Shown one piece after another: positions 1-64,000 of a DNA stretch of 64,000 nt. A program made the position numbers and the translations under genes. Each line of letters begins with the position of its first letter. The first letter of the stretch is position 1. Source of the stretch: Nitrospirales bacterium (GTDB lineage Bacteria; Nitrospirota; Nitrospiria; Nitrospirales; UBA8639); contig JAJDBM010000047.1 in assembly GCA_029261355.1 (NCBI GenBank), positions 62,001-126,000 of the forward strand. The letters are read 5' to 3'. Under the pieces are notes generated by a model. That model saw only the letters and a program-made list of their open reading frames with translations, was not told where the DNA came from and did no database searches.

Positions 1-42
1 AAACCCTCACATTTGAAAACCATAAAATGCTCTAATCGATTC

Positions 43-87
43 ATGGAGTGGAGTGTCTCCCAAGATGCTTCACTCCATAGATTTTTT
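43..87 (+). terminator. possible intrinsic terminator of an upstream gene
   Basis: An 8-base inverted repeat (ATGGAGTG at 43-50, CACTCCAT at 71-78) with a 20-base loop is followed after three bases by six T (82-87). It would end transcription of a plus-strand gene lying before the window, just ahead of the gene at 105. The loop is long for a terminator, so this is tentative. Confidence 0.4.
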
Positions 88-104
88 CTTCCAGTTCTCT
101 CATC

Positions 105-545
105 ATGGACCTTCGCACTTATTATCCCCGTAGCCTAAAAATTCAATTAGGTCCCTACGTCCACCTCTCGCGCATCATAGATAAATGCCGAGCCAAACTA
201 GCTGACACACTTGGTGAATACTTATATCCATGCCCATTAGACTCTTGCTTCCTAGATTTTACTGGGATTTCCTCAGAACGTTTATTGGATGCGGTTAGCA
301 CTCGAACTGATCAAGCCATTTTAGAGTGGCTTACTCAACAAGCAACCGTCCACACCCATGAAGACATTCTAAAATGGAATACCATGATGTTGACCCGAGG
401 TCCTGACTCGGAAGAAAAATGGTCGTATTTTCTGGAAGTAAGAAATTCAATTGATCCGCACCGACACGACATTACCTCCTGGTCGGACCTGCTAGATTTA
501 GATGAAGCAAGAGAAGTCCCATTACGAAAGACTCCAACACAATAA
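105..545 (+). CDS. DUF5069 domain-containing protein
   Basis: A 146-residue cytoplasmic protein with no signal peptide or membrane segment. The N-terminal stretch (DLRTYYPRSLKIQLG, residues 2-16, then a 'Y..LSRIIDKCRA' segment) is the pattern I associate with DUF5069, a family of unknown function seen in environmental bacteria such as Nitrospira and planctomycetes. The length is normal for a one-domain member. Its stop codon shares a base with the start of the next gene (TAATG at 543-547), so the two are translationally coupled and probably cotranscribed. No catalytic motif is visible and no biochemical role can be given. The family assignment is by eye, without a profile search. Confidence 0.75.
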   Translation: MDLRTYYPRSLKIQLGPYVHLSRIIDKCRAKLADTLGEYLYPCPLDSCFLDFTGISSERLLDAVSTRTDQAILEWLTQQATVHTHEDILKWNTMMLTRGPDSEEKWSYFLEVRNSIDPHRHDITSWSDLLDLDEAREVPLRKTPTQ

Positions 546-1066
546 TGTCGCAACTACCCACCTCGATACGAATCGTTCACAAACTGTGCTGCAAATTCAA
601 AAAATCTCAGACCTGGTGGTCGCTCCCTGTAGGCCTTCTTCTATTCACAGTCATGTCAGTTGAAATAAATAGTACAAAGTCTTTTGCAGAAACATCTAAT
701 CACACGACTGCTCATGAGCTTCAATTCTACGGGACTGACTCAACAACAACTGCTCCATTTACGATCGAAGGCGGATGGGAGGTCCTATGGACGACAGAAT
801 CAAAAAACTTTCAATTATCAGCCTATGGTGTCACTGAGGCTGGGTATCGTGGAATCATGTCTGAGCAAGAACAGATTCTCCGATCATTTGAAACCTTTCA
901 ACCTATTGTCTTGGCAGATTCAACAGAGGCGACAGGGAAAGCCTTTCATCGCGTCGGAGGGACATTTTATCTCAAAGTCGTGACCTCAGGACCATGGACT
1001 ATTCATCTCAAATCAGTCAAACGCACCAAAGATTACCTGGACGTCCCCTACACCGGAGCTCCTTGA
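545..1066 (+). CDS. exported protein of unknown function
   Basis: A 173-residue protein. A basic N-terminus (residues 1-24) precedes a hydrophobic stretch at about 26-40 and a possible cleavage region ending in 'SFAE' near residue 49, so it is probably secreted to the periplasm or held by one N-terminal segment. The rest is rich in beta-prone, Thr/Ser-rich sequence ('IEGGWEVLWTTES', 'GGTFYLKVVTSGPWTIHLK') and resembles small beta-sandwich proteins. I do not recognise the family. The start overlaps the stop of the DUF5069 gene (TAATG), which makes it the second gene of a two-gene unit. A clear 'GGTFYL.V.....W.I' C-terminal motif could seed a search. Confidence 0.65.
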   Translation: MSQLPTSIRIVHKLCCKFKKSQTWWSLPVGLLLFTVMSVEINSTKSFAETSNHTTAHELQFYGTDSTTTAPFTIEGGWEVLWTTESKNFQLSAYGVTEAGYRGIMSEQEQILRSFETFQPIVLADSTEATGKAFHRVGGTFYLKVVTSGPWTIHLKSVKRTKDYLDVPYTGAP

Positions 1067-1209
1067 ACAAGAATTCATGAGTGACTCATCCTTAAATGGG
1101 TGAACCTGTGCATTTACCAAAGACGGCTTCAACCCACGCCCAATTCAACAAGATCCTGTACGAAAAGAATTTCCTCTTAACGTGGTTCTAATGAAACAGT
1201 TACGTGAAT

Positions 1210-2778
1210 TTACAATGGGACTGGTTGGGTGAGAGGGCTTTCAACAATTTGTATTTTGGGAGTTGCTTTGAGGTAGGCATTCTGGTCATGCATGATTGCC
1301 CCAGCGGGCAATGAATCCCAGAGAGGACCAAGGTTTTTTCGAATTCTATTTTTATATACTTGAGGAAGATCAGTGCTTTCACCTTCAAAAAAACGTTGGA
1401 CGGTAGGATCTGAACCCAATAAAGATCGAACTTTTCTGTCCCAATTCAGACGGCTTGCCGGTGCCGCACGCACCGCATTTAACAAGCGTGTTCCGATTCC
1501 GCGATTGGCTTGAAATCGTCGAATCACTCTTCCCCACGACAAGGCATATCCAGTGAGGTCTAATACATGGTCGTAGAAATCTGGCCAGGCATAATGCTTT
1601 GGCCGTATATTCATCGCGCGCTTATTATCAAGAAAATGAAAAGGAATAGGAAGGACACGGCCAGCCCGTTGCAGTTCCATATTAATGGGGGCGGCTTGTC
1701 CAAACGCAGTAAAGAGCGAAAATGTTGGATAGGCACCAGGAGAAAGATCCAGAAAGTTTTTTGTAAGTTCGAACGGCTCAGCTCCTTCATCTGAATCAAG
1801 ACCAAGAATGAAATTCGTTTGAACATAGGGGATATACCGGAGAATCGTATTAATATGTTCTGAAACCTGTCTCACCTTTTCAATGCCCTCCTTGGGTCCA
1901 GTCTTCGATTTATCTCCATTTGAAAACCAGGATTCAATACCAGGTAAGATGGCCTTAAACCCGTTTCGTTGAAGGTCTTTCAGGTGAGGTTCCGATAAGA
2001 GTGAGAGGCTACTTTCTGCAATAAATTTCACTTTCCCAGGCCGGACTACGTCGTCGATCACTCCCATGTAATCATTAAATCTCACCCCGAAGATGGGGTC
2101 ATGCCATCCGACCCAGGGATTATGCAACTTACTCTGCAAAAACACCAAATCTTCTCGAATCTGATCAAACCCTAGAGACTGGTAATCAACAACCGAGTCA
2201 ATGCAGAAACTGCAGGTATAGGGGCACCCCATACTACCAATCATTGGAATGACTTTTAGAGCAGGAGCTTTCGCGATAGTCTGTTCAATAAACTTCCATC
2301 GTTCCTTCACCCCTGGTAAGAAGAGAGGTTGTCGGTCAGCCTGAAGTTGAAGACCCATTGGACGATGAGGTGCACAATCACGAATCACATCTTCAACCAA
2401 TGTCTTATCCGTTAATCCAAGAACATAATCAAAATACTTTGCAGCATCCTGAGGATAACAACGGGCATGGGGACCTCCCAATACCGTTATGGCTCCTCGA
2501 CTTCTAAAAAGATTACTCACCGCATACGCGGTTTGAGCTGCACGGGAAAATGCTCCAATAAACAGGAGATCTGTATCCCCTAGGAGTTCTTTTTCGAGAT
2601 CCTCAAATCCGGTGTAACAAATATAGCGAACGCTATGTCCGAGTTCCTCACACCAGACACCGACAACTTGAGGCATAATACTGGCCATATTCGGATGCAT
2701 CACTCGAGCAAAAGTCTTTTGAGACGGCCCTTTTGTAACGAGATCAAGTATGGTAATCCTCAAACGTCGTTTATGCAT
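1210..2778 (-). CDS. radical SAM protein with B12-binding-type N-terminal domain
   Basis: A 522-residue protein. Residues about 7-135 form a Rossmann-like cobalamin-binding-type domain; I see no DxHxxG motif, so any cobalamin would be bound without that His. The radical SAM core follows, with the [4Fe-4S] cluster motif C185-x3-C189-x2-C192 (GCPYTCSFC). Family members (class B, BchE/HpnP-like) do methylations, cyclisations and other radical chemistry; the substrate here cannot be read from sequence. The ATG has AAGGAA about six bases upstream. The gene stands alone on the minus strand and is preceded (3101-3114) by a 14-G tract. The C-terminal 170 residues are rich in basic and aromatic residues and match nothing I know. 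Confidence 0.85.
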   Translation of the reverse strand: MHKRRLRITILDLVTKGPSQKTFARVMHPNMASIMPQVVGVWCEELGHSVRYICYTGFEDLEKELLGDTDLLFIGAFSRAAQTAYAVSNLFRSRGAITVLGGPHARCYPQDAAKYFDYVLGLTDKTLVEDVIRDCAPHRPMGLQLQADRQPLFLPGVKERWKFIEQTIAKAPALKVIPMIGSMGCPYTCSFCIDSVVDYQSLGFDQIREDLVFLQSKLHNPWVGWHDPIFGVRFNDYMGVIDDVVRPGKVKFIAESSLSLLSEPHLKDLQRNGFKAILPGIESWFSNGDKSKTGPKEGIEKVRQVSEHINTILRYIPYVQTNFILGLDSDEGAEPFELTKNFLDLSPGAYPTFSLFTAFGQAAPINMELQRAGRVLPIPFHFLDNKRAMNIRPKHYAWPDFYDHVLDLTGYALSWGRVIRRFQANRGIGTRLLNAVRAAPASRLNWDRKVRSLLGSDPTVQRFFEGESTDLPQVYKNRIRKNLGPLWDSLPAGAIMHDQNAYLKATPKIQIVESPLTQPVPL

Positions 2779-3236
2779 GAGTGTTCCTTAAGGTGAGAAA
2801 AAAGAGGGGAATGAAAGGCGATTAAAAAAAGAGCATACGCTAATTATGCACAGAAAGCACGAAAAGACCTTGAAACTAACCAGGTGATGATTCTTACTAG
2901 GGATTGTCCGGTTCAGCATTCATTTTTTTCATAAAGGCTGCATGAGATCTACTTCATCACTCCGTCACAAGCACAATTGCTTAACTTAAACACATGGAAA
3001 CGAAAATGTAGCAACGTCATGGATTCTACATTCTTACCTAATGTGATCGAATAGAATATGACGAAAAGGCAGATTACCGTCTAAGCCCTGAGGGGAAGTT
3101 GGGGGGGGGGGGGGACTACAACCAATATATGAGATACTCTATTATTGTACCGTACTAATGAGGAGAAGGAAAGACTTATATTGTGGAAGGAATTGACATG
3201 CTGTTCACCTTATGACTAAACAAACAATACGAAATA
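2779..3236. other. 458-base intergenic region
   Basis: No convincing gene is seen. It lies between the radical SAM gene start and the stop of the TPM-domain gene, both on the minus strand, so it must carry the radical SAM promoter. The only striking element is the 14-G run at 3101-3114. The rest is AT-rich with no clear -35/-10 pair and no terminator hairpin that I trust. Confidence 0.6.
3101..3114. repeat. 14-base homopolymeric G tract
   Basis: An uninterrupted run of 14 G on the plus strand (14 C on the coding strand of the neighbouring genes). It lies in non-coding DNA, 323 bases upstream of the radical SAM start and 123 bases downstream of the TPM gene stop. Such tracts change length by slipped-strand mispairing and are also prone to sequencing error. 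Confidence 0.95.
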
Positions 3237-3962
3237 TTACTCATCCAGCCTTCCTCCAAATCCACCAAAGTTACCACCAAACCCTCCCTGTCCAGTACTC
3301 CAGTACTCGCCTCGTCGCCACCGTTGAAAGGGATGACGCCGCTCTGGACGTGTAAAACGCCAGAGGATAAAACACATACCCAATGCCGCACTGAGGTTCA
3401 TCCAAAATCCTGCATTCTTAGATTTCTTTGCGGGTTTTCCTTGGAACTGAACAGTTCCCGAAGCTGCCGCTAATCGGACTGAGGCCTGATATAAATGCGT
3501 GCCGAGTTCGTCACGTTGAAACATTGGCACAAGAAACTCTTGAGATATGTCATCGAGTTGTTGCCGATTCACCACCGACAACAAGCTGCGACCCAATACC
3601 ACTACAGACTTTTTTTCTTTCATTGATGTCAAGAGCAGCATGCCTCGTTGTTGCTGAGCGGTCCCAATACGCCACCCTTCATACAAGGTTGAGGCATATT
3701 CTTGAACTGTCGCATACGGCGTCACTGTGGGGATTGTGACGACGATCATTTCCACGCCAGTCCGTTGCTCAAGCTCCTTGCATACGGCTCGAATTTGAGC
3801 CGACCACAGAGGCGTCAATACTTCAGCGTAGTCGCTGACATACCCTAAAGGAGTTGGAAGGGCGGGCTTGGTTTTTGGGCGAGGATATTGCGCCGTCACC
3901 GTCGTGACAAATAGCCCAACGACCAACATACACAGGAAACCAATAATGAGGACGCGTTTCAC
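3237..3962 (-). CDS. TPM-domain membrane-anchored protein
   Basis: A 241-residue protein with a signal peptide (about 1-24, ending near 'TVTAQ'), then a TPM domain at about 42-165 ('VSDYAEVLTP', 'LEQRTGVEMIVVTIPTV', 'IGTAQQQRGMLLL'). One transmembrane segment follows near 185-202, then a short basic and Gly/Phe-rich tail (GGFGGNFGGFGG). TPM proteins (TPM_phosphatase/YgcG-like) are periplasmic, tail-anchored proteins, some linked to photosystem repair or envelope stress; the true role in bacteria is poorly known. The start is GTG. The strong GGAGGTG that would serve it lies 14 bases away and directly precedes a four-codon minicistron whose TGA overlaps this GTG. The gene is 20 bases downstream of the nucleotidyltransferase-like gene, so the two are an operon. 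Confidence 0.8.
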   Translation of the reverse strand: MKRVLIIGFLCMLVVGLFVTTVTAQYPRPKTKPALPTPLGYVSDYAEVLTPLWSAQIRAVCKELEQRTGVEMIVVTIPTVTPYATVQEYASTLYEGWRIGTAQQQRGMLLLTSMKEKKSVVVLGRSLLSVVNRQQLDDISQEFLVPMFQRDELGTHLYQASVRLAAASGTVQFQGKPAKKSKNAGFWMNLSAALGMCFILWRFTRPERRHPFQRWRRGEYWSTGQGGFGGNFGGFGGRLDE

Positions 3963-3984
3963 GTTTTAGACATTCACCTCCATT
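3959..3984 (-). promoter_or_regulatory. Shine-Dalgarno plus four-codon minicistron ahead of the TPM gene
   Basis: Reading the minus strand, the nucleotidyltransferase stop TAA (3985-3983) is followed at once by GGAGGTG, then ATG TCT AAA ACG TGA (3973-3959). That TGA overlaps the GTG start of the TPM gene as GTGA. Translation of the TPM protein may therefore depend on ribosomes ending at this tiny reading frame. It could also be chance, with the SD used at a 14-base spacing. Confidence 0.35.
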
Positions 3985-4741
3985 ACACTGACTCCAACTC
4001 TTGTCCAACTCGACTAATGACCAGTTCCAGGCCCTGGACATAACGAATAAAGAGGTCTGGCAAGCTAAGTTTACCAGGAGTACGAGACCCTTGTTTCATT
4101 TCTAGGACTTCCAGAAAAACCGGCTCATTCAGTTGTAATACCTGAGGAAGATTCTTTAAGAAGTTGAGGGATGTATCATTCGACGGATGCCCTAACGCTC
4201 GGCAGACCCCACGAAGAGCCGGGAGCAAAGCCGTCAGGGATAACGAAAGTAAAGCCGGAATGGCCTCTACGCGTCCATGCCCCTCAATAAATCGTTGGCG
4301 AACTCGTAAAAGATTCCCACTCAATTCGCGTTGGCTGTGTTGAGCCAACAGATGCTCATCAACATGCAAGTTAAGAAAGGGGTCTCGCCCATCCAACAAT
4401 ACATGGTTTTCTTTCATTTCAAAATACTCAATGGGAAATAATTGAAAGGACTGAGAAAATTCTTGGTTAGTGAGGACCAAGGGAGCAACAACTCCGTCCT
4501 TCTTCCATCGTTCTGATAGCCGACAACAATGCTGCAAATTTTTCAGAGAACAGCTTTTCAAAATAATGAGGAGATTAATATTCGAGTGCCCCTCAATATA
4601 TTCTTCTCTCGCAAGACTGCCATAGAGGATAACGGCATCGATTTGACCATCGAGAGGTTTACGAATCTGCGCAAGAACTTTCTTTAATGTTTGCTGTACC
4701 GGATCTGGCATATTGGGCCAAGACTCATGTGACATAGGCAT
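3983..4741 (-). CDS. nucleotidyltransferase-fold protein, catalytic aspartates replaced
   Basis: A 252-residue soluble protein. Residues about 34-60 show the pol-beta nucleotidyltransferase signature: 'AVILYGSLAREEY' gives the GS motif, but the usual SDxDL that follows is SNINL here, so both metal-binding aspartates are asparagine. A helical C-terminal half (about 130-235) resembles the helical partner domain of KNTase/HEPN-type proteins. With the DxD lost, catalysis is unlikely and a binding or regulatory role is more probable. A GAGGA sits nine bases upstream of the ATG. It is the first gene of a two-gene unit with the TPM protein. The family has no assigned function that I can name with confidence. 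Confidence 0.65.
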   Translation of the reverse strand: MPMSHESWPNMPDPVQQTLKKVLAQIRKPLDGQIDAVILYGSLAREEYIEGHSNINLLIILKSCSLKNLQHCCRLSERWKKDGVVAPLVLTNQEFSQSFQLFPIEYFEMKENHVLLDGRDPFLNLHVDEHLLAQHSQRELSGNLLRVRQRFIEGHGRVEAIPALLSLSLTALLPALRGVCRALGHPSNDTSLNFLKNLPQVLQLNEPVFLEVLEMKQGSRTPGKLSLPDLFIRYVQGLELVISRVGQELESV

Positions 4742-4791
4742 ACTAGTGGTCCTCGATCATAGACAGGAACATAAAGGAATTATTATAAAAT

Positions 4792-6057
4792 TTAAGAATG
4801 AACAGGCACCTTTTGGGCTCTCGGATCTGGTAACAATCCCGCTGCTTGGACTCGATCAAGCCAACTAAACGGAGGTGTCTCTCGTAACCCAGCGGTGGCT
4901 GTTAATACCTGGTATTGCAAGCGCGGATTTCCATCAATAGTCATAAACACCCGATCTCGTAAGTACGATAAAACGGGATTTCCGCTATTCCAAAAAAAGA
5001 CTTCTTCGTCTGCCAATTGTTGAAGCATTGTGACTTGAGGCCGCCGTCGAGTTTCAAAATTCTTTAATGCTGAAGCCGACCAATCGTCTGTTTGCATGCA
5101 GGTCTCGATACATGCTCCCAGCATATCAGCATCCACCATCGCCTGCATACGCCCCTGCGATGCATGTGGATTCATGCCGTGAGCCGCATCACCAATCAAC
5201 ACGGCTCCCTCAGTCACCCAGTTCTTGGCTCGAACTCGCCCTGTCCCCATATACGCCGTTTGCTTCCAATCAGTGAGGGTTTCAAATGTTTGGCTTAATT
5301 CAGGATAAATCGCTTTCCAGCGATTAACTAAAGCTTGAGTCCCCCCTTCTTTCATTCTGGATAATGCTCCAGAGGGAATCATGTAAAACACATACACTTT
5401 ATTTCCTGCAGCAGGGAATATACCCAAAATGGTTTGTTTTCCAACAAAATATTGAGACTCCGCTAGTTCATCTTGACCATCCAGCATGGCGACTAGATAG
5501 CTTTCCTCGTATTGATGTAGCTGAGAAGAGACCTTTAGTTCTTTCCGTACCATAGAAAAAGGCCCGTCTGCACCAACCACGAGATTTGCACCTATTCGTA
5601 TAGACTTCCCCTCGATTTCAGCTTCTACCCCAATGACCCGTTCCCCATCAAATAGGATACGTTTAAAAGTCGCACCATACTGCAGCGCACCAGGAGCTTC
5701 GCTCTCGAATACATGCAGAACAGTTTGCTGAACCACATTTGGCCACATGACTAAAGCTCGGTTATACGGTGATGGGAGCATGCCGTAATCCACGGTACAT
5801 AATCGCTTTCCTCCGACTCGGCGAAAATGAAAGAATTGCACTGGCCTGATAGCATCAAGAGGAATTTGCTCTAATAACCCAAGTTTATCGAGTATTCGTT
5901 GACCATTGGGTTGAAGAATTTCACCACGAAGTCCGGTTGGCGGACCAGAGGCTTGCTCTAAGACCATAACATTGACCTGCTTACGGGCTAAAATCAGGCC
6001 AAGTAATGCCCCTCCCCCCCCAGCACCAACGACAACCACATCTTTTTTTATATCCAT
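4792..6057 (-). CDS. FAD-dependent aromatic-ring monooxygenase (UbiH/PHBH type)
   Basis: A 421-residue protein. An N-terminal FAD Rossmann motif (VVGAGGGGALLG, residues 9-20, ending in the ribose-binding Glu of VLEQ) is present, with the second FAD motif near residues 284-300 (GDAAHGMNPHASQG). This is the p-hydroxybenzoate hydroxylase fold, whose members hydroxylate quinone precursors or aromatic acids using NAD(P)H and O2, or oxidise geranylgeranyl reductase-like substrates. The length is normal. No ubiquinone genes are adjacent, so the substrate is open: a menaquinone/ubiquinone-type intermediate, a halogenation substrate or an aromatic acid are all possible. It stands alone, 51 bases from the start of the nucleotidyltransferase gene. 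Confidence 0.85.
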   Translation of the reverse strand: MDIKKDVVVVGAGGGGALLGLILARKQVNVMVLEQASGPPTGLRGEILQPNGQRILDKLGLLEQIPLDAIRPVQFFHFRRVGGKRLCTVDYGMLPSPYNRALVMWPNVVQQTVLHVFESEAPGALQYGATFKRILFDGERVIGVEAEIEGKSIRIGANLVVGADGPFSMVRKELKVSSQLHQYEESYLVAMLDGQDELAESQYFVGKQTILGIFPAAGNKVYVFYMIPSGALSRMKEGGTQALVNRWKAIYPELSQTFETLTDWKQTAYMGTGRVRAKNWVTEGAVLIGDAAHGMNPHASQGRMQAMVDADMLGACIETCMQTDDWSASALKNFETRRRPQVTMLQQLADEEVFFWNSGNPVLSYLRDRVFMTIDGNPRLQYQVLTATAGLRETPPFSWLDRVQAAGLLPDPRAQKVPVHS

Positions 6058-6196
6058 GAAACACTCATTACTGACAAACTAACTTCATAAATTAGACTGC
6101 AAACACGACACCCAAACAGAAGTCCAGGGTCTCTCTATTGGCATACCGAATATTTGTCGACTTGAAATGGAAGATGATCCAAATGGGGAAGGAAAC

Positions 6197-6574
6197 TTAT
6201 TCAAGTTGAAAAATATCATGAAAATGTTCACCCGCTTCTTCCCAGGCTTTTGGATAGGTCTTCGACATCCAATTGTGTAGGTAAGATTTTTGATCAGCGG
6301 TTAACATTTTCTTAATTTGGTGAGAACGTCCTTGAAGCGGTTGTAAGAATCCCACTTGCTTGACTGGATCTAATGTGGCCGTCCGCACATAGACATTTGT
6401 AAATACTGTAGGAGAATCCTCTTCTCCATCTCCTTGCAGCCACACAGAAAGATATTTATCCATCTGAAGGCCGGAACTATCTAATGCTGGATCAGTTTCG
6501 TGAAAGAGCTCATTTTCTGTTTGCCCAATGGGAGTCGATTCTTCTGCCCGGAATAACAAATTATGATTCCACAT
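6197..6574 (-). CDS. hypothetical protein
   Basis: A 125-residue soluble protein, acidic and rich in Glu/Asp, Trp and Gln. No signal peptide, membrane segment, Cys cluster or recognised motif is seen. The C-terminus reads as an amphipathic helical region ('SYLHNWMSKTYPKAWEEAGEHFHDIF'-like composition, residues 96-121). It is transcribed away from the lipoprotein gene and is flanked by about 140 and 290 bases of non-coding DNA, so it is a single gene. I believe the frame is real because it is free of overlap with any better candidate and has a GGGGAT just upstream of the ATG. Confidence 0.55.
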   Translation of the reverse strand: MWNHNLLFRAEESTPIGQTENELFHETDPALDSSGLQMDKYLSVWLQGDGEEDSPTVFTNVYVRTATLDPVKQVGFLQPLQGRSHQIKKMLTADQKSYLHNWMSKTYPKAWEEAGEHFHDIFQLE

Positions 6575-6732
6575 AAATCCCCATGTTTCTCTAAGTTTGT
6601 ATGGTCGCTGACCATAATCTCAGGCAATTCTGGAAAAAGTCAAGAACTTATAATGTTGAATCAGTCTGCTACGAAGGCTTCTGGCGTTTCACTAAGCATC
6701 GTTCGAAGAATTTAATGGAAAAATTTTGAAGT

Positions 6733-6760
6733 TTACAAAAAATAAAGTCTAGATATAAGC
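6733..6760 (+). promoter_or_regulatory. sigma70-type promoter for the lipoprotein gene
   Basis: TTTACA at 6733-6738 and TATAAG at 6755-6760 each match five of six consensus bases, with a 16-base spacer. Transcription would begin near 6767, giving a leader of about 100 bases before the GTG at 6867. It is the best sigma70-like pair I found in the window. Confidence 0.5.
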
Positions 6761-6866
6761 CTTCATTTGCATTACCCTAGGACAAATGTTCGATAATACG
6801 TAGGGAATGTCTCAACCAATAACCCTGCAAAACATTATTCATTTTCATCTACAGGAGGAAGGTCTC

Positions 6867-7499
6867 GTGACACTTCACCGAGCACTGATACTATCCGTTT
6901 TCACTATCCTCATATTATCAGGCTGTCAAGGGACAGGAGCAATGGTTAACTTTGATCCTCAAACCATACCTCATAATCCTAAAGTGGCGGAACCTTCTCA
7001 TGACGACACCCTCCGAATTAGCGTATCCCCTTTTACTGATTCCCGTGGACATCAGAATAAAATAGGCACACGGACCCATTTTTGGGGCGGGACAACAAAC
7101 TTTAATGCCTGGAATGGTCAAATTGGTGAAGGAATGGCCAATCTTGCCGTCGACTATCTTACCCAACGTAAGTGGCAGGCCGCTCTTGGAGCCGAGGGTA
7201 ACTTATCTGACGTCACTCTCTCCGGCAAAGTCCTCACTTTAGAAGGTCATGCAAAAAGTGGATTTGGGTTCACTGATATTGAGGTCTCCATGAAAGTGCA
7301 CTTTGAAGCCAAGAATACAAGTGACGGGAGTACGGTTCGTACCATTCTTGGGGCAAATGGAACAGACACAGTCTTCTTTTTTAGTCCGAAAGATATGCAG
7401 CAATTAACAAATGAGACAGCAAAAGAATTATTTGATCAACTGTTTGGGGATTTAACGGTGAAAGATCGCGCATTTCACCTTCGAAGCACCATGCAATAA
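6867..7499 (+). CDS. lipoprotein, YajG-like fold possible
   Basis: A 210-residue protein if started at the GTG at 6867, which I choose because a perfect AGGAGG (6853-6858) lies eight bases upstream and the protein then opens with a proper lipoprotein signal (TLHRALILSVFTILILSGC; the lipobox Cys is residue 20). An in-frame ATG 60 bases earlier would bury that signal. The mature part ('LRISVSPFTDSRG', 'IGEGMANLAVDYLTQRKWQ', 'VTLSGKVLTLEGHAKSGFGFTDIEVSMKV') resembles the YajG/LptE-like group of outer-membrane lipoproteins: a short beta-alpha-beta unit that reports on small 'F.D.R' motifs. Function is unknown. It is monocistronic with its own promoter. Confidence 0.8.
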   Translation: MTLHRALILSVFTILILSGCQGTGAMVNFDPQTIPHNPKVAEPSHDDTLRISVSPFTDSRGHQNKIGTRTHFWGGTTNFNAWNGQIGEGMANLAVDYLTQRKWQAALGAEGNLSDVTLSGKVLTLEGHAKSGFGFTDIEVSMKVHFEAKNTSDGSTVRTILGANGTDTVFFFSPKDMQQLTNETAKELFDQLFGDLTVKDRAFHLRSTMQ

Positions 7500-7803
7500 A
7501 AAAACATCAAAAAAGAACATTCTCTAAGCCACGGTATCCAACCATCTGCCAAGATTCTTAATACTTTTATTTTTCCTGAGGCGGCGGCCGGATATCGGAT
7601 GAAGTAAGAAGGAGGGAATCCCAAGATTGACGCACATGGGGTACGAACGTTTCCCTTGTTCACCCTGACCGCTCCATTCATACCAAAATACTCGAACAGT
7701 CTTAGATTCTCAGTGCGTACTTCGTTCCTATTTATCTCTTGTCGTCTTCATCCATATTGTTAACCGCTTGGTGTGCTACGAAACCTGCGATTGGAGAAGT
7801 TCG
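7500..7803. other. 304-base intergenic region
   Basis: No gene is supported. It separates the lipoprotein gene from the response regulator, both on the plus strand, and should hold a promoter for the regulator. I see a GC-rich patch near 7577-7595 but no convincing terminator or -35/-10 pair. Confidence 0.5.
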
Positions 7804-8802
7804 ATGGATCCAACCAAACAGCCGACATCCTCTCAACAGCCTTCAATCCTTATCGTTGAGGACGAGGAAGGCCCTCGTGAATCGATTAAGATGGTCCTGT
7901 CACCGTATTTCAACCTCATTACGGTTGATAGCGCGGAAGTCGCATTAGAAGTCCTCAAACGTCGGCCGATCGACCTGATTACCTTAGATTTGAAACTTCC
8001 GGGACAACAAGGGATTGACCTGCTCCAGACCATCCGTCAACAAGATCGTGATATTGAAGTCATTATCATCACTGGATATGGAACCTTGCAGTCAGCCATG
8101 GAAGCCATACGTCATGGTGTGGCAGCTTATATTCTAAAGCCATTCAATGTCTCAGAACTCCTTGCCGTCGTTGATCAAACATTTGAACGTCGTCGACGCA
8201 TGACCTCATTGCAGGGCTCTCTGCAAGCCTTTGGAAACCTTTGGGCCGGAGAAACCAACCCCCAAGCAGCCATTAAAAATATTGAAACGCTGCTCGAAGC
8301 AAAAAGCCCAGAACTGGCACAACATGCTCATCGTGTTAATTTTTATGCATCATTACTGGCTGAACATCTTCAACTCTCACTTGAGGAAAAAGAAAATATT
8401 CAACTGGGTTCCTACTTACATGACATTGGAAAACTAAGCCTGCACGACAGATTAGTATCCGCCCATGTTCCCCAGTCTGAACAAAACCAGGAATTGATAA
8501 AATGTCATCCAGTCATGGGGGAAAAAATGATCCAAGCTCTACCATTCCCACAATCTGTCACACAAATCCTACGTTCGCATCATGAACGATATGATGGAAC
8601 AGGGTTTCCAGATGGACTCGTTGGAGAAGACATTCCCTTTCTTGCCCGCGTCGTCGGACTTGCCAATCAATTTGATCATTTAGTCGTGGGGCAAAATGAA
8701 CCTCCCATTCCAATTCCAGAAGCACGTGAATATATTCGACGTGAAGCAGGAAAAGGGATAGACCCTGCCTTAGCTGATCTTTTTGCCAAGGTCGTCTGGT
8801 AA
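7804..8802 (+). CDS. response regulator with HD-GYP output domain
   Basis: A 332-residue protein from the ATG at 7804; GGAG at 7793-7796 is seven bases upstream, so this start is preferred over the ATG 36 bases earlier. The N-terminal receiver domain is at about 15-130, with the acidic pocket in 'VEDEE', the phospho-acceptor Asp in 'LITLDLKLPG' and a late Lys in 'YILKPF'. The C-terminal HD-GYP-type domain is at about 175-330, with HD in 'SYLHDIGK', then 'HP.MGE', and the signature HHERYDGTGFPDG, where GYP reads GFP. HD-GYP proteins hydrolyse cyclic di-GMP. The hybrid kinase directly follows (80 bases), so it is a likely partner. The receiver may control the phosphodiesterase. Confidence 0.9.
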   Translation: MDPTKQPTSSQQPSILIVEDEEGPRESIKMVLSPYFNLITVDSAEVALEVLKRRPIDLITLDLKLPGQQGIDLLQTIRQQDRDIEVIIITGYGTLQSAMEAIRHGVAAYILKPFNVSELLAVVDQTFERRRRMTSLQGSLQAFGNLWAGETNPQAAIKNIETLLEAKSPELAQHAHRVNFYASLLAEHLQLSLEEKENIQLGSYLHDIGKLSLHDRLVSAHVPQSEQNQELIKCHPVMGEKMIQALPFPQSVTQILRSHHERYDGTGFPDGLVGEDIPFLARVVGLANQFDHLVVGQNEPPIPIPEAREYIRREAGKGIDPALADLFAKVVW

Positions 8803-8882
8803 TCACCGGAATGAAATCAAGGGGACAACACAAACATTCGCACCTGCACAACCATACCCGAGTGGGTGGGACTTAAATCACG

Positions 8883-11342
8883 ATGAGCAACCTGGATATC
8901 AAAAATCAACCTCCTAGCCAGGACCCCCCTCGTCTTCCTCCTTCATTAGGCCCTTCTGAATTTCCCCATGTCCCCAGCCTGGGAAACATTCAGCGACAAC
9001 ATACGACCAGCGAAGAATGGGAGCAGGCATTTAATGCCCTAACTGACCAGATAGTCCTCCTGGATCGCTCAGGCATTATTCTGTGGGCGAATAAGGCTGT
9101 CAATGAATATTTTGAACCGATTCACAGCAACCTCACAGGACTTGACTATCGAATTCCTTATTACGGCACAATTGACTTACCAGACCCACCTCCTTGGGAA
9201 ACAGTCCTCGCTGGCGCTCTATCTGTCGTGATGGAAACCTGGTTGCCGAGTCTTCAAGGCTGGTTCCTAGTCTCGTGTTATCCGTTATATGACAGGGATG
9301 GCAACCAGTGGGGAGTTATTTCTGTCGTCAAAGACATTACAGATCGCAAACGCGTCGAAGAGGCTCTTCGTGACATCGCACAAGGGGCACCTGCAGCTGG
9401 TAGCGTGGCATTCTTCCGCTCCCTGGTCAAAGATCTCTCAAATGCCTTAGATGTTGAATATGCCATACTTGTGGAAATTCCTGATGGCAATAAACATGAG
9501 GCTCAAACGGTAGCAGCCTGGACAAAAAACACCTTTGTTGAAAATTTCGCGTGGAATCTCTCGAGTAATTTTGGAGAACGAATCCTGGCGAGTAAAACTT
9601 GCAATTGGACCAATACTGCTCAAGCAGAATTCCCCCATGATCCGCTCTTTGTAAAATGGGATATTTCCAGTTACATCGGAAGTCCTCTCGTAGGGTCAGC
9701 GGGTCAAGTGATCGGCCTTGTTATTGCAATGGGGAAAAGGTCTCTCCGCAATATACATCTGGCTCAATCAATCATTCGGCTCTTTGCCATCCGTGCAAGT
9801 AGTGAATTAGAACGAAAACGTGCTGAGGAAGCACTGCGTGACAGTGAAGAACGTTATCGAGCCATCGTAGAAAATTCCTATGATTTAATTTTTGAAACAA
9901 CTCCGTCAGGCCACTGTTTATACATGAGTCCCAATTGCCAAGAGATATTAGGCCATCAAGTCAGTACTCTATTAGGAAAAAGTTTTTTTGATCTTGTGCA
10001 TCCAGATGAACGTCAAAACCTTGCAGATGAATTTCAACGAAAAGTTGAGATACTTGAATCTGGGGAAATGGTCTGCCGCCTACAACATGACTCTGAAGAA
10101 TGGCATTGGTATGAAAGTCATACACGGCCATTCAGAACGACCACAGGAAATATCCTTGTTGTCATTGATGCGCGAGATATTACGGAAAGAAAACGTGCGG
10201 AAGAAGAGCGATTACGAGCCACAAAACTCGAGTCAGTCGGTGTCTTAGCAGGAGGAATCGCACATGATTTCAACAATATCCTTACCTCTGTTTTTGCAAA
10301 TGTTGGCCTTTCACGCATGTTGGCAGTCAAACAGAATGGACCATCTGACGCGACAATTGTCGAACGATTAATGGCAGCGGAAAAAGCATGCCTTCGTGCT
10401 CGTGATTTAACCAAGCAGCTGCTGACATTTGCGAAAGGCGGCGCACCGATTAAAAATGTGGCATCAATTGCTACATTCATCACTGATACGGTTGAATTTG
10501 CGCTACGGGGATCAAATGTTCGCTGTGAATTACAACTACCTGACGATTTATGGGCAGTGGAAGTGGATGAAGGTCAGATAAGTCAGGTTATGCAAAACCT
10601 CATTATCAATGCCGATCAGGCAATGCCGGATGGCGGTGTCATCACGGTACGAGCCAGTAATACTGAAATTGGTCAAAGTGATAATCTCCCTGTAAAAGAT
10701 GGGCTCTATGTCGTCGTCACCGTCTCAGATCAAGGTGTCGGCATCCCACAAGAATATGTCACGAAAATCTTTGATCCATACTTTACCACCAAAAAAAAAG
10801 GTAGTGGTCTTGGCCTTGCCACGAGCTATTCCATCATGAAACGCCACGATGGATTCATGACCGTTAATTCCGAACTCGGCAAAGGCACATCTTTTCTCCT
10901 CTACCTCCCAGCTGCCCTCACCATGGTCATCGAAACTCATGAAGAAGAAGAGGAGTTGGTTTCTGGATTTGGTAAAATCTTGATCATGGATGACGAAATT
11001 GATATCCGTGACATACTCGGGAAAATGCTTAAACACTTGGGATACGATGTAGTCTATGCCAACGAGGGGGATGATGCCATCCATCAATATCAAAATGCCT
11101 TAAAGACACAGACTCCCTTCTTACTCACCATCATTGATCTCACCATTCCCGGTGGAATGGGTGGAAAAGAAACCGTTCGCAAGTTACAGGAACTCGACCC
11201 AGAGGTCACAGCGGTCGTTTCAAGTGGGTACTGCAATGACCCTGTCCTAGCCGACCCTGAACATTTTGGGTTTAAGGGAGTCATTGCCAAACCTTATAAC
11301 ATCTCGGACTTGTCAAAAGTCCTAAGACGAGTACTCACCTAA
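8883..11342 (+). CDS. hybrid sensor histidine kinase (PAS-GAF-PAS-HisKA-HATPase-REC)
   Basis: An 819-residue soluble kinase. The first PAS domain is at about 45-155, GAF at about 165-310, and the second PAS at about 325-440 (ending 'DITERKRAEEE'). HisKA is at about 445-520 with the phospho-acceptor His in 'GGIAHDFNNIL', HATPase_c at about 555-685 ('VMQNLIINADQAM', 'GVGIP', 'GSGLGLAT'), and a C-terminal receiver at about 700-818 with Asp in 'TIIDLTIPGG' and Lys in 'VIAKPY'. There is no membrane segment, so it senses a cytoplasmic signal or a soluble ligand through PAS/GAF. It is 80 bases after the HD-GYP regulator and likely phosphorylates it or its own receiver. Confidence 0.92.
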   Translation: MSNLDIKNQPPSQDPPRLPPSLGPSEFPHVPSLGNIQRQHTTSEEWEQAFNALTDQIVLLDRSGIILWANKAVNEYFEPIHSNLTGLDYRIPYYGTIDLPDPPPWETVLAGALSVVMETWLPSLQGWFLVSCYPLYDRDGNQWGVISVVKDITDRKRVEEALRDIAQGAPAAGSVAFFRSLVKDLSNALDVEYAILVEIPDGNKHEAQTVAAWTKNTFVENFAWNLSSNFGERILASKTCNWTNTAQAEFPHDPLFVKWDISSYIGSPLVGSAGQVIGLVIAMGKRSLRNIHLAQSIIRLFAIRASSELERKRAEEALRDSEERYRAIVENSYDLIFETTPSGHCLYMSPNCQEILGHQVSTLLGKSFFDLVHPDERQNLADEFQRKVEILESGEMVCRLQHDSEEWHWYESHTRPFRTTTGNILVVIDARDITERKRAEEERLRATKLESVGVLAGGIAHDFNNILTSVFANVGLSRMLAVKQNGPSDATIVERLMAAEKACLRARDLTKQLLTFAKGGAPIKNVASIATFITDTVEFALRGSNVRCELQLPDDLWAVEVDEGQISQVMQNLIINADQAMPDGGVITVRASNTEIGQSDNLPVKDGLYVVVTVSDQGVGIPQEYVTKIFDPYFTTKKKGSGLGLATSYSIMKRHDGFMTVNSELGKGTSFLLYLPAALTMVIETHEEEEELVSGFGKILIMDDEIDIRDILGKMLKHLGYDVVYANEGDDAIHQYQNALKTQTPFLLTIIDLTIPGGMGGKETVRKLQELDPEVTAVVSSGYCNDPVLADPEHFGFKGVIAKPYNISDLSKVLRRVLT

Positions 11343-11522
11343 CCCCAACCTCTCTAAGCTCCTACTCAGATGCAGGAATCTCTAAAAAGCAGTTCATTCG
11401 GGTTATTGTAGTGTTTCTATTAACTCAAATCCTCATATATGAGTCGACGCATAACGGTGCTATACGCGTGGATCACTTGCACTCACAGGAATTTTTGGTT
11501 GCGAACGATGCAGATGGATGGA

Positions 11523-12548
11523 TTAGATCAGGGTTAAAATATCTTGTGGCGCACACACGCCACGATCGGTAATTATTCCAGTAATGTATTCTGCTGGGGT
11601 AACATCAAAAGCAGGATTCAGGACATCAATACCAGCTGGAGCTATCGGACAGCCTCCATAGAGAGATGTCACTTCATCTGCCGAGCGTTGTTCGATAGGA
11701 ATATCTTTTCCAGAAACCATCTTTGCATCTACCGTTGAAGTGGGCGCCGCAACATAAAACGGAATTCCATGTACTTTCGCTAGCACGGCGACAGAATAGG
11801 TTCCAATCTTGTTTGCGACGTCTCCATTCGCTGCAATCCGATCAGCACCAACAACACACACATGAATTTTACCTTGATACATCAATGCCCCGGCGGCATT
11901 ATCAGTAATCACGGTGGTTGGAATTCCGTCTTGTTGAAGCTCCCAAGCCGTTAATCGAGCTCCCTGCAACACTGGTCGAGTTTCGTCAGCAATCACAGAA
12001 ATATTTTTCTTTTGCTTCCATGCAGAACGAATGACTCCAAGCGCGGTACCATATCCAGCTGTCGCTAGAGCTCCAGCATTACAGTGTGTCAGAATTGTTT
12101 GTCCATCACGAATTAACTCCGCACCAAATGTCCCTATTGCATGATTCATTCGTATATCATCTTCTAAGATCATCTGAGCTTCTTGAATAAGCCGCTGCTT
12201 GAGTCTTTCAAGTGACTCATTGCTCCCCTGAAACACCACTTGCTTCATTCGATCGATGGCCCAAAATAAATTAACCGCCGTGGGTCGTGTTGCACTCATT
12301 TCTTGCGATATTCTTTCAAATCCCTCCTGAAAATCCTGAAATGATTGAGTACTGAGAGCTTGAGCTCCTAAGGCTAATCCCATCGCAGCAGTCACTCCAA
12401 TAGCGGGAGCACCTCGCACTCGAAGTTCACGAATAGCCTGGGCCACGGACTGATAATTATTACAAACACAAACCTCGACTTTGCCAGGCAACAAACGTTG
12501 GTCAAGAATTCTTACGCCTTCTTCGCTCCATTCAACTGTGGGAATCAT
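11523..12548 (-). CDS. mtnA: methylthioribose-1-phosphate isomerase
   Basis: A 341-residue cytoplasmic enzyme of methionine salvage that converts 5-methylthioribose 1-phosphate to 5-methylthioribulose 1-phosphate. I start at the ATG at 12548 ([17 protein letters not shown] follows), six bases after an AGGA, rather than 13 codons earlier. The expected motifs are present: the RGAPAIG stretch near residue 50, the catalytic Cys in '[14 protein letters not shown]', and the catalytic Asp in '[18 protein letters not shown]'. It is related to eIF2B alpha/beta/delta-type proteins, but these residues favour MtnA. No other methionine-salvage genes are nearby. It converges with the kinase gene and lies 95 bases downstream of the AsmA-like gene. 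Confidence 0.92.
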
Positions 12549-12643
12549 AAAATATCCTTTTCTAAAAATGATGCGAGAATTCACCACTCAAACATTTGAG
12601 AGAGGCTTACTCTTTGTTAAGCAACTATATACCAAGTAAGGAA

Positions 12644-15600
12644 TTACTGAACCGATACGGCATTCATGTTCGCTTGAGGCCTAGGGTCTTGTTCATCTAA
12701 ATTTCGATTAGGAATCAGAAAATCACCCGGTAACCTAATGGCATTTTGCAGGATATCGTAGGCCAACTGGGAAAAACCAGCAACTTGGGTCTTCAATGAT
12801 TCCAACGGCATGTAGCGAACATCGGGCTGGCTCAATGATCCCCGTACCTGAAATAAGGCAGTGGCGACCCCCTTTCTATCGCCCGCTAAGATTCGGCCAA
12901 AAAGAGGGATACCCTGAAGAAAATCAGAATATGGCCCAAAGGGACTCACAGCTGAGACAATATCCAAGGAATCATGGGCAAAATCATAATGACCCGCCGC
13001 CGTCATTTTCATAATCGGACTGTCGACGATAAGATTTTTCGATGTCATGACCCCATCTTGGATGTTAAATGTAGCCGTGACGGTATGAAAAGGAAATCCT
13101 TCCCGATTGAGATCAACTTTATGCCGTAACACCGACGGAAGATTCAGGATCGATAAAATACGAGGAAGCACCGTTCCTTTCTGCACATACCCATCTTCAA
13201 TCACGACGTCCATATTTCCATTCAATGTCGAGACCACACCCTGTGGATTCCTCCCATGCCCCTGGATCATGCCTCGAACAGAAAACTGACCAGTCACGTA
13301 TCGATTATGAAATCCAAGCGACTGATGGAAACGTTCAAAGGGAATACCTCTAATATGAAACGATGATCGTATGGCAGGAGATTTATTTGGTGGGAGATGA
13401 ATAAAAACTCGACCCGCAATAGACTCGCCATACGCTTCGCCACGGATACGGTCCAGTGTCACCAAGCCTTCACGAATTTTCACAATACCTCTCAAGTTTT
13501 CGGCTCGTATCTTTTTATATTCTGACTGTTGAATACGAAAACTTCCTACCAACGTACTATTTCCTGCAAGATCTTCAAGTATACTTCGTATTGAAGAGCC
13601 TCCCGCCTGGGGAACCAGTAGTCCTAAATCAAAATTTGATGAATCAAGGGACACATCGACTTCAGATTTACCTCTCCAATTTTTTATCGTCCCATTTAGC
13701 TGCACATCGCTTTTTAGTATTTTAAATTCAAAACGCTTAATTTCTGCAAGACTGGGAGTCATTTTAAGACGAAGAAAAAGATTTCTAATAGGAAACTCCA
13801 AATCATTAACCATCGCAACCCCTTCAGTCAAAGCAATCCAGCCTCTCGGTCTCCAATTCTTCAACTCAAGCCCACGTCCGCTAACATCCATTGAAATTTC
13901 TAAAATTCCCGAACGTAGAATTTGATCCCCAATCGTGACTCCTTCAGGTAACAAACCGAGATAGATAGGACCGGAATTGATACGAGTGAGAAATTCAAAA
14001 GTTGGCTGGAATCGCATCAGTCCTCGAACTGACAATTTAATTGGACGAATTGCCAGCTCCACTTGATCGAGTGCCATATCCCCATTCGTTTTAAGACGAA
14101 CAGAAAAGCTCAATACACCTGGAACTCCTGGTTGTTTCTGAACAACCCCTGGTACATGAATGGCCGAATCAAGTAAATCAAGTTCTCCTGATATTTTCGG
14201 GGAATCTAGAAAGCCAGATATATCAGCCTGAAGCGTCACTGCTCCATTTGCCAATGGAGCCAAGGAAATTGACGATGACTTTGAAAGGATTTGATTAAAA
14301 AAGGCATGCTGTAACGTCGCTTGAATATTGATTCGGTCAATTTTCGCTCGCTCACCAGATTCCACAACTCCATGTACGCGAAATTGACTGTCCCCGATAT
14401 TCCCAATAATGTTCTCAAACCTCAAATCATACTGCGAAAATAATATCCTTCCTTTGGTGATTACAATCGGCCCTTTAACATCAGGAACATGCAACATAAC
14501 TCCCCGAGCATCATAATCTCCATCGGCAACAACTACTCCTTCTCCACCTTCAAGCAAACCGGAAAAATGTAAACGTAGGTCTCCTATTCCTTCTAGAATA
14601 TTCAAGTTAGACAGATAGGGACTAGACGACTTATCACCTGAAAATGAGGTCATAACTTTGACCACTTCATGAACCAACACTTTCGCCCGAACCTCGAGGT
14701 CCAGCCAGGGACCGGCTTCATTGAACAAGATCAAACCATTTGCTGCTTCGACTGGAATATCATCATACATGCCAGAAAAATCAGCAAATCGGACACGGTC
14801 TGGTTCTACCACCATCGTTCCATGCATAACCTTTATTTCTGGGATAGTTGGATACGTGAGAATACTCTGATCAAATTGAAACGTGCCGACGACTGATATA
14901 CCCACATCTGAGCGAGTAGAACCCGCAATTGTGGCTTGCATCACTTGAATTGTGCCATCAAGGTTGGCTTCATCCCATAACGCAGCAACACGGAGTGGTA
15001 ATATTATTTTAGGTACGACAGCCCGAACCGTCTGCAATGAGAGCGGGGTGGACGCCATACTCACAAAAATTGTGAGATCATTGGCGAACAGACCCGTGAC
15101 ATTCGCATTCCCAGAAAACGATCCATGAGTACTGTCCAATGTCAACTCAGACAAAATCATTTCGTACCCCACCTGACCAAGCATGAATCCCACTTGACTT
15201 TCAACCTGAGCAAGACCCAAGTTGACGGTCAACAAAGACTCAGGATACAACAGCTCTGCAAATTGACGAATATCCAAATCAACGACCTTTAACTGGCCGT
15301 TTATTTGTACAGATTGAGCCTCCTCTGATGCCTCCTCTGATGCCTTCTCTTCAGACAGTTGCTCTTTCGTAGTACTAAAATTGATCAATCCATCCCAAAA
15401 GAATGTAGAGACGCCCTGCCCACGTCGAATTTTCCCTGAGGCTTCCACGTTTGCTCTGTGAGAGGGAGACTCTGAGGAGACAATTGAAATATTAACACCC
15501 TCCAATACCACACCCCTCGCCTCTTCTAAAGGTGTTTCATCAATAAACGTAATCCTTCCTTCGGAGATGACAATTTTATCCATAAACAAGAGGGTGGCAA

Positions 15601-16015
15601 GAACAGAACCTTCTGCGTTCTGTTGATTCCCTTGAAATAATTCCCATTCACCTGTGCGGTCACGTTTAATTTCAATTTCTGGATGCTCAATCAGGAGCTC
15701 TTTTACCAAAATTTCTTGTCGAATCAGCGGAAGTAGCTCAAGTTCCAAACTGATAAATTTGGCTCGGAAAAAGGCGTGAGCATCAGGACGTTCTTTCACA
15801 ACAACTTCGGATACTTCGATGTGCGGGTAGGGCAACAAAGACAACGATGTTTTTCCAACACGAATATGGGGCCCAAATGTTCTCTGTATATGGGCAAATG
15901 CCAGGTCGTTAAGATACGTAGGACTGAGAAAAAGAGGGAGAATGAGAAGGGAGCCAAGAAACACGACAAGGAGAACTCCTCCACCAATAAGGAATCGACT
16001 GGAACGACCGTGCAC
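12644..16015 (-). CDS. AsmA-family protein
   Basis: A 1123-residue protein with one N-terminal transmembrane segment (about 7-30) and a long periplasmic region of beta-rich repeats. The opening ('FLSPTYLNDLAFAHIQRTFG' with 'VGKTSLSLLPYPHIEVSEVVV') is the AsmA/DUF748 signature and the C-terminal third has the AsmA_2-like layout. AsmA, TamB and YhdP proteins bridge inner and outer membranes and move phospholipids. The start is GTG, with AGGAGA about five bases upstream. A low-complexity Glu/Ala/Ser insert near residues 220-236 comes from a 12-bp tandem repeat. In this window rich in LPS genes, a role in envelope lipid traffic fits, but which paralogue it is cannot be decided. Confidence 0.85.
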   Translation of the reverse strand: MHGRSSRFLIGGGVLLVVFLGSLLILPLFLSPTYLNDLAFAHIQRTFGPHIRVGKTSLSLLPYPHIEVSEVVVKERPDAHAFFRAKFISLELELLPLIRQEILVKELLIEHPEIEIKRDRTGEWELFQGNQQNAEGSVLATLLFMDKIVISEGRITFIDETPLEEARGVVLEGVNISIVSSESPSHRANVEASGKIRRGQGVSTFFWDGLINFSTTKEQLSEEKASEEASEEAQSVQINGQLKVVDLDIRQFAELLYPESLLTVNLGLAQVESQVGFMLGQVGYEMILSELTLDSTHGSFSGNANVTGLFANDLTIFVSMASTPLSLQTVRAVVPKIILPLRVAALWDEANLDGTIQVMQATIAGSTRSDVGISVVGTFQFDQSILTYPTIPEIKVMHGTMVVEPDRVRFADFSGMYDDIPVEAANGLILFNEAGPWLDLEVRAKVLVHEVVKVMTSFSGDKSSSPYLSNLNILEGIGDLRLHFSGLLEGGEGVVVADGDYDARGVMLHVPDVKGPIVITKGRILFSQYDLRFENIIGNIGDSQFRVHGVVESGERAKIDRINIQATLQHAFFNQILSKSSSISLAPLANGAVTLQADISGFLDSPKISGELDLLDSAIHVPGVVQKQPGVPGVLSFSVRLKTNGDMALDQVELAIRPIKLSVRGLMRFQPTFEFLTRINSGPIYLGLLPEGVTIGDQILRSGILEISMDVSGRGLELKNWRPRGWIALTEGVAMVNDLEFPIRNLFLRLKMTPSLAEIKRFEFKILKSDVQLNGTIKNWRGKSEVDVSLDSSNFDLGLLVPQAGGSSIRSILEDLAGNSTLVGSFRIQQSEYKKIRAENLRGIVKIREGLVTLDRIRGEAYGESIAGRVFIHLPPNKSPAIRSSFHIRGIPFERFHQSLGFHNRYVTGQFSVRGMIQGHGRNPQGVVSTLNGNMDVVIEDGYVQKGTVLPRILSILNLPSVLRHKVDLNREGFPFHTVTATFNIQDGVMTSKNLIVDSPIMKMTAAGHYDFAHDSLDIVSAVSPFGPYSDFLQGIPLFGRILAGDRKGVATALFQVRGSLSQPDVRYMPLESLKTQVAGFSQLAYDILQNAIRLPGDFLIPNRNLDEQDPRPQANMNAVSVQ
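15318..15341 (-). repeat. 12-bp tandem repeat inside the AsmA-like gene
   Basis: Two perfect copies of GCCTCCTCTGAT (15318-15329 and 15330-15341) followed by a degraded third copy. On the coding strand they give repeated EASE residues, a short acidic insert between the N-terminal anchor region and the main periplasmic domain. It is in frame. Confidence 0.9.
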
Positions 16016-16488
16016 ATAATCTCCTAATGTTTAAATTGGATTTAAGTAAAAGTATGCATTAATCTATCAAAAGTCGATACAGCTGACGCGGCCACGAATT
16101 AATGGTAAAAGAGGAAATACTCTCGTGCCCCTGTGGAAGTCTGAGGGTACGCTGACACAGAACAGCGTAGAAAAATTCTGGGAATCATAGACTATTTCTT
16201 GCATTCATCAATATTCATTTTAATCGAAGAATGAGTCGCCTCCTAATTTTAAGGAATATTCCCAAAACCTCTATGCCTCCGCCGTCACACGAATTATAAT
16301 ACATATCTGGGTACTTTCCCCCTCCTAAAATGGGATAGCGAGCATCACATCGTCTCAAGTAAGATAGATAATCATATGGCTAGGAACATGAGTTTCACGA
16401 ATTATACGCCAAACATCCATCTCATGAAGTATAATTATATAGTGAATACAGCTCTTAGATTCAGCACATTTTCCTCACGTATTCAACC
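16016..16488. other. 473-base divergent intergenic region
   Basis: It lies between the start of the AsmA-like gene (minus) and the start of the MgtE_N/CBS gene (plus), so it must hold both promoters. Perfect TATAAT hexamers occur at 16295-16300 and 16430-16435 on the plus strand, but neither has a good -35. A 6-bp inverted repeat (ACGCTG 16149-16154, CAGCGT 16163-16168) is present. I see no gene. Confidence 0.5.
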
Positions 16489-17361
16489 ATGAATCAAGCT
16501 GAAGCCCAACTCACCATGGTGTTTCTGACGAAACACCCGCTTGCGGGTGCAAGAGTGCTTGAGTCACTCTCTCCTGAAAAAACAGCCAATGTCTTAACAC
16601 CAATTCCGGCTCAGGTCTTGGCTCAGACACTTCAACACCTACTTCCGAATAGAAGATTCGCTATTCTTCAATACATGCCTGAAGAATTGGCACTCGACAT
16701 TCTGACTCATATGACACCAAGTTCTGCCTTCAAAACGCTACAATTTGCAAACCAAACATGGCGAGCAGGGTTTCTTGCAAAAATGGATGTACGGCAAAGT
16801 GCTTCCATCCTCAAAGCATTTTCATACATAGAAGGGTCAGCCGGAAGATTTGCCAATCCCGATGTTCTAACCCTTACGGGAGACCGAACGGTTTCAGACG
16901 TAATCCAATGGATACAATCTCAGAAAGACCACACCACCCATGAAGTCTATGTAGTCGATCGTCACCAAAAGTTACTAGGCTGTGTGTCTGTGCAAGAGTT
17001 ACTGATCGCAGACCTTGACGATTCACTAAAGAAGATAGCAAAACCAGCAGAACAAACGCTTTCGTCCAATTGGTCATTGGAGGAAATTTTCACAAGTTCC
17101 CTCTGGTTAACCAAGCATACCTTGCCTGTCGTAGAAGCAGATCACATATTTTTAGGGGTCATCAGTTATTCATCATTGTTATCCATACAACTATCAAAAC
17201 AAAGAGCAACCCTAGAGATCACAGAACAAGCGAGTGCGTTGAATCCCGCTCGCACTCCCAATACTAATGGCAAGTCTCTGCCCCATTTCATCACACCCAC
17301 AACCTCCCCATATACCTTTGATCAGAAACAGCAACACCCTGACACTGATCACTCCGCCTAA
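16489..17361 (+). CDS. soluble MgtE N-domain and CBS-pair protein
   Basis: A 290-residue protein. Residues about 10-125 form the helical repeat domain seen at the N-terminus of MgtE magnesium channels and the FliG family ('LESLSPEKTANVLTPIP', 'LQYMPEELALDILTHM'). Residues about 128-240 form a CBS pair ('VSDVIQWIQ', 'VYVVDRHQKLLGCVSVQELL', 'LPVVEADHIFLGVISYSSLL'). The MgtE transmembrane domain is absent and no membrane segment is seen, so this is the cytosolic sensor half alone. CBS domains bind adenosyl nucleotides and MgtE_N senses Mg2+. A regulator of a transporter or a free-standing Mg/nucleotide sensor is plausible. The last 45 residues are low complexity and Pro/Thr/Gln-rich. Confidence 0.8.
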   Translation: MNQAEAQLTMVFLTKHPLAGARVLESLSPEKTANVLTPIPAQVLAQTLQHLLPNRRFAILQYMPEELALDILTHMTPSSAFKTLQFANQTWRAGFLAKMDVRQSASILKAFSYIEGSAGRFANPDVLTLTGDRTVSDVIQWIQSQKDHTTHEVYVVDRHQKLLGCVSVQELLIADLDDSLKKIAKPAEQTLSSNWSLEEIFTSSLWLTKHTLPVVEADHIFLGVISYSSLLSIQLSKQRATLEITEQASALNPARTPNTNGKSLPHFITPTTSPYTFDQKQQHPDTDHSA

Positions 17362-17724
17362 CCACTTCCGTCAAATATATACAAGTACATCTAAAAACTA
17401 GTTTTTTCGTGAGTACAAAGAATCCACCTATGCAATACGGCAATATTTTTTTGTATACATGAGGAGTTCAGCACAATGATGACGCCCCAATCGCAGGAAA
17501 GGACAGTTTTCAGATGTGCCCATAAGAATTTGACCATAACCCACGGATGCCCTGAAGGAACAGGCAAACTCCATTCAACAATTTCACTCGCGATCAAGTC
17601 GCATCTAACATTCATGGCATTCGTATAACAAAATAATTCACGAAGCCATTAGCTGCCCCTTACTTGACACCTTAGCCGCGCATCGATATTCTGCCTGTGT
17701 TTCAGCCTACCAAATATCTTTGGC
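17362..17724. other. 363-base intergenic region
   Basis: Between two plus-strand genes. A palindromic AAAAACTAGTTTTT (17393-17406), extended by one more T, lies 31 bases after the MgtE_N/CBS stop. It looks like a weak AT-rich terminator but lacks a GC stem. No gene or clear promoter is seen in the remainder. Confidence 0.45.
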
Positions 17725-18669
17725 ATGCCAATTACACATCACTCCCAACATAAAACTGGCACACTCAACCAACCAAAGCGGTCCAGGCTGACAGGACCTC
17801 ACCCACCTCCCCGACTGCACAAATCATTACGAGACAAGCTTCTTTCCTTTTACGACTATCCGCATCCGAAGAAACCTAACACCATCATTCAGGGATACGA
17901 TAAAACTCATGCACGTCGAACAGCGGCTCTTTGCGTTCTGGTGGCTAAACAATTAGGTCATCCCCCAGACCGTGTGAGGAATTACGAAATTGCCTGCCTT
18001 TTACATGATCTGGGGAGAGCTGGACTCGACCAACAATTATTCGGATCAATATGGTCATGGGCAAAGAAGAAACACATTCCAACTCGACCTCGCGAATGGC
18101 GAGCCATTTACCCCAATACACCGTATGGATATGAAACAGAAGACTTTCTTAACCGATATGGAAAAGACCTCACACAACAAGGCATATCAATAGATCCATG
18201 GACGATAGCACAAATTGAAATGCGACTCGGATTTGCACGCCGCTTGCGCAAACAATTACGAACGATTAAGCCTCGTTTAACCATGATGGGAATACAATGG
18301 ATGCCCTGGATGGAGCGGGTCATGTTGTATTATTACTACCCAGAAAAACTATCTCACACCTCTCGATGGGTTCATGAATTAGCAGAAATTCTTGTCGCAT
18401 GTGAACAACTTGAAGCGTACAATAATAAACGTCGGGGTCGTGATTATTATGCACGTTCCCACGAAAGCCTGAAAGAAGCCATTCAATATCTGGAAGGTTT
18501 ACAAACAGAAGGCCTGATCCAACTCAACGTATTCTATGCCATTCGCAAGCTTATAAATAAGAAATCGTTTCAAAACATTTTAACCGAAGCCCGCGGGAAA
18601 AATTTCACCAAGCACGAGTTAGGTTACATCCAGCAACTTCAGAAAGTTCCAATACAATGCCAGTCGTAA
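17725..18669 (+). CDS. HD-domain protein of unknown substrate
   Basis: A 314-residue protein. Residues about 60-110 carry an HD superfamily phosphohydrolase motif: His in 'KTHARRTAALCVLVA' and the HD pair in 'ACLLHDLGRAG'. This domain binds metals and hydrolyses phosphate esters of nucleotides. The N-terminal 45 residues are basic and Pro/His-rich and probably flexible. I see no second known domain; the C-terminal half is helical and highly basic ('RLRKQLRTIKPRL', 'NNKRRGRDYYARSHESLKE'). The gene end overlaps the next gene by 13 bases, so the two are translated together. It could be a c-di-GMP/ppGpp-type hydrolase or a nucleotidase, and I cannot choose between these. Confidence 0.7.
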   Translation: MPITHHSQHKTGTLNQPKRSRLTGPHPPPRLHKSLRDKLLSFYDYPHPKKPNTIIQGYDKTHARRTAALCVLVAKQLGHPPDRVRNYEIACLLHDLGRAGLDQQLFGSIWSWAKKKHIPTRPREWRAIYPNTPYGYETEDFLNRYGKDLTQQGISIDPWTIAQIEMRLGFARRLRKQLRTIKPRLTMMGIQWMPWMERVMLYYYYPEKLSHTSRWVHELAEILVACEQLEAYNNKRRGRDYYARSHESLKEAIQYLEGLQTEGLIQLNVFYAIRKLINKKSFQNILTEARGKNFTKHELGYIQQLQKVPIQCQS

Positions 18670-19079
18670 CCAAATCCATGCAATGCAACATGAAGGGGGG
18701 CACTCAAATAGAAAACATTACCCATCCACTTCATGAAATCGTTAAACACTCTGGACTACAATCCGGAACCCTCACTGCCTTTGTGAAACATACCACTGCG
18801 TCCATTATGATTATTGAAGACGAACCTGGTATACGATCTGATACGACACGAATTTGGGAACAATTAATTCCACCTGATCCTGCTTGGGCTCATAATACAT
18901 TGAATCATGGTGAAGACAATGGACATAGTCACCTTCGTGGACAACTCCAAGGACCTTCCATAACCATTCCGTTTGTGAATCAAGCCCTCACTCTTGGAAC
19001 ATGGCAACAAATTGTCCTGATTGATTTTGATACTCGTGCTCGAACGAGAGAACTTGTGCTCCAACTTATTGGCGAGTAA
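18657..19079 (+). CDS. YjbQ/UPF0047 family protein
   Basis: A 140-residue cytoplasmic protein of the YjbQ family (annotated as secondary thiamine-phosphate synthase in many genomes). Signature segments are 'GTLTAFVKHTTASIMIIEDE' (28-47), 'LNHGEDNGHSHLRGQLQGPS' (78-97) and 'TLGTWQQIVLIDFDTRARTRELVLQ' (near 113-136), with the His and Glu residues of the active-site pocket all present. It complements thiamine-phosphate synthase mutants in other bacteria; the native reaction is uncertain. The ATG at 18657 lies inside the last codons of the HD-domain gene. No thiamine genes are adjacent. Confidence 0.88.
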   Translation: MPVVTKSMQCNMKGGTQIENITHPLHEIVKHSGLQSGTLTAFVKHTTASIMIIEDEPGIRSDTTRIWEQLIPPDPAWAHNTLNHGEDNGHSHLRGQLQGPSITIPFVNQALTLGTWQQIVLIDFDTRARTRELVLQLIGE

Positions 19080-19153
19080 CCATACCCTGAAACAGATCCA
19101 CACACCCACGAATCAAAATTCATGAAACCCTATCGTACATGGATTGTTGAATT

Positions 19154-20329
19154 TTGAGAGAGACTAACGACTTGGGACTTTTCTTAACGAATAGCATAAA
19201 AGCATCGAAGCTTCCCAGAAATGTACTCTTCATATTCCTCCTGCTTGGGATACCCACACAAGCCATTGATGAAACACCCTCATCTGCCGCGAGTATCAGT
19301 CAGCAGCAGCAACATCAACAGTCAAGCGTCATCTTCATAAAAAATCCCCCGCAACCAACCCTCAGTACAGAGGAACTTGCCACGATTGAAGTCTTCGAGA
19401 ATGCACGACCTTCAGTTGTCTACATCACCAATACGGCCCTACGCCGTGATTTTTGGTCATTGAACACCTTTGAAGTACCGCAAGGTTCTGGATCAGGATT
19501 TATTTGGGATAATAAGGGGCACATCGTCACGAATTTCCACGTCATCTATAAGGCCGATTCCATACAAATCATTCTAGATGATAGATCGAGTCATGAAGCA
19601 ACAGTCATTGGGCTTGATCCTGATCATGACTTAGCTGTCTTACAAATCCGCAACCCAAAAAAGAGGTTTCTACCGATTGCCCGAGGAAATTCAACAAATT
19701 TACGAGTCGGCCAACGCGTACTCGCTATAGGCAATCCGTTTGGCTTAGACCATACCTTGACAACAGGAGTGGTGAGCGCTTTGGGACGAACCATCAAGTC
19801 AGTGAATGATCGAACAATTGAGAGTGTCATTCAAACAGACGCCGCGATTAACCCTGGAAACTCTGGAGGCCCACTGCTGAATAGTTCAGGCCAATTAATC
19901 GGAGTGAATACTCAAATCATCAGCCCAAGCGGAGCATTTGCAGGAATAGGATTTGCTGTACCTGTCAATACGATCAATCGTATCGTGCCTCAACTCATTA
20001 AATTTGGGAAAGCCATTCGACCAGGGTTTGGCATAACCTTAATCCCAGACTCTGTGGTTGCACGCTGGGGGATTAAAGGCCTAGTGATTGCCAGAATCGA
20101 ACCTGGAGGGCCTGCAGATAAAGCAGGACTTAGAAGTGCTAAGGAAATTCGAGGAGGTCGAATTCAACTAGGAGATATCATCACAAAGGTTAATGGAAAA
20201 CAAGTCAGAACTCTCGATGACTTAGCAACAATCCTCGACCGTCACAAAGTCGGAGATCGCGTATCAGTACACATCCGCCGTCAAGGAAAAACACAGACTT
20301 CTACCTTGACACTTCAAGCTATACACTAA
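19154..20329 (+). CDS. HtrA/DegP-type serine protease with one PDZ domain
   Basis: A 391-residue exported protease. The catalytic triad, counted from the TTG at 19154, is H129 (TNFHV), D159 (DHDLAVL) and S237 (GNSGGP). A single PDZ domain spans about 295-385, so it is a DegS/HhoA-type layout rather than DegP's two PDZs. The N-terminus has a hydrophobic segment (about 24-33, VLFIFLLLGI) that serves as signal or anchor, then a Gln/Ser-rich linker. The start is TTG at 19154 or TTG at 19172; an in-frame stop at 19148 excludes anything earlier, and no strong SD decides. It degrades or refolds damaged envelope proteins. It converges with clpB, 42 bases apart. Confidence 0.92.
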   Translation: MRETNDLGLFLTNSIKASKLPRNVLFIFLLLGIPTQAIDETPSSAASISQQQQHQQSSVIFIKNPPQPTLSTEELATIEVFENARPSVVYITNTALRRDFWSLNTFEVPQGSGSGFIWDNKGHIVTNFHVIYKADSIQIILDDRSSHEATVIGLDPDHDLAVLQIRNPKKRFLPIARGNSTNLRVGQRVLAIGNPFGLDHTLTTGVVSALGRTIKSVNDRTIESVIQTDAAINPGNSGGPLLNSSGQLIGVNTQIISPSGAFAGIGFAVPVNTINRIVPQLIKFGKAIRPGFGITLIPDSVVARWGIKGLVIARIEPGGPADKAGLRSAKEIRGGRIQLGDIITKVNGKQVRTLDDLATILDRHKVGDRVSVHIRRQGKTQTSTLTLQAIH

Positions 20330-20371
20330 CCTCATTCAACCTAACATTCCAATTTTCATTGCCAGAACAGC

Positions 20372-22972
20372 TTATGACTGCTGTCCAGCCGCTGTAGAAA
20401 ATTTCATCTCATTGTTTACAAAATCCACTTCCACATCGTCCCCATCTTTCACTTCTCCCATAACGATTAATCTAGAAAGTGGAGTCTCAATATCCCGTTG
20501 AATTAATCGCTTAAGCGGACGAGCCCCATACACTGGATCATAGCCTCGTCTGGCTAATTGATCGATAGCGGATTTCGTCACAGCTAACGTCATTCGACGT
20601 TCAAGTAAACGCTGTCGAAGTCTATCCAATTGAATATGAACAATACGGCCCAACTGGGCCGTATCGAGAGAATGAAAAACCACAGTCTCATCGACTCGAT
20701 TAAGAAATTCTGGACGGAAGTGCTGCTTCGCTTCACCCATTACTAGCATGTGGAGTTGTTCATATGACATCCCTTGTTCTTGAGCATTAAGAATTTCCTC
20801 ACTCCCTAAATTGGATGTCATAATCAAAACCGTATTCTTAAAGTCAACGGTTCTCCCTTGAGAATCGGTTAATCGCCCATCGTCTAACACCTGAAGCAAG
20901 ACATTAAATACATCGTGGTGGGCTTTCTCAATTTCGTCGAACAAAATGACTGAAAATGGTTTTCGCCGAACAGCTTCAGTCAGTTGTCCTCCTTCCTCAT
21001 ACCCCACATATCCAGGAGGAGCACCAATAAGACGAGCGGTTGTATGCTTTTCCATATACTCTGACATATCAATGCGAATCATATTGGCTTCATCGTCAAA
21101 TAAGGTGCTCGCTAAAGCCCGGGCAAGTTCTGTTTTTCCCACTCCAGTGGGACCAAGAAATAAGAAAGACCCGATTGGTCGATTGGGATCTTTGATACCT
21201 GACCTCGCACGCAACACGGCATCCGCAACTGCCTGCACTCCTTCGTCTTGACCGATCACTTGCTCATGAAGCAAATCACCAAGACGAAGTAATTTTTCGA
21301 CTTCTCCCTGGATAAGCCGATTGACCGGAATTCCTGTCCACCGACTCACGACTTCGGCAATGTCCTCTTCATCAACTTCTTCATTTAATAAACGTTTTTC
21401 TCCCTGCTTTTCTCCAAGTTCCTCACTCTCTGCATGGAGTTCTTGCTCTATGCGAGGTAACATGCCATAACGTAACTCGGCGACCCGATTGAGATCATAA
21501 TTCCGCTCAGCCAATTCAATCTCTCGCTTCACATCCTCCATTTGCTGTCGAAGATCCTGAAGTCTACCAACAGACGCCTTTTCCGAGTCCCATTGAATTT
21601 TCAGAACTTTAAGCGCCTCTTGCTTTTCCGTGAGTTCCTGATTGAGATTCTCCAATCGAACCTGACTTCCTGCATCGTTTTCCTTTTTCAATGCTTCACG
21701 TTCAATTTCAAGTTGCATCACCTTACGAGAAAGCTCATCCATCTCAGCAGGCATACTATCAATTTCTGTCCGTAAGTGAGCCGCAGCCTCATCAACTAAA
21801 TCGATGGCTTTATCAGGAAGAAATCGATCCCCAATATAGCGATGTGAAAGTTTTGCCGCTGCAACGAGTGCCGCATCTTTAATGCGGACTCCATGATGAA
21901 CCTCATACCGTTCATTCAGTCCCCGTAAGATTGAAATGGTATCTTCGACGGAGGGTTGATCGACTAACACTGTTTGAAATCGACGTTCTAATGCGGCATC
22001 TTTCTCAATATGCTTTCGATATTCGTCCAAAGTCGTGGCTCCTATTAAATGAAGCTCTCCTCTAGCCAGCATGGGTTTCAAAAGGTTTGCCGCATCCATG
22101 GAACCTTCAGCAGCTCCTGCCCCGACTACCGTATGCAACTCATCAATAAATAGTAGAATTTGCCCTTGTGAAGATTGAATTTCTTTCAGAACCGCCTTGA
22201 GCCGTTCTTCGAATTCTCCTCGGAATTTTGCACCAGCAACCAAGGCCCCCATATCTAGCACAACCACACGTTTTTTCTTCAGTCCTTCAGGAATATCTCC
22301 CTTCACAATACGTTGAGCCAATCCCTCGACAATAGCGGTTTTTCCAACCCCTGGTTCTCCAATAAGAACAGGATTATTTTTTGTTCTTCTCGAGAGAATT
22401 TGCACCACGCGTCGAATCTCTTCATCTCGACCAATAACTGGATCCAGTTTTCCCTGCTCTGCGAGTTTGGTCAAATCTCGTCCATATTTTTCAAGAGACT
22501 GATACGTTCCTTCAGGGTCCTGACTCGTCACACGTTGATTGCCACGTACTTGCTGAAGACCCGACAGTAATTTATCCCGCTTGAGACCTAATGATCGAAA
22601 GACACCGCCTTCTTCCACCATCGCAAGTAGTACATGCTCCACACTCAAATACTCATCCTGAAGACCTTTCATTTCCTCCTCGGCACGTGACAATACCGTG
22701 CTTATTCGTGGAGTTAAATGAATGTGTCCTGGTCCACCAGTACTTCCTTGAACTTGTGGAATTTTATTCAATATGTGTTCTGCAGCTTGCTGAACGGCCA
22801 CTGGCGAGACTCCGGTTTGTTCAAGAATCGGCTTTGTTAACCCACCATCTTGTTCGAGTAACGCCACAATGAGGTGCTCGACGTCTACACCTTGGTGATT
22901 TCGTCGCATCGCGATACCTGAGGCTGTTTGGAGAGATTCCTGCAGCTTTACCGTCATATTATTCATATCCAT
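20372..22972 (-). CDS. clpB: ATP-dependent chaperone ClpB
   Basis: An 866-residue Hsp100 disaggregase that works with DnaK to dissolve protein aggregates in the cytoplasm. It has an N-terminal Clp_N double repeat (about 1-145), then AAA-1 with Walker A GEPGVGKT near residue 205. A coiled-coil middle domain (about 405-530, which marks ClpB rather than ClpA) precedes AAA-2, whose Walker A GPTGVGKT is near 605 and sensor motif '[10 protein letters not shown]' follows. Length is normal. The ATG has GAGGAGA eight bases upstream. It is monocistronic. I looked for a heat-shock (CIRCE or sigma32) element in the 321 bases upstream and found none by eye. Confidence 0.98.
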
Positions 22973-23293
22973 TATTCGTCTCCTCTATCTATAGTCTTTC
23001 ACAAGAAAACCATTTTCATCCAACAATCCTTAAGATAACCACCATTTGTGAAACATCAAGTCTTCACTTCGCCCACATTGGATAAAACAAACATAATCAT
23101 GTAGACAAAAACGAACTTAGGACAACACCATCTGCCTAGAAATGCCCTGAGATTGAAACCCATTCAATGAGGATACAGGGAAATTCTTGCCGGATTCAAA
23201 ACGAGTTGGAGAATGTGCGTTTTATCGCAACAATTCAATAGGAATACCAACAGGAAAGACTACGGGATAGGATTAGAATAGAAAAAGAATATC
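22973..23293. other. 321-base intergenic region upstream of clpB
   Basis: Between clpB start and the stop of the GlnE-type gene, both minus strand. It must carry the clpB promoter. No CIRCE inverted repeat, sigma32-like pair, terminator or gene is visible to me. Confidence 0.45.
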
Positions 23294-24934
23294 TTACTGC
23301 CGCTCTAAAATACTTTGACGATAAATACGATGGACTTCTGTTGTATGAAGACCATAGTCATCTAAAAATACTTGTGCAGTTTCTGATGAATTACGGCCTT
23401 TGTCATACCCCATACGCACTGCACATTTGGCAATCTCTTTCAGATCGCGAGGAAGCACATGAGTTTGAAGGTCATTCACCATTTGGAGTTTATGCTCAAG
23501 ATCGCGAAGGAATTGATAAGAAATGGCCAACTGCTTCACCGAATGTCGAGACAGCAGATTTAGCTCACCGAGCCCATTAAGCGCTTTTAAGGTATTACGT
23601 TCCATCACCTTAGGAAACTGATGCACATGGTTGAGCTGAAAGGCTTGAACCAGAAATTCAACTTCACGAATTCCTCCCACTCCCAACTTAACATGTCGTG
23701 TTTCTTCACCACGTTGAAGAAGGTTTTTCTGTATTTTAGCTTTCAGAGATTGGACCGTCTCAATGACAAGTTCGGGGGGCGCATCTTTTTTTCCCCAAAT
23801 AAATGTTCGTATTTGACGTAAAAAATTCCGGCCAACCTGTTTATGACCTGCAATTGGATAGGATTTAATAAACGCCATGCGCTCCCAATCTCGTCCGCGT
23901 GTTCGATAGTACCGAACAGAGTCATCGAGCGACTTCGCTAATGAGCCCACATCACCTTCAGGGCGTAATCGCAGATCTACACGAAAGACCGTCCCCTCGT
24001 CCGTGGCATCATTCAGCACATGCGTCAATTCCCGAGCAAGCTTTTCAAAATATTCCTCATTCGATATACATATTTCTCGAGACGTTCCATGAGTCTGCCC
24101 ATCAGAACTTTCGTAAACATAGACCAAGTCGACATCAGAACTATAATTCAGCTCACCACCACCTAATTTCCCCATGCCAAGTACGACGAATCCAGTCTCC
24201 ACCATGTCTCCATGGCTATTTTGATGAGTCGGAATCCCATGCTGCACACTCAATTCTTGATTGACAATTTCATAGGCCGCTTGAATAAGCACCACCGCAA
24301 GGTCAGAAAGGGAGGAAACAGTCTCCAATACATCAGCCACATGCAATAAATCTCGAATCCCAATATGCAACATTTCTTTCCGTTTAAACCGGCGAAGGGC
24401 ATCATATTTCAACTCATAGCTTCGAAATGTGCCTAATGCCTCACGTAGACTCCGATCCCGTTGCTTGCGGGTGGGACAGCGAAGTTCAACTCTTTCTTCA
24501 GCCAACCAATAAAGTAACATGGGATCTCGAATAAGGGTTTCAGCCATTGCAGGGCTATTGCCAAATATCGTACATAAGAGATGCAACATCCTCGGTGCTT
24601 GCGCCAAAAACTGAAACAACGTACGACGTTGGATTCCTGATGCGACATACTGCTCCCAAGCATTCAAGGCATGATCTGGGTCAGCTGTTTCACAGACGGC
24701 CTCCAATAATTCCTGAAGAATGACCGCCAAGGCACGTCTTTCCTCAGGATCTCCAGCCATTGATTGTAAATTGGAATCAGCTTGGGTTGGATGTTCTATG
24801 CCATATGGAGTTAAAAAGCGAGCCACGTCTTCAGAAGATAAATTCGAAGAGAGCAAAAGAGGGGTAGGATCAATACCAGATCGTTTATTCAAAAGAGATG
24901 TGCGCGTCTCGGGTTGTTTAGATCTTTTCTTCAT
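23294..24934 (-). CDS. GlnE-type adenylyltransferase protein, single nucleotidyltransferase half
   Basis: A 546-residue protein of the glutamine synthetase adenylyltransferase/adenylyl-removing family. The nucleotidyltransferase signature GMGKLGGGELNYSSDVDLVY gives D267 and D269 intact. A helical domain with the family motif 'RLRPEGDVG' and 'GVGGIREVEFLVQ' follows. Bacterial GlnE is usually about 950 residues with two such halves (removase and transferase); here there is one half, and a second, divergent gene carries another. This protein is most like the N-terminal (removase) half in its motif spelling, but I cannot prove that. It would modify GlnA or another synthetase in response to PII. 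Confidence 0.85.
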   Translation of the reverse strand: MKKRSKQPETRTSLLNKRSGIDPTPLLLSSNLSSEDVARFLTPYGIEHPTQADSNLQSMAGDPEERRALAVILQELLEAVCETADPDHALNAWEQYVASGIQRRTLFQFLAQAPRMLHLLCTIFGNSPAMAETLIRDPMLLYWLAEERVELRCPTRKQRDRSLREALGTFRSYELKYDALRRFKRKEMLHIGIRDLLHVADVLETVSSLSDLAVVLIQAAYEIVNQELSVQHGIPTHQNSHGDMVETGFVVLGMGKLGGGELNYSSDVDLVYVYESSDGQTHGTSREICISNEEYFEKLARELTHVLNDATDEGTVFRVDLRLRPEGDVGSLAKSLDDSVRYYRTRGRDWERMAFIKSYPIAGHKQVGRNFLRQIRTFIWGKKDAPPELVIETVQSLKAKIQKNLLQRGEETRHVKLGVGGIREVEFLVQAFQLNHVHQFPKVMERNTLKALNGLGELNLLSRHSVKQLAISYQFLRDLEHKLQMVNDLQTHVLPRDLKEIAKCAVRMGYDKGRNSSETAQVFLDDYGLHTTEVHRIYRQSILERQ

Positions 24935-25006
24935 TGAGGTCCGTATTATAGACGATCAGCATGTAGACCTTACAATGCGTCTTTTTTTCAGTATACTCAA
25001 GATATC
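24935..25006. promoter_or_regulatory. back-to-back promoters of the two GlnE-type genes
   Basis: The two genes are divergent, 72 bases apart. On plus, CTTACA (24969-24974), a 17-base spacer and TATACT (24992-24997) would start RNA near 25004, only a few bases before the ATG at 25007. On minus, TATAAT (24950-24945) lies ten bases from the ATG at 24934. Neither gene has a Shine-Dalgarno, so both messages may be leaderless. The -35 elements are only partial matches. Confidence 0.35.
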
Positions 25007-27289
25007 ATGAACCAACAGACTCAAATAGAACGACTCCAGAAAGCCTGCCCTGACCTCTCACACCTGATGGTTCAGGATTTCGTGGAGAGGATGGATCATG
25101 ACTACTTTGAACAATTTACGCTGAAAGTTGCAGCTGAACACCTCACATCGGTTAGCTCGCTTACTCAAGAAACGCCTTGCGTTATATCAATTAAAAAACA
25201 GCCAAAAAGTTTTTTTCAACTCACAATAATAGCCTATGACTATTTCTCAGAATTCGCGACACTCTGCGGCCTTCTTTCATCATTTGGCTTAGATATTCGA
25301 CAGGCCACTATCTATACCTATAGAGATCGCAGAAGCACTGACAGGAGTCAACCTTCGCACATTCGTCAGCCAGCATCAGTCCATCCGCACCCAATTCGTT
25401 CCCCGAAACAACCTCTTGGGCTCTTTCGGAAAAAGGTAGTCGACGTCTTCAACGTCCAGCTCTTGCCAGGATGCATATTTGGCACAATTCAACAGACGCG
25501 TTTCAAGAATTCTGTCAGGGACATGATTAAGCTGCTGGAGAATCGTCACTTCCGTCAAGTTCGAAGCCATGTCAATCGAGCACTCATTGAAACACTTGGT
25601 CGAATTGACTCTCAAGTCCCAAACGTCATTCACCCTGTCGAGATTCAGTTCAACAATGATCGATCCTATGATGCAACGGTCATGAATATTCGCTCGACTG
25701 ATATACCAGCATTTCTGTATACCTTTGCCAATGCGCTCACCATGCGCGGGGTCTATATTTCCAAAGCTAATATACAGGTACAAGGCCATACGGCTCATAA
25801 CGAATTTTTCGTTCAAGGACGATCCGGAGGAAAGATTGTCAAATCAGATGAACAACAAGAGCTTATTTCGACCGCGGCATTGCTCAAAGAATTTTCGCAT
25901 TATTTGACATGGGCCCCTGACCCAGGAAAAGCCCTTGAATATTTCGATCAACTCCTTGATGAGCTCTACGGGAGCAGTAAACGGTCATTAGGCTTATCCT
26001 TGCTTCAGGAAAAACCCATACTTGGACAGCTAGCCAAACTGTTTGGAAGCAGCGACTTTCTCTGGGAAGACCTTCTTCGCCGACAACATGCAAACTTATT
26101 GCCGGCCATGACGGAGTTTAAGGAAGGATCGATGATTCGAACAAAATCGAATCTCACTCGGTCGTTGATGTCACGAATGAAGAAATATCGTACGACGGAA
26201 GAACGTCAATCATGTCTGAATACCTTTAAAGATCAAGAGTTATTTCGAATAGACATGAAACACCTCATCGATACCGCCACGTTAGAGGAATTTTCAACAG
26301 CGCTATCTACTCTTGCAGAAGTGGTCTTGGAGCAAGCTCTGATCGAATCCCAACAGGTGATCGCAAAACAATATCGCAAAGGAGCAATAGACCTTCAAGA
26401 ACAATACGCCTTTTCCATTTTTGGATTAGGCAAACTCGGTGGCGCTGAGCTTGGATATGCCTCAGATATTGAAGTTCTATTTGTGTATGAAACCAAGCAA
26501 CCGGCTCGTCGACAGGGTCGGCGCATCTCAAGTGAGTACTTTGAACTACTCGTCCAAGAAATCCTTCGATGGATTGACGCCAAAAAAGAAGGTATTTTCC
26601 ATATCGATACCAGATTACGACCGTATGGAGAGAAAGGTCTCCTCGCGAACTCCTTTAATGAAATTTGTGAATACTATAACCAAAATGGTTCAGCCGCCCC
26701 GTTTGAACGTCAAGCCTTAATCAAGCTTCGGCATGTTGCGGGAGACCGAGAATTGGGAAAAAAGGTTGAACAGTATCGAAACACGTATGTGTATAGTGAA
26801 GAACCCTGGCCATTAGATGTCGCGTTACATTTGCGGGATCGACAAATAAAAGAACTCGTTCCCGACCGTTCCATCCATGTCAAATATAGTCAGGGGGGTA
26901 TTATTGACATTGAATACCTTATCCAATACTTCCAGCTTTTTCATGGGCCACATCTCCCCCCCCTTCGGAGTACGAATACACTTCAGGCATTAGACGTTCT
27001 TAAAGCGAACCAATTGATTCAATCGAAAGATTCAAAAACCCTGCACGAAGATTATTTATTTTTCCGTAAGCTTATTGATGCCTTACGAATTGTCCGCGGC
27101 AATGCCCTAGACCTCATCTTGCCAGAGCCTCAATCTGATAGCATGATCTTTCTCGCTCGACGTCTTGGGTTTGTAAAAAACAATTGGGACATCGGTGCGA
27201 GCGAACTGGAAAAAGAAATTAACCGACGTATGAAGCGAACTCGTAAAGTTTTTGATTTACAACTGAGTCGATTCAAAACGACTCACTAA
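25007..27289 (+). CDS. GlnE-type adenylyltransferase with ACT-like modules
   Basis: A 760-residue protein with an unusual layout. Two ACT-like modules come first, near residues 68-107 ('QLTIIAYDYFSEFATLCG') and 208-275 ('IRSTDIPAFLYTFANALTMRGVYISKA' region). The GlnE nucleotidyltransferase follows, with signature GLGKLGGAELGYASDIEVLF near 472-492, then 'RLRPYGEKG' and the 'GGIIDIEYLIQYFQL' helical motif. The usual SDxD reads SDIE: D487 is kept but the second metal ligand is E489. ACT modules bind amino acids or report on PII-type signals, as in GlnD. Its size and layout differ from standard GlnE, and it faces the other GlnE-type gene, so the pair may divide the two GlnE reactions. Confidence 0.8.
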   Translation: MNQQTQIERLQKACPDLSHLMVQDFVERMDHDYFEQFTLKVAAEHLTSVSSLTQETPCVISIKKQPKSFFQLTIIAYDYFSEFATLCGLLSSFGLDIRQATIYTYRDRRSTDRSQPSHIRQPASVHPHPIRSPKQPLGLFRKKVVDVFNVQLLPGCIFGTIQQTRFKNSVRDMIKLLENRHFRQVRSHVNRALIETLGRIDSQVPNVIHPVEIQFNNDRSYDATVMNIRSTDIPAFLYTFANALTMRGVYISKANIQVQGHTAHNEFFVQGRSGGKIVKSDEQQELISTAALLKEFSHYLTWAPDPGKALEYFDQLLDELYGSSKRSLGLSLLQEKPILGQLAKLFGSSDFLWEDLLRRQHANLLPAMTEFKEGSMIRTKSNLTRSLMSRMKKYRTTEERQSCLNTFKDQELFRIDMKHLIDTATLEEFSTALSTLAEVVLEQALIESQQVIAKQYRKGAIDLQEQYAFSIFGLGKLGGAELGYASDIEVLFVYETKQPARRQGRRISSEYFELLVQEILRWIDAKKEGIFHIDTRLRPYGEKGLLANSFNEICEYYNQNGSAAPFERQALIKLRHVAGDRELGKKVEQYRNTYVYSEEPWPLDVALHLRDRQIKELVPDRSIHVKYSQGGIIDIEYLIQYFQLFHGPHLPPLRSTNTLQALDVLKANQLIQSKDSKTLHEDYLFFRKLIDALRIVRGNALDLILPEPQSDSMIFLARRLGFVKNNWDIGASELEKEINRRMKRTRKVFDLQLSRFKTTH

Positions 27290-27811
27290 CGCGCACACAT
27301 GACAGACCCTGCCCACACAATGGCAGAATACCGACATCGACCCGATATGAGAGGAAGTGACCTACCGAGAGACACCTCCTCCTGATGAGGGATGAGATAA
27401 GGATTCTGTCAAATTTGGCAGCACACAGTCAGACTTCACAACTCTTCACTCACAACTTGCTCCAGGAAAAGACCATTTTATCCGATGATAGCTAGAAATC
27501 GCCAACTCGCTAAGGGTAATTCAAGATTTCTCTATGGACCAATTCCCTGACAATTTGGCATGCAGACATAAAAACATTCATAGTTACAGTAGTTTACATA
27601 TCATTGGCATCTACTAAACTGAAACAAATTACGAGATAAAGATTCGATACAAAAAACTATCAACCTCATTTTATTTCAGTACTTTCAACATTGGTATGTA
27701 CTTCTCTCTATTCATGGCTTGGTTTTTGCTGCATTCATGGTCAACAGGTTCATGCTTCTTTTGTCATCATCACAGAAGAAAGCATTTTTCAACAAACTAG
27801 GAACACATTCC
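27290..27811. other. 522-base intergenic region upstream of the sigma factor gene
   Basis: No gene supported. A weak promoter-like pair is TTGGCA (27555-27560) with CATAGT (27579-27584) and an 18-base spacer. An in-frame TTG at 27719 and ATGs at 27737 and 27752 could extend the sigma gene, but the SD favours 27812. Nothing else is clear. Confidence 0.45.
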
Positions 27812-28960
27812 ATGAAAAACACTAAGCAGCCACCGAAGAGTAAACGTGAACAGGGGACATCCTCTAATGGGAATCGAACCTATACCGGAATGTCTGGGAA
27901 TACTTCGCCAGCTCTGGAATCAGTATATTTTCGCTCTTTTGGTCCTAAACCTCTGCTCGATAGAAATTCAGAATCTGAATTAGGCAAACGCATTGATCAG
28001 GCCAATCTTGATATTCGCACGGTCCTTACGCAGAGCCTTCAACTCGTCATAAAACTCTCAAAAAATCCTACCCAGCAACAACTAATAGCCAAATTCAAAG
28101 AAATTCATCAACTGAGCGGTTTTTCAGCACCAGCGATTGAGGAAGCCAAATTGGCTTTGCTCACAACTGAAAAAGAAGATGCGCGTAACTCTCAGACGAT
28201 TAAAATGCTATACGAACAATTGCTCTCTGCACAAAATCGATTGGATCATGCAAAGACCGAACTCGTCCAACGCAATTTACGTTTAGTTGTAGATATCGCC
28301 AAACGCTATTCAGGTCACGGTCTGGCATTCTTAGATCTTGTACAAGAGGGAAATATAGGACTGATGAAAGCCGCTGAACGCTTTCAACAAAGTAAGGGAT
28401 TTAAATTCAGTACATATGCCACATGGTGGATTCGGCAAGGCATCACCCGAGCCCTTGCGGATCAATCACGTACCATTCGTATCCCCGTTCATATGAACGA
28501 AGTCTCGAATAAAATTGCGCGTGTCTCTAAACGATTAACCCAACAACATGCTGGCACACCAAGAATGGATGAGATCGGAGATTTTTTAAATATGAGTCCC
28601 GACAAAGTTCACGAGACGGTCCAAGTATTTCAGGACCCCTTATCACTTGAGACGCCGATCGGAGATGGAGAGACACTCCTAACCGACTTTGTTGCTGATA
28701 CAAAAACCATATCACCTGAAGGACCAATTTCGAGACAGGAAACGAACCATCAAGTCCAACGAGTCCTGAGCACCCTGACCGAACGCGAACAAATGGTTAT
28801 TCGTCTTCGTTTTGGCATCGGGCAAGATGAACCATGGACGTTAGAAGAAGTGGGACAAACTATGTCAGTCACCCGGGAACGAGTGCGTCAAATAGAAGCG
28901 AAAGCCCTCCAAAAGCTCAAAGAACCGGATATGAAAGAAATTTTAACCTCAATAAAATAA
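27812..28960 (+). CDS. sigma-70 family RNA polymerase sigma factor, group 2 type
   Basis: A 382-residue sigma factor from the ATG at 27812; AGGA lies nine bases upstream. Region 1.1 is absent. Region 1.2 is near 'SVYFRSFGPKPLLDRNSE', region 2 has 'RNLRLVVDIAKRYSG', 'FLDLVQEGNIGLMKAAERF' and the -10-binding 'FSTYATWWIRQGITRAL', region 3 starts 'IRIPVHMNE', and region 4 has 'LTEREQMVIRLRFGIG' and the -35 helix 'MSVTRERVRQIEAKAL'. This spelling is RpoD/RpoS-like, so it reads housekeeping-type promoters. Its length and lack of region 1.1 fit an alternative, RpoS-like sigma. A 47-residue hydrophilic lead before region 1.2 and an insert of about 60 residues after it are notable. Confidence 0.93.
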   Translation: MKNTKQPPKSKREQGTSSNGNRTYTGMSGNTSPALESVYFRSFGPKPLLDRNSESELGKRIDQANLDIRTVLTQSLQLVIKLSKNPTQQQLIAKFKEIHQLSGFSAPAIEEAKLALLTTEKEDARNSQTIKMLYEQLLSAQNRLDHAKTELVQRNLRLVVDIAKRYSGHGLAFLDLVQEGNIGLMKAAERFQQSKGFKFSTYATWWIRQGITRALADQSRTIRIPVHMNEVSNKIARVSKRLTQQHAGTPRMDEIGDFLNMSPDKVHETVQVFQDPLSLETPIGDGETLLTDFVADTKTISPEGPISRQETNHQVQRVLSTLTEREQMVIRLRFGIGQDEPWTLEEVGQTMSVTRERVRQIEAKALQKLKEPDMKEILTSIK

Positions 28961-29081
28961 AAAACCCCGTTTCGCAGATCAATATCCTTGCTGTTTCATC
29001 TCTTGTTGAGTAGTTCGTTCTTGAGCTCTTCTGTCATTTCTTCTAAGATAGGGGAATCAAGGCCGTCTAATCGTTAAAGTA

Positions 29082-29423
29082 ATGAAAGCCCAACCGAACC
29101 AACTCATGCTGACTCTGCGTGATGACTTTCGTCACCATCTCGAGCAATTCTATGCATCCTTACATCTCGCTCCCCCTTATAATAGTATTGAAAAGGCCAT
29201 ACGCTTTTTATCAACAGCCTTTCAACAAAAATCTGAAGATGAACAAAAACAATTGACGATACATCTGCCGTTAAAATGGGCGCTCTTTGAACAAGCTTTT
29301 CTTGAATCAGGATTGCCACTCAAACACCGTGGGATTATCTGTCGGCTCGTCCAATCGAATCAGCTCACAGATCTTCCCACTCAATACCAGGCCTTTACCA
29401 AACCGTTTCTCGCAAAACCTTAA
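29082..29423 (+). CDS. hypothetical protein
   Basis: A 113-residue soluble protein, largely helical. I see no signal peptide, membrane segment or known motif. It follows the sigma factor gene by 121 bases, with a stretch of A/T and CCCCG in between that may end the sigma transcript, so it need not be co-regulated. The frame is free of better candidates on either strand. A weak SD makes the ATG at 29082 a best guess. Homologues would decide whether it is a small regulator of the sigma factor; nothing in the sequence says so. Confidence 0.5.
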   Translation: MKAQPNQLMLTLRDDFRHHLEQFYASLHLAPPYNSIEKAIRFLSTAFQQKSEDEQKQLTIHLPLKWALFEQAFLESGLPLKHRGIICRLVQSNQLTDLPTQYQAFTKPFLAKP

Positions 29424-29745
29424 GCAAAATATTGCCGCATTGACTGAGACATAAACACGTCAATGAAAATATATATTTTTCAAACAATCATTCAGAGAAA
29501 AGATTTTCCCTTCATCCCACTGAGTCATCGCATACATAAAACAGGACGTTGGATCTCCCAGTAAAAATGTGACAGGTGCAGCATTCACACCACATCAATA
29601 CTAGACCTTTCTTAAAAAAAACGTTACCATCATTCAATTTAGACCAAGTTATTTTAATCCTGCCCCATTTTCATATCGGCATTGTTATTGCCTTTTGATT
29701 AACAACACCACAGGGTTCACTCTAAGCCTTTAACTGGGGGTCTGG
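29424..29745. other. 322-base intergenic region upstream of lpxC
   Basis: AT-rich and without a supported gene. It should carry the lpxC promoter; I find no -35/-10 pair that I trust and no riboswitch-like fold. A GGGGGT (29735-29740) shortly before the ATG is the probable ribosome site. Confidence 0.4.
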
Positions 29746-30690
29746 ATGAGATTTCAACAAACGATCGGAAACAAGGTTTCTGTCTCAGGTATAGGTCTTC
29801 ACTCGGGACAACCCACAAGCCTGACTCTCCATCCAGCTCCTCCAGGAACAGGCATAGTTTTCCGCCAGACCAGCAATGGGTCAATTGAAACATGCCCCGC
29901 TAGCATTAAACATTTGCACCACACAGACCTTTGTACGGCCTTACGCCTGAACAGTATTCATGTGCAAACAGTTGAACATCTCCTTGCCGCGTTAGGGGGA
30001 ATGGAAATTGACAATGTCTACATTGATCTTTCTGGGAATGAAATCCCGGCCCTTGATGGAAGCTCAGCGCCCTTTGTCAACCTCATACTAGAAGCTAGCA
30101 TCGTTGAGCAACCAACACCTCGAACCTATCTAAAAATTGTTCGCCCTATTACCGTTGAATGTATGGATAAATCACTTACCGTCCACCCCTCGTCTTTACA
30201 AAAATTTTCCTATACCATTGAGTATGATCACCCACTCATTCAAACTCAAACCTATGAATATGATGCATGTCCATCTGCATTTCAACGAGACATAGCTTTC
30301 GCAAGGACTTTTGCGTTTGAAACTGATGTCGAAGGGCTCTGGTCGAAAGGACAAGGGATGGGAGGGTCACTAGACAATACGTTAGTATACTCAGAGACCG
30401 AACTCCTCAATGAAACAGGCCTTCGCTTCCCTAATGAATGTATACGCCATAAAATATTAGATCTGATTGGAGATTTGACCTTGGTAGGCATACCCGTCAT
30501 TGGTCATTTCATTGCAATCCGTGCAGGTCACGAACTCCATGCGGCACTAGCCACCGCTATCGTAGAAAATCCAGATTACTGGATCCTATTGAACACCCTT
30601 GAAGAAGATAACGGAAGTGCCGAAACCGTATCCCCTTTATTAGCACAAACAACAACCTCTCAAACCCAACCAGCCCTTTCTACTCAGTGA
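29746..30690 (+). CDS. lpxC: UDP-3-O-acyl-N-acetylglucosamine deacetylase
   Basis: A 314-residue zinc enzyme that does the committed step of lipid A synthesis, removing acetate from UDP-3-O-acyl-GlcNAc in the cytoplasm. Zinc ligands are H78 (TVEHLLAALGG), H235 and D239 (RHKILDLIGD), and the catalytic His is H262 (AGHELH). The N-terminal 'GIGLHSG' is also typical. Length is normal apart from a Ser/Thr/Gln-rich tail of about 30 residues after residue 280. It lies apart from the rest of the lipid A genes, which are on the minus strand at 54-64 kb. Confidence 0.98.
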   Translation: MRFQQTIGNKVSVSGIGLHSGQPTSLTLHPAPPGTGIVFRQTSNGSIETCPASIKHLHHTDLCTALRLNSIHVQTVEHLLAALGGMEIDNVYIDLSGNEIPALDGSSAPFVNLILEASIVEQPTPRTYLKIVRPITVECMDKSLTVHPSSLQKFSYTIEYDHPLIQTQTYEYDACPSAFQRDIAFARTFAFETDVEGLWSKGQGMGGSLDNTLVYSETELLNETGLRFPNECIRHKILDLIGDLTLVGIPVIGHFIAIRAGHELHAALATAIVENPDYWILLNTLEEDNGSAETVSPLLAQTTTSQTQPALSTQ

Positions 30691-30823
30691 ATTTTCCCCC
30701 AGCGAGTAGGCCCCTCCACATTACATGAAAAACCTCCCTTGCCTACTCCATCGTCCCAGGTAAACCATTATTGCCTTCGTCCGAATGACATGCTAGGCTT
30801 CTCTCCGCACTCGTGGCGTTCTT

Positions 30824-31342
30824 ATGCTTGGAAAACTCTACATACCAGCTTTTGTCCTCGCGCTCTTCCTCTTTGGTCAGTCAATATATAGTATTGCCGG
30901 CACCATGGCTAATGACCCTGAGGGGTTCTATGGCATTCGATGGGGCCATTCCCTTGCCAAGCATCCCAAACTCCTGCAGACAGATTCTGACAACAAGATC
31001 GTCTTTTATGGTCTGCGCCAGACCAAGCCAATAGCCTGGGGGATTCCCGTTGAATCAATAAATTTTTTGACGTTGAATGATCAATTTGCCCAAGCAAGGA
31101 TTCATTATCAAGGACAACACACGCACCTAGCGATTCTTGATTACCTCGAAACGGCGTATGGAAAACATGAATACTCGCCAGGCTCTATGATGCGGGGACT
31201 TAATCAACAATTTTCTTGGCGCGGCTCGACAACGGAAATCGCTATAACCTATCGTGGATTAACCGAACATGGATTCATTTCCATTCAAAGTCGGATCTTA
31301 GCCGCTGGGTTAATGAATGCCATATCAGATCAATCATTTTGA
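30824..31342 (+). CDS. exported protein of unknown function
   Basis: A 172-residue protein with an N-terminal signal peptide (about 1-24, hydrophobic LYIPAFVLALFLF). The mature part has a repeated W/Y-G pattern ('GIRWGHSLAKHP', 'FYGLRQTKPIAWGIPVESINFLTLNDQFAQARIHYQG', 'FLGDYLETAYGKHE'-like). This resembles small periplasmic proteins that share an alpha-beta sandwich, but I do not recognise the family. It is on the plus strand after lpxC, 133 bases away, with no strong SD, and converges with the PLP decarboxylase gene. An 8-bp inverted repeat (GAGTAGGC / GCCTACTC) sits in the gap between lpxC and this gene. Confidence 0.6.
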   Translation: MLGKLYIPAFVLALFLFGQSIYSIAGTMANDPEGFYGIRWGHSLAKHPKLLQTDSDNKIVFYGLRQTKPIAWGIPVESINFLTLNDQFAQARIHYQGQHTHLAILDYLETAYGKHEYSPGSMMRGLNQQFSWRGSTTEIAITYRGLTEHGFISIQSRILAAGLMNAISDQSF

Positions 31343-31436
31343 TTGACCCTGTACTCAAGACGTTCACCTTGAAGGCCGAACGACGTTTTGCTGCAGATCA
31401 CATCATATGAACACAAACTCCATCCTTGACCCGTCC

Positions 31437-33080
31437 TTACCCTTTGCTCACCATCTCTCTCGCCTCTAATACTTTCTGAACAACCATCTGAACATTTTCC
31501 TCATCAACAAAAGGCGAAAGAATGAATGACTTCAATGCAACAACAGGTTCTCCATAGACTGTTTGTCGATAACAATCTGTGATAGATATGACAACCCCTC
31601 GACCGGCCATGCCTTCTGCATGCACATAGTCATACACCGTTCGATTATAATCATTATGTCGAAGCAAGCTTTCACGATATGCGGGATCTTTCATTTCCTG
31701 CTCATTGATCTGAAATGTATCGATCTCACTAGGATAGGCACGGAAAAGCGTCACAGCGCCAAAATTCTCACGATTCAAAACGGTTGTACAGGCATGACCT
31801 TGAAGGTTTTCACTGAGCAACTCAGCCATTTCCACAATATGGCCAAGAATCACCTGCAACCCTTCCTTTCCAAATAATTTCATATTCGCTAAAGCAGCCA
31901 ATACCCCTGTGCCAGACCGGGACGTCTCCATCGTATACATTCCAGGTCGATGTTCACCAAACTGATACAGGTAGGGCATTTGTTCTTGAGGCCGCTTCAA
32001 CAGGGTAAGATCATCACCGTCTTTAAATAACACGAGACTTGAAATATATGGCGTAAAACCAGGTTTATGAAAGTCCACACCAACAGAATCAGCTAGGGAA
32101 AGATGCCGGATTTGCTGACCGGCTCCGGCCAACGCTCGAATAGTTTTTGGACGAAATCCCAAAGGATTGTCTTCAAAATTATAGTCATTAAAGACGGACC
32201 AGGCCCAACCAATGACTGCATCGGCATGAACATGAGGGGAATACGGCAAGTCAAAAGTTATAACCAACTCATCACGAAGAGCCACAATGGCTTTCAAGTC
32301 ATCAAGTCCGAAAGCATCGGTCGTTCCCATAGTCGCTATAAACGCCGCAATTTTCTTCCCACTTTTCACAGCCGCAACGGCATGCTCTCGAAGTCTGGCC
32401 ATATCCATCGAATTGCGGAGATCAGTGGGAATCGTAATCAAGCTTTTCGAACCAAGACCCAGCCAACCAGCGATATTGTATCGACAATAATGACTGCAAT
32501 CACTCGCAAAGACCACGACGTCTTCTCGAATCCCTTCTTCCATCGACCCTGGCAACGCCTTTTCCAAACCAACCTTAATCCCATAGAACGTCGTCCCCGT
32601 TCCCCCAAACGTAAACACACCAGAAGCGCGTTCGGGAACATATCCGATTAACCGAGCGGTCATCGCCACCATTTCGACTTCGGCTAATGCCACTCGATGG
32701 CTATATTCATCCCAGGCTAAATTTGGGTTGTACATCGAAGAAAGAAGCACACCAATCAAGGATGAAATAGTGGCAGGCGCGACCACGTTTTGCTGCGTTC
32801 TTGGATGCCCCCAGAGCGTCAATCCCTCACAATACCTGACCAGGTCGGCGGTCACATCTTCCACACTCGACCCGGTATCCGGAATCGAGGCACGCCGCGC
32901 TGTTTCATAATCAAGAGGAGTCCGTTCACCTAAAATCGGACGTTCGCTCTTGAGTGCATCAACAGCATCAATGGCCCGCATAATACTATGAACAAAGTAA
33001 GAATCATGGACACGATTTGAAACAGGCTGAGGAAATGCAAGACGAATTTGATCAAGAACCGAGCGGTAAGGAGCAGCCAT
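31437..33080 (-). CDS. PLP-dependent group II-type amino acid decarboxylase
   Basis: A 547-residue fold-type I PLP enzyme related to glutamate/tyrosine/DOPA and diaminobutyrate decarboxylases. Core motifs are the cofactor-stacking His in 'ASDCSHYC', the Asp binding the pyridine N in 'ITFDLPYSPHVHAD', and the Schiff-base Lys in 'DFHKPG'. It would turn an amino acid into an amine and CO2, or deaminate an arylamine; the substrate cannot be told. The ATG has AAGGAG eight bases upstream. It is divergent from the DUF6445 gene across 227 bases holding a tandem duplication, and converges with the secreted-protein gene. Together with the DUF6445 oxygenase-like gene and the POT transporter it suggests a small metabolite pathway. 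Confidence 0.85.
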   Translation of the reverse strand: MAAPYRSVLDQIRLAFPQPVSNRVHDSYFVHSIMRAIDAVDALKSERPILGERTPLDYETARRASIPDTGSSVEDVTADLVRYCEGLTLWGHPRTQQNVVAPATISSLIGVLLSSMYNPNLAWDEYSHRVALAEVEMVAMTARLIGYVPERASGVFTFGGTGTTFYGIKVGLEKALPGSMEEGIREDVVVFASDCSHYCRYNIAGWLGLGSKSLITIPTDLRNSMDMARLREHAVAAVKSGKKIAAFIATMGTTDAFGLDDLKAIVALRDELVITFDLPYSPHVHADAVIGWAWSVFNDYNFEDNPLGFRPKTIRALAGAGQQIRHLSLADSVGVDFHKPGFTPYISSLVLFKDGDDLTLLKRPQEQMPYLYQFGEHRPGMYTMETSRSGTGVLAALANMKLFGKEGLQVILGHIVEMAELLSENLQGHACTTVLNRENFGAVTLFRAYPSEIDTFQINEQEMKDPAYRESLLRHNDYNRTVYDYVHAEGMAGRGVVISITDCYRQTVYGEPVVALKSFILSPFVDEENVQMVVQKVLEAREMVSKG

Positions 33081-33182
33081 CTATGACTCCTTTTGAGAAG
33101 GTTATGGCAAAATAACTAAGAAACCCACATAGGATACCCTCTCAACATTCTACCATGTGCATCAGGATAACCCCATGAAAAC

Positions 33183-33218
33183 TCTGGGCCACAGGACATA
33201 TCTGGGCCACAGGACATA
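33183..33218. repeat. perfect 18-bp tandem duplication
   Basis: TCTGGGCCACAGGACATA is present twice in a row (33183-33200 and 33201-33218), without mismatch, in the divergent promoter region between the decarboxylase (start 33080) and DUF6445 (start 33308) genes. It could be a double operator or a recent replication slip. Both copies lie 90-125 bases from either start codon. Confidence 0.95.
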
Positions 33219-33307
33219 AAGGTTCCATTCAGAATTGACTCTCATCAAAGAGATCGGCACTATGCCATCGTAAAGCTGGAATCAGAAATTTAACATTGAA
33301 GGAACCA

Positions 33308-34066
33308 ATGGAAACTGAGCAAGACCTCTTTGCAATCAATACAGACTGTACCGTCGAAGTGAACTATGTCGGTGAGGGAAAACATAAAGTTGTCACTGCC
33401 GACAACTTCTATTTGCATCATGAGAAAGTGCTTGAAAAAGCCTTGGATCTCCCCTACACCAATCAATTTGAAATTATTGGAAATTTTCCCGGCGTGCGCG
33501 CATCTGTCAATGTGGATACACAACCAGTCATCAACACCATAAGCAAGCTCTGGGACGCGCCGCTGCAGTCTGCCTTCAATCCGCAGCCAATCGTCTTTTC
33601 AGGTATTACCAACCAGAATTACAAGTTGAATATCGGCCAACGTCAACCCCATATCGATCAAGACATTACTGCGATGATGTGGCTTAATCCAAAAGAAACC
33701 TGCTCTGGCGGCACAGGCCTCTATCGCCACAAACCAACAAACCTAGAGAGATTGTCTCAATCGCCAAATGAGGATATTCGTGCCCTTGCTGATCGGTTAG
33801 AACTAAGCGATGAATTTTTGAAGAGTCAGGATGGGTATGAGAACTTTCAGAATAGTATGATTTTCAATCCACTATTTGCCTGTCAAGAAAATCGATACAT
33901 CAACGATGGCAACGAATACTGGGAACTACTTCATCTTATTGAAATGAAACCAAACCGACTGATGATCTTTGATGGCCGGTGTTTTCACTCCCAATATATT
34001 CAACCGCATCAGTACGTAGAGGCCTTCCGAGTCAATCAAATCCTCTACCTCACACAGCTACGCTAG
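33308..34066 (+). CDS. DUF6445 protein, likely Fe(II)/2-oxoglutarate oxygenase fold
   Basis: A 252-residue protein. The ATG at 33308 follows AAGGA at 33299-33303; an in-frame TTG lies 12 bases earlier. Motifs match the double-stranded beta-helix oxygenase pattern: H115-x-D117 (PHIDQD), distal H227 (FHSQYI) and R241 (FRVNQI) for the co-substrate carboxylate. I recognise the family as DUF6445, often found near halogenase or natural-product genes, with no proven reaction. Divergent from the PLP decarboxylase. It could hydroxylate an amino acid or amine made by that enzyme, which is only a neighbourhood inference. Confidence 0.75.
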   Translation: METEQDLFAINTDCTVEVNYVGEGKHKVVTADNFYLHHEKVLEKALDLPYTNQFEIIGNFPGVRASVNVDTQPVINTISKLWDAPLQSAFNPQPIVFSGITNQNYKLNIGQRQPHIDQDITAMMWLNPKETCSGGTGLYRHKPTNLERLSQSPNEDIRALADRLELSDEFLKSQDGYENFQNSMIFNPLFACQENRYINDGNEYWELLHLIEMKPNRLMIFDGRCFHSQYIQPHQYVEAFRVNQILYLTQLR

Positions 34067-34471
34067 AGAAGAAAAAACAGGACTGAGGGACCAACGACGG
34101 GCTACACATTTGATCGCACTCTGCCCTTCTATCTGCGAACACCACTCATACCTAGGCGTTTGGCCCTAATAGACTTATCCCCTAACAATTCACAGATAAA
34201 AAATCAAGCAGTTTCTCGAAATTTCCTCGCTGAATTTCACTAATAATTCTCTCACAAAGCAATCAGCGCTACGTTAATAAAAATCAATAAAAACAGCATC
34301 TTAAGTATTTTAAAGTTAATAAAACTCCATCTTTATTGAAAAAGCATTCAATACAACCATTTCCCCCTTGCCAGGCAAGGACTTTCGCTCCACGCACACC
34401 TTATCCACAGAACAAAATGCTTGCATTTACATATTTAGTTGATAGGGTGTCTCGGCCTTTTTCCCCATTGA
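34067..34471. other. 405-base convergent intergenic region
   Basis: Lies between the DUF6445 gene and the POT transporter, which converge. It contains a perfect 15-base palindrome, CCTTGCCAGGCAAGG (34366-34380), without a T run, and an AT-rich stretch near 34196-34340. I see no gene. Confidence 0.45.
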
Positions 34472-35821
34472 TTAAGAATGACTCGCGGGCCCCTGTAAAT
34501 GAGTCTCTTCCTGATAGATTCGTGCCACAAAAATGAAGAGCACGGCCACTACAAACATGATACCTGCAAAAAAAAGATAATAGCTTGGCCCAGCTAATAA
34601 CGTCGTTCCATCGGCATTCTGAATGAAATAATTAACGAACGAAGTAAAGGCATTCCCCAAAGAGACAGAGAGAAGAAATAAGGACATAATCACCGACTTC
34701 AACTTCAGAGGCGCTTGTGTATAGGAAAACTCCAAACACGTGATAGAGACCATAACCTCTGCTGCTGTAATCACCACATAGGCAAGAAATTGCCACACAA
34801 TACTCGGACGAAGTCCGGAGATAATCTGCTGTTCAATATAGGCAGAAATCAAAAATGCGGCCATTGTCACAAAAAACCCCATGGAAATTTTTCGCAGCGG
34901 GGTTAGTGGAAAGGCTCGATTAATCGCCGGATAAATCCCATAGGTAAAGATTGGAATAAAAATCATAATTAAGATAGGATTGAAGGCCTGAATTTGCGAC
35001 GGCAACCACTCAATCCCCAACCACTGCCTATCCATCTGTTTGGCTTGTAAGACCCATGCAGATGAGGTCTGATCATAGAGTGACCAAAAAAACGCCACGA
35101 ACAGAAAAATCCCCGACAACTTTGCAATAGCCTGCCATGCTGCAGGGCTTTTCAATTCAGCTAAAAACTCACGAGGATTTGGGGCAATGTGGGCATATTG
35201 ATAGCGCCCCGACCAAAACACCAATGTCGCGAGTAACATCAACAGGCCAGGCACGCCAAACGCGACATGTGGTCCATACTGTTGGAGTAACCAAGGAATC
35301 AACAAGGTAGAAAAAAATGCCCCAAAGTTAATAGAAAAATAAAACCATGAAAATGCCTGTGAAAGAAGATGACGATTCTGAGAACCAAATTGATCACCCA
35401 TAACTGCTGACACACAAGGTTTAATGCCACCAGAGCCAATCGCAATGAGCGTCAGACCTACGAGTAAGCCCATGCGTGTCTGATCAATGGCTAAGGCAAA
35501 ATGACCGGCACAGTAGACCAGAGAAAGAGGAATAATCGTCTTGTATTTCCCCAGTAACCCATCTGCGAGAAGGGCTCCTAAAAATGGAAAGAAGTACACG
35601 GCCGAGGTAAACAAATGAAATTGTGCCCGAGCTTCAGCCTCCGTCATTACATCCAGCACACCATCCTGATTCAGCAATAACTCAGTCATGAAAACGACTA
35701 AAATGGCGCGCATCCCGTAGAAACTAAAACGCTCAGCCCCTTCATTAGCGATTAAATGCCAAATTCCTGGGGGCATCCCGTTAGTGTGTAGTGGTGTGGT
35801 GCGGAAAGAACGAACAATCAT
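34472..35821 (-). CDS. POT/PTR2-family peptide transporter
   Basis: A 449-residue integral membrane protein of the proton-dependent oligopeptide transporter family (major facilitator fold, about 12 helices). The family motif ExxERFxYYG appears as 'EGAERFSFYG' near residue 28 and the second signature 'FYFSINFGAFFSTLLIPWLL' (about 165-184) is typical. The start is ATG at 35821; a TTG two codons earlier is possible. It imports di/tripeptides, nitrate or other metabolites with protons in this family; which is not shown. It converges with the DUF6445 gene, so it is not cotranscribed with it, but the grouping with the decarboxylase is suggestive. The last part carries a C-terminal cytoplasmic tail. 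Confidence 0.9.
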   Translation of the reverse strand: MIVRSFRTTPLHTNGMPPGIWHLIANEGAERFSFYGMRAILVVFMTELLLNQDGVLDVMTEAEARAQFHLFTSAVYFFPFLGALLADGLLGKYKTIIPLSLVYCAGHFALAIDQTRMGLLVGLTLIAIGSGGIKPCVSAVMGDQFGSQNRHLLSQAFSWFYFSINFGAFFSTLLIPWLLQQYGPHVAFGVPGLLMLLATLVFWSGRYQYAHIAPNPREFLAELKSPAAWQAIAKLSGIFLFVAFFWSLYDQTSSAWVLQAKQMDRQWLGIEWLPSQIQAFNPILIMIFIPIFTYGIYPAINRAFPLTPLRKISMGFFVTMAAFLISAYIEQQIISGLRPSIVWQFLAYVVITAAEVMVSITCLEFSYTQAPLKLKSVIMSLFLLSVSLGNAFTSFVNYFIQNADGTTLLAGPSYYLFFAGIMFVVAVLFIFVARIYQEETHLQGPASHS

Positions 35822-35894
35822 TTTCAATAGAGTCGATTCACGTTGACAATATCTGTGAACAGGGTTGCATAATCAGGAGAAGACAAGGGTCTAT

Positions 35895-36146
35895 TCAAGG
35901 CTCCGCCTCCGACTTCCTCAGCTTCTCTTGATCCAGTTTTTCAAACAACCTATCAGCATCACTACGAATATCTTGTTTTGTGGGCTGCGATGGCGCAGGT
36001 TGGGGTGGTGTACTACAGCCAAACACCAACAAGAAACTGAATAGTACAACCATTCCACCAAGTTTTCTTGTGTACAAGTTCCCTGCTCCTGAATACCTAC
36101 TGGGGTGAGAAAGAACGGATCTTCGAATTCTCTTAATTTCGATCAT
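35895..36146 (-). CDS. small lipoprotein
   Basis: An 83-residue protein. The start at 36146 has a strong GGAGG about nine bases upstream, so I keep it although it gives a long basic N-terminal lead. A hydrophobic segment (VVLFSFLLVFG, residues 33-43) precedes a lipobox Cys at 44, followed by a Pro/Gln-rich linker and a charged helix (RSDADRLFEKLDQEKLRKS). It is likely an outer- or inner-membrane lipoprotein of unknown role. It is on the minus strand just upstream of the POT gene, 67-74 bases apart, so the two may share a transcript. Shorter starts at the internal Met 32 would leave a classic lipoprotein signal, but lack a good ribosome site. Confidence 0.6.
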   Translation of the reverse strand: MIEIKRIRRSVLSHPSRYSGAGNLYTRKLGGMVVLFSFLLVFGCSTPPQPAPSQPTKQDIRSDADRLFEKLDQEKLRKSEAEP

Positions 36147-36377
36147 AATACCTACCTCCGTTTGAATAGAATTGCGTTTACCCAGGAAGCTCCCTTAGCT
36201 CTTGAAGATTTCCGTATCGACCTGATAATACATTGAGCTAATTCAAGTCATTCAGCAACGATAAAGGTTCATTCACAGTCAAATTGACTGCATCGTAGGG
36301 GTCTGTTACCGTACCATCCTGGTCATCCCAATGGACCATAATGTCCATTCTATTTCACCAAACAATTGGAGTCTATC

Positions 36378-38234
36378 GTGTCATCTACTGCCTCAAGTCA
36401 GTCTATTCAATCGCTGCAGCATTTCGCCTCCCAACTTCGTATTCACAGTATCCAAAGTACTACTGAATCTGGCAATGGGCACCCAACCAGTTGCTGCTCC
36501 GCGGCTGACATTGTCGCGACTCTCTTCTTTTCAGTCATGCGATACGACCCTACCAATCCCAGAGACCGAGGCAATGATCGATTTGTCCTATCCAAGGGCC
36601 ATGCCGCACCTCTTCTCTATGCAGCCTGGGCCGAGGCAGGATTCATTCAAACAAACGACCTTCTTAATTTACGTAAACTTAGTTCTGACTTAGAGGGACA
36701 TCCAACCCCTCGCCTCCCCTTTGTAGACATGGCGACGGGCTCACTAGGCCAAGGGTTGTGTGGAGGCGTTGGAATCGCGTTAAACCATAAATATCTTGAT
36801 GAGAATGACGCACGCGTCTACGTCTTAATGGGTGATGGAGAATCCGTTGAAGGTTCCGTTTGGGAAGCAGCGGAAATCGCCCAACATAAACAGCTCGATA
36901 ACCTTTGTGCAATTGTTGACATCAACCGTTTAGGGCAATCTGACCCCACGATACTTGAACATAACATGAACGACTATCAAGCAAGATGGAAAGGGTTTGG
37001 CTGGCATACCATTCCGGTCGACGGCCATGACCTTACCGCGTTGCTCGAAGCCTTTCAAGAAGCAGCCAACACCCATGACCGGCCAACCGTCTTGTTAGCC
37101 AAGACTTTTAAAGGTAAAGGCATCTCGTTTGCCGAAGATAAAATGAATTGGCATGGGAAAGCTCTGAGTAAAGAAGATGCACAAAAGGCCATCGCCGAAA
37201 TCTCAAAAAATTTAAATGCCGAGCAAGGCGCTCCGGTTATTCCGTTACCAACGACCCAGCAATCAGCTCCTCCAAAAATTTTATCAGTCGCACCTCCTGC
37301 GTATGATTCAGAAAAATCTGTCGCAACACGCGAAGCCTTTGGAGAAGCATTAGTGCACTTAGGAGAAGCCAATCCTTTGGTGGTTGCGTTAGATGCCGAT
37401 GTCAAGAATTCAACTTTTACCGATAAGTTTGGACAGCGCTTCCCTTCGAGGTTTTTTGAAAACTTCATTGCCGAACAAAATATGGTAGGAGCAGCAGCTG
37501 GATTAGCAGCATGTGGAAAAATTCCTTTTGCAGCAACCTTTGCCTGCTTCTTAGCTCGTGCCTATGACTTCATACGAATGTCGGCCATTAGTCAGGCTAA
37601 TATTAAGTTAATGGGGTCACATGTAGGCGTCAGCATTGGAGAAGATGGCCCCTCTCAAATGGGCCTTGAAGATATCGCAATGATGGCCGCCCAGCCTGGC
37701 GTCGCGGTGCTCTACCCATCAGATGCTGTGTGCGCCTACCATTTGGTGCAAGCTGCCGCCTCCCATGAAGGTATGGTCTACATTCGCACCAGTCGACCCA
37801 AGACCCCAATATTGTATGGGAATGATGAGATCTTCCACATTGGCGGATCGAAAGTCCTTCGCCAGAGTGACGCCGATCGACTCACAATTGTGGCTGCGGG
37901 GGTGACTCTATTTGAAGCCCTGAAAGCCTACGATGAATTAGCTGCGGCCGGTATTCACGTACGCGTTGTTGACTTGTATAGCATCGTCCCCATCGATACC
38001 GCGACACTCCTAGACTGTGCTCACGCCACATCCAAGAACTTTCTTACCGTTGAAGACCACTATGCCCATGGTGGATTAGGCGATGCTGTCCTGAGTGCGT
38101 TATCTAGTGAAGGCATCCGTCTCCACAAACTGGCTGTTCGAGAGATTCCCCATAGCGGCAAGCCAACAGAATTACTCGATCGGTATGGCATTAGCGCACG
38201 GGTCATTGTCGAGACCGCTAAGCGACTGGTCTGA
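36378..38234 (+). CDS. tkt: transketolase, short animal-like type
   Basis: A 618-residue thiamine diphosphate enzyme that moves two-carbon units between sugar phosphates in the pentose phosphate/Calvin pathways. I start at the GTG at 36378, six bases after GGAG, rather than the TTG 12 bases earlier. The ThDP-binding 'GDGESVEGSVWEA' and GHAAP motifs are present, and the N-terminal part ('SGHPTSCCSAA'-like stretch, then 'MRYDP', 'FVLSKGHAAPLLYAAWAEAGF') reads like vertebrate transketolase rather than the longer E. coli TktA. The length (618 versus about 660) agrees. Followed six bases later by the FNR/CRP-type regulator, so the two may be cotranscribed. Confidence 0.93.
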   Translation: MSSTASSQSIQSLQHFASQLRIHSIQSTTESGNGHPTSCCSAADIVATLFFSVMRYDPTNPRDRGNDRFVLSKGHAAPLLYAAWAEAGFIQTNDLLNLRKLSSDLEGHPTPRLPFVDMATGSLGQGLCGGVGIALNHKYLDENDARVYVLMGDGESVEGSVWEAAEIAQHKQLDNLCAIVDINRLGQSDPTILEHNMNDYQARWKGFGWHTIPVDGHDLTALLEAFQEAANTHDRPTVLLAKTFKGKGISFAEDKMNWHGKALSKEDAQKAIAEISKNLNAEQGAPVIPLPTTQQSAPPKILSVAPPAYDSEKSVATREAFGEALVHLGEANPLVVALDADVKNSTFTDKFGQRFPSRFFENFIAEQNMVGAAAGLAACGKIPFAATFACFLARAYDFIRMSAISQANIKLMGSHVGVSIGEDGPSQMGLEDIAMMAAQPGVAVLYPSDAVCAYHLVQAAASHEGMVYIRTSRPKTPILYGNDEIFHIGGSKVLRQSDADRLTIVAAGVTLFEALKAYDELAAAGIHVRVVDLYSIVPIDTATLLDCAHATSKNFLTVEDHYAHGGLGDAVLSALSSEGIRLHKLAVREIPHSGKPTELLDRYGISARVIVETAKRLV

Positions 38235-38239
38235 TTGGT

Positions 38240-38959
38240 ATGTCTGATCAAAGTGTCTTCCGAACCCTGCCACTCTTTAATTGTTTAAGCGAAGCCGATC
38301 GTGCAGAGCTTGAGAAACAAGCGGTTGAACAGCCTTGGCGAAAAGATGAATTTATTTTTCGACAAGGCGATTCTGCTGAATGGTTTCATATTCTTAAGGA
38401 GGGAACAGTCAAATGCGTAAAGTCTTCACCGGAAGGTCGAGAAGTGACTCTGAAAGTGTTGTTGCCCGGCGATTTATTTTGCTGTGAGGCCTCAGCCTTT
38501 ACTGGCAGTTCTCACCCTGGCTGCGCGCAGGTCATGGAAAATGCCAAGGTCATTAAAATCAGCCGAAAAGTCTTATTCGAAATCATTCAACGAAATCCTG
38601 AAGCAGCTATCCAAATCATCAGTTATTTAGGTGACCGACTACGGGAGGTCCAAGATAGCGCCAAAGCCTTTGCACTCGACTCTGCTGAGCAGCGACTGGC
38701 TTCGTTACTCGTCAACTTAGCAAGGAAAGCTGGAATATGTGAACCAGAAGGCTTACGACTCAATGTGCGTCTGACTCGTCAGGACTTTGCCGATATGGCA
38801 GGCCTCACACTTGAAACCACCAGTCGCATCCTGAGTAGATTTAAAAAGGAACACCTCCTTATTGGAACAGCTCGGCGCTTGGTTGTGAGTGATTTGGCCG
38901 GCCTGAAAGCCCTTGCCAGTGAGTCTTCGTCTTCGTTGAATGTCACAAGCCAAAAATAA
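38240..38959 (+). CDS. CRP/FNR-family transcription regulator with FNR-type recognition helix
   Basis: A 239-residue regulator with an N-terminal cyclic nucleotide-binding-type beta-barrel (about 10-125), a dimerisation helix (about 126-155) and a C-terminal winged helix (about 160-225). The recognition helix reads LTLETTSRILSRF, with E192, S195 and R196 in the FNR arrangement (E..SR) that reads TTGAT, not the CRP one. There is no N-terminal CxxC cluster, so an Fe-S oxygen sensor as in E. coli FNR is unlikely; a DNR/NnrR-type NO or redox sensor is more consistent. It follows the transketolase gene. A matching box lies 5' of nirK, 1.5 kb downstream. Confidence 0.9.
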   Translation: MSDQSVFRTLPLFNCLSEADRAELEKQAVEQPWRKDEFIFRQGDSAEWFHILKEGTVKCVKSSPEGREVTLKVLLPGDLFCCEASAFTGSSHPGCAQVMENAKVIKISRKVLFEIIQRNPEAAIQIISYLGDRLREVQDSAKAFALDSAEQRLASLLVNLARKAGICEPEGLRLNVRLTRQDFADMAGLTLETTSRILSRFKKEHLLIGTARRLVVSDLAGLKALASESSSSLNVTSQK

Positions 38960-39018
38960 CACACATCAAGAAAAAGAAAGGGCAACTCTGACGGTCTGAA
39001 GAGGTTGTCCAATAAGAT

Positions 39019-40482
39019 CTATCGCATTAAGTATTTCGCTACCCATTGACACCCATCCTCTACCGATTCAAACTCCCCTTCTAATTGTGCGTCAAATGCC
39101 GCCTTGAGTAATGCCCCCATCTTGGGACCAGGAACCATATTCATCTCCAAGAGATGTCGTCCCATGAGAAGGGGCTTCGGTGCATGACCTTGGACGTCGA
39201 GCTCTGTCGCGACATTCAGCATGGCACGCATGTTAAGAGGAAGTTCTTTCGGTAAAGGAGGACGGCCACTATGATCGGCCTCAACTAACTTGGACAACAT
39301 TTCTAACGTTTCACCTGCCTCGCCCAGCTTAACGGCAAGTCGACGGACATGGCGCTGCGACCCTTGGAAATCAATATGAGACAAATGATAGGTGCACAAG
39401 CAGATGACTCGGGTCATCAGACTTAGAGGCATCCCAATTCTCCGTAAAAAAATTTGATAGGTGTGGATGGTTCCCGAATGGCCATGCGACCGAACCAAAC
39501 CATCGAAGATTTCTGTCGTTTCTGGCTTCCCAAGATCATGACATAACCCAGAAAAAACCAAGACCGCTCGATCCTGTTGGCTGAGTCCATCTCGTTCCGC
39601 AATGTTCGCGGCTTGGTCGACAACTAGTAAGGTATGAGACCAAACATCTCCCTCTGGATGAAAACGAGGGTCTTGTGGACATTCACGAAGTGCAACAAGT
39701 TCAGGATATCGATGCAGCCATCCACATTGATAAAGAAAACGTAAACCCGCCGAAGGCTGCTGTGATTGTGCGGCCCATTTGTACCACTCACCCCAAATTC
39801 GTTCGACCGCTAACGAGTCATACTCCGTCACTAAACATTGACAAAGACTGAGAGTCTCTGGAGTGGCTTCTAGAGAAAATCTCCCAGCAAATTGATAGCC
39901 GCGTAATACTCTGAGGGAATCTTCTGAAAATTGCTCACCCACATGTCTTAGGACACAAGTTTTAAGATCTTGCAAACCACCAAATGGATCAAATAATTCC
40001 CTAGTTTGAGGATCATAGGCCATCGCGTTTATCGTAAAATCTCGCCGTCTTGCCGCATCCACCGGAGTCATCGTGGGGTCGGACATAATATAGAAGGCCT
40101 TATGACCCAGCCCTGATTTTGATTCTCGACGAGGCATGGAGACGTCAATTGGATATCCATGTATTTTGAGGACTCCAAACACTTCCCCCACTAAGTCAAT
40201 CGTAAAATGCTCAGATAACAGGTGCTTCAGTCCCTCAGGAGAGACCCCATAGACTTCAATATCAATATCTTTGGCCTGTCGTCCAAGAATGGCATCACGA
40301 ACACATCCACCGACCAAGAGAGCACGACCCCCAGCTTTTTGAGTTGCGAGAACAATCGTCTCTAAGGCTTTTTGAATGGAATCATCTCCAAGATTGAATT
40401 CTAGATGTTCTATTTTATTCTGTTTCATGATCTGACTCTGAAAACCGCTTCCCTCGCGAGGGTCAAGTTTCTCTGTAGACAT
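39019..40482 (-). CDS. CCA-adding/poly(A)-polymerase-type nucleotidyltransferase with HD domain
   Basis: A 487-residue protein. The nucleotidyltransferase signature GGCVRDAILGRQAKDIDIEVYG (about 57-78) is intact, then 'RRDFTINAMAYDP' and 'YQFAGRFSLEAT' of the tRNA-binding core. An HD domain near residues 310-330 ('CHDLGKPETTE') makes it the long CCA-enzyme class with phosphohydrolase activity. It repairs the 3' CCA of tRNA, although this window's tRNA-Ser has CCA encoded. The start at 40482 is uncertain: a second ATG 18 codons on is equally possible, and neither has a good SD. The start codon is at the FNR-type box that serves nirK. Confidence 0.85.
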   Translation of the reverse strand: MSTEKLDPREGSGFQSQIMKQNKIEHLEFNLGDDSIQKALETIVLATQKAGGRALLVGGCVRDAILGRQAKDIDIEVYGVSPEGLKHLLSEHFTIDLVGEVFGVLKIHGYPIDVSMPRRESKSGLGHKAFYIMSDPTMTPVDAARRRDFTINAMAYDPQTRELFDPFGGLQDLKTCVLRHVGEQFSEDSLRVLRGYQFAGRFSLEATPETLSLCQCLVTEYDSLAVERIWGEWYKWAAQSQQPSAGLRFLYQCGWLHRYPELVALRECPQDPRFHPEGDVWSHTLLVVDQAANIAERDGLSQQDRAVLVFSGLCHDLGKPETTEIFDGLVRSHGHSGTIHTYQIFLRRIGMPLSLMTRVICLCTYHLSHIDFQGSQRHVRRLAVKLGEAGETLEMLSKLVEADHSGRPPLPKELPLNMRAMLNVATELDVQGHAPKPLLMGRHLLEMNMVPGPKMGALLKAAFDAQLEGEFESVEDGCQWVAKYLMR

Positions 40483-40495
40483 TGATCTAGATCAT
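40482..40495 (+). promoter_or_regulatory. FNR/DNR-type operator upstream of nirK
   Basis: TTGATCTAGATCAT matches the FNR box (TTGAT, four bases, ATCAA) in nine of ten defined bases. Its centre (40488.5) lies about 41.5 bases before the RNA start expected from a TAATAT -10 hexamer at 40519-40524 (start near 40530). That is the class II activator position. NirK translation starts at 40568. The CRP/FNR regulator encoded at 38240 has the recognition residues for this sequence. Confidence 0.7.
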
Positions 40496-40518
40496 ATTTA
40501 TTCAAGACAACCCTAGGG

Positions 40519-40524
40519 TAATAT
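40519..40524 (+). promoter_or_regulatory. -10 element of the nirK promoter
   Basis: TAATAT at the expected distance downstream of the FNR-type box. No -35 hexamer is seen, as expected when an FNR-family activator replaces it. The match to TATAAT is only partial, so the site is inferred from its place. Confidence 0.4.
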
Positions 40525-40567
40525 GCCAACGTCTGCACTCAATATTTACTTTCCACAGGAGGAATCA

Positions 40568-41587
40568 ATGAAAATCTTATATCAGAATTATTCACGTAGA
40601 CATATCCCATTTTTCTTTCTGGCTCTCTTACTCCTATTTCCAGTAGCTGGACAGGCCAAAAGCTCCATCAATGGGGAAGTATCTACGCTACCTAAAGTTC
40701 CTGCACCAACCAACCGTTCGGAGCCTGCTCATGTCATCTTCAATCTTGAAGCCAAGGAATATGTTGGCACATTAGCCGATGGTGTGGAATATAAGTTCTG
40801 GAGCTTCAATGGTACTGTGCCAGGACCGATGATGCGCGTGCGGGTTGGTGATACGGTGGAATTGCATCTAAAAAATCACAAAAACAGCAAATTCCCTCAC
40901 AATATGGACCTTCATTCGGTCAACGGGCCTGGCGGTGGAGCGGGAGCCAACTTGGCTGCCCCAGGGCAAGAGGGCGTGGTCTCGTTTAAGGCATTGCACC
41001 CTGGTTTATACATGTATCATTGCGCCTCACCTGTCCCAAATATTCCGGCACATATTGCCAATGGTATGTATGGCATGATTCTCGTTGAGCCAAAGGAAGG
41101 TCTTCCCAAGGTCGACCATGAGTACGCCCTTGTCCAAAGTGAATTCTTTACGATGCCCAGCAAAGAAAAAGGTCTGTTTGAACTCTCAATGGAAAAAGGC
41201 CTCGCAGATCACCCAGATCACGTAGTGTTTAATGGGAAGGCTGGAGCGTTAGTTGGTGACGGCGAACTCAAAGCGAAAGCCGGGGAAACGGTTCGACTGT
41301 ACTTTGGCAACATTGGCCCTAATAGTGCGTCTTCCTTTCATGTCATTGGAGAAATATTTGATACCGTATATATCGATGGGGCTATTGGGGGAGCATTGAA
41401 CCACAATGTACAAACAACCCTGGTTCCTTCGGCTGGAGCGGTCATTGTCGAATTTAAAGTCGATGTCCCTGGATCGTACCTCCTCGTGGACCACAGTATC
41501 TTCCGCGTTGCAAAAGGTGCCGTAGGAATTCTTACGGCAACTGGAGATGACAACAACTCAATCTTTAACGCACATAATCCTCAGTAA
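40568..41587 (+). CDS. nirK: copper-containing nitrite reductase, AniA type
   Basis: A 339-residue periplasmic enzyme reducing nitrite to nitric oxide. The ATG at 40568 has AGGAGG (40557-40562) five bases upstream, so I prefer it to the ATG 45 bases earlier; it then begins with a signal peptide (to about residue 30, ending GQA). Type 1 copper ligands are H111, C152, H162 and M167, type 2 ligands H116, H151 and H309, and the catalytic pair is D114 and H258. All are present. The spelling (HCASP...PAHIANGMYG, SSFHVIGEIFD, LVDHSIFR) is closest to Neisseria AniA and marine nitrifier enzymes. No cytochrome or cupredoxin domain is fused. In nitrite oxidisers this enzyme is of unclear role. An FNR-type box precedes it. 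Confidence 0.97.
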   Translation: MKILYQNYSRRHIPFFFLALLLLFPVAGQAKSSINGEVSTLPKVPAPTNRSEPAHVIFNLEAKEYVGTLADGVEYKFWSFNGTVPGPMMRVRVGDTVELHLKNHKNSKFPHNMDLHSVNGPGGGAGANLAAPGQEGVVSFKALHPGLYMYHCASPVPNIPAHIANGMYGMILVEPKEGLPKVDHEYALVQSEFFTMPSKEKGLFELSMEKGLADHPDHVVFNGKAGALVGDGELKAKAGETVRLYFGNIGPNSASSFHVIGEIFDTVYIDGAIGGALNHNVQTTLVPSAGAVIVEFKVDVPGSYLLVDHSIFRVAKGAVGILTATGDDNNSIFNAHNPQ

Positions 41588-41600
41588 AAACCTCTTTGCT

Positions 41601-41625
41601 CTGACGGTCATTCACTGACCGTCAG
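41601..41625. terminator. hairpin between convergent nirK and cupin genes
   Basis: A perfect 10-bp stem (CTGACGGTCA 41601-41610, TGACCGTCAG 41616-41625) with a five-base loop lies 13 bases after the nirK stop and 30 bases before the cupin gene stop. No T run directly follows on plus; on minus a run of five T appears about 10 bases later. Probably a bidirectional terminator. Confidence 0.55.
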
Positions 41626-41655
41626 GGCATGCTTAGAATATTCAGGCATGTATGC

Positions 41656-41976
41656 TTACGACGGATTCGGCGCCATAAAAACCAACACTCGAAGCCGTTG
41701 ATCCGTGTGATTGATGACACCATGCTCCTCACCAGCGGGAGCCATGGTCCCTTGTCCTTCACACAAGACTTGGCTCTCATCTCCCACTCGAAATGTCCCA
41801 GCTCCATCTAGGACGATATAGATCTTGTCTTGATCGGCATGCGCATGAGCCTTTTGCTCTTGACCAGGCTCCAAACAATAGACATCACAAAAAAACCGAG
41901 ATGACTCAAATAGATTATGCTTTTTCATTTTCTCTTGAGAAAATTGCTGAACATCACTCAAATTCATCACCTTCAT
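41656..41976 (-). CDS. small cupin-domain protein
   Basis: A 106-residue protein. I start at the ATG at 41976 because a perfect AGGAGG (41985-41990) lies eight bases upstream; earlier starts give up to 122 residues. It is a single-domain cupin with the metal-binding motif HAHADQDKIYIVLDG (about 38-52) and a second half 'PAGEEHGVINH' giving the remaining His. Small cupins bind a metal and serve as sugar isomerases, dioxygenases or sensors, and this one cannot be narrowed down. It is convergent with nirK and divergent from the DsbA-like gene. Confidence 0.85.
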   Translation of the reverse strand: MKVMNLSDVQQFSQEKMKKHNLFESSRFFCDVYCLEPGQEQKAHAHADQDKIYIVLDGAGTFRVGDESQVLCEGQGTMAPAGEEHGVINHTDQRLRVLVFMAPNPS

Positions 41977-42174
41977 CGACATGTCCTCCTTCACATTTAA
42001 TTCCTCAATAATACCATTTTCCATAGCACATCCAGCCTATATGTATCATAAAATCTCTCATGCAGAACACAAACTGTCAGGTTGAACCCTTCTTCGCAAC
42101 ATGGTAGCCTCATAGAGGATCAATGTTCGAGTTTACTCGCTCTCTGATTTGCCAATTCATAGAAAGGGACAAGA

Positions 42175-42816
42175 ATGCAAGCCGTTCGTTTGACATTAGC
42201 CGGATTCCTATTCGCCTTGGGTATTTCCTTAGCCCTTCCACCGTCTCTTTGGGCCACCAACTCCACCACCATTCAAGGAGAGTATGAACTACTCGATGAG
42301 CCATCCAAGCATGAAAAAGGTAAAGTCATACTCTTTGAGTTTGCCGATTTCTATTGTCCTCATTGCCATATGTTTGAACGTATTGTCGTGACCAAACTCA
42401 AGGAAGAATTTGGTGATCAATTGGAAGCGAGGTTAATCGGATTTCCAGTGATGCCAGGCAAGCTCCCAACCGCCTTTGAAATGTATGAACAAGCGACGAT
42501 TATGGGTAAGGGGCCTGAAATGAAGCAGGTGTTGTTTAGCTCTATTCACGACAAGAAAATTGAAGTATTTGACAAAACCATTCGAAGCCTCTTACTTAAA
42601 AAGCTTGAGCTAGATGTCGACACATTTGAAAAAGGGTTAGCCAGTGGTGAGCCCTATCGAATTCTTGAAAAAGGCAAAGCATGGGGAGAACGCATTAAAG
42701 TCACCCATACTCCGACCATCGTCATTGACGGAAATCTTCGAGTCTCAAATCTATCCGAAGACAACGTGAAGCTGATCATTCATAGTATTCTGAAGAACGA
42801 TAAAGAGTCCTCTTAA
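42175..42816 (+). CDS. DsbA-like thiol:disulfide oxidoreductase
   Basis: A 213-residue periplasmic protein with an N-terminal signal (about 1-28, ending LWA), then a thioredoxin fold with helical insert. The active site is CPHC in 'FADFYCPHCHMF' (about residues 57-65) and a cis-Pro loop is in 'VTHTPTIVIDG' near 178-188. CPHC is the DsbA spelling, so it would introduce disulfides into exported proteins. A DsbB partner is not in the window. It is followed by a small 70-residue gene after 46 bases. It is 590 bases from nirK, which itself has no disulfide, so the link is weak. Confidence 0.88.
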   Translation: MQAVRLTLAGFLFALGISLALPPSLWATNSTTIQGEYELLDEPSKHEKGKVILFEFADFYCPHCHMFERIVVTKLKEEFGDQLEARLIGFPVMPGKLPTAFEMYEQATIMGKGPEMKQVLFSSIHDKKIEVFDKTIRSLLLKKLELDVDTFEKGLASGEPYRILEKGKAWGERIKVTHTPTIVIDGNLRVSNLSEDNVKLIIHSILKNDKESS

Positions 42817-42862
42817 CGACACATTCACCAAAGTGACATTTTTTTGAAAAAGGATTTACCCT

Positions 42863-43075
42863 ATGAGTAAAAAAAATAAACCAAATTCACCATTTCCTGA
42901 AATGGATGGATTGCTAGCTGGCATGGAGGACCTCCTCCGTGATGAAAATGGCAATGCGTTAACGCCGGATCATCCTGAATATCAAAAAATCTCCACTCTC
43001 ATGGGAAATATGGTCAATTCTCTGAATAGTGAGGAAAATAAGAATCAAACAGAAGGTCCACAAGGGCATGCCTAA
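42863..43075 (+). CDS. small hypothetical protein
   Basis: A 70-residue hydrophilic protein with AAGGA eight bases upstream of the ATG. Lys/Asn-rich start, acidic middle ('MDGLLAGMEDLLRDENG'), Glu/Asn/Gln-rich end. No membrane segment, Cys or known motif. It lies 46 bases after the DsbA-like gene and may share its transcript. The good ribosome site and uninterrupted frame are the only evidence that it is real. Confidence 0.55.
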   Translation: MSKKNKPNSPFPEMDGLLAGMEDLLRDENGNALTPDHPEYQKISTLMGNMVNSLNSEENKNQTEGPQGHA

Positions 43076-43133
43076 TTTGGGGGAATCCACCTAGGCTCTT
43101 TGACTTTCTAACTGTGAATCTGCAACTCAGCTC

Positions 43134-43171
43134 GAATTTGGTATGTCACCTAAGTAAGGCGACCCAAATTC
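43134..43171 (+). other. long imperfect hairpin in non-coding DNA
   Basis: GAATTTGG (43134-43141) pairs with CCAAATTC (43164-43171). The loop can fold further: GTC/GAC and CCT/AGG with a five-base AAGTA tip. It lies 59 bases after the 70-residue gene and 190 bases before tRNA-Ser. There is no T run, so a terminator is uncertain; a processed RNA or protein-binding site is possible. The rest of 43076-43359 shows no gene. Confidence 0.5.
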
Positions 43172-43359
43172 ATGATTGACTGAATACACCCCATGCATAT
43201 TGGGTAGAAAAATAGAGAATTGGATTCATCCTGTTCCCAAACAGGCTTTACTTCCCTGATCATGTAACCGAAGTACCTTCAGTACTAGGAATTCTCTCTA
43301 CGTTTGACAATTTGTTAAATAACAACTAAAACATCCTTAAATTTTGTAACCGATCATGC

Positions 43360-43451
43360 GGAGAGGTGGGTGAGTATGGCTGAAACCATCGGTTTGCTAA
43401 ACCGACGTAGGGTAATACCTACCGCGGGTTCAAATCCCGCCCTCTCCGCCA
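43360..43451 (+). tRNA. tRNA-Ser(GCU)
   Basis: The acceptor stem GGAGAGG (43360-43366) pairs with CCTCTCC (43441-43447), followed by discriminator G and encoded CCA (43449-43451). The D arm has GGT/ACC, and the anticodon stem TCGGT/ACCGA encloses TTGCTAA with anticodon GCT (43396-43398). A long variable arm (class II, CGTAGGGTAATACCTACC region) and the T arm GCGGG-TTCAAAT-CCCGC (43424-43440) complete it. It reads AGC/AGU. No integrase or direct repeat of its 3' end is seen nearby. Confidence 0.96.
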
Positions 43452-43582
43452 CTATAATCCAACTACCTTAACATCAATGCTATGAACCTTCGAACTAACC
43501 CCCACCATCATCAACTCCACTCCATTTGACGAGTACGACTCAAGCATTACCGACGTTCCTTTAACAAACAACAGAATCTGTT

Positions 43583-44644
43583 ATGCGCGAACATCGCTGG
43601 GTAACGCTCTCTTCGTTCACATTCAATGAAGTCATCCAAATGACTCAACGTTTGAGGGCTGTCGGGTTGAACCCAGCAGACCCAGAAAAAGATGTCATCA
43701 GTTATATCGAAGAATGGACGGTTGATAATCCACAGGACATTCGAGTACTTGATCCATGGCCATTAGAAGATATTACGCTGATCCACGTTCTAGAGAATTG
43801 GAATGACGACTTCTTCTTACTGGCCGGCCAATACCACACACTGGTCCAACAATATCAATCGGTCAATACCTATTGTTCCCTTTGCCATCCATGGACCATA
43901 GAAGAACATATGGTCACCCTTCTCCAAGATGCGATGTTTTGGATAGGGTTTCGACATGCCCATGCCTTTATTCGAACTCGTCTCCACACCACGGAAATTG
44001 TGGCACCTGGAGAAACATGGGCTGATCACCAACGCCCGATGTGGTTAGCTGAACGTCAAGCTGCGTTCCGTTCCGTGGTCAACATTCTCGATATACCAAT
44101 CGATATTATGAGTAATGACCAATACATCACATTACAAACTCCTCGCTCGGATACCCCATTTTTCTGTTCGTGGCCAGATGCATTTGGACCCTGCCAATTT
44201 GAATTAAACTCTCCTGATGTGTTTGAATTTCTTGTCCCCGCCAGCCAATTAGCGGCCATGTACCCAGGCCGACCTAAATCGGTTCGAGCGTACCTGACAG
44301 GGTTTTCTGAAGACCAACTCATTGATTTTGATTCTCTTGAGGCCTCTAAACGACTAATCTATCGCTGCTCAGTCCATAGCGTTCTCAATGAATTACCAGA
44401 ACTTCTCACCTGCTTAGATCAACATGGACGTCTCTACTCAACCCTTTGTGAATTTCAAACATCATCAGTTTTGCCGATGGGTCAAGACGCGGCAGCCATC
44501 ATTGGCGTTGTAGGAAGTCACAATACCTTCCACATTGAAGTACGACTTAACCGATATCCAGTCAACCATGAGGAGACAACTCAGTGGCTAGAAAGTCTGC
44601 TTGGAACACCCATGAAGTATGCTCCGCTATCAGCCTTCCCCTAA
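43583..44644 (+). CDS. hypothetical protein
   Basis: A 353-residue soluble protein with no signal peptide or membrane segment, Trp/His/Leu-rich. Segments such as 'LCHPWTIEEHMVTLLQDAMFWIG' and 'LVPASQLAAMYPGRPKSVRAYLTGFSEDQLIDFDSLEASKRLIYRCSVHSVL' show no family I recognise. Two Cys pairs (CSLC near residue 97 and CSWPDAFGPC near 196) could bind a metal or form disulfides. It starts 130 bases after the tRNA and has no clear SD. The gene converges with the LPS block. Function unknown, no supporting neighbour. Confidence 0.6.
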   Translation: MREHRWVTLSSFTFNEVIQMTQRLRAVGLNPADPEKDVISYIEEWTVDNPQDIRVLDPWPLEDITLIHVLENWNDDFFLLAGQYHTLVQQYQSVNTYCSLCHPWTIEEHMVTLLQDAMFWIGFRHAHAFIRTRLHTTEIVAPGETWADHQRPMWLAERQAAFRSVVNILDIPIDIMSNDQYITLQTPRSDTPFFCSWPDAFGPCQFELNSPDVFEFLVPASQLAAMYPGRPKSVRAYLTGFSEDQLIDFDSLEASKRLIYRCSVHSVLNELPELLTCLDQHGRLYSTLCEFQTSSVLPMGQDAAAIIGVVGSHNTFHIEVRLNRYPVNHEETTQWLESLLGTPMKYAPLSAFP

Positions 44645-44808
44645 CGAAGACTCTTCCTTTCACTATTGTTATCAAGCCTAGCCAGACAAACCACATCCCC
44701 AGAAGGCCTTCTTATCTCTTCGTCCCGTTGCTATAGCCGATGCAATGAACTTCCAGACTCTTGAAGCATTTGATACCGCGCTGAAAGTCCGTATGGTTAA
44801 GCTGAAAC

Positions 44809-45840
44809 TTATTTGGATTCGCTGTATTTGCTCATGACAGGATGAAGTAGCTCAAGTACCGCCGAAGAGACTTCATCAACAGAAATTTGCTTCATACAGC
44901 TTTCTTCACCACGAGAACAGCCAGGATGAAAACAGGCTCGACAATCGAGTCCTTTATATATTGTCCTGACCTTAGGCCCACGTGGTCCCCAAACCTCCGG
45001 GTCGGTCGGCCCGAATAAAGCAACCACGGGACACCCTACTGCCGCAGCCATATGCATCAACCCTGTGTCGTTCCCGACAAAAAGACTGGCATTCTTCATG
45101 AACCCAGGTAATTCCAATAGGCTTGTCTCTCCAACCAGCGAGATCAAGGGCCCCTTTGCCTGCTCTTGAAGAAATGATGCCTCCTTTTGATCAGCGGCAT
45201 GTCCAACAAGCACAATAGGAATCCCCTTGTTCTGTAGCTTATTAATCAATATAGCAAAACGTTCAATCGGCCATGCCTTAAACCAATATCGAGCAGTCGT
45301 GTGTATCATCACCCAAGGCTGATGAAACAGTCTCAAGGTCTCGAGTTTTGTTTGAACAGTTATGGAATACTCTTCGGAGACATCTATTATCGGGTCAAAA
45401 GACAATGATGTGACACCCAAGGGCCGCAGTGCTTGCGCATGCTGAAAGATCATATGGCGATCATCTTCAAGCTCACCGTCAATACAATCTGAATACAGCA
45501 TACCTCTCCAGCGGTGCTCTCGATTAAACCCGATTCGGCGAGGTGCACCAGAAAACCAAGAAAGAAAGGCCGAACGATCACCATCGGTTAAATCAATCAC
45601 GCAATCAAAATGATGACTTCGAAGTTCTAAAAGAAATTGAAATTGCTCTCGAAAACTGCCACGAGCCATCACCAATACTTCATCAACATGGGGGTTGAAT
45701 GTAAGGACATCTTGCGTACCAGGATTCACAAGGCAGATTAATCTGGCAGCAGGATAATGTTCCCGTAACATCTTCAAGACTGGAAGTGAAAGAATCACAT
45801 CCCCAATATACCGTAACTTGATGATCAGGATGGTTTTCAT
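44809..45840 (-). CDS. GT9 family heptosyltransferase-like protein
   Basis: A 343-residue cytoplasmic/peripheral enzyme of glycosyltransferase family 9 (ADP-heptose:LPS heptosyltransferase). N-terminal 'YIGDVILSLPVLKMLREHYP' and C-terminal 'NDTGLMHMAAAVGCPVVALFGPTDP' are the family marks. It would add heptose to the LPS inner core. The C-terminal Cys cluster ('LDCRACFHPGCSRGEESCM', four Cys) is common in GT9. It is the last gene of the long minus-strand LPS block. I see four GT9 genes in all and cannot give a symbol to this one. Confidence 0.88.
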   Translation of the reverse strand: MKTILIIKLRYIGDVILSLPVLKMLREHYPAARLICLVNPGTQDVLTFNPHVDEVLVMARGSFREQFQFLLELRSHHFDCVIDLTDGDRSAFLSWFSGAPRRIGFNREHRWRGMLYSDCIDGELEDDRHMIFQHAQALRPLGVTSLSFDPIIDVSEEYSITVQTKLETLRLFHQPWVMIHTTARYWFKAWPIERFAILINKLQNKGIPIVLVGHAADQKEASFLQEQAKGPLISLVGETSLLELPGFMKNASLFVGNDTGLMHMAAAVGCPVVALFGPTDPEVWGPRGPKVRTIYKGLDCRACFHPGCSRGEESCMKQISVDEVSSAVLELLHPVMSKYSESK

Positions 45841-45970
45841 TAAATCATATTTGCGTCAACAATGATCGATGGGTTGGGAATATGATCAGGTAAGGACAAC
45901 GACTCACTCGTTCAAACAGTCATATTGTGACACGAAGGCACTAACAAGTATGAGATCGTAAAAGCAACGT

Positions 45971-47032
45971 CTAGTTACCCCAATCCTTCATGAGAAGAGG
46001 AATGACGTCTAAAACATCAGAAACAGTAAGCTCCAGTAAACAATGATAATCCCTCTCATAGTCGACCTGATGCCAATACGCGTCTTCGGGCTTTCCCTTC
46101 GTCACCATCATGGCTCGATTGCTCCAAGGCGCATATTGAACAGTGTCAGCGGCACCATAGAGTCCAATGACCTTCGGCTTGGTAAGCGCTGAGGCAATAT
46201 GCATGGGTCCAGTCACATTCGATATGACTAAATCCATTTCGCCTAATACCGCCATCAACTCACGTAGACTCGTTCTGCCAGAGAGGTCCAACGGGTGAAC
46301 AGTCATCTGTTCTCGGATTTCTTGACACACCACACGGTCATGTTCCCCGCCAACTAAGATGATAGTGGCATGGTATTTTTTTTGAAGCTTATCCGCCAAT
46401 TCGGCAAATCGTGTTGACGGCCACATTCTCCATGGTGATCCAGCTCCCGGCACAAGTCCAATGATACGGCCAGACGTCACATCTATCTCTGAAAGTAAGA
46501 GGTGCGCCTGCTGAGTTTCCTCTTCAGAAATATAGAGATCAAGCTGTGATTGTAAGACATCAATTTTTCCAACTAACGGCTGAACTAAGTCAAACTTCTG
46601 TTCAATAAGATGACGCTGACTTCGAGTAATGGGAATCGGGTGATTATAAAGAAATCCGCGAATTCTGCTTCGCACATCTTCTCCATATCGATCAGGTGCC
46701 CTGGAAAACCATGCCAGGAATGCACTCCTAGGGCCACTATATAAATCGATAATGGTGTCAAATTTTTCACGCCTGATGGCAAGAATAAACTTAATCCACT
46801 CAAAAAACTTCAATGCTTTTGATTGTAGCCGCTTCGCACGTCGGTCGATAACAAATACATGATCAAGCAGGGGGCTGTGGAGAAGAATATGAGCACTCGG
46901 TCCATCAGCCACAGCTGCCAAATAGGCATCGGGATACGTCTGTCGTAACTGCCGAATGATGGGAGTGATGAGAACAACATCACCAATAGCTCGGATAGCA
47001 ATAATTAACAGGCGTTGGGGGGTTCTGCTCAA
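45971..47032 (-). CDS. GT9 family heptosyltransferase-like protein
   Basis: A 353-residue GT9 protein with N-terminal 'AIGDVVLITPIIRQLRQTYPDAYL' and C-terminal 'NVTGPMHIASALTKPKVIGLYGAADT', where the usual D before TGPMH is N-V. It has no Cys cluster at the C-terminus, unlike its downstream neighbour. The start is TTG at 47032, since an in-frame stop lies five codons earlier and no other start codon is available between. It lies 130 bases before the next GT9 gene and 57 bases after the GT4 gene. An inner-core or outer-core heptose transfer is likely. Confidence 0.86.
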   Translation of the reverse strand: MSRTPQRLLIIAIRAIGDVVLITPIIRQLRQTYPDAYLAAVADGPSAHILLHSPLLDHVFVIDRRAKRLQSKALKFFEWIKFILAIRREKFDTIIDLYSGPRSAFLAWFSRAPDRYGEDVRSRIRGFLYNHPIPITRSQRHLIEQKFDLVQPLVGKIDVLQSQLDLYISEEETQQAHLLLSEIDVTSGRIIGLVPGAGSPWRMWPSTRFAELADKLQKKYHATIILVGGEHDRVVCQEIREQMTVHPLDLSGRTSLRELMAVLGEMDLVISNVTGPMHIASALTKPKVIGLYGAADTVQYAPWSNRAMMVTKGKPEDAYWHQVDYERDYHCLLELTVSDVLDVIPLLMKDWGN

Positions 47033-47089
47033 CCTACGATCACCATGTCACGATCGATCTCCACACACAGGCACACCTTTTACTGTTGC

Positions 47090-48184
47090 TCAAACATTCA
47101 CGACACGGTCATACAAACTAGCCGTCTGCATGGCTGTCTGATCCCAAGAGAACTGTTTTACACGCTGCAAGCCAGCTTCACGCAAACGACGTTGAAGGGC
47201 GGGATCGGTCAATATACGTTGAATGGCATCTTTCATGGCCATAGCATCTACAGGATCCACCATGAGTGCTGCATCCCCAACCACCTCAGGCAATGAAGAG
47301 GTTTGAGAACAGACGACAGGACAACCACAGGCCATGGCTTCTAATACGGGAAGTCCAAACCCCTCGTACAATGACGGAAAAACAAAGACAGAGGCCTGTT
47401 GATAATAGCGGATCAATTGTTGATCGGACACAACGCCGGAGTACCTGGTCTGTGCCTCAATCCCTTTTTGCTTCACCAACTGATGAAGCGTTCCCTGCTT
47501 ATCGACATCACCCACGAGGATTAACTGAAAGCAAATCCGAATCGCTTCTGGCAACAATGAAAAGGCAAGGATAAGCGTTTGAATATTTTTGGTTGGATCA
47601 GACCCTGCGACACACAACACAGAGGGGAGCGACTCAGAATCATGAGCATCTTCCTCTGAACGTGGCAGAAACTTCTTGTGTTCAACCCCCTGAGGAATGA
47701 CCGTCACCAATTCAGACGGCACACCCAATGTCTCAACTATATCCTTCCGAGAACATTCAGATACTGTAATAATATGATCAATATTCTTCAAAGGACGGGG
47801 AATCAACAAGCGTTTGACTAACCCAGATACATTCAAATGCTTGGACGTTTTTGGATAGAGTAATGGCTTAACATCATGAATGGTCACAATAAATTTCCCA
47901 CGTTTTACAGCGAGACTTGAATCATAGGGAAAATGTAGAAGGTCATACCTCCCCACCAACACCGTCGCCATCTGCTCCCAAAACCGCCTTTTAAAAACTG
48001 GATATCGACAAACATGATAGTGGATATTGGCCCGCGGTGTGAACGGTGAAGAATCAACCGGCATGAGAATCTCATATTCATTATCTTGATCAACGCGACC
48101 AAGGCTTTCGATGAGATTCTGTGTATATCGACCAAGCCCAACATTAAAGTCTCGTAAATGCCACGCCGCAATCACAATTTTCAT
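47090..48184 (-). CDS. GT4 family glycosyltransferase
   Basis: A 364-residue GT-B glycosyltransferase. The C-terminal half has the family 4 motif: 'SVFVFPSLYEGFGLPVLEAMACGCPVVCSQTSSLPEVVGDAA', with the nucleotide-sugar Glu in E-x7-E (EGFGLPVLE). The N-terminal half is the acceptor domain ('GLGRYTQNLIESL'). It adds a hexose such as mannose or glucose to the LPS core or O-chain, and the sugar cannot be told. Placed in the core assembly block, 82 bases after the GT2 gene. Confidence 0.9.
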   Translation of the reverse strand: MKIVIAAWHLRDFNVGLGRYTQNLIESLGRVDQDNEYEILMPVDSSPFTPRANIHYHVCRYPVFKRRFWEQMATVLVGRYDLLHFPYDSSLAVKRGKFIVTIHDVKPLLYPKTSKHLNVSGLVKRLLIPRPLKNIDHIITVSECSRKDIVETLGVPSELVTVIPQGVEHKKFLPRSEEDAHDSESLPSVLCVAGSDPTKNIQTLILAFSLLPEAIRICFQLILVGDVDKQGTLHQLVKQKGIEAQTRYSGVVSDQQLIRYYQQASVFVFPSLYEGFGLPVLEAMACGCPVVCSQTSSLPEVVGDAALMVDPVDAMAMKDAIQRILTDPALQRRLREAGLQRVKQFSWDQTAMQTASLYDRVVNV

Positions 48185-48266
48185 GAGGTCAAGACTTTCT
48201 TAATGTTTCTCAGCTTGACGATTCTTTATTATTCACGTGACAAAATCGGCATTCAAAATCTGAGTA

Positions 48267-49040
48267 TTATTTTGATTCATCGGCAATCTGCGATTCCAAG
48301 AGTTTTGTATATTTGACAAAAGTGTACATACTGGCAAAGACAGCAAAAATCACCCCTCGGGTGCCGTCTCTATACCCTTTTTTTATAATATAGGTTTTAA
48401 AAAAAATCACGAATGGATTACAGACCAAATGGTACCAAGCAACCGTCTTCTGTGACTTAGATTTTTCCGAAGCTGCTAGCGTCGTGTAAAGATTAAATTT
48501 TCCAAAATGATCATGAATTTCACGCTCGGTGTAATGTTCTAGAGGCTGTAACAAAGTTCCGACATGTCCATCAATCATCAGATTTTCATGCACAGTCACA
48601 TCATTGTATCTGCCCCGACCTCTCTGAAGGAGCCTAATCTGGTAGTCAGGATAGGCTCCTCCCCAGCGAACCCATTGACCATAAAAATAATTTTTTCGAG
48701 GTAAACGAAAGGCCACCGATTTCGTTGATGATCGATGTAAGTGTTCCAAAATTTCGGTTCTTAACTCTTCACTCACGCGCTCATCTGCATCGAGAATCAA
48801 GATCCAATCAGAAGAAACTTGCTCAAACCCAAAATTCTTTTGAGGACCAAACCCTGGCCATGGACGAACAAACACATCCGTCGTATGTGTTTTTGCCAAT
48901 TCGGCCGTGCCATCAGTACTCTGTGCATCCACCACGATCACTTCATCAGCCCAATTCACGCTCTGTAAACATTCCAAGATATTCTTGGCCTCGTTTTTCG
49001 TAATAACAACCACTGCAAGTGTAAGAACTGAACTAGCCAT
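48267..49040 (-). CDS. GT2 family (WaaE/KdtX-like) glycosyltransferase
   Basis: A 257-residue GT-A enzyme of family 2. Metal-binding motif 'LDADERVSEEL' (about residues 83-93), nucleotide-sugar loop 'VVVITKNEAKNI' near the N-terminus and the family-typical 'FGPQKNFGFEQ' segment. In enteric bacteria WaaE adds glucose to heptose I of the core. Its ATG (49040) overlaps the TAA stop of the upstream gene (TAATG), so the two are translationally coupled. A close paralogue lies at 51077-51850. Confidence 0.85.
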   Translation of the reverse strand: MASSVLTLAVVVITKNEAKNILECLQSVNWADEVIVVDAQSTDGTAELAKTHTTDVFVRPWPGFGPQKNFGFEQVSSDWILILDADERVSEELRTEILEHLHRSSTKSVAFRLPRKNYFYGQWVRWGGAYPDYQIRLLQRGRGRYNDVTVHENLMIDGHVGTLLQPLEHYTEREIHDHFGKFNLYTTLAASEKSKSQKTVAWYHLVCNPFVIFFKTYIIKKGYRDGTRGVIFAVFASMYTFVKYTKLLESQIADESK

Positions 49041-49879
49041 TACCCCTTAAACCCGTGCCTAATCACTTCTCGATAAAATTTCCAGTTAAGCCAACGATTG
49101 CGTCTAACTCGCAATCGTGGCGCATTCTTGATTCTGTTATCCATGACTGGAGGATGGCGACCGTCAAAGTCTTTTAAAATGTCGTAGTTGGGAAACTCTG
49201 CTTGCAGTGCAGCTTCTCGATCCAATTCTTCTGGTGAACGGGTTTCCCCATGCCACCATGATTCCATTTCGCACTTTTTCTCACGAAACACGGTTGCATC
49301 TTTTACCCATCCATAGTGAAAAATCCTAGCCGGGATGACTCGACCATAGGGTGCACTTTTGAGCATCTTGGAAGATTCTTGAGTTCGAAAATCGCAGCAA
49401 TCTGTCGTTGAATAAATATTCCTATAATTCTTAATAATTCTGGTGGCTTTACGATACATCCAAGGATCTTGAGACCAATAGTCTCCCTTAAAATGAAGCA
49501 CACGAAAGACTAGCCCAAGAACCTGTTCATCCGACAAGTGTTCCTCCATTGCCTCACGAATAATATGATGGTCTTCCTCATGAATCACTTCATCACCTTG
49601 AATAAGGAATGCCCAATCTCCCGTACAATGGGATAGTGCGATATCTTGCTGGTTGCCCAATATCCGACCATCTCGTTTCAACGTGTCATCCCATACACTT
49701 TCAACAATTTTTATACGTTTGTCATCGAATGACTGAATAAGCTCGAGAGTCTCATCTTCCGAATTACCAACATTCACCACAAACTCATCAACCACTGGCA
49801 ATACAGAGGTAATGGCTTCACATATCGGAAAATCATACTTGATGGCATTCCGAATAAAAGTAAATCCACTGACTTTCAT
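49040..49879 (-). CDS. GT2-like glycosyltransferase
   Basis: A 279-residue protein with GT-A-like layout: 'FTFIRNAIKYDFPICEAITSVLPVVDEFVVNVGNSEDETLELI' at the N-terminus and 'FLIQGDEVIHEEDHHII' for the metal site, in which the DxD is GDE. It is distantly related to family 2 and seen in LPS and O-antigen clusters, but its sugar is not known. AGGAA lies nine bases upstream of the ATG. The last base of the stop overlaps the start of the next GT2 gene. Confidence 0.75.
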   Translation of the reverse strand: MKVSGFTFIRNAIKYDFPICEAITSVLPVVDEFVVNVGNSEDETLELIQSFDDKRIKIVESVWDDTLKRDGRILGNQQDIALSHCTGDWAFLIQGDEVIHEEDHHIIREAMEEHLSDEQVLGLVFRVLHFKGDYWSQDPWMYRKATRIIKNYRNIYSTTDCCDFRTQESSKMLKSAPYGRVIPARIFHYGWVKDATVFREKKCEMESWWHGETRSPEELDREAALQAEFPNYDILKDFDGRHPPVMDNRIKNAPRLRVRRNRWLNWKFYREVIRHGFKG

Positions 49880-49900
49880 AGCTTCATTCCTAGAAATCGC

Positions 49901-51046
49901 TTAGTTCATTGCAAGAAGAAATTCATCACAGACCGCCTCAGTATGTTCAAGCATGTTGACCAAGCTATACGATTCCTCAACATGCTTACGAGCTGTTTTC
50001 CCCAAAACATCCCGAAGACTTGGATTAGTAATAAGTCGACACATCTCATAAGCCAAGGCCTCGGCATCTAGTGGCTCCACGAGCAGCCCAGTAACCTCAT
50101 GCTTCACAATTTCAGAAATACTTCCCACATTGGTTGCAATGACAGGTCTTTCCATCGCCATAGCTTGGGAGACACTTTGCGGAACGCCTTCAACACCAAT
50201 AGAGGCAAGGACAAAGATATCCATACGTGCCAATACTTGAGCCACATCATCGCAAAACCCAGTGAGCAGGACAGAATCTTGCAACCCGAGGGCATCACGT
50301 TTCTGAGCGATCGACGCATAGTCCGGACCATCACCGACGATCAAAAATTTCACATTGGAAAATTTCACTACCACTAACTTGGCCGCATCTAAGAAGTAGC
50401 TTAGGCCTTTGTACGTTCGAAAAAAGACCACGGTCCCAATAACAATATCCGGGTGATTCGAGCTTTCCCCAGAATTCACGTTGTTTTTTTGAACCTGAAG
50501 AGAGAAGGTCTCTAAGTCCACTCCAGTTGGTATGGAGATGACTCGAGAAGGAGGCATTCCAGTTTGAGTCATGACAATACGACGAACTGCTTCACCAGTT
50601 GTGAGTACCACATGTGGTAAATAGCGATACAGTAGACGATGACGCCACGTCTGAGAGATTCTCGTTGATTTATGGCGAGTACGAATAATGAGTGGATGTT
50701 TCGGTGATAAACGCCCAGCAATGGAAGCAGTCCAACTATCTATTGATCCATGAGTATTAACGACCTGGATATTATGCTTCACGATAATCTTTAAAAAGAC
50801 AAGAATAAGCCATATCCATCTTATTCGATTCATTGAAACTTCTTCGATACAGACACCTCGCTCTCTTGCGAGCCCAGCAAGTCGGCTGTAAGGTGGGACC
50901 GCTAACACCACATAATGCCCCCGCTTCAACATGCCACAGACTTCATGTAAAACACGAAACTCCTGGCCGCCAAGTTCTAAGGACGATTCAGTATGAAGAA
51001 TTCGTAATGGTTTATCTTGACGTCTAGGTGGCACCATAAGAATCAC
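49901..51046 (-). CDS. GT4 family glycosyltransferase
   Basis: A 381-residue GT-B enzyme. The N-terminal domain carries 'ESSLELGGQEFRVLHEVCGML', typical of LPS GT4 proteins, and the C-terminal domain has 'DIFVLASIGVEGVPQSVSQAMAMERPVIATNVGSISEIV' with E-x7-like donor site (EGVPQSVSQ). The start is GTG at 51046 or ATG at 51037; no SD decides. It lies 22 bases before the start of the next gene and 31 bases after the GT2 gene, so it is part of the core operon. The sugar is unknown. Confidence 0.88.
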   Translation of the reverse strand: MILMVPPRRQDKPLRILHTESSLELGGQEFRVLHEVCGMLKRGHYVVLAVPPYSRLAGLARERGVCIEEVSMNRIRWIWLILVFLKIIVKHNIQVVNTHGSIDSWTASIAGRLSPKHPLIIRTRHKSTRISQTWRHRLLYRYLPHVVLTTGEAVRRIVMTQTGMPPSRVISIPTGVDLETFSLQVQKNNVNSGESSNHPDIVIGTVVFFRTYKGLSYFLDAAKLVVVKFSNVKFLIVGDGPDYASIAQKRDALGLQDSVLLTGFCDDVAQVLARMDIFVLASIGVEGVPQSVSQAMAMERPVIATNVGSISEIVKHEVTGLLVEPLDAEALAYEMCRLITNPSLRDVLGKTARKHVEESYSLVNMLEHTEAVCDEFLLAMN

Positions 51047-51076
51047 GAGAAAGGTATCTCATCAGGCAACAGCCTA

Positions 51077-51850
51077 TCAATAAAAATCCTTCTGCTTCTC
51101 AAGCTCCCAAAACTTAGCGTACTTGATGAAGGTATAGTAAGCATACAACCCAGACAACACCAGACCAGGTTTTCCATCAAGAAACCCACGACGCATAATA
51201 TACATCTTAAAAAATGTAAATAATGGATGTGTCAATAGTTGATGGCAATGAAACCGACGACGACGCTTACACATTTCTTCTGCCATCAAAGACGAATAGC
51301 GATCCATTTTCAGGAAATAATGATCGATATTTCGGAATGGGTATTGCTGGATTGAATTCTCCAGAAACCCGACAGACCCTGTCACATCAAAACTTTCATG
51401 GACAAGATCATCCGTATATCGCATATGCGCCTTATGAAAGAATTGAGGTTGTCGGTAATCTGGATACCACCCGCAGTGCTTAATCCATCGGCCAAGAAAA
51501 TAATTCCACCGTGGAACAAAATAGGCATGAGCGTCAGGCCCATTCTCCAGCTTTTTCCGAATTTCATCTCTCACTTCAGTGGTCGCACGCTCATCGGTAT
51601 CTAAACTAAATATCCAATCATAACTCGCATGAGCCATTGCTTCATTTCTCAACCGCCCAAACCCATGAAATTCATGTTGATACACCTTATCTGTATATTC
51701 TTGGCTAATGGACGTGGTGAGGTCAGTGCTATATGAATCGACCACAATAATTTCATCGGCCCAATAGAGACTCTCCAAACATAACCGCATATTGGCTTCA
51801 TCGTTATACGCAATCACCACAGCCGATACTTTAGGATGAACAGAGGTCAT
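51077..51850 (-). CDS. GT2 family (WaaE/KdtX-like) glycosyltransferase
   Basis: A 257-residue GT-A enzyme, a paralogue of the gene at 48267 with equal length and the same order of motifs: 'VVIAYNDEANMRLCLESLYWADEIIVVDSYSTD', 'FSLDTDERATTEV' (DxD at about residue 84-86) and the 'FGRLRNEAMAHA' segment. It would add a hexose to the inner core. It lies 51 bases downstream of the waaC-like gene and 31 bases before the GT4 gene. Confidence 0.87.
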   Translation of the reverse strand: MTSVHPKVSAVVIAYNDEANMRLCLESLYWADEIIVVDSYSTDLTTSISQEYTDKVYQHEFHGFGRLRNEAMAHASYDWIFSLDTDERATTEVRDEIRKKLENGPDAHAYFVPRWNYFLGRWIKHCGWYPDYRQPQFFHKAHMRYTDDLVHESFDVTGSVGFLENSIQQYPFRNIDHYFLKMDRYSSLMAEEMCKRRRRFHCHQLLTHPLFTFFKMYIMRRGFLDGKPGLVLSGLYAYYTFIKYAKFWELEKQKDFY

Positions 51851-51901
51851 TACAATTGTCTCATCAACATCATTTCATCACGACCTTGAGTATGCCCACA
51901 T

Positions 51902-52972
51902 TCAAACAGGCAAGCGGTAAAGACGAGAGTCATTCAACAACATGCGGGCCGAGGCAACCACATCATCGACAGTAATAGCTGTGAGACATTCTTTTTGTGA
52001 GACCTGGTGGCAAGATCTCTTCCCACAAGGACGACAGGAAATTTCTGCGTTCATTACACGATGCCCACTGTTCCCATATGGTCCTGTTGCGATGGCATTT
52101 GTTGGACCAAAAATTCCAAGAACAGGAATACCCACGGCTGCAGCAATATGAATGGGCGCTGAATCGTTGGCAATCAACAAGTCTGTTTGACGCAACAAAA
52201 TTCCCAGCTGTCGAATCCGAACTTTCCCAACCATATTAATAAGCCCGGGAGCTCTAATCTGATCAAATTTTTCGACTATCCATTCTTGAGAACACGATCC
52301 AAGTAAGACGATTTTACATGCTGTCCATTGAGAAATCTCGTGTGCTAACGCGACAAAACGATCCAAAGGCCAGCACTTCACCTCCCCACGTGAAAGTGGT
52401 GCAATCGCAATGAGCCTATCCTCCGGCTGCACATCAGCATGCCTCAACCATTCCGCCACTTCCTCTTGATCCGATTCTAACTGAGGAATCCAAAATTTAG
52501 GATGAGACACATTGGCACCCAAATACTTCGCAACAGTTAGATTCCTATCAACGGCATGCATATCTAAGAGTCGCCAAGAACGATTCATCGGTAGAGGGAG
52601 CTCGATCCGATCGGTATAAAACCAAGGACTGCCCTCTCGTCCCTTAGCAAATCCAATTCTAGTCATTGCCCCTGTTAACAGTGCTAATAGACCTGTTCGA
52701 AAAAGTCCCTGTAGGTCCACGACTAAATCAAACTGCCCCTGACGAACTCGCCGAATGAGCGATGGCCAATGACGAAGACCAAAATTCACAGGCATAATTT
52801 CATTCAAGTAAGGATTGCCCTCTAACATCTCAGCCCATTCTTCCTTGACCATCCATACAATCTTTGATTCAGGATACAGATGTCTCAAGGCGGTAAGCGT
52901 TGGCAAAGCATGAATGACATCACCCAATGAACTTGGCTTGAGAATGAGTATGCGCTTTGGCATCAGAATCAT
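51902..52972 (-). CDS. GT9 heptosyltransferase I-like protein
   Basis: A 356-residue GT9 enzyme with N-terminal 'ILILKPSSLGDVIHALPTLTALRHLYP', the segment typical of WaaC-type heptosyltransferase I, and C-terminal 'NDSAPIHIAAAVGIPVLGIFGPTNA'. The D-x-A-P-x-H is the WaaC-like spelling, against D-T-G-P/L-M-H in the other GT9 proteins here. It would add the first L-glycero-D-manno-heptose to Kdo. A Cys-rich segment (SCRPCGKRSCHQVSQKECL) near 322-340 is present. It follows gmhB by 74 bases. The exact identity as waaC is probable, not proven. Confidence 0.87.
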   Translation of the reverse strand: MILMPKRILILKPSSLGDVIHALPTLTALRHLYPESKIVWMVKEEWAEMLEGNPYLNEIMPVNFGLRHWPSLIRRVRQGQFDLVVDLQGLFRTGLLALLTGAMTRIGFAKGREGSPWFYTDRIELPLPMNRSWRLLDMHAVDRNLTVAKYLGANVSHPKFWIPQLESDQEEVAEWLRHADVQPEDRLIAIAPLSRGEVKCWPLDRFVALAHEISQWTACKIVLLGSCSQEWIVEKFDQIRAPGLINMVGKVRIRQLGILLRQTDLLIANDSAPIHIAAAVGIPVLGIFGPTNAIATGPYGNSGHRVMNAEISCRPCGKRSCHQVSQKECLTAITVDDVVASARMLLNDSRLYRLPV

Positions 52973-53046
52973 GTATTACCCAGACCAATTCAAATAGGAT
53001 TCAAAATCAATAGGATTCAAACCTCACCAAGAACAATTCAAGACCT

Positions 53047-53640
53047 TCACTTATACTCTCGCCAGGTTCTGGTTAAGGCATCCTGCAAAATCCAATCAAC
53101 AGCCCCGCTAAAACTTAAAGTAATACATTCAATCTGAACATCCCCACGGTGATGGGCCTCAATGGCAGGTTGACTTTCAGAACTTGTTGTCACCAACACC
53201 CCGATCGCACCAACAACATTTGCCAGTTCAACATCAGCCAATTTATCTCCCACCATATAACTACATGCGCCCGCAATACCTAAGGCCTCTTTTGCCTGAT
53301 GAATAAGGCCAGGTCGTGGCTTTCGACAATCACACCCGTCATCAGGAAGATGAGGACAGTAAAAGATGGCATCTAAAGCACCTCCTCCCTCTTTCAACAA
53401 CCGTTCAAGCTTATCGTGAATGGCTGATAATTCTACCGCCGTCATGTATTTCCGTCCCACGGCTGATTGATTCGTGACAAGAACCACACGACTACCAGCT
53501 TGCTTCAGGCGTGCCACAGCTTCAACAACTCCAGGAAATAAAATTAACCCATCAGGATGCGTCAAATACCCCGGATCATCATTAAGTGTCCCGTCACGAT
53601 CGACAAAAACCGTGATGCCGTCAAGAACAGATTTTATCAT
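53047..53640 (-). CDS. gmhB: D-glycero-D-manno-heptose 1,7-bisphosphate phosphatase
   Basis: A 197-residue HAD-family phosphatase that removes the 7-phosphate of heptose 1,7-bisphosphate in the ADP-heptose route. The nucleophile Asp is in 'VDRDGTLNDDPGYL' (first DxD), the second motif is 'VTNQSAV', and the zinc site 'CPHLPDDGCDCRKPRPG' near 110-126 has the C-x-H and C-x-C ligands of GmhB. It lies inside the heptosyltransferase cluster and its start overlaps the end of the upstream waaF-like gene by 20 bases, so they are coupled. Confidence 0.93.
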   Translation of the reverse strand: MIKSVLDGITVFVDRDGTLNDDPGYLTHPDGLILFPGVVEAVARLKQAGSRVVLVTNQSAVGRKYMTAVELSAIHDKLERLLKEGGGALDAIFYCPHLPDDGCDCRKPRPGLIHQAKEALGIAGACSYMVGDKLADVELANVVGAIGVLVTTSSESQPAIEAHHRGDVQIECITLSFSGAVDWILQDALTRTWREYK

Positions 53641-54703
53641 TCATCTTTCTCTCGAATTGCTGCATCGCTAAATCATAGACTTCCTGAACCGTCACCTGCG
53701 TCATGCAACGATGGTCAATTGGACACGAACGCAAAAAACAAGGCGCACAAGCAACGGGGTGCCGAACCACTGTCCCCTCGGAACCATATGGAGCAGTATG
53801 ATGTGGGTCTGTTGAACCAAAAATTGCGACCATAGGAACATTCAAGGCGGCAGCTATATGCATAGGTCCCGTATCATTCGTCAGAAAAAGCGAACATCGC
53901 TGGACTATGCCCATTAACTCACGAAGAGTTGTCCTCCCAGTGAGAATGACTGGCTTACACCTCATCAATGAGGCGATGGCCTGCGCAAGGGACTCTTCAC
54001 CGACTCCACCGACCAACACGCACTGTACTTGGCTATGGGAATCAACTCTCTCACTAATTTTCGCCATGACTCGGTCAGCCAACTCAGCGAAACGATCAGG
54101 CAGCCATCGCTTGGAGGTACCATACACCGATCCTGGGTTCAGACCAATTAAATAGTCTCCAGGTTTCATGGTCAATTCTGGGAAACGTGCATCAACGCTC
54201 AGTTCATCTGCCGGAGACACAATCAATTGTAAACGACGTGGGTGGACCTTCCCGATTAGCCCATGAATCAACGATTGATAATACTGAACTTGATGCTCTC
54301 CTCGTTTGTGAACTGATACGGTAACCGCTTTTGAGAGGAACATGGATCTTCCATCTGTTCCGTATCCCCATCGATTCGGAATTCCAGCCAAAAAAGTCAG
54401 GAAAGCCGCCTCAAACGCATTCTGGAACAGTATGGCCAATTCAAACTCAGAACGTCGCAATAGTTGAATGAGGCGTAATCTCCCCAATAAGCCAGCATGG
54501 GTTCCCTGGTATTCATAACTCAACACTTGATCAATACTTTTGTGCTTCTGCAATAATTCAAGAATTGCAGGTCTTCCCCATAAGGTAATCGTCGCATTTG
54601 GGTAAAACTCTCTTAAGTCTTGTAATGCAGGTGTACACATCACCGCATCGCCAATCCAATTCGGTGCCCTCACAATAATTCTTGATATTGCCTGATTATG
54701 CAT
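53621..54703 (-). CDS. waaF: GT9 heptosyltransferase II-like protein
   Basis: A 360-residue GT9 enzyme that adds the second heptose to the LPS inner core. N-terminal 'RAPNWIGDAVMCTPALQDLREFYP' is the WaaF spelling, and 'LNPGSVYGTSKRWLPDRFAELADR' and C-terminal 'NDTGPMHIAAALNVPMVAIFGSTDP' also fit WaaF. A Cys-rich end 'CAPCFLRSCPIDHRCM' is typical. AGGTGA lies about seven bases upstream of the ATG. It overlaps gmhB by 20 bases and is 74 bases after lpxK. Confidence 0.9.
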   Translation of the reverse strand: MHNQAISRIIVRAPNWIGDAVMCTPALQDLREFYPNATITLWGRPAILELLQKHKSIDQVLSYEYQGTHAGLLGRLRLIQLLRRSEFELAILFQNAFEAAFLTFLAGIPNRWGYGTDGRSMFLSKAVTVSVHKRGEHQVQYYQSLIHGLIGKVHPRRLQLIVSPADELSVDARFPELTMKPGDYLIGLNPGSVYGTSKRWLPDRFAELADRVMAKISERVDSHSQVQCVLVGGVGEESLAQAIASLMRCKPVILTGRTTLRELMGIVQRCSLFLTNDTGPMHIAAALNVPMVAIFGSTDPHHTAPYGSEGTVVRHPVACAPCFLRSCPIDHRCMTQVTVQEVYDLAMQQFERKMNDKICS

Positions 54704-54777
54704 CCATCACCTGATTAAATCGTCTTCAACTATAAGTTTTGATCATGCCATCGAAGGAGGTACATGATGAACACATC

Positions 54778-55872
54778 TCACAATCGCAGACATTCCAATG
54801 CTTCGTGCAAATGCTCCTTGCCTTTTGTAATAATTGCTTCTATCTGAACAGCCCACATATTATCCTCCTCATTTAAAAAAGCAACAATTTTCACAGCATC
54901 TTTTTCAGTTGTCAAAACGACATCCGCCTTCTGCTCTTGTGCTGCTACTCGAATCACATGAATATCCTCGGCGCTGTACGTACAATGATCAGGAAACTCA
55001 AGTTCCTTCACAACTATGCCCCCCATCTCTGAAACGGTCTGACGAAATGCCAATGCATTGCCAATACCACTAAAGATGACGGCTCGCTTACCAGCTATCC
55101 AGGTTCCCGACTCAGCCTGCCATGTCCTAAGATGTTTAACGGACCGAGCATGAAATTCGATATTGATTGCCGGAATCTTCTGGCCAATTGCAGCCTCAAC
55201 CACCTGAAGCACTTGACCGGCCTTAGGTGACTGATCGACACGAGTCTCAATAATAGCGGTCGACCGAGATGCAGCAGATAACGGCTCTCGTAATCGCCCA
55301 GCCGGAAAAAGAGCCCCAAGCCCCTGCCAATCAAGCGCATCAATTAAGAGGAGATTACAATCCCGATGCAGGCGTATATGCTGATAGCCATCATCAAGAA
55401 TAAAACAATCAATCTCCATTCGCTTCAAGACCCACAGACCAAGTTGATATCGATCCCTCCCAACAGCAACGACAACGCCAGGACAATTTTGTGCCATGAG
55501 AAATGGTTCATCACCAGATTCAAGATAAGTCGTTAAAACCTTTTCTCTATCTGAGACAAGAACATAGTCCGCAGTCGACGTTCGACCATAGCCTCGACTC
55601 AATATGGCAATGCGCAGACCCTTCGAATGCAACCACTTTGCCAACCACATGGCAACTGGAGTTTTGCCCGTTCCGCCTACAGTAAGGTTACCCACACTGA
55701 CCACTGGACATGGAAGACGGTTGGAAGTTAGCAAACCTTGCTGATACAGGTAGATTCGACTTCGAACGACCCAACAATAGGGAATAGATAATGCGTAAAG
55801 AAGAGAAGGACAATGGCGATGAAACCAGGAAAGGCAACGCTCCCGATGATTGATACCACTAACAGTCTTCAT
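54778..55872 (-). CDS. lpxK: tetraacyldisaccharide 4'-kinase
   Basis: A 364-residue inner-membrane-associated kinase that phosphorylates the 4' position of the lipid A disaccharide. The Walker A motif is '[19 protein letters not shown]' (about residues 61-79) and the rest ('[14 protein letters not shown]', '[19 protein letters not shown]') agrees with LpxK. I start at the ATG at 55872, six bases after GGAG; a TTG 12 bases earlier and another ATG 3 bases earlier are possible. It sits between waaA and waaF, in the usual order of lipid A assembly. Confidence 0.95.
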
Positions 55873-55902
55873 CATAGTCTCCAAACAGGATGTCTCTTAA
55901 CG

Positions 55903-57246
55903 CTAGGATGAAGAAATTGATGAAGGACAGTTTGATTGATTAGGGGATTTCACTGATTGATCTTCAAGAACGCCACGAATATATTCAATATTTTTCAGCA
56001 CAACACCACGATGAGCGCCAACAACCTCTCTTGCAGCATGCCCAACCTTCTCAGTCCATGAGTCATGCTGATAGGCGTTCGAAATCTTGTCGAATAATTG
56101 GAGCTCATTCTGGACTTCGATCCCACCGCCAGACTGAAGCAATAATTGGGCAACCTCGGAACAGTGATCGGTATAAGGACCAAAGAATACTGGAATCCCC
56201 CATCGAGCTGGCTCTAGCAAATTGTGACCACCAACCGGCGTCAATGTTCCTCCCACAAAGGCAATCCATCCCAATGAATACAGAAGTGAGAGCTCGCCTC
56301 TCGTATCAAGAATGATAACTCTTGGTTGAGACTTGTCGTGTATTATTTCTTCATTGAGCACCACCCGACTCTTTCGAATACAGAGAAGTCCGTGCTTCAA
56401 AACTTTATCCTCAACCTGATTAACTCGCTCAATGTGACGAGGGGCAAGAAGGAGAACAAGAGAGGGAAAGGCTTCATTTAATCGTTTATAACAGCGAAGG
56501 AGCTGATCTTCTTCTTCAGAATGCGTACTGCCTGCGATGATTAATTTCTCACCTGACGTCACACCAAGTAGTGAGGGAGACTGGACGAATCCATGAGAAT
56601 CAGATTCATCATTGACATGATCGAATTTCATATTACCACTAGCATGCACAGCACTAGGCTTTGCACCAAGCTCTATGATTCGTCGAGCATCACGTTCTGA
56701 CTGCATCAATGAAAGCGTGATGGTCGACAACAGCTGCGTCATAAATCCCTGAATATACAGATAGCGCTTAAACGAAGTTGAAGAAAGACGGCCATTGACT
56801 AAAAATATCGGAATGTCCTGACATGAAAAGGCCCTCAAGAGGTTGGGCCACAGCTCTGTTTCAACAACAATGTATGCCGTTGGGCGCAAGCAACGAACAT
56901 AGGCCTGAACGGCCCAGGGAAAGTCTAACGGGCAGTAACAATGTTGTGCCACGCCCGCTAACTGTTGCTCAACCGCTTCTCGTCCGGTTTCGGTGACAGT
57001 TGACACCAAAAAAACCCAATGTGGATAACAATCGCGCAATCCTTTAACAAGAGGAACAACCGAGGTCACTTCTCCCAATGAAACAGCATGAATCCAAAGA
57101 ACAGGAGCAGTAAGATTTCGAAGATTTCCAGGAACCCAGCCAAGTCGCTGAAGAAGACCATGACGACATCGAGGCTTCACAAGAAGAATGGCCAGGATAA
57201 TTGGAGACGTCACTAACAGAAGAACATTGTAGAGAAAATACCCCAC
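55903..57246 (-). CDS. waaA: Kdo transferase
   Basis: A 447-residue GT-B glycosyltransferase of family 30 that transfers Kdo residues from CMP-Kdo to lipid IVA. It has an N-terminal membrane anchor (about 4-22), 'IHAVSLGEVTSVVPLVKGL' with the key Glu near residue 58, 'VETELWPNLLRAF' near 127-139, and a C-terminal donor site 'GWIAFVGGTLTPVGGHNLLEPA'. The start is GTG at 57246. It lies between the split acyltransferase gene and lpxK. Whether it adds one, two or more Kdo cannot be read from sequence. Confidence 0.95.
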   Translation of the reverse strand: MGYFLYNVLLLVTSPIILAILLVKPRCRHGLLQRLGWVPGNLRNLTAPVLWIHAVSLGEVTSVVPLVKGLRDCYPHWVFLVSTVTETGREAVEQQLAGVAQHCYCPLDFPWAVQAYVRCLRPTAYIVVETELWPNLLRAFSCQDIPIFLVNGRLSSTSFKRYLYIQGFMTQLLSTITLSLMQSERDARRIIELGAKPSAVHASGNMKFDHVNDESDSHGFVQSPSLLGVTSGEKLIIAGSTHSEEEDQLLRCYKRLNEAFPSLVLLLAPRHIERVNQVEDKVLKHGLLCIRKSRVVLNEEIIHDKSQPRVIILDTRGELSLLYSLGWIAFVGGTLTPVGGHNLLEPARWGIPVFFGPYTDHCSEVAQLLLQSGGGIEVQNELQLFDKISNAYQHDSWTEKVGHAAREVVGAHRGVVLKNIEYIRGVLEDQSVKSPNQSNCPSSISSS

Positions 57247-57346
57247 GTATGCCTTTCACACAAGAAACGACTGAGGTGCATCATGACTGAATTGGGACAA
57301 AGAGATGAAAGGAAGCGTTCACTCAGAGAAGAAAACAACCTCGGCT

Positions 57347-58011
57347 TTATGTTGATTCTTCGGATACCGTAGAATCAGCCTCAGATGTCATCTTGGACAA
57401 AAACTGCTCGAGCTCTTGACGTTTCACCTCAAGCTCTTCTCGAGAGGCAGTCGCATCAACCCACATGGGATCTCCCCAAATAAACAACGCACGTGCCCCT
57501 GGATACGGAATCATAAACTGATCCCAACTCGAAAAAAGTTTTTTTTTGAGTAAGCACAAGTCACAGGGACAATTGGCAATCCGGTCATTTTTGCTAAATG
57601 AATCACCCCCTCTTGCACTGTTCCTCGCGGACCTTTTGGACCATCAGGAGTAATGGCGATATCGAACCCTTGCCGTCCTTGTCGAATCAATTCTCTCTGA
57701 GCAGACTTGGCGCCTCTGGTGGTTGATCCACGTACTGAGCGAAAACCGAAACGACTGGTAATTCGGTGAATGAGTTCCCCGTCTCTATGACGGCTAATTA
57801 AAATAGAGATGCCTTTTCCTTGATAAACTAAAGGCATCATCAATTGACGACCGTGCCAAAACGCAAAAATAATCGATTGCCCCTTCTTGTACAGGTCCAA
57901 GGTCGGCCCTTCTCCCTTCTTCGTCAGAGTTAACGTCGAACCAAGCCCTCTTATAAGTTTTTCTCCTACAATAGGAAGGATCTTCAATTTCATCCATTGT
58001 CTAAGGAGCAT
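57347..58011 (-). pseudogene. DUF374 lysophospholipid acyltransferase, split by a -1 frameshift
   Basis: A 166-residue frame (58011-57511) ends early, and a second frame (57559-57347) continues the same protein one base back. Joined, they give about 221 residues, the family's normal length. The first part has 'FAFWHGRQLMMPL', 'SRHRDGELI' and 'TPDGPKGPRG', all DUF374 marks, and the second part has 'LFSSWDQFMIPYPGARALFIWGDPMWV', which is the DUF374 C-terminus. The shift falls at a run of nine A on the coding strand (57547-57539), so one A lost, an assembly error, or programmed slippage would all explain it. It sits between msbA and waaA, where an acyltransferase of the LPS block is expected. 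Confidence 0.85.
57538..57548 (-). other. slippery heptamer A_AAA_AAC in a nine-A run
   Basis: On the minus strand, codons TCA AAA AAA AAC of the first frame end in the heptamer A AAA AAC (57544-57538), a known -1 frameshift site. A -1 slip continues with CTT at 57538, exactly the frame that encodes the rest of the acyltransferase. Twelve bases further on, GGGATC (57525-57520) can pair with GATCCC (57472-57467), though the loop is long for a stimulatory stem. Transcript slippage on nine A would give the same product. Confidence 0.6.
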
Positions 58012-58015
58012 AGAT

Positions 58016-59776
58016 TCAGACCCTATTCGGTTCTAACGATTCAATTCCAAAATGTTCAAATTGCGTGTGATAGAGCCTGGTATAGACTCCTCCCTTTTCA
58101 AGCAATTGAGAATGTGAGCCAACTTCAATAAGACTCCCGTGTTCGAGCACCACGATGCGATCTGCATGCTGAACCGTCGATAATCGATGAGCAATAACCA
58201 AGGTTGTACGCTGAGCAGTCATTAAGTTTTTCAGCGCAGCTTGAACAAGTTTTTCCGACTCTGAGTCTAATGCCGAGGTGGCTTCATCAAGGATAAGGAG
58301 TGGGGGATTTCGTAAAATGGCGCGTGCAATGGCTAACCGTTGTCGCTGTCCACCAGATAGCTTCACCCCATCTTCACCAACACGAGTGTTTAATTGATTT
58401 GGTAACCGTTCTATAAATTCCCACGCGAACGCCAATCGTGCCGCTTCAATGACTTCTTCATCACTAGCCGTTGGACGACCGTAGGCAATATTATGCCGAA
58501 TCGTGTCATCAAATAACACCGTTTCTTGGGAAACAATTCCAATTTGCCTTCGCAGAGAGGCTCGACTTGCCTCTCGCACATCACGTCCATCAATGAGTAT
58601 CATGCCTTCCGATGGGCGATAAAACCTTGGCACAAGACTCACCAGCGTAGACTTACCACTCCCACTACTTCCGACAAGAGCTACCACCTCCCCAACAGGA
58701 ATGGTCAAAGAAAATTTCCGCACTGCTGGCTGTTCACTACCAGGATAGAAAAAAGTGATATGTCGAAACTCTAAGGACTTGCGAATAAGGGGAAGTTCGG
58801 CCTTGCCAGCGTCACGATCAAACTCAGTCTCAAGGTCCAAGACATCGAATACGCGCTTGGAGGCAGCCAACGCTCGTTGAATGGCCTGATTCGCTCCAGA
58901 AAGTCGACGAATCGGAGCATAAGCCATAAACATGGCAGCAAAAAATGAGGAAAACCCTCCAGGTGTCATCGCTCCAATACTAATCAGATGCCCGCCATAC
59001 CATATAATCACCACCGTTCCACATAACCCAATAATTTCCATGAGAGGTGAAGACAATGCTGACACTTGAGCCGCCTTTTGACTCGCGGTTCGATAAGCTC
59101 GATTGGTGACATCAAAGCGTTGGGCTTCCGACTCTTCTCCTCCATAGGATTTAACAAGACGGACTCCAGCAAATGTTTCTTTCAACACATTGGCCATATC
59201 TCCCATACTTTCTTGACCACGCGTCGATAATTTTCGTAAACGTTTTCCTATACGGACAATCACTAGGGCCGAAGCTGGAATGATAAACAACATCACCGTA
59301 GCCAGCTTCCAGTTTTGGTAGAACACCACACCAAGAAGAGCGAGAAACGTCAATCCCTGTTGAAACAGATCTTTCATGATACTTGGGATAGCATTGGCCA
59401 TCTCATTCACATCATTGAGCACTCTCGCGACTAATCGCCCTGATGCATTCGTGTCGTGATACTTCACTGGTAATCGAACGATCTGGAGAAAAAGCTGATG
59501 TCGGATATCGGCCACAATCCAATTTCCCACATAACTCATGAGGTAGGCTTGCCCATAGCCAAACGATGCTTTCAAGAGCGCCACGCCTAAAATGATCAAG
59601 GGAAGAATATTGAACCAATACTGGTCTTGTTGAATTAAAATCCCATCCATTAGGGGCTGGACAAGCCAAGCATAGACAGCTTGAAAACCTGCCACGCCCA
59701 CAGAACAGACTAAGGCCAAAATCAGGCGAGCCCTATACGCATGAACATACTGGAGTAACCGCAAAAATGTTGTCAC
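58016..59776 (-). CDS. msbA: lipid A export ABC transporter, MsbA type
   Basis: A 586-residue half-transporter that flips lipid A-core across the inner membrane. About six membrane helices lie within 1-310 (VALLSV-type), and the nucleotide-binding domain has Walker A 'GSSGSGKSTLV', signature 'LSGGQRQRLAIARAIL' and Walker B 'LLILDEATSALDSE'. I choose the GTG at 59776 because it forms GTGA with the lpxB stop and has GAGGTGAAC upstream; a start at 59800 would overlap lpxB by 28 bases. A short linker then leads to the split acyltransferase gene, five bases away. Confidence 0.95.
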   Translation of the reverse strand: MTTFLRLLQYVHAYRARLILALVCSVGVAGFQAVYAWLVQPLMDGILIQQDQYWFNILPLIILGVALLKASFGYGQAYLMSYVGNWIVADIRHQLFLQIVRLPVKYHDTNASGRLVARVLNDVNEMANAIPSIMKDLFQQGLTFLALLGVVFYQNWKLATVMLFIIPASALVIVRIGKRLRKLSTRGQESMGDMANVLKETFAGVRLVKSYGGEESEAQRFDVTNRAYRTASQKAAQVSALSSPLMEIIGLCGTVVIIWYGGHLISIGAMTPGGFSSFFAAMFMAYAPIRRLSGANQAIQRALAASKRVFDVLDLETEFDRDAGKAELPLIRKSLEFRHITFFYPGSEQPAVRKFSLTIPVGEVVALVGSSGSGKSTLVSLVPRFYRPSEGMILIDGRDVREASRASLRRQIGIVSQETVLFDDTIRHNIAYGRPTASDEEVIEAARLAFAWEFIERLPNQLNTRVGEDGVKLSGGQRQRLAIARAILRNPPLLILDEATSALDSESEKLVQAALKNLMTAQRTTLVIAHRLSTVQHADRIVVLEHGSLIEVGSHSQLLEKGGVYTRLYHTQFEHFGIESLEPNRV

Positions 59777-60906
59777 GCGTTCACCTCGGCCAGCACACAT
59801 TCGGCCGCACGACGAGAGGCACCTGAAACACCCAGGGATTCACGAACCTCACGAAACTGCTCTCGCATTTCATCAAGAAGCTGAGGGTTATGAAGCAGCC
59901 GTAGGGCCATAGGAACAAGTTGTTTTACGGTCATATCATATTGAAGAAGTTCAGGTACAATTTGACGCCCAGCAACAATATTGACTAAGCCAATATACGG
60001 TATTTGTATCAAATGACGGGCAATCGAATAGGTCAACCAAGGCACACGATACATAATAATCATGGGCGTACCTATGATAGCTGCCTGTAAGGTCGCCGTT
60101 CCGGAATTGACAAATAACAGATCTGAGGCGGCCATGACTTCATTGGGACTATCCTGAATAATACGAACTTTTAAATTTTGAAATATTTTCACAATATCAT
60201 GAATCGTTTCATATGACACCGAGGAAGAATGGGCAATCATCACCTGAAGTTGGGGGAAAGCCTTCTTCACTTCATGCGCGGCGTGAAGCATGATGGGAAG
60301 ACAACGCTTTACTTCATGCTCTCGACTTCCAGGGAAAAGTCCTAAGGCTTGCGTCGGAGGGGTCAATCCTAATTGTTCCTGAACCAGTATTTTGTCGTAG
60401 GGATGGTGTACGACATCTAAGAGCGGATGTCCCACGAAACTACAGGGAATGCCAGCATTACGATATAAGGGTACTTCAAATGGAAAAATGACAATGAGAT
60501 GATTCACCACACGGCGAATCAGACTGAGGCGACCTTTTCCCCAAGCCCAAATTTGAGGAGCGATGTAATACACAACATGCTGCTTTGCCTGTGCAGCAAC
60601 TTTAGCTAACCGAAGATTCATTCCTGGACTATCGATGAACACAATGACATCAAATCGTTCTTTTCGTATAATTTTCTTCAAACGCTGAAACGTTTGAATC
60701 CCATGGATCAATTGCTTAGGCCCTGGCACACCGATCGCATCAACACGTTCAATGCCCGGAAAGAGACGAACGCCTTCACCTTGCATCAATCGACCACCAA
60801 CTCCGTCGATCTGGAGCTGAGGATCCAAGGTGTAGAGCGCATTGGCAAGATTCGCTCCATGCAAATCCCCTGAGGCTTCACCCGTCACGATAAAAATTCG
60901 AGGCAT
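59773..60906 (-). CDS. lpxB: lipid A disaccharide synthase
   Basis: A 377-residue peripheral membrane glycosyltransferase of family 19 that joins UDP-diacylglucosamine and lipid X. The N-terminus 'MPRIFIVTGEASGDLHGANLANAL' is the family mark, and 'GLFPGSREHEVKRCLPIML' near 190-208 and 'NSGTATLQAAIIGTPMIIMYR' near 268-288 hold the donor site. The stop overlaps the msbA start (GTGA), so the two are coupled. The preceding Gfo/Idh gene ends 53 bases upstream. Confidence 0.97.
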   Translation of the reverse strand: MPRIFIVTGEASGDLHGANLANALYTLDPQLQIDGVGGRLMQGEGVRLFPGIERVDAIGVPGPKQLIHGIQTFQRLKKIIRKERFDVIVFIDSPGMNLRLAKVAAQAKQHVVYYIAPQIWAWGKGRLSLIRRVVNHLIVIFPFEVPLYRNAGIPCSFVGHPLLDVVHHPYDKILVQEQLGLTPPTQALGLFPGSREHEVKRCLPIMLHAAHEVKKAFPQLQVMIAHSSSVSYETIHDIVKIFQNLKVRIIQDSPNEVMAASDLLFVNSGTATLQAAIIGTPMIIMYRVPWLTYSIARHLIQIPYIGLVNIVAGRQIVPELLQYDMTVKQLVPMALRLLHNPQLLDEMREQFREVRESLGVSGASRRAAECVLAEVNA

Positions 60907-60959
60907 TAGCCCTACCCTAGAAATTCTAATATTTGAACGTCACAAAGGAACCGGATCAA

Positions 60960-61907
60960 TTAGCAAGTTGGGGAGGTGGAGGTGTGAATCTGAGTTAATA
61001 TTCGATGAGCCAACTCTAATGATGCCACCCCATCTTCTCCAGTCACGAGTGGCTGACTCCTCCCCGTGACTGACGCAATAAATGAGAGTAATTCACGTTC
61101 TAGCGGCTCACCTTCGGTTCCGCACAGTTGCTCAGTATCGACAGTCCCCTCTCCATCGCCTTGGTACTTTCGACGATGAATCACCGCTCGTCGTTCTTGA
61201 TAGTCAATAGAAATATACATATCAGGCTGAAAGATTCTGCACTTCCGAAGTCGCCCACTGGATATCCGACTCGCAGTAAATGTGGCCACCCCTCCGTTGC
61301 CAAAAACAATGCGTACATTGGCAATATCAACTTGATCTGTTAATACGGCCAACCCTGACGCCTCAACATTCACGATTGAACCCAGGTTTAAGGACAACAC
61401 CATATCCAAGTCATGGATCATGAGATCTAAGACAACATCAACATCAGTCCCTCTTGCCTGAAAAGGACTTAAGCGATGACATTCCAGAAAACCCGGATTG
61501 TGAATAAAAGGCCTGACGCAATCGACAATAGGATTAAATCGTTCAACATGACCAACTTGCAATTGACAATGTCGTTCCTTAGCCAACTGAACTAAACGAC
61601 GACCTTCGTCCACCTGTGAAGTAATCGGCTTTTCCACAAGAACATGAATGCCAGCCTCCAAGCAGGCCTGTACAACCGAAAAATGGCTAGACGTAGGAAC
61701 AGCCACACTCACGGCATCGACAAGAGGCAAAACCTGAGCAAGGGTTGGGTAATATCGTGAGTGAAACTCTGAGGCAATTGCTCGGCCCCTAGACTCATCA
61801 AGGTCAGAAACCGCAACAAGCTCAGCCTCTGAGCATGCGGCATAAATTCTTGCGTGGTGTTGGCCAAGATGACCAACGCCAATTACGCCAACTCTAAGTT
61901 GATCCAT
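60960..61907 (-). CDS. Gfo/Idh/MocA oxidoreductase, GnnA candidate
   Basis: A 315-residue NAD(P)-dependent oxidoreductase with an N-terminal Rossmann motif 'GVIGVGHLGQHHARIY' (residues 7-22) and the lysine motif 'VEKPITSQVDEGRRL' (about 91-106, catalytic K93). The Gfo/Idh C-terminal beta domain follows. Its place between lpxI and lpxB recalls GnnA, which oxidises UDP-GlcNAc so that GnnB can make the 3-amino sugar used for amide-linked lipid A. No GnnB aminotransferase is in this window, so the assignment is an inference. An inositol or other sugar dehydrogenase is the alternative. Confidence 0.8.
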   Translation of the reverse strand: MDQLRVGVIGVGHLGQHHARIYAACSEAELVAVSDLDESRGRAIASEFHSRYYPTLAQVLPLVDAVSVAVPTSSHFSVVQACLEAGIHVLVEKPITSQVDEGRRLVQLAKERHCQLQVGHVERFNPIVDCVRPFIHNPGFLECHRLSPFQARGTDVDVVLDLMIHDLDMVLSLNLGSIVNVEASGLAVLTDQVDIANVRIVFGNGGVATFTASRISSGRLRKCRIFQPDMYISIDYQERRAVIHRRKYQGDGEGTVDTEQLCGTEGEPLERELLSFIASVTGRSQPLVTGEDGVASLELAHRILTQIHTSTSPTC

Positions 61908-61993
61908 ACTAAGTCAAAGGCCTTTACTGAATTTATATGACGTACTGATGAGAACCAGGGAACCACGTTGAGTCCACGATTCTAAAAAGATGA

Positions 61994-62851
61994 TCACGGT
62001 GGGGAAGATTGCTCACTTAAAGTGGTGATTCCAACAATAGCGATTCGATGACTATTGGCCTGAGCCAGAACAGACTCTCGATCAAGCATGACCGAACGTC
62101 CAGCCTCCAAAGCCAATACCGAAGCATGAACTTCAATCATCCGTTCAAGAGAAGTCGGCCCGATTGCTGGAAGATCAAACCGTAAATCTTGACTCGGCTT
62201 GCACCGCTTCACTACAACGGCATCTTTTTGCGCAAGAAGACCACCTCGTCGAATTGTTTCGTCTGTTCCTTCAGCAGCCTCAACCGCAACAACCGATTGA
62301 CGTTTGACTACAATGCACTGGCCAATGTCTAAACGTCCAATATCATAGGCCACCTTCCATCCATATCGAATATCATCCCATTCTTTTTTTGTCGGGGCTC
62401 TCTTCGTTAAGGTACCCTCCCTGACAAGGATATCATCTAATCCAAAGGTTGACTCTATGATACGGATTCCCTCACTCTCGAGCTCCCCGGCTATTCCTCG
62501 TAAGATACCGTCATCATTCCAGTTTGATAATCGTCCAAATAAGGCGAGGGCACGGAGGTCTGGTCGGAGAGTCGTGAAGGCATGGATCTTTTTAATCCCA
62601 CCAAGCATGACGGCTTGTTGGACCTGTTCTTTCTTGAATGCATGGATAATCTTATTGAGTTGCCCGATCTTGACCCAGGTGATCGACTCAACTGATTGCT
62701 CCAGTTCTGATGTAGTCTCCCCCACATGAGCCACAGCAGAAACGGCATATCCTAGGCGCCGTGCATTTTCAGCAAAGATAATCGGAAATCGTCCGCTCCC
62801 AGCAATCAATCCGATCCGTTTCTGGGGGGAATCCTTCATACTGTTCAGCAA
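61994..62851 (-). CDS. lpxI: UDP-2,3-diacylglucosamine pyrophosphatase, LpxI type
   Basis: A 285-residue enzyme of the former DUF1009 family that splits UDP-2,3-diacylglucosamine to lipid X and UMP, replacing LpxH. The N-terminus 'RIGLIAGSGRFPIIFAENARRLGY' (about 12-35) and C-terminal 'FDLPAIGPTSLERMIEVHASVLALEAGRSVMLDRE' are characteristic. It lies between lpxA (10 bases) and the Gfo/Idh gene. The start is TTG at 62851, with GGGAG about four bases upstream, or ATG at 62839; the former has the better ribosome site. Confidence 0.93.
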   Translation of the reverse strand: MLNSMKDSPQKRIGLIAGSGRFPIIFAENARRLGYAVSAVAHVGETTSELEQSVESITWVKIGQLNKIIHAFKKEQVQQAVMLGGIKKIHAFTTLRPDLRALALFGRLSNWNDDGILRGIAGELESEGIRIIESTFGLDDILVREGTLTKRAPTKKEWDDIRYGWKVAYDIGRLDIGQCIVVKRQSVVAVEAAEGTDETIRRGGLLAQKDAVVVKRCKPSQDLRFDLPAIGPTSLERMIEVHASVLALEAGRSVMLDRESVLAQANSHRIAIVGITTLSEQSSPP

Positions 62852-62861
62852 CTGACTCCCA

Positions 62862-63695
62862 TTAATCTTGCGCGCGACGTAACCTTAGGTCTTTCTCATC
62901 GTCTTGTCCACGTTTACCTCCATGGCTGATACCCCGCCTAGAACTCTCAATGAAGGTGACTAACTTCAAGACATCTTGACTATGCTCATATTGTGATCGC
63001 GCAATTTTGGTCGCTTCGCTCAGACGATACTGTTGCCTGAATAACAAACGGTAGGCCTCTTTAAGCATAGTAATCCGTTCGTTTCCGAATTTATGGCGGC
63101 GCAAACCAATGGAATTAATTCCAAAAAGTCGAGCTGGATAGGATCCTGATGCACGCATAAAAGGCGGAACATCTTGGGGTACTGCCGAACACCCACCCAC
63201 CATCGCATGCTCTCCAATTCGTACATATTGATGAATACCTACCAACCCGCCGATGACGGCATGATTGCCAATCGCAATATGTCCGGCCAAAGTCGCGGCA
63301 TTGGCCATCACAATATGATCCCCTAATTCGCAATCATGAGCCACATGGACATAGGCCATGAGAAAATTATGATGACCAAGACGAGTCACTCCTCCCCCGA
63401 AGCTCGTGGCACGATTCACAGTCACGTATTCGCGAAAAATATTATGATCACCTATCACAACTTTGGTCGGCTCGTCTTGATATTGAAGATGTTGAGGAGG
63501 AGACCCAATCGAAGAGTAGGGAAAGAATTTACATTGCGCCCCAATATCAGTATGGCCTTCCACGCAAACATGCGAGACAAGTTCTGTCCCACGTCCAATC
63601 CGCACATGCTCGCCCACAACACAATATGGACCAATCAGGACGTCTTCTTCAATCTCAGCTTTGGGATGAATGATGGCAGTTTGATGTATGCTCAC
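62862..63695 (-). CDS. lpxA: acyl-ACP:UDP-GlcNAc O-acyltransferase
   Basis: A 277-residue trimeric cytoplasmic enzyme that does the first step of lipid A synthesis. Left-handed beta-helix hexapeptide repeats fill residues 1-190 ('IGPYCVVGEHVRIGRGTELVSHV'). The catalytic His lies in 'MAYVHVAHDCELGDH' near 113-127, and the GIHQYV substrate loop follows. A C-terminal helical part (to about 250) is normal; the last 25 residues are an extra basic/acidic tail ('GGKRGQDDEKDLRLRRAQD'). The start is GTG at 63695. fabZ precedes it by 31 bases. Confidence 0.96.
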   Translation of the reverse strand: MSIHQTAIIHPKAEIEEDVLIGPYCVVGEHVRIGRGTELVSHVCVEGHTDIGAQCKFFPYSSIGSPPQHLQYQDEPTKVVIGDHNIFREYVTVNRATSFGGGVTRLGHHNFLMAYVHVAHDCELGDHIVMANAATLAGHIAIGNHAVIGGLVGIHQYVRIGEHAMVGGCSAVPQDVPPFMRASGSYPARLFGINSIGLRRHKFGNERITMLKEAYRLLFRQQYRLSEATKIARSQYEHSQDVLKLVTFIESSRRGISHGGKRGQDDEKDLRLRRAQD

Positions 63696-63726
63696 AAATG
63701 TTTAATCCGAGATAATAATCACTCGC

Positions 63727-64000
63727 TTAGGTTGTCGGTTCGTTTGTCACCATTGCGGTCATTTCCGCCTCACAGACCACCTGGGAATCAACAAATGTTT
63801 GACCACGCATTTTCCAGAATGAAGATTTATGTCTCAGCACCTCGACTTCAACCCGAAGTTGATCTCCAGGTACAACCGGCTTTCGAAATTTCGCTTTATC
63901 AACACCAGCAAGATAAACAATAGGACGTCCTGGGCCTTCAGTAGTTTTGAGAGCTAACACTCCGCCAACTTGAGCCATCACTTCAAGAATCAAGACCCCA
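63727..64000 (-). CDS. fabZ: beta-hydroxyacyl-ACP dehydratase, 5' end beyond the window
   Basis: The last 88-90 residues of FabZ; the frame runs off the window at 64000 without a stop, so the N-terminus is missing. 'VMAQVGGVLALK' is the FabZ helix segment, followed by 'DKAKFRKPVVPGDQLRVEVEVLRHKSSFWKMRGQTFVDSQVVCEAEMTAMV' of the hot-dog fold. It dehydrates (3R)-hydroxyacyl-ACP in fatty acid synthesis and competes with LpxA for that substrate, which explains the adjacent position. The gene is first of the block seen here and its promoter is outside. Confidence 0.93.
   Translation of the reverse strand, partial: GVLILEVMAQVGGVLALKTTEGPGRPIVYLAGVDKAKFRKPVVPGDQLRVEVEVLRHKSSFWKMRGQTFVDSQVVCEAEMTAMVTNEPTT

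Follow-up and report, generated by a model that had tools for sequence, protein, structure and literature searches.

Insertion sequences, dnaX and a few special genes provide most known examples of programmed transcriptional slippage in bacteria. In dnaX of Thermus thermophilus, a chromosomal house-keeping gene, RNA polymerase slips on 9-10 As (PMC3711429, PMC1088944), and in dnaX genes of the two-ORF type (Antonov et al. 2013) the longer product requires slippage (PMC3711429), as is proposed here for lpxJ. The magnesium chelatase frameshift genes (Antonov et al. 2013) resemble lpxJ in their net -1 shift at A-runs and in its conservation across genera; 10-63% frameshifting was measured for them in E. 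coli reporters, rising with the length of the run (PMC3711429). With regard to the enzyme, LpxJ (DUF374) of Rickettsia, Helicobacter and Campylobacter, whose role is the secondary acylation of lipid A, belongs to the same Pfam family as the protein described here, and its essential residues H61, D86, D132, W172 and D173 recur with matching spacing (PMC6148475).

The gene lies in the window (the whole stretch of 64,000 nucleotides that was analysed, from a Nitrospirales bacterium) within an operon of the order lpxB-msbA-lpxJ-waaA-lpxK, in which lpxJ has the following neighbours:

59773..60906, minus strand: lpxB, lipid-A-disaccharide synthase (Pfam PF02684)
58016..59800, minus strand: msbA-like lipid A ABC exporter, upstream of lpxJ (Pfam PF00664 and PF00005)
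55903..57246, minus strand: waaA (Kdo transferase), next gene downstream of lpxJ (Pfam PF04413)
54778..55884, minus strand: lpxK, tetraacyldisaccharide 4'-kinase (Pfam PF02606)

The original prediction had described a DUF374 gene in two overlapping frames that join at nine As (57547-57539), with a product of about 221 residues bearing the family motifs. The coordinates and the A9 run proved correct, and the slipped product has 221 aa in total; its W52/H53, D77 and D123 are encoded in frame 0, whereas W163/D164 come from the -1 frame. The parts of the split gene are as follows:

57511..58011, minus strand: frame-0 part of lpxJ (DUF374), from ATG at 58011 to TGA at 57513-57511, 166 aa, with the motifs FWHG (W52, H53), HRDGE (D77) and TPDGP (D123)
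57539..57547, minus strand: the A9 run, candidate site of slippage, read in frame 0 as TCA AAA AAA AAC
57538..57544, minus strand: A_AAA_AAC heptamer in the A9 run, which could serve as a ribosomal -1 site but is not kept as such by the orthologues
57347..57538, minus strand: -1-frame C-terminal part of lpxJ, LFSSWDQFMIPYP... to TAA at 57349-57347
57521..57526, minus strand: codons of W163 and D164 (slipped-product numbering), which match W172/D173 of Rickettsia LpxJ and are read in the -1 frame only, downstream of the run
57511..57513, minus strand: TGA stop of the unslipped product, whose position is not conserved among orthologues

Frame 0 matches PF04028 (DUF374) with an E-value of 6e-28 and 96.7 bits, against a curated cut-off of 26.8. 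Past the A9 run, the -1 frame reads KLFSSWDQFMIPYP... up to the TAA at 57349-57347, and it is in this frame that the family's C-terminal part (SSWDQFMIPYP...) is found. The coincidence of the split in lpxJ with the A9 run is far beyond chance. By motif and spacing, W60/H61, D86, D132 and W172/D173 of Rickettsia LpxJ correspond to W52/H53, D77, D123 and W163/D164 here, and single changes at W60, H61, D86, D132, W172 or D173 abolish the activity of the Rickettsia enzyme (PMC6148475). On the strength of the PF04028 score and these residues, the gene is predicted to encode an LpxJ/DUF374 lipid A late acyltransferase. The unslipped 166-aa product lacks the Trp-Asp pair (W163/D164); an active enzyme would need the shift because two residues that are essential in Rickettsia LpxJ sit only behind the run. 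The original prediction also proposed that slippage might balance a short against a long acyltransferase and so modulate lipid A acylation. Since the short product lacks these residues and its tail is not conserved, it is more likely to be a by-product or a dosage brake than a second enzyme.

When the A-run and the two frames were compared in related genomes, the same -1 offset was found at the same codon in 156 distinct orthologues. The break is common to all five of the five genomes of the genus (protein identity 63-69%), to 42 of the 45 genes read in the window's family and to all 49 genes read in a neighbouring family of the same order (f2); it also occurs in families f3, f5, f6, f8, f9, f15, f16, f19 and f26 of this Nitrospirota-type phylum, in which 11 families have a shifted lpxJ. 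The phylum is so called since some of its loci are identical to named records (e.g. L095 to L154 and L104 to L171, Nitrospirae/Nitrospiria). Shifted orthologues are present in many deltaproteobacterial and some acidobacterial MAGs as well. In addition, 84,980 species genomes were scanned for the signature with a pattern in which the off-by-one spacing was prescribed but eight As sufficed. It matched 53 stretches, which belong to Nitrospirae and to MAGs of deltaproteobacteria and acidobacteria, and every one of them reads as split LpxJ. Of the 191 distinct genes read altogether, 156 have the -1 offset, 34 are in frame and one is at +1; many of the records are MAGs, and one-contig genomes among those read show the shift too.

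The lpxJ gene is in frame and without the run in families f4, f22 and f32. Loci in frame with the run absent include L096 and L129 (both of f4) as well as L033 (genome G020) and L100 (f6) (e.g. SHKHVFGSWD, AKKYVFQSWD); as natural examples of LpxJ made without slippage, they lend themselves to comparison. Two loci carry A10 at the site, in frame in L046 (genome G039) and with the offset the other way in L019 (genome G012), each being either a real change or an assembly error. In view of these six genes, the slipped arrangement is not indispensable. In a Gemmatimonadetes-labelled record (L165), LpxJ groups with Nitrospirae sequences, and the contig is possibly misbinned. A single ancient origin of the shift is not supported by a quick tree with many open forks, which needs at least 10 changes between the shifted and in-frame states, so that several origins or several losses may lie behind the present distribution.

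The run consists of nine As in 114 and of ten As in 42 of the 156 shifted genes. Because the scan picks genes by their signature, frames were also counted in an unselected set, that is, the genes read minus the scan matches. In this set, a run of at least nine As is present in 119/119 shifted genes versus 2/34 in-frame genes (Fisher 6e-31, a nominal value, the sequences being related), and only three other A or T runs of nine or more occur in 559 kb of the same loci. Among shifted genes, the run starts in different phases, with C, G or T as the next base and Ser, Arg, Gln or Leu as the preceding residue, and the rare codons TCA, CAA and TTA appear where they lengthen the run. In f2, for example, Ser is encoded by TCA in 5% of cases and Lys by AAA in 34%, and the site reads TCA AAA AAA AA in 49 of 49 genes. 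Within 120 nt behind the join, the -1 frame contains a stop in none of 154 genes, compared with 93 for frame 0, and substitutions in the -1 frame amount to 0.20/0.16/0.47 by codon position, with an excess at third positions. To judge from these patterns, the -1 frame is under protein-level constraint. The genes thus display what is expected of programmed slippage, namely a run of about nine or more As at the join, with the run and the net offset conserved beyond codon usage. No stem-loop was detected just downstream of the run (mean z +0.24), nor was there a common SD-like stimulator; an SD-like 4-mer occurs in 14 of 156 genes, for which the control stretch, placed on the TPDGP motif, is a poor control.

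The favoured reading, held with a probability of about 0.74, is that active LpxJ is made by programmed slippage at the conserved A9/A10 run, most likely by RNA polymerase. The polymerase would slip on A9 or A10 and produce some transcripts with one A more than the DNA; these mRNAs would be read straight through to give the full 221-aa LpxJ, and the remaining mRNAs would yield the 166-aa product. Such an arrangement would be selected and would limit or set the amount of active LpxJ beside MsbA and WaaA. The residue at the join would be Lys for a slipped transcript and Asn for a ribosomal shift at AAC. RNA polymerase is favoured because it is the run length, not the heptamer, that is kept, because the genes resort to rare codons to make up nine As and because no stimulator is found; in many bacteria, moreover, selection against slippage runs can be seen at a length of nine As (PMC1088944). 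From the conserved pattern, we infer slippage itself, its transcriptional rather than translational level and any dosage role. Expression of the gene through slippage, as the original prediction had it, is very probable in the light of the conserved split, the run of at least nine As and the constrained -1 frame.

The strongest of the other explanations, though an unlikely one, is programmed -1 ribosomal frameshifting at A_AAA_AAC/G/A, in which tRNAs slip back one base on the nine-A mRNA. The early emphasis on A_AAA_AAC is not well supported: the heptamer exists in the window, but it is not what orthologues keep, since the next base and the phase of the run vary. A correct-phase A_AAA_AAN heptamer can nevertheless be read in the window and in most A9/A10 runs of orthologues, and the commonest site in f1 is A_AAA_AAG, a classic bacterial frameshift motif. 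Moreover, A-run genes yielded frameshift products in E. coli reporters, more so with a longer run (PMC3711429); published tests of this type alone do not separate the transcriptional from the ribosomal level. On the other hand, six or seven As in a single phase would be enough for the heptamer, whereas no shifted gene has fewer than nine, and the Ser wobble base, which would be free under ribosomal frameshifting, is always A. In addition, the run is A9 followed by C at 57 sites, although bacterial ribosomes do not readily accept re-pairing from AAC to AAA (PMC4066793). The lack of a conserved stem-loop or SD also counts against a ribosomal shift, although some known ribosomal frameshift sites are without stimulators (PMC4066793).

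A combination of the two levels, with polymerase and ribosome each slipping on the same run, is less probable again. Runs of A9-A10 hold both kinds of site, and dnaX uses either level depending on the species (PMC3711429).

Phase variation, in which replication slippage in the A-run toggles lpxJ, is very improbable. Runs of nine As mutate easily, and phase variation of lipid A or LPS genes occurs in other organisms; however, species do not sample the possible states, the unselected set containing 119 genes at -1, 2 in frame with the run and 1 at +1. A mutable A9 run would give a mixture of frames if it were neutral, and these counts therefore point to selection for the out-of-frame state, the benefit of which would most simply be a limited dose of LpxJ.

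The remaining explanations were rejected along with phase variation, all at negligible probability. A sequencing or assembly error in the homopolymer had been named at the outset as the main rival, homopolymers being error-prone and the window's genome a 74-contig draft, but it is excluded by conservation in more than 100 species: the identical offset recurs in 156 distinct genes whose genomes were sequenced independently and in some cases consist of one contig, and the run adapts to the local codons as A9 or A10 while the net offset stays -1. Recent or ongoing pseudogenisation would account for the broken frame, but not for constraint on the protein before as well as after the join, a -1 frame that is stop-free in 154 genes, a single copy and a retained operon, and the codon-position pattern suggests a constraint behind the join as strong as that in in-frame orthologues. 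Separate translation of two half-proteins through translational coupling is consistent with the ATG that overlaps the frame-0 stop in the window (ATGA, 57514-57511), but of 151 shifted genes just 25 offer an ATG in the -1 frame within 15 nt of the frame-0 stop, this stop changes its position between orthologues, and a start at this ATG would fall behind the essential Trp-Asp pair.

The lpxJ gene is present in a single copy, as the sole DUF374 match in the genome, and a PF03279 search found no LpxL/LpxM gene in the window's genome (G000) or in 38 of 49 family genomes. For this reason, the slipped LpxJ product is probably the only late acyltransferase of this genome. The lipid A of the 38 family genomes without PF03279 may carry few secondary acyl chains.

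With respect to other A-runs, no convincing second split gene was found at the A9 runs of the same genome (30 loci of 87 overlapping matches; L259 and L245 were read). A second A9 run in the window (10791-10799, plus strand) lies in frame inside an intact 819-aa reading frame resembling a sensor histidine kinase (TTKKKGSGLGL), and is a possible site of low-level slippage.

A core outer-membrane gene appears to be slippage-dependent in the majority of Nitrospira-type bacteria and in several lineages besides. If so, a real enzyme may be truncated or dropped by gene-prediction programs in many genomes, the lipid A of these bacteria would depend on polymerase slippage, and a long natural alignment would be at hand from which to work out the run length, phase and context that slippage needs. 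It also raises the question of why so many lineages keep lpxJ out of frame, given that the run is mutable and one base change there would restore the frame. A bolder and rather doubtful proposal is that slippage acts as a regulatory dial, in which the share of slipped transcripts would set the amount of late acyltransferase, and hence lipid A acylation, across whole phyla of environmental bacteria, perhaps in response to temperature, nucleotide pools or transcription rate; were this true, few slippage-dependent cellular genes of bacteria would be as widely conserved as lpxJ.

Compared with the known systems, several differences stand out. Both tau and gamma of dnaX, which is compared here by its description, are working subunits, whereas the unslipped lpxJ product is without essential residues; the gene and the pathway differ as well. 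The runs of magnesium chelatase genes vary from 7 to 11 As, whereas that of lpxJ has strictly 9 or 10, and the enzyme is a different one. For LpxJ of Rickettsia, Helicobacter and Campylobacter, a frameshift is not mentioned in PMC6148475. Lipid A genes with a frame transition, like lpxJ, also form the GeneTack cluster 'Tetraacyldisaccharide kinase/acyltransferase' (PMC3711429), which, as far as its name tells, most likely joins lpxK to the acyltransferase of the next gene and does not concern the inside of lpxJ. At one locus of the present collection (L151), lpxK overlaps at its end with an LpxL-like frame. The searchable papers yielded no account of frameshifting for DUF374/LpxJ/COG2121 or for Nitrospira. 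Slippage-dependent genes are already known as a kind, and it is the lpxJ case, its spread and its role in lipid A that appear to be new.
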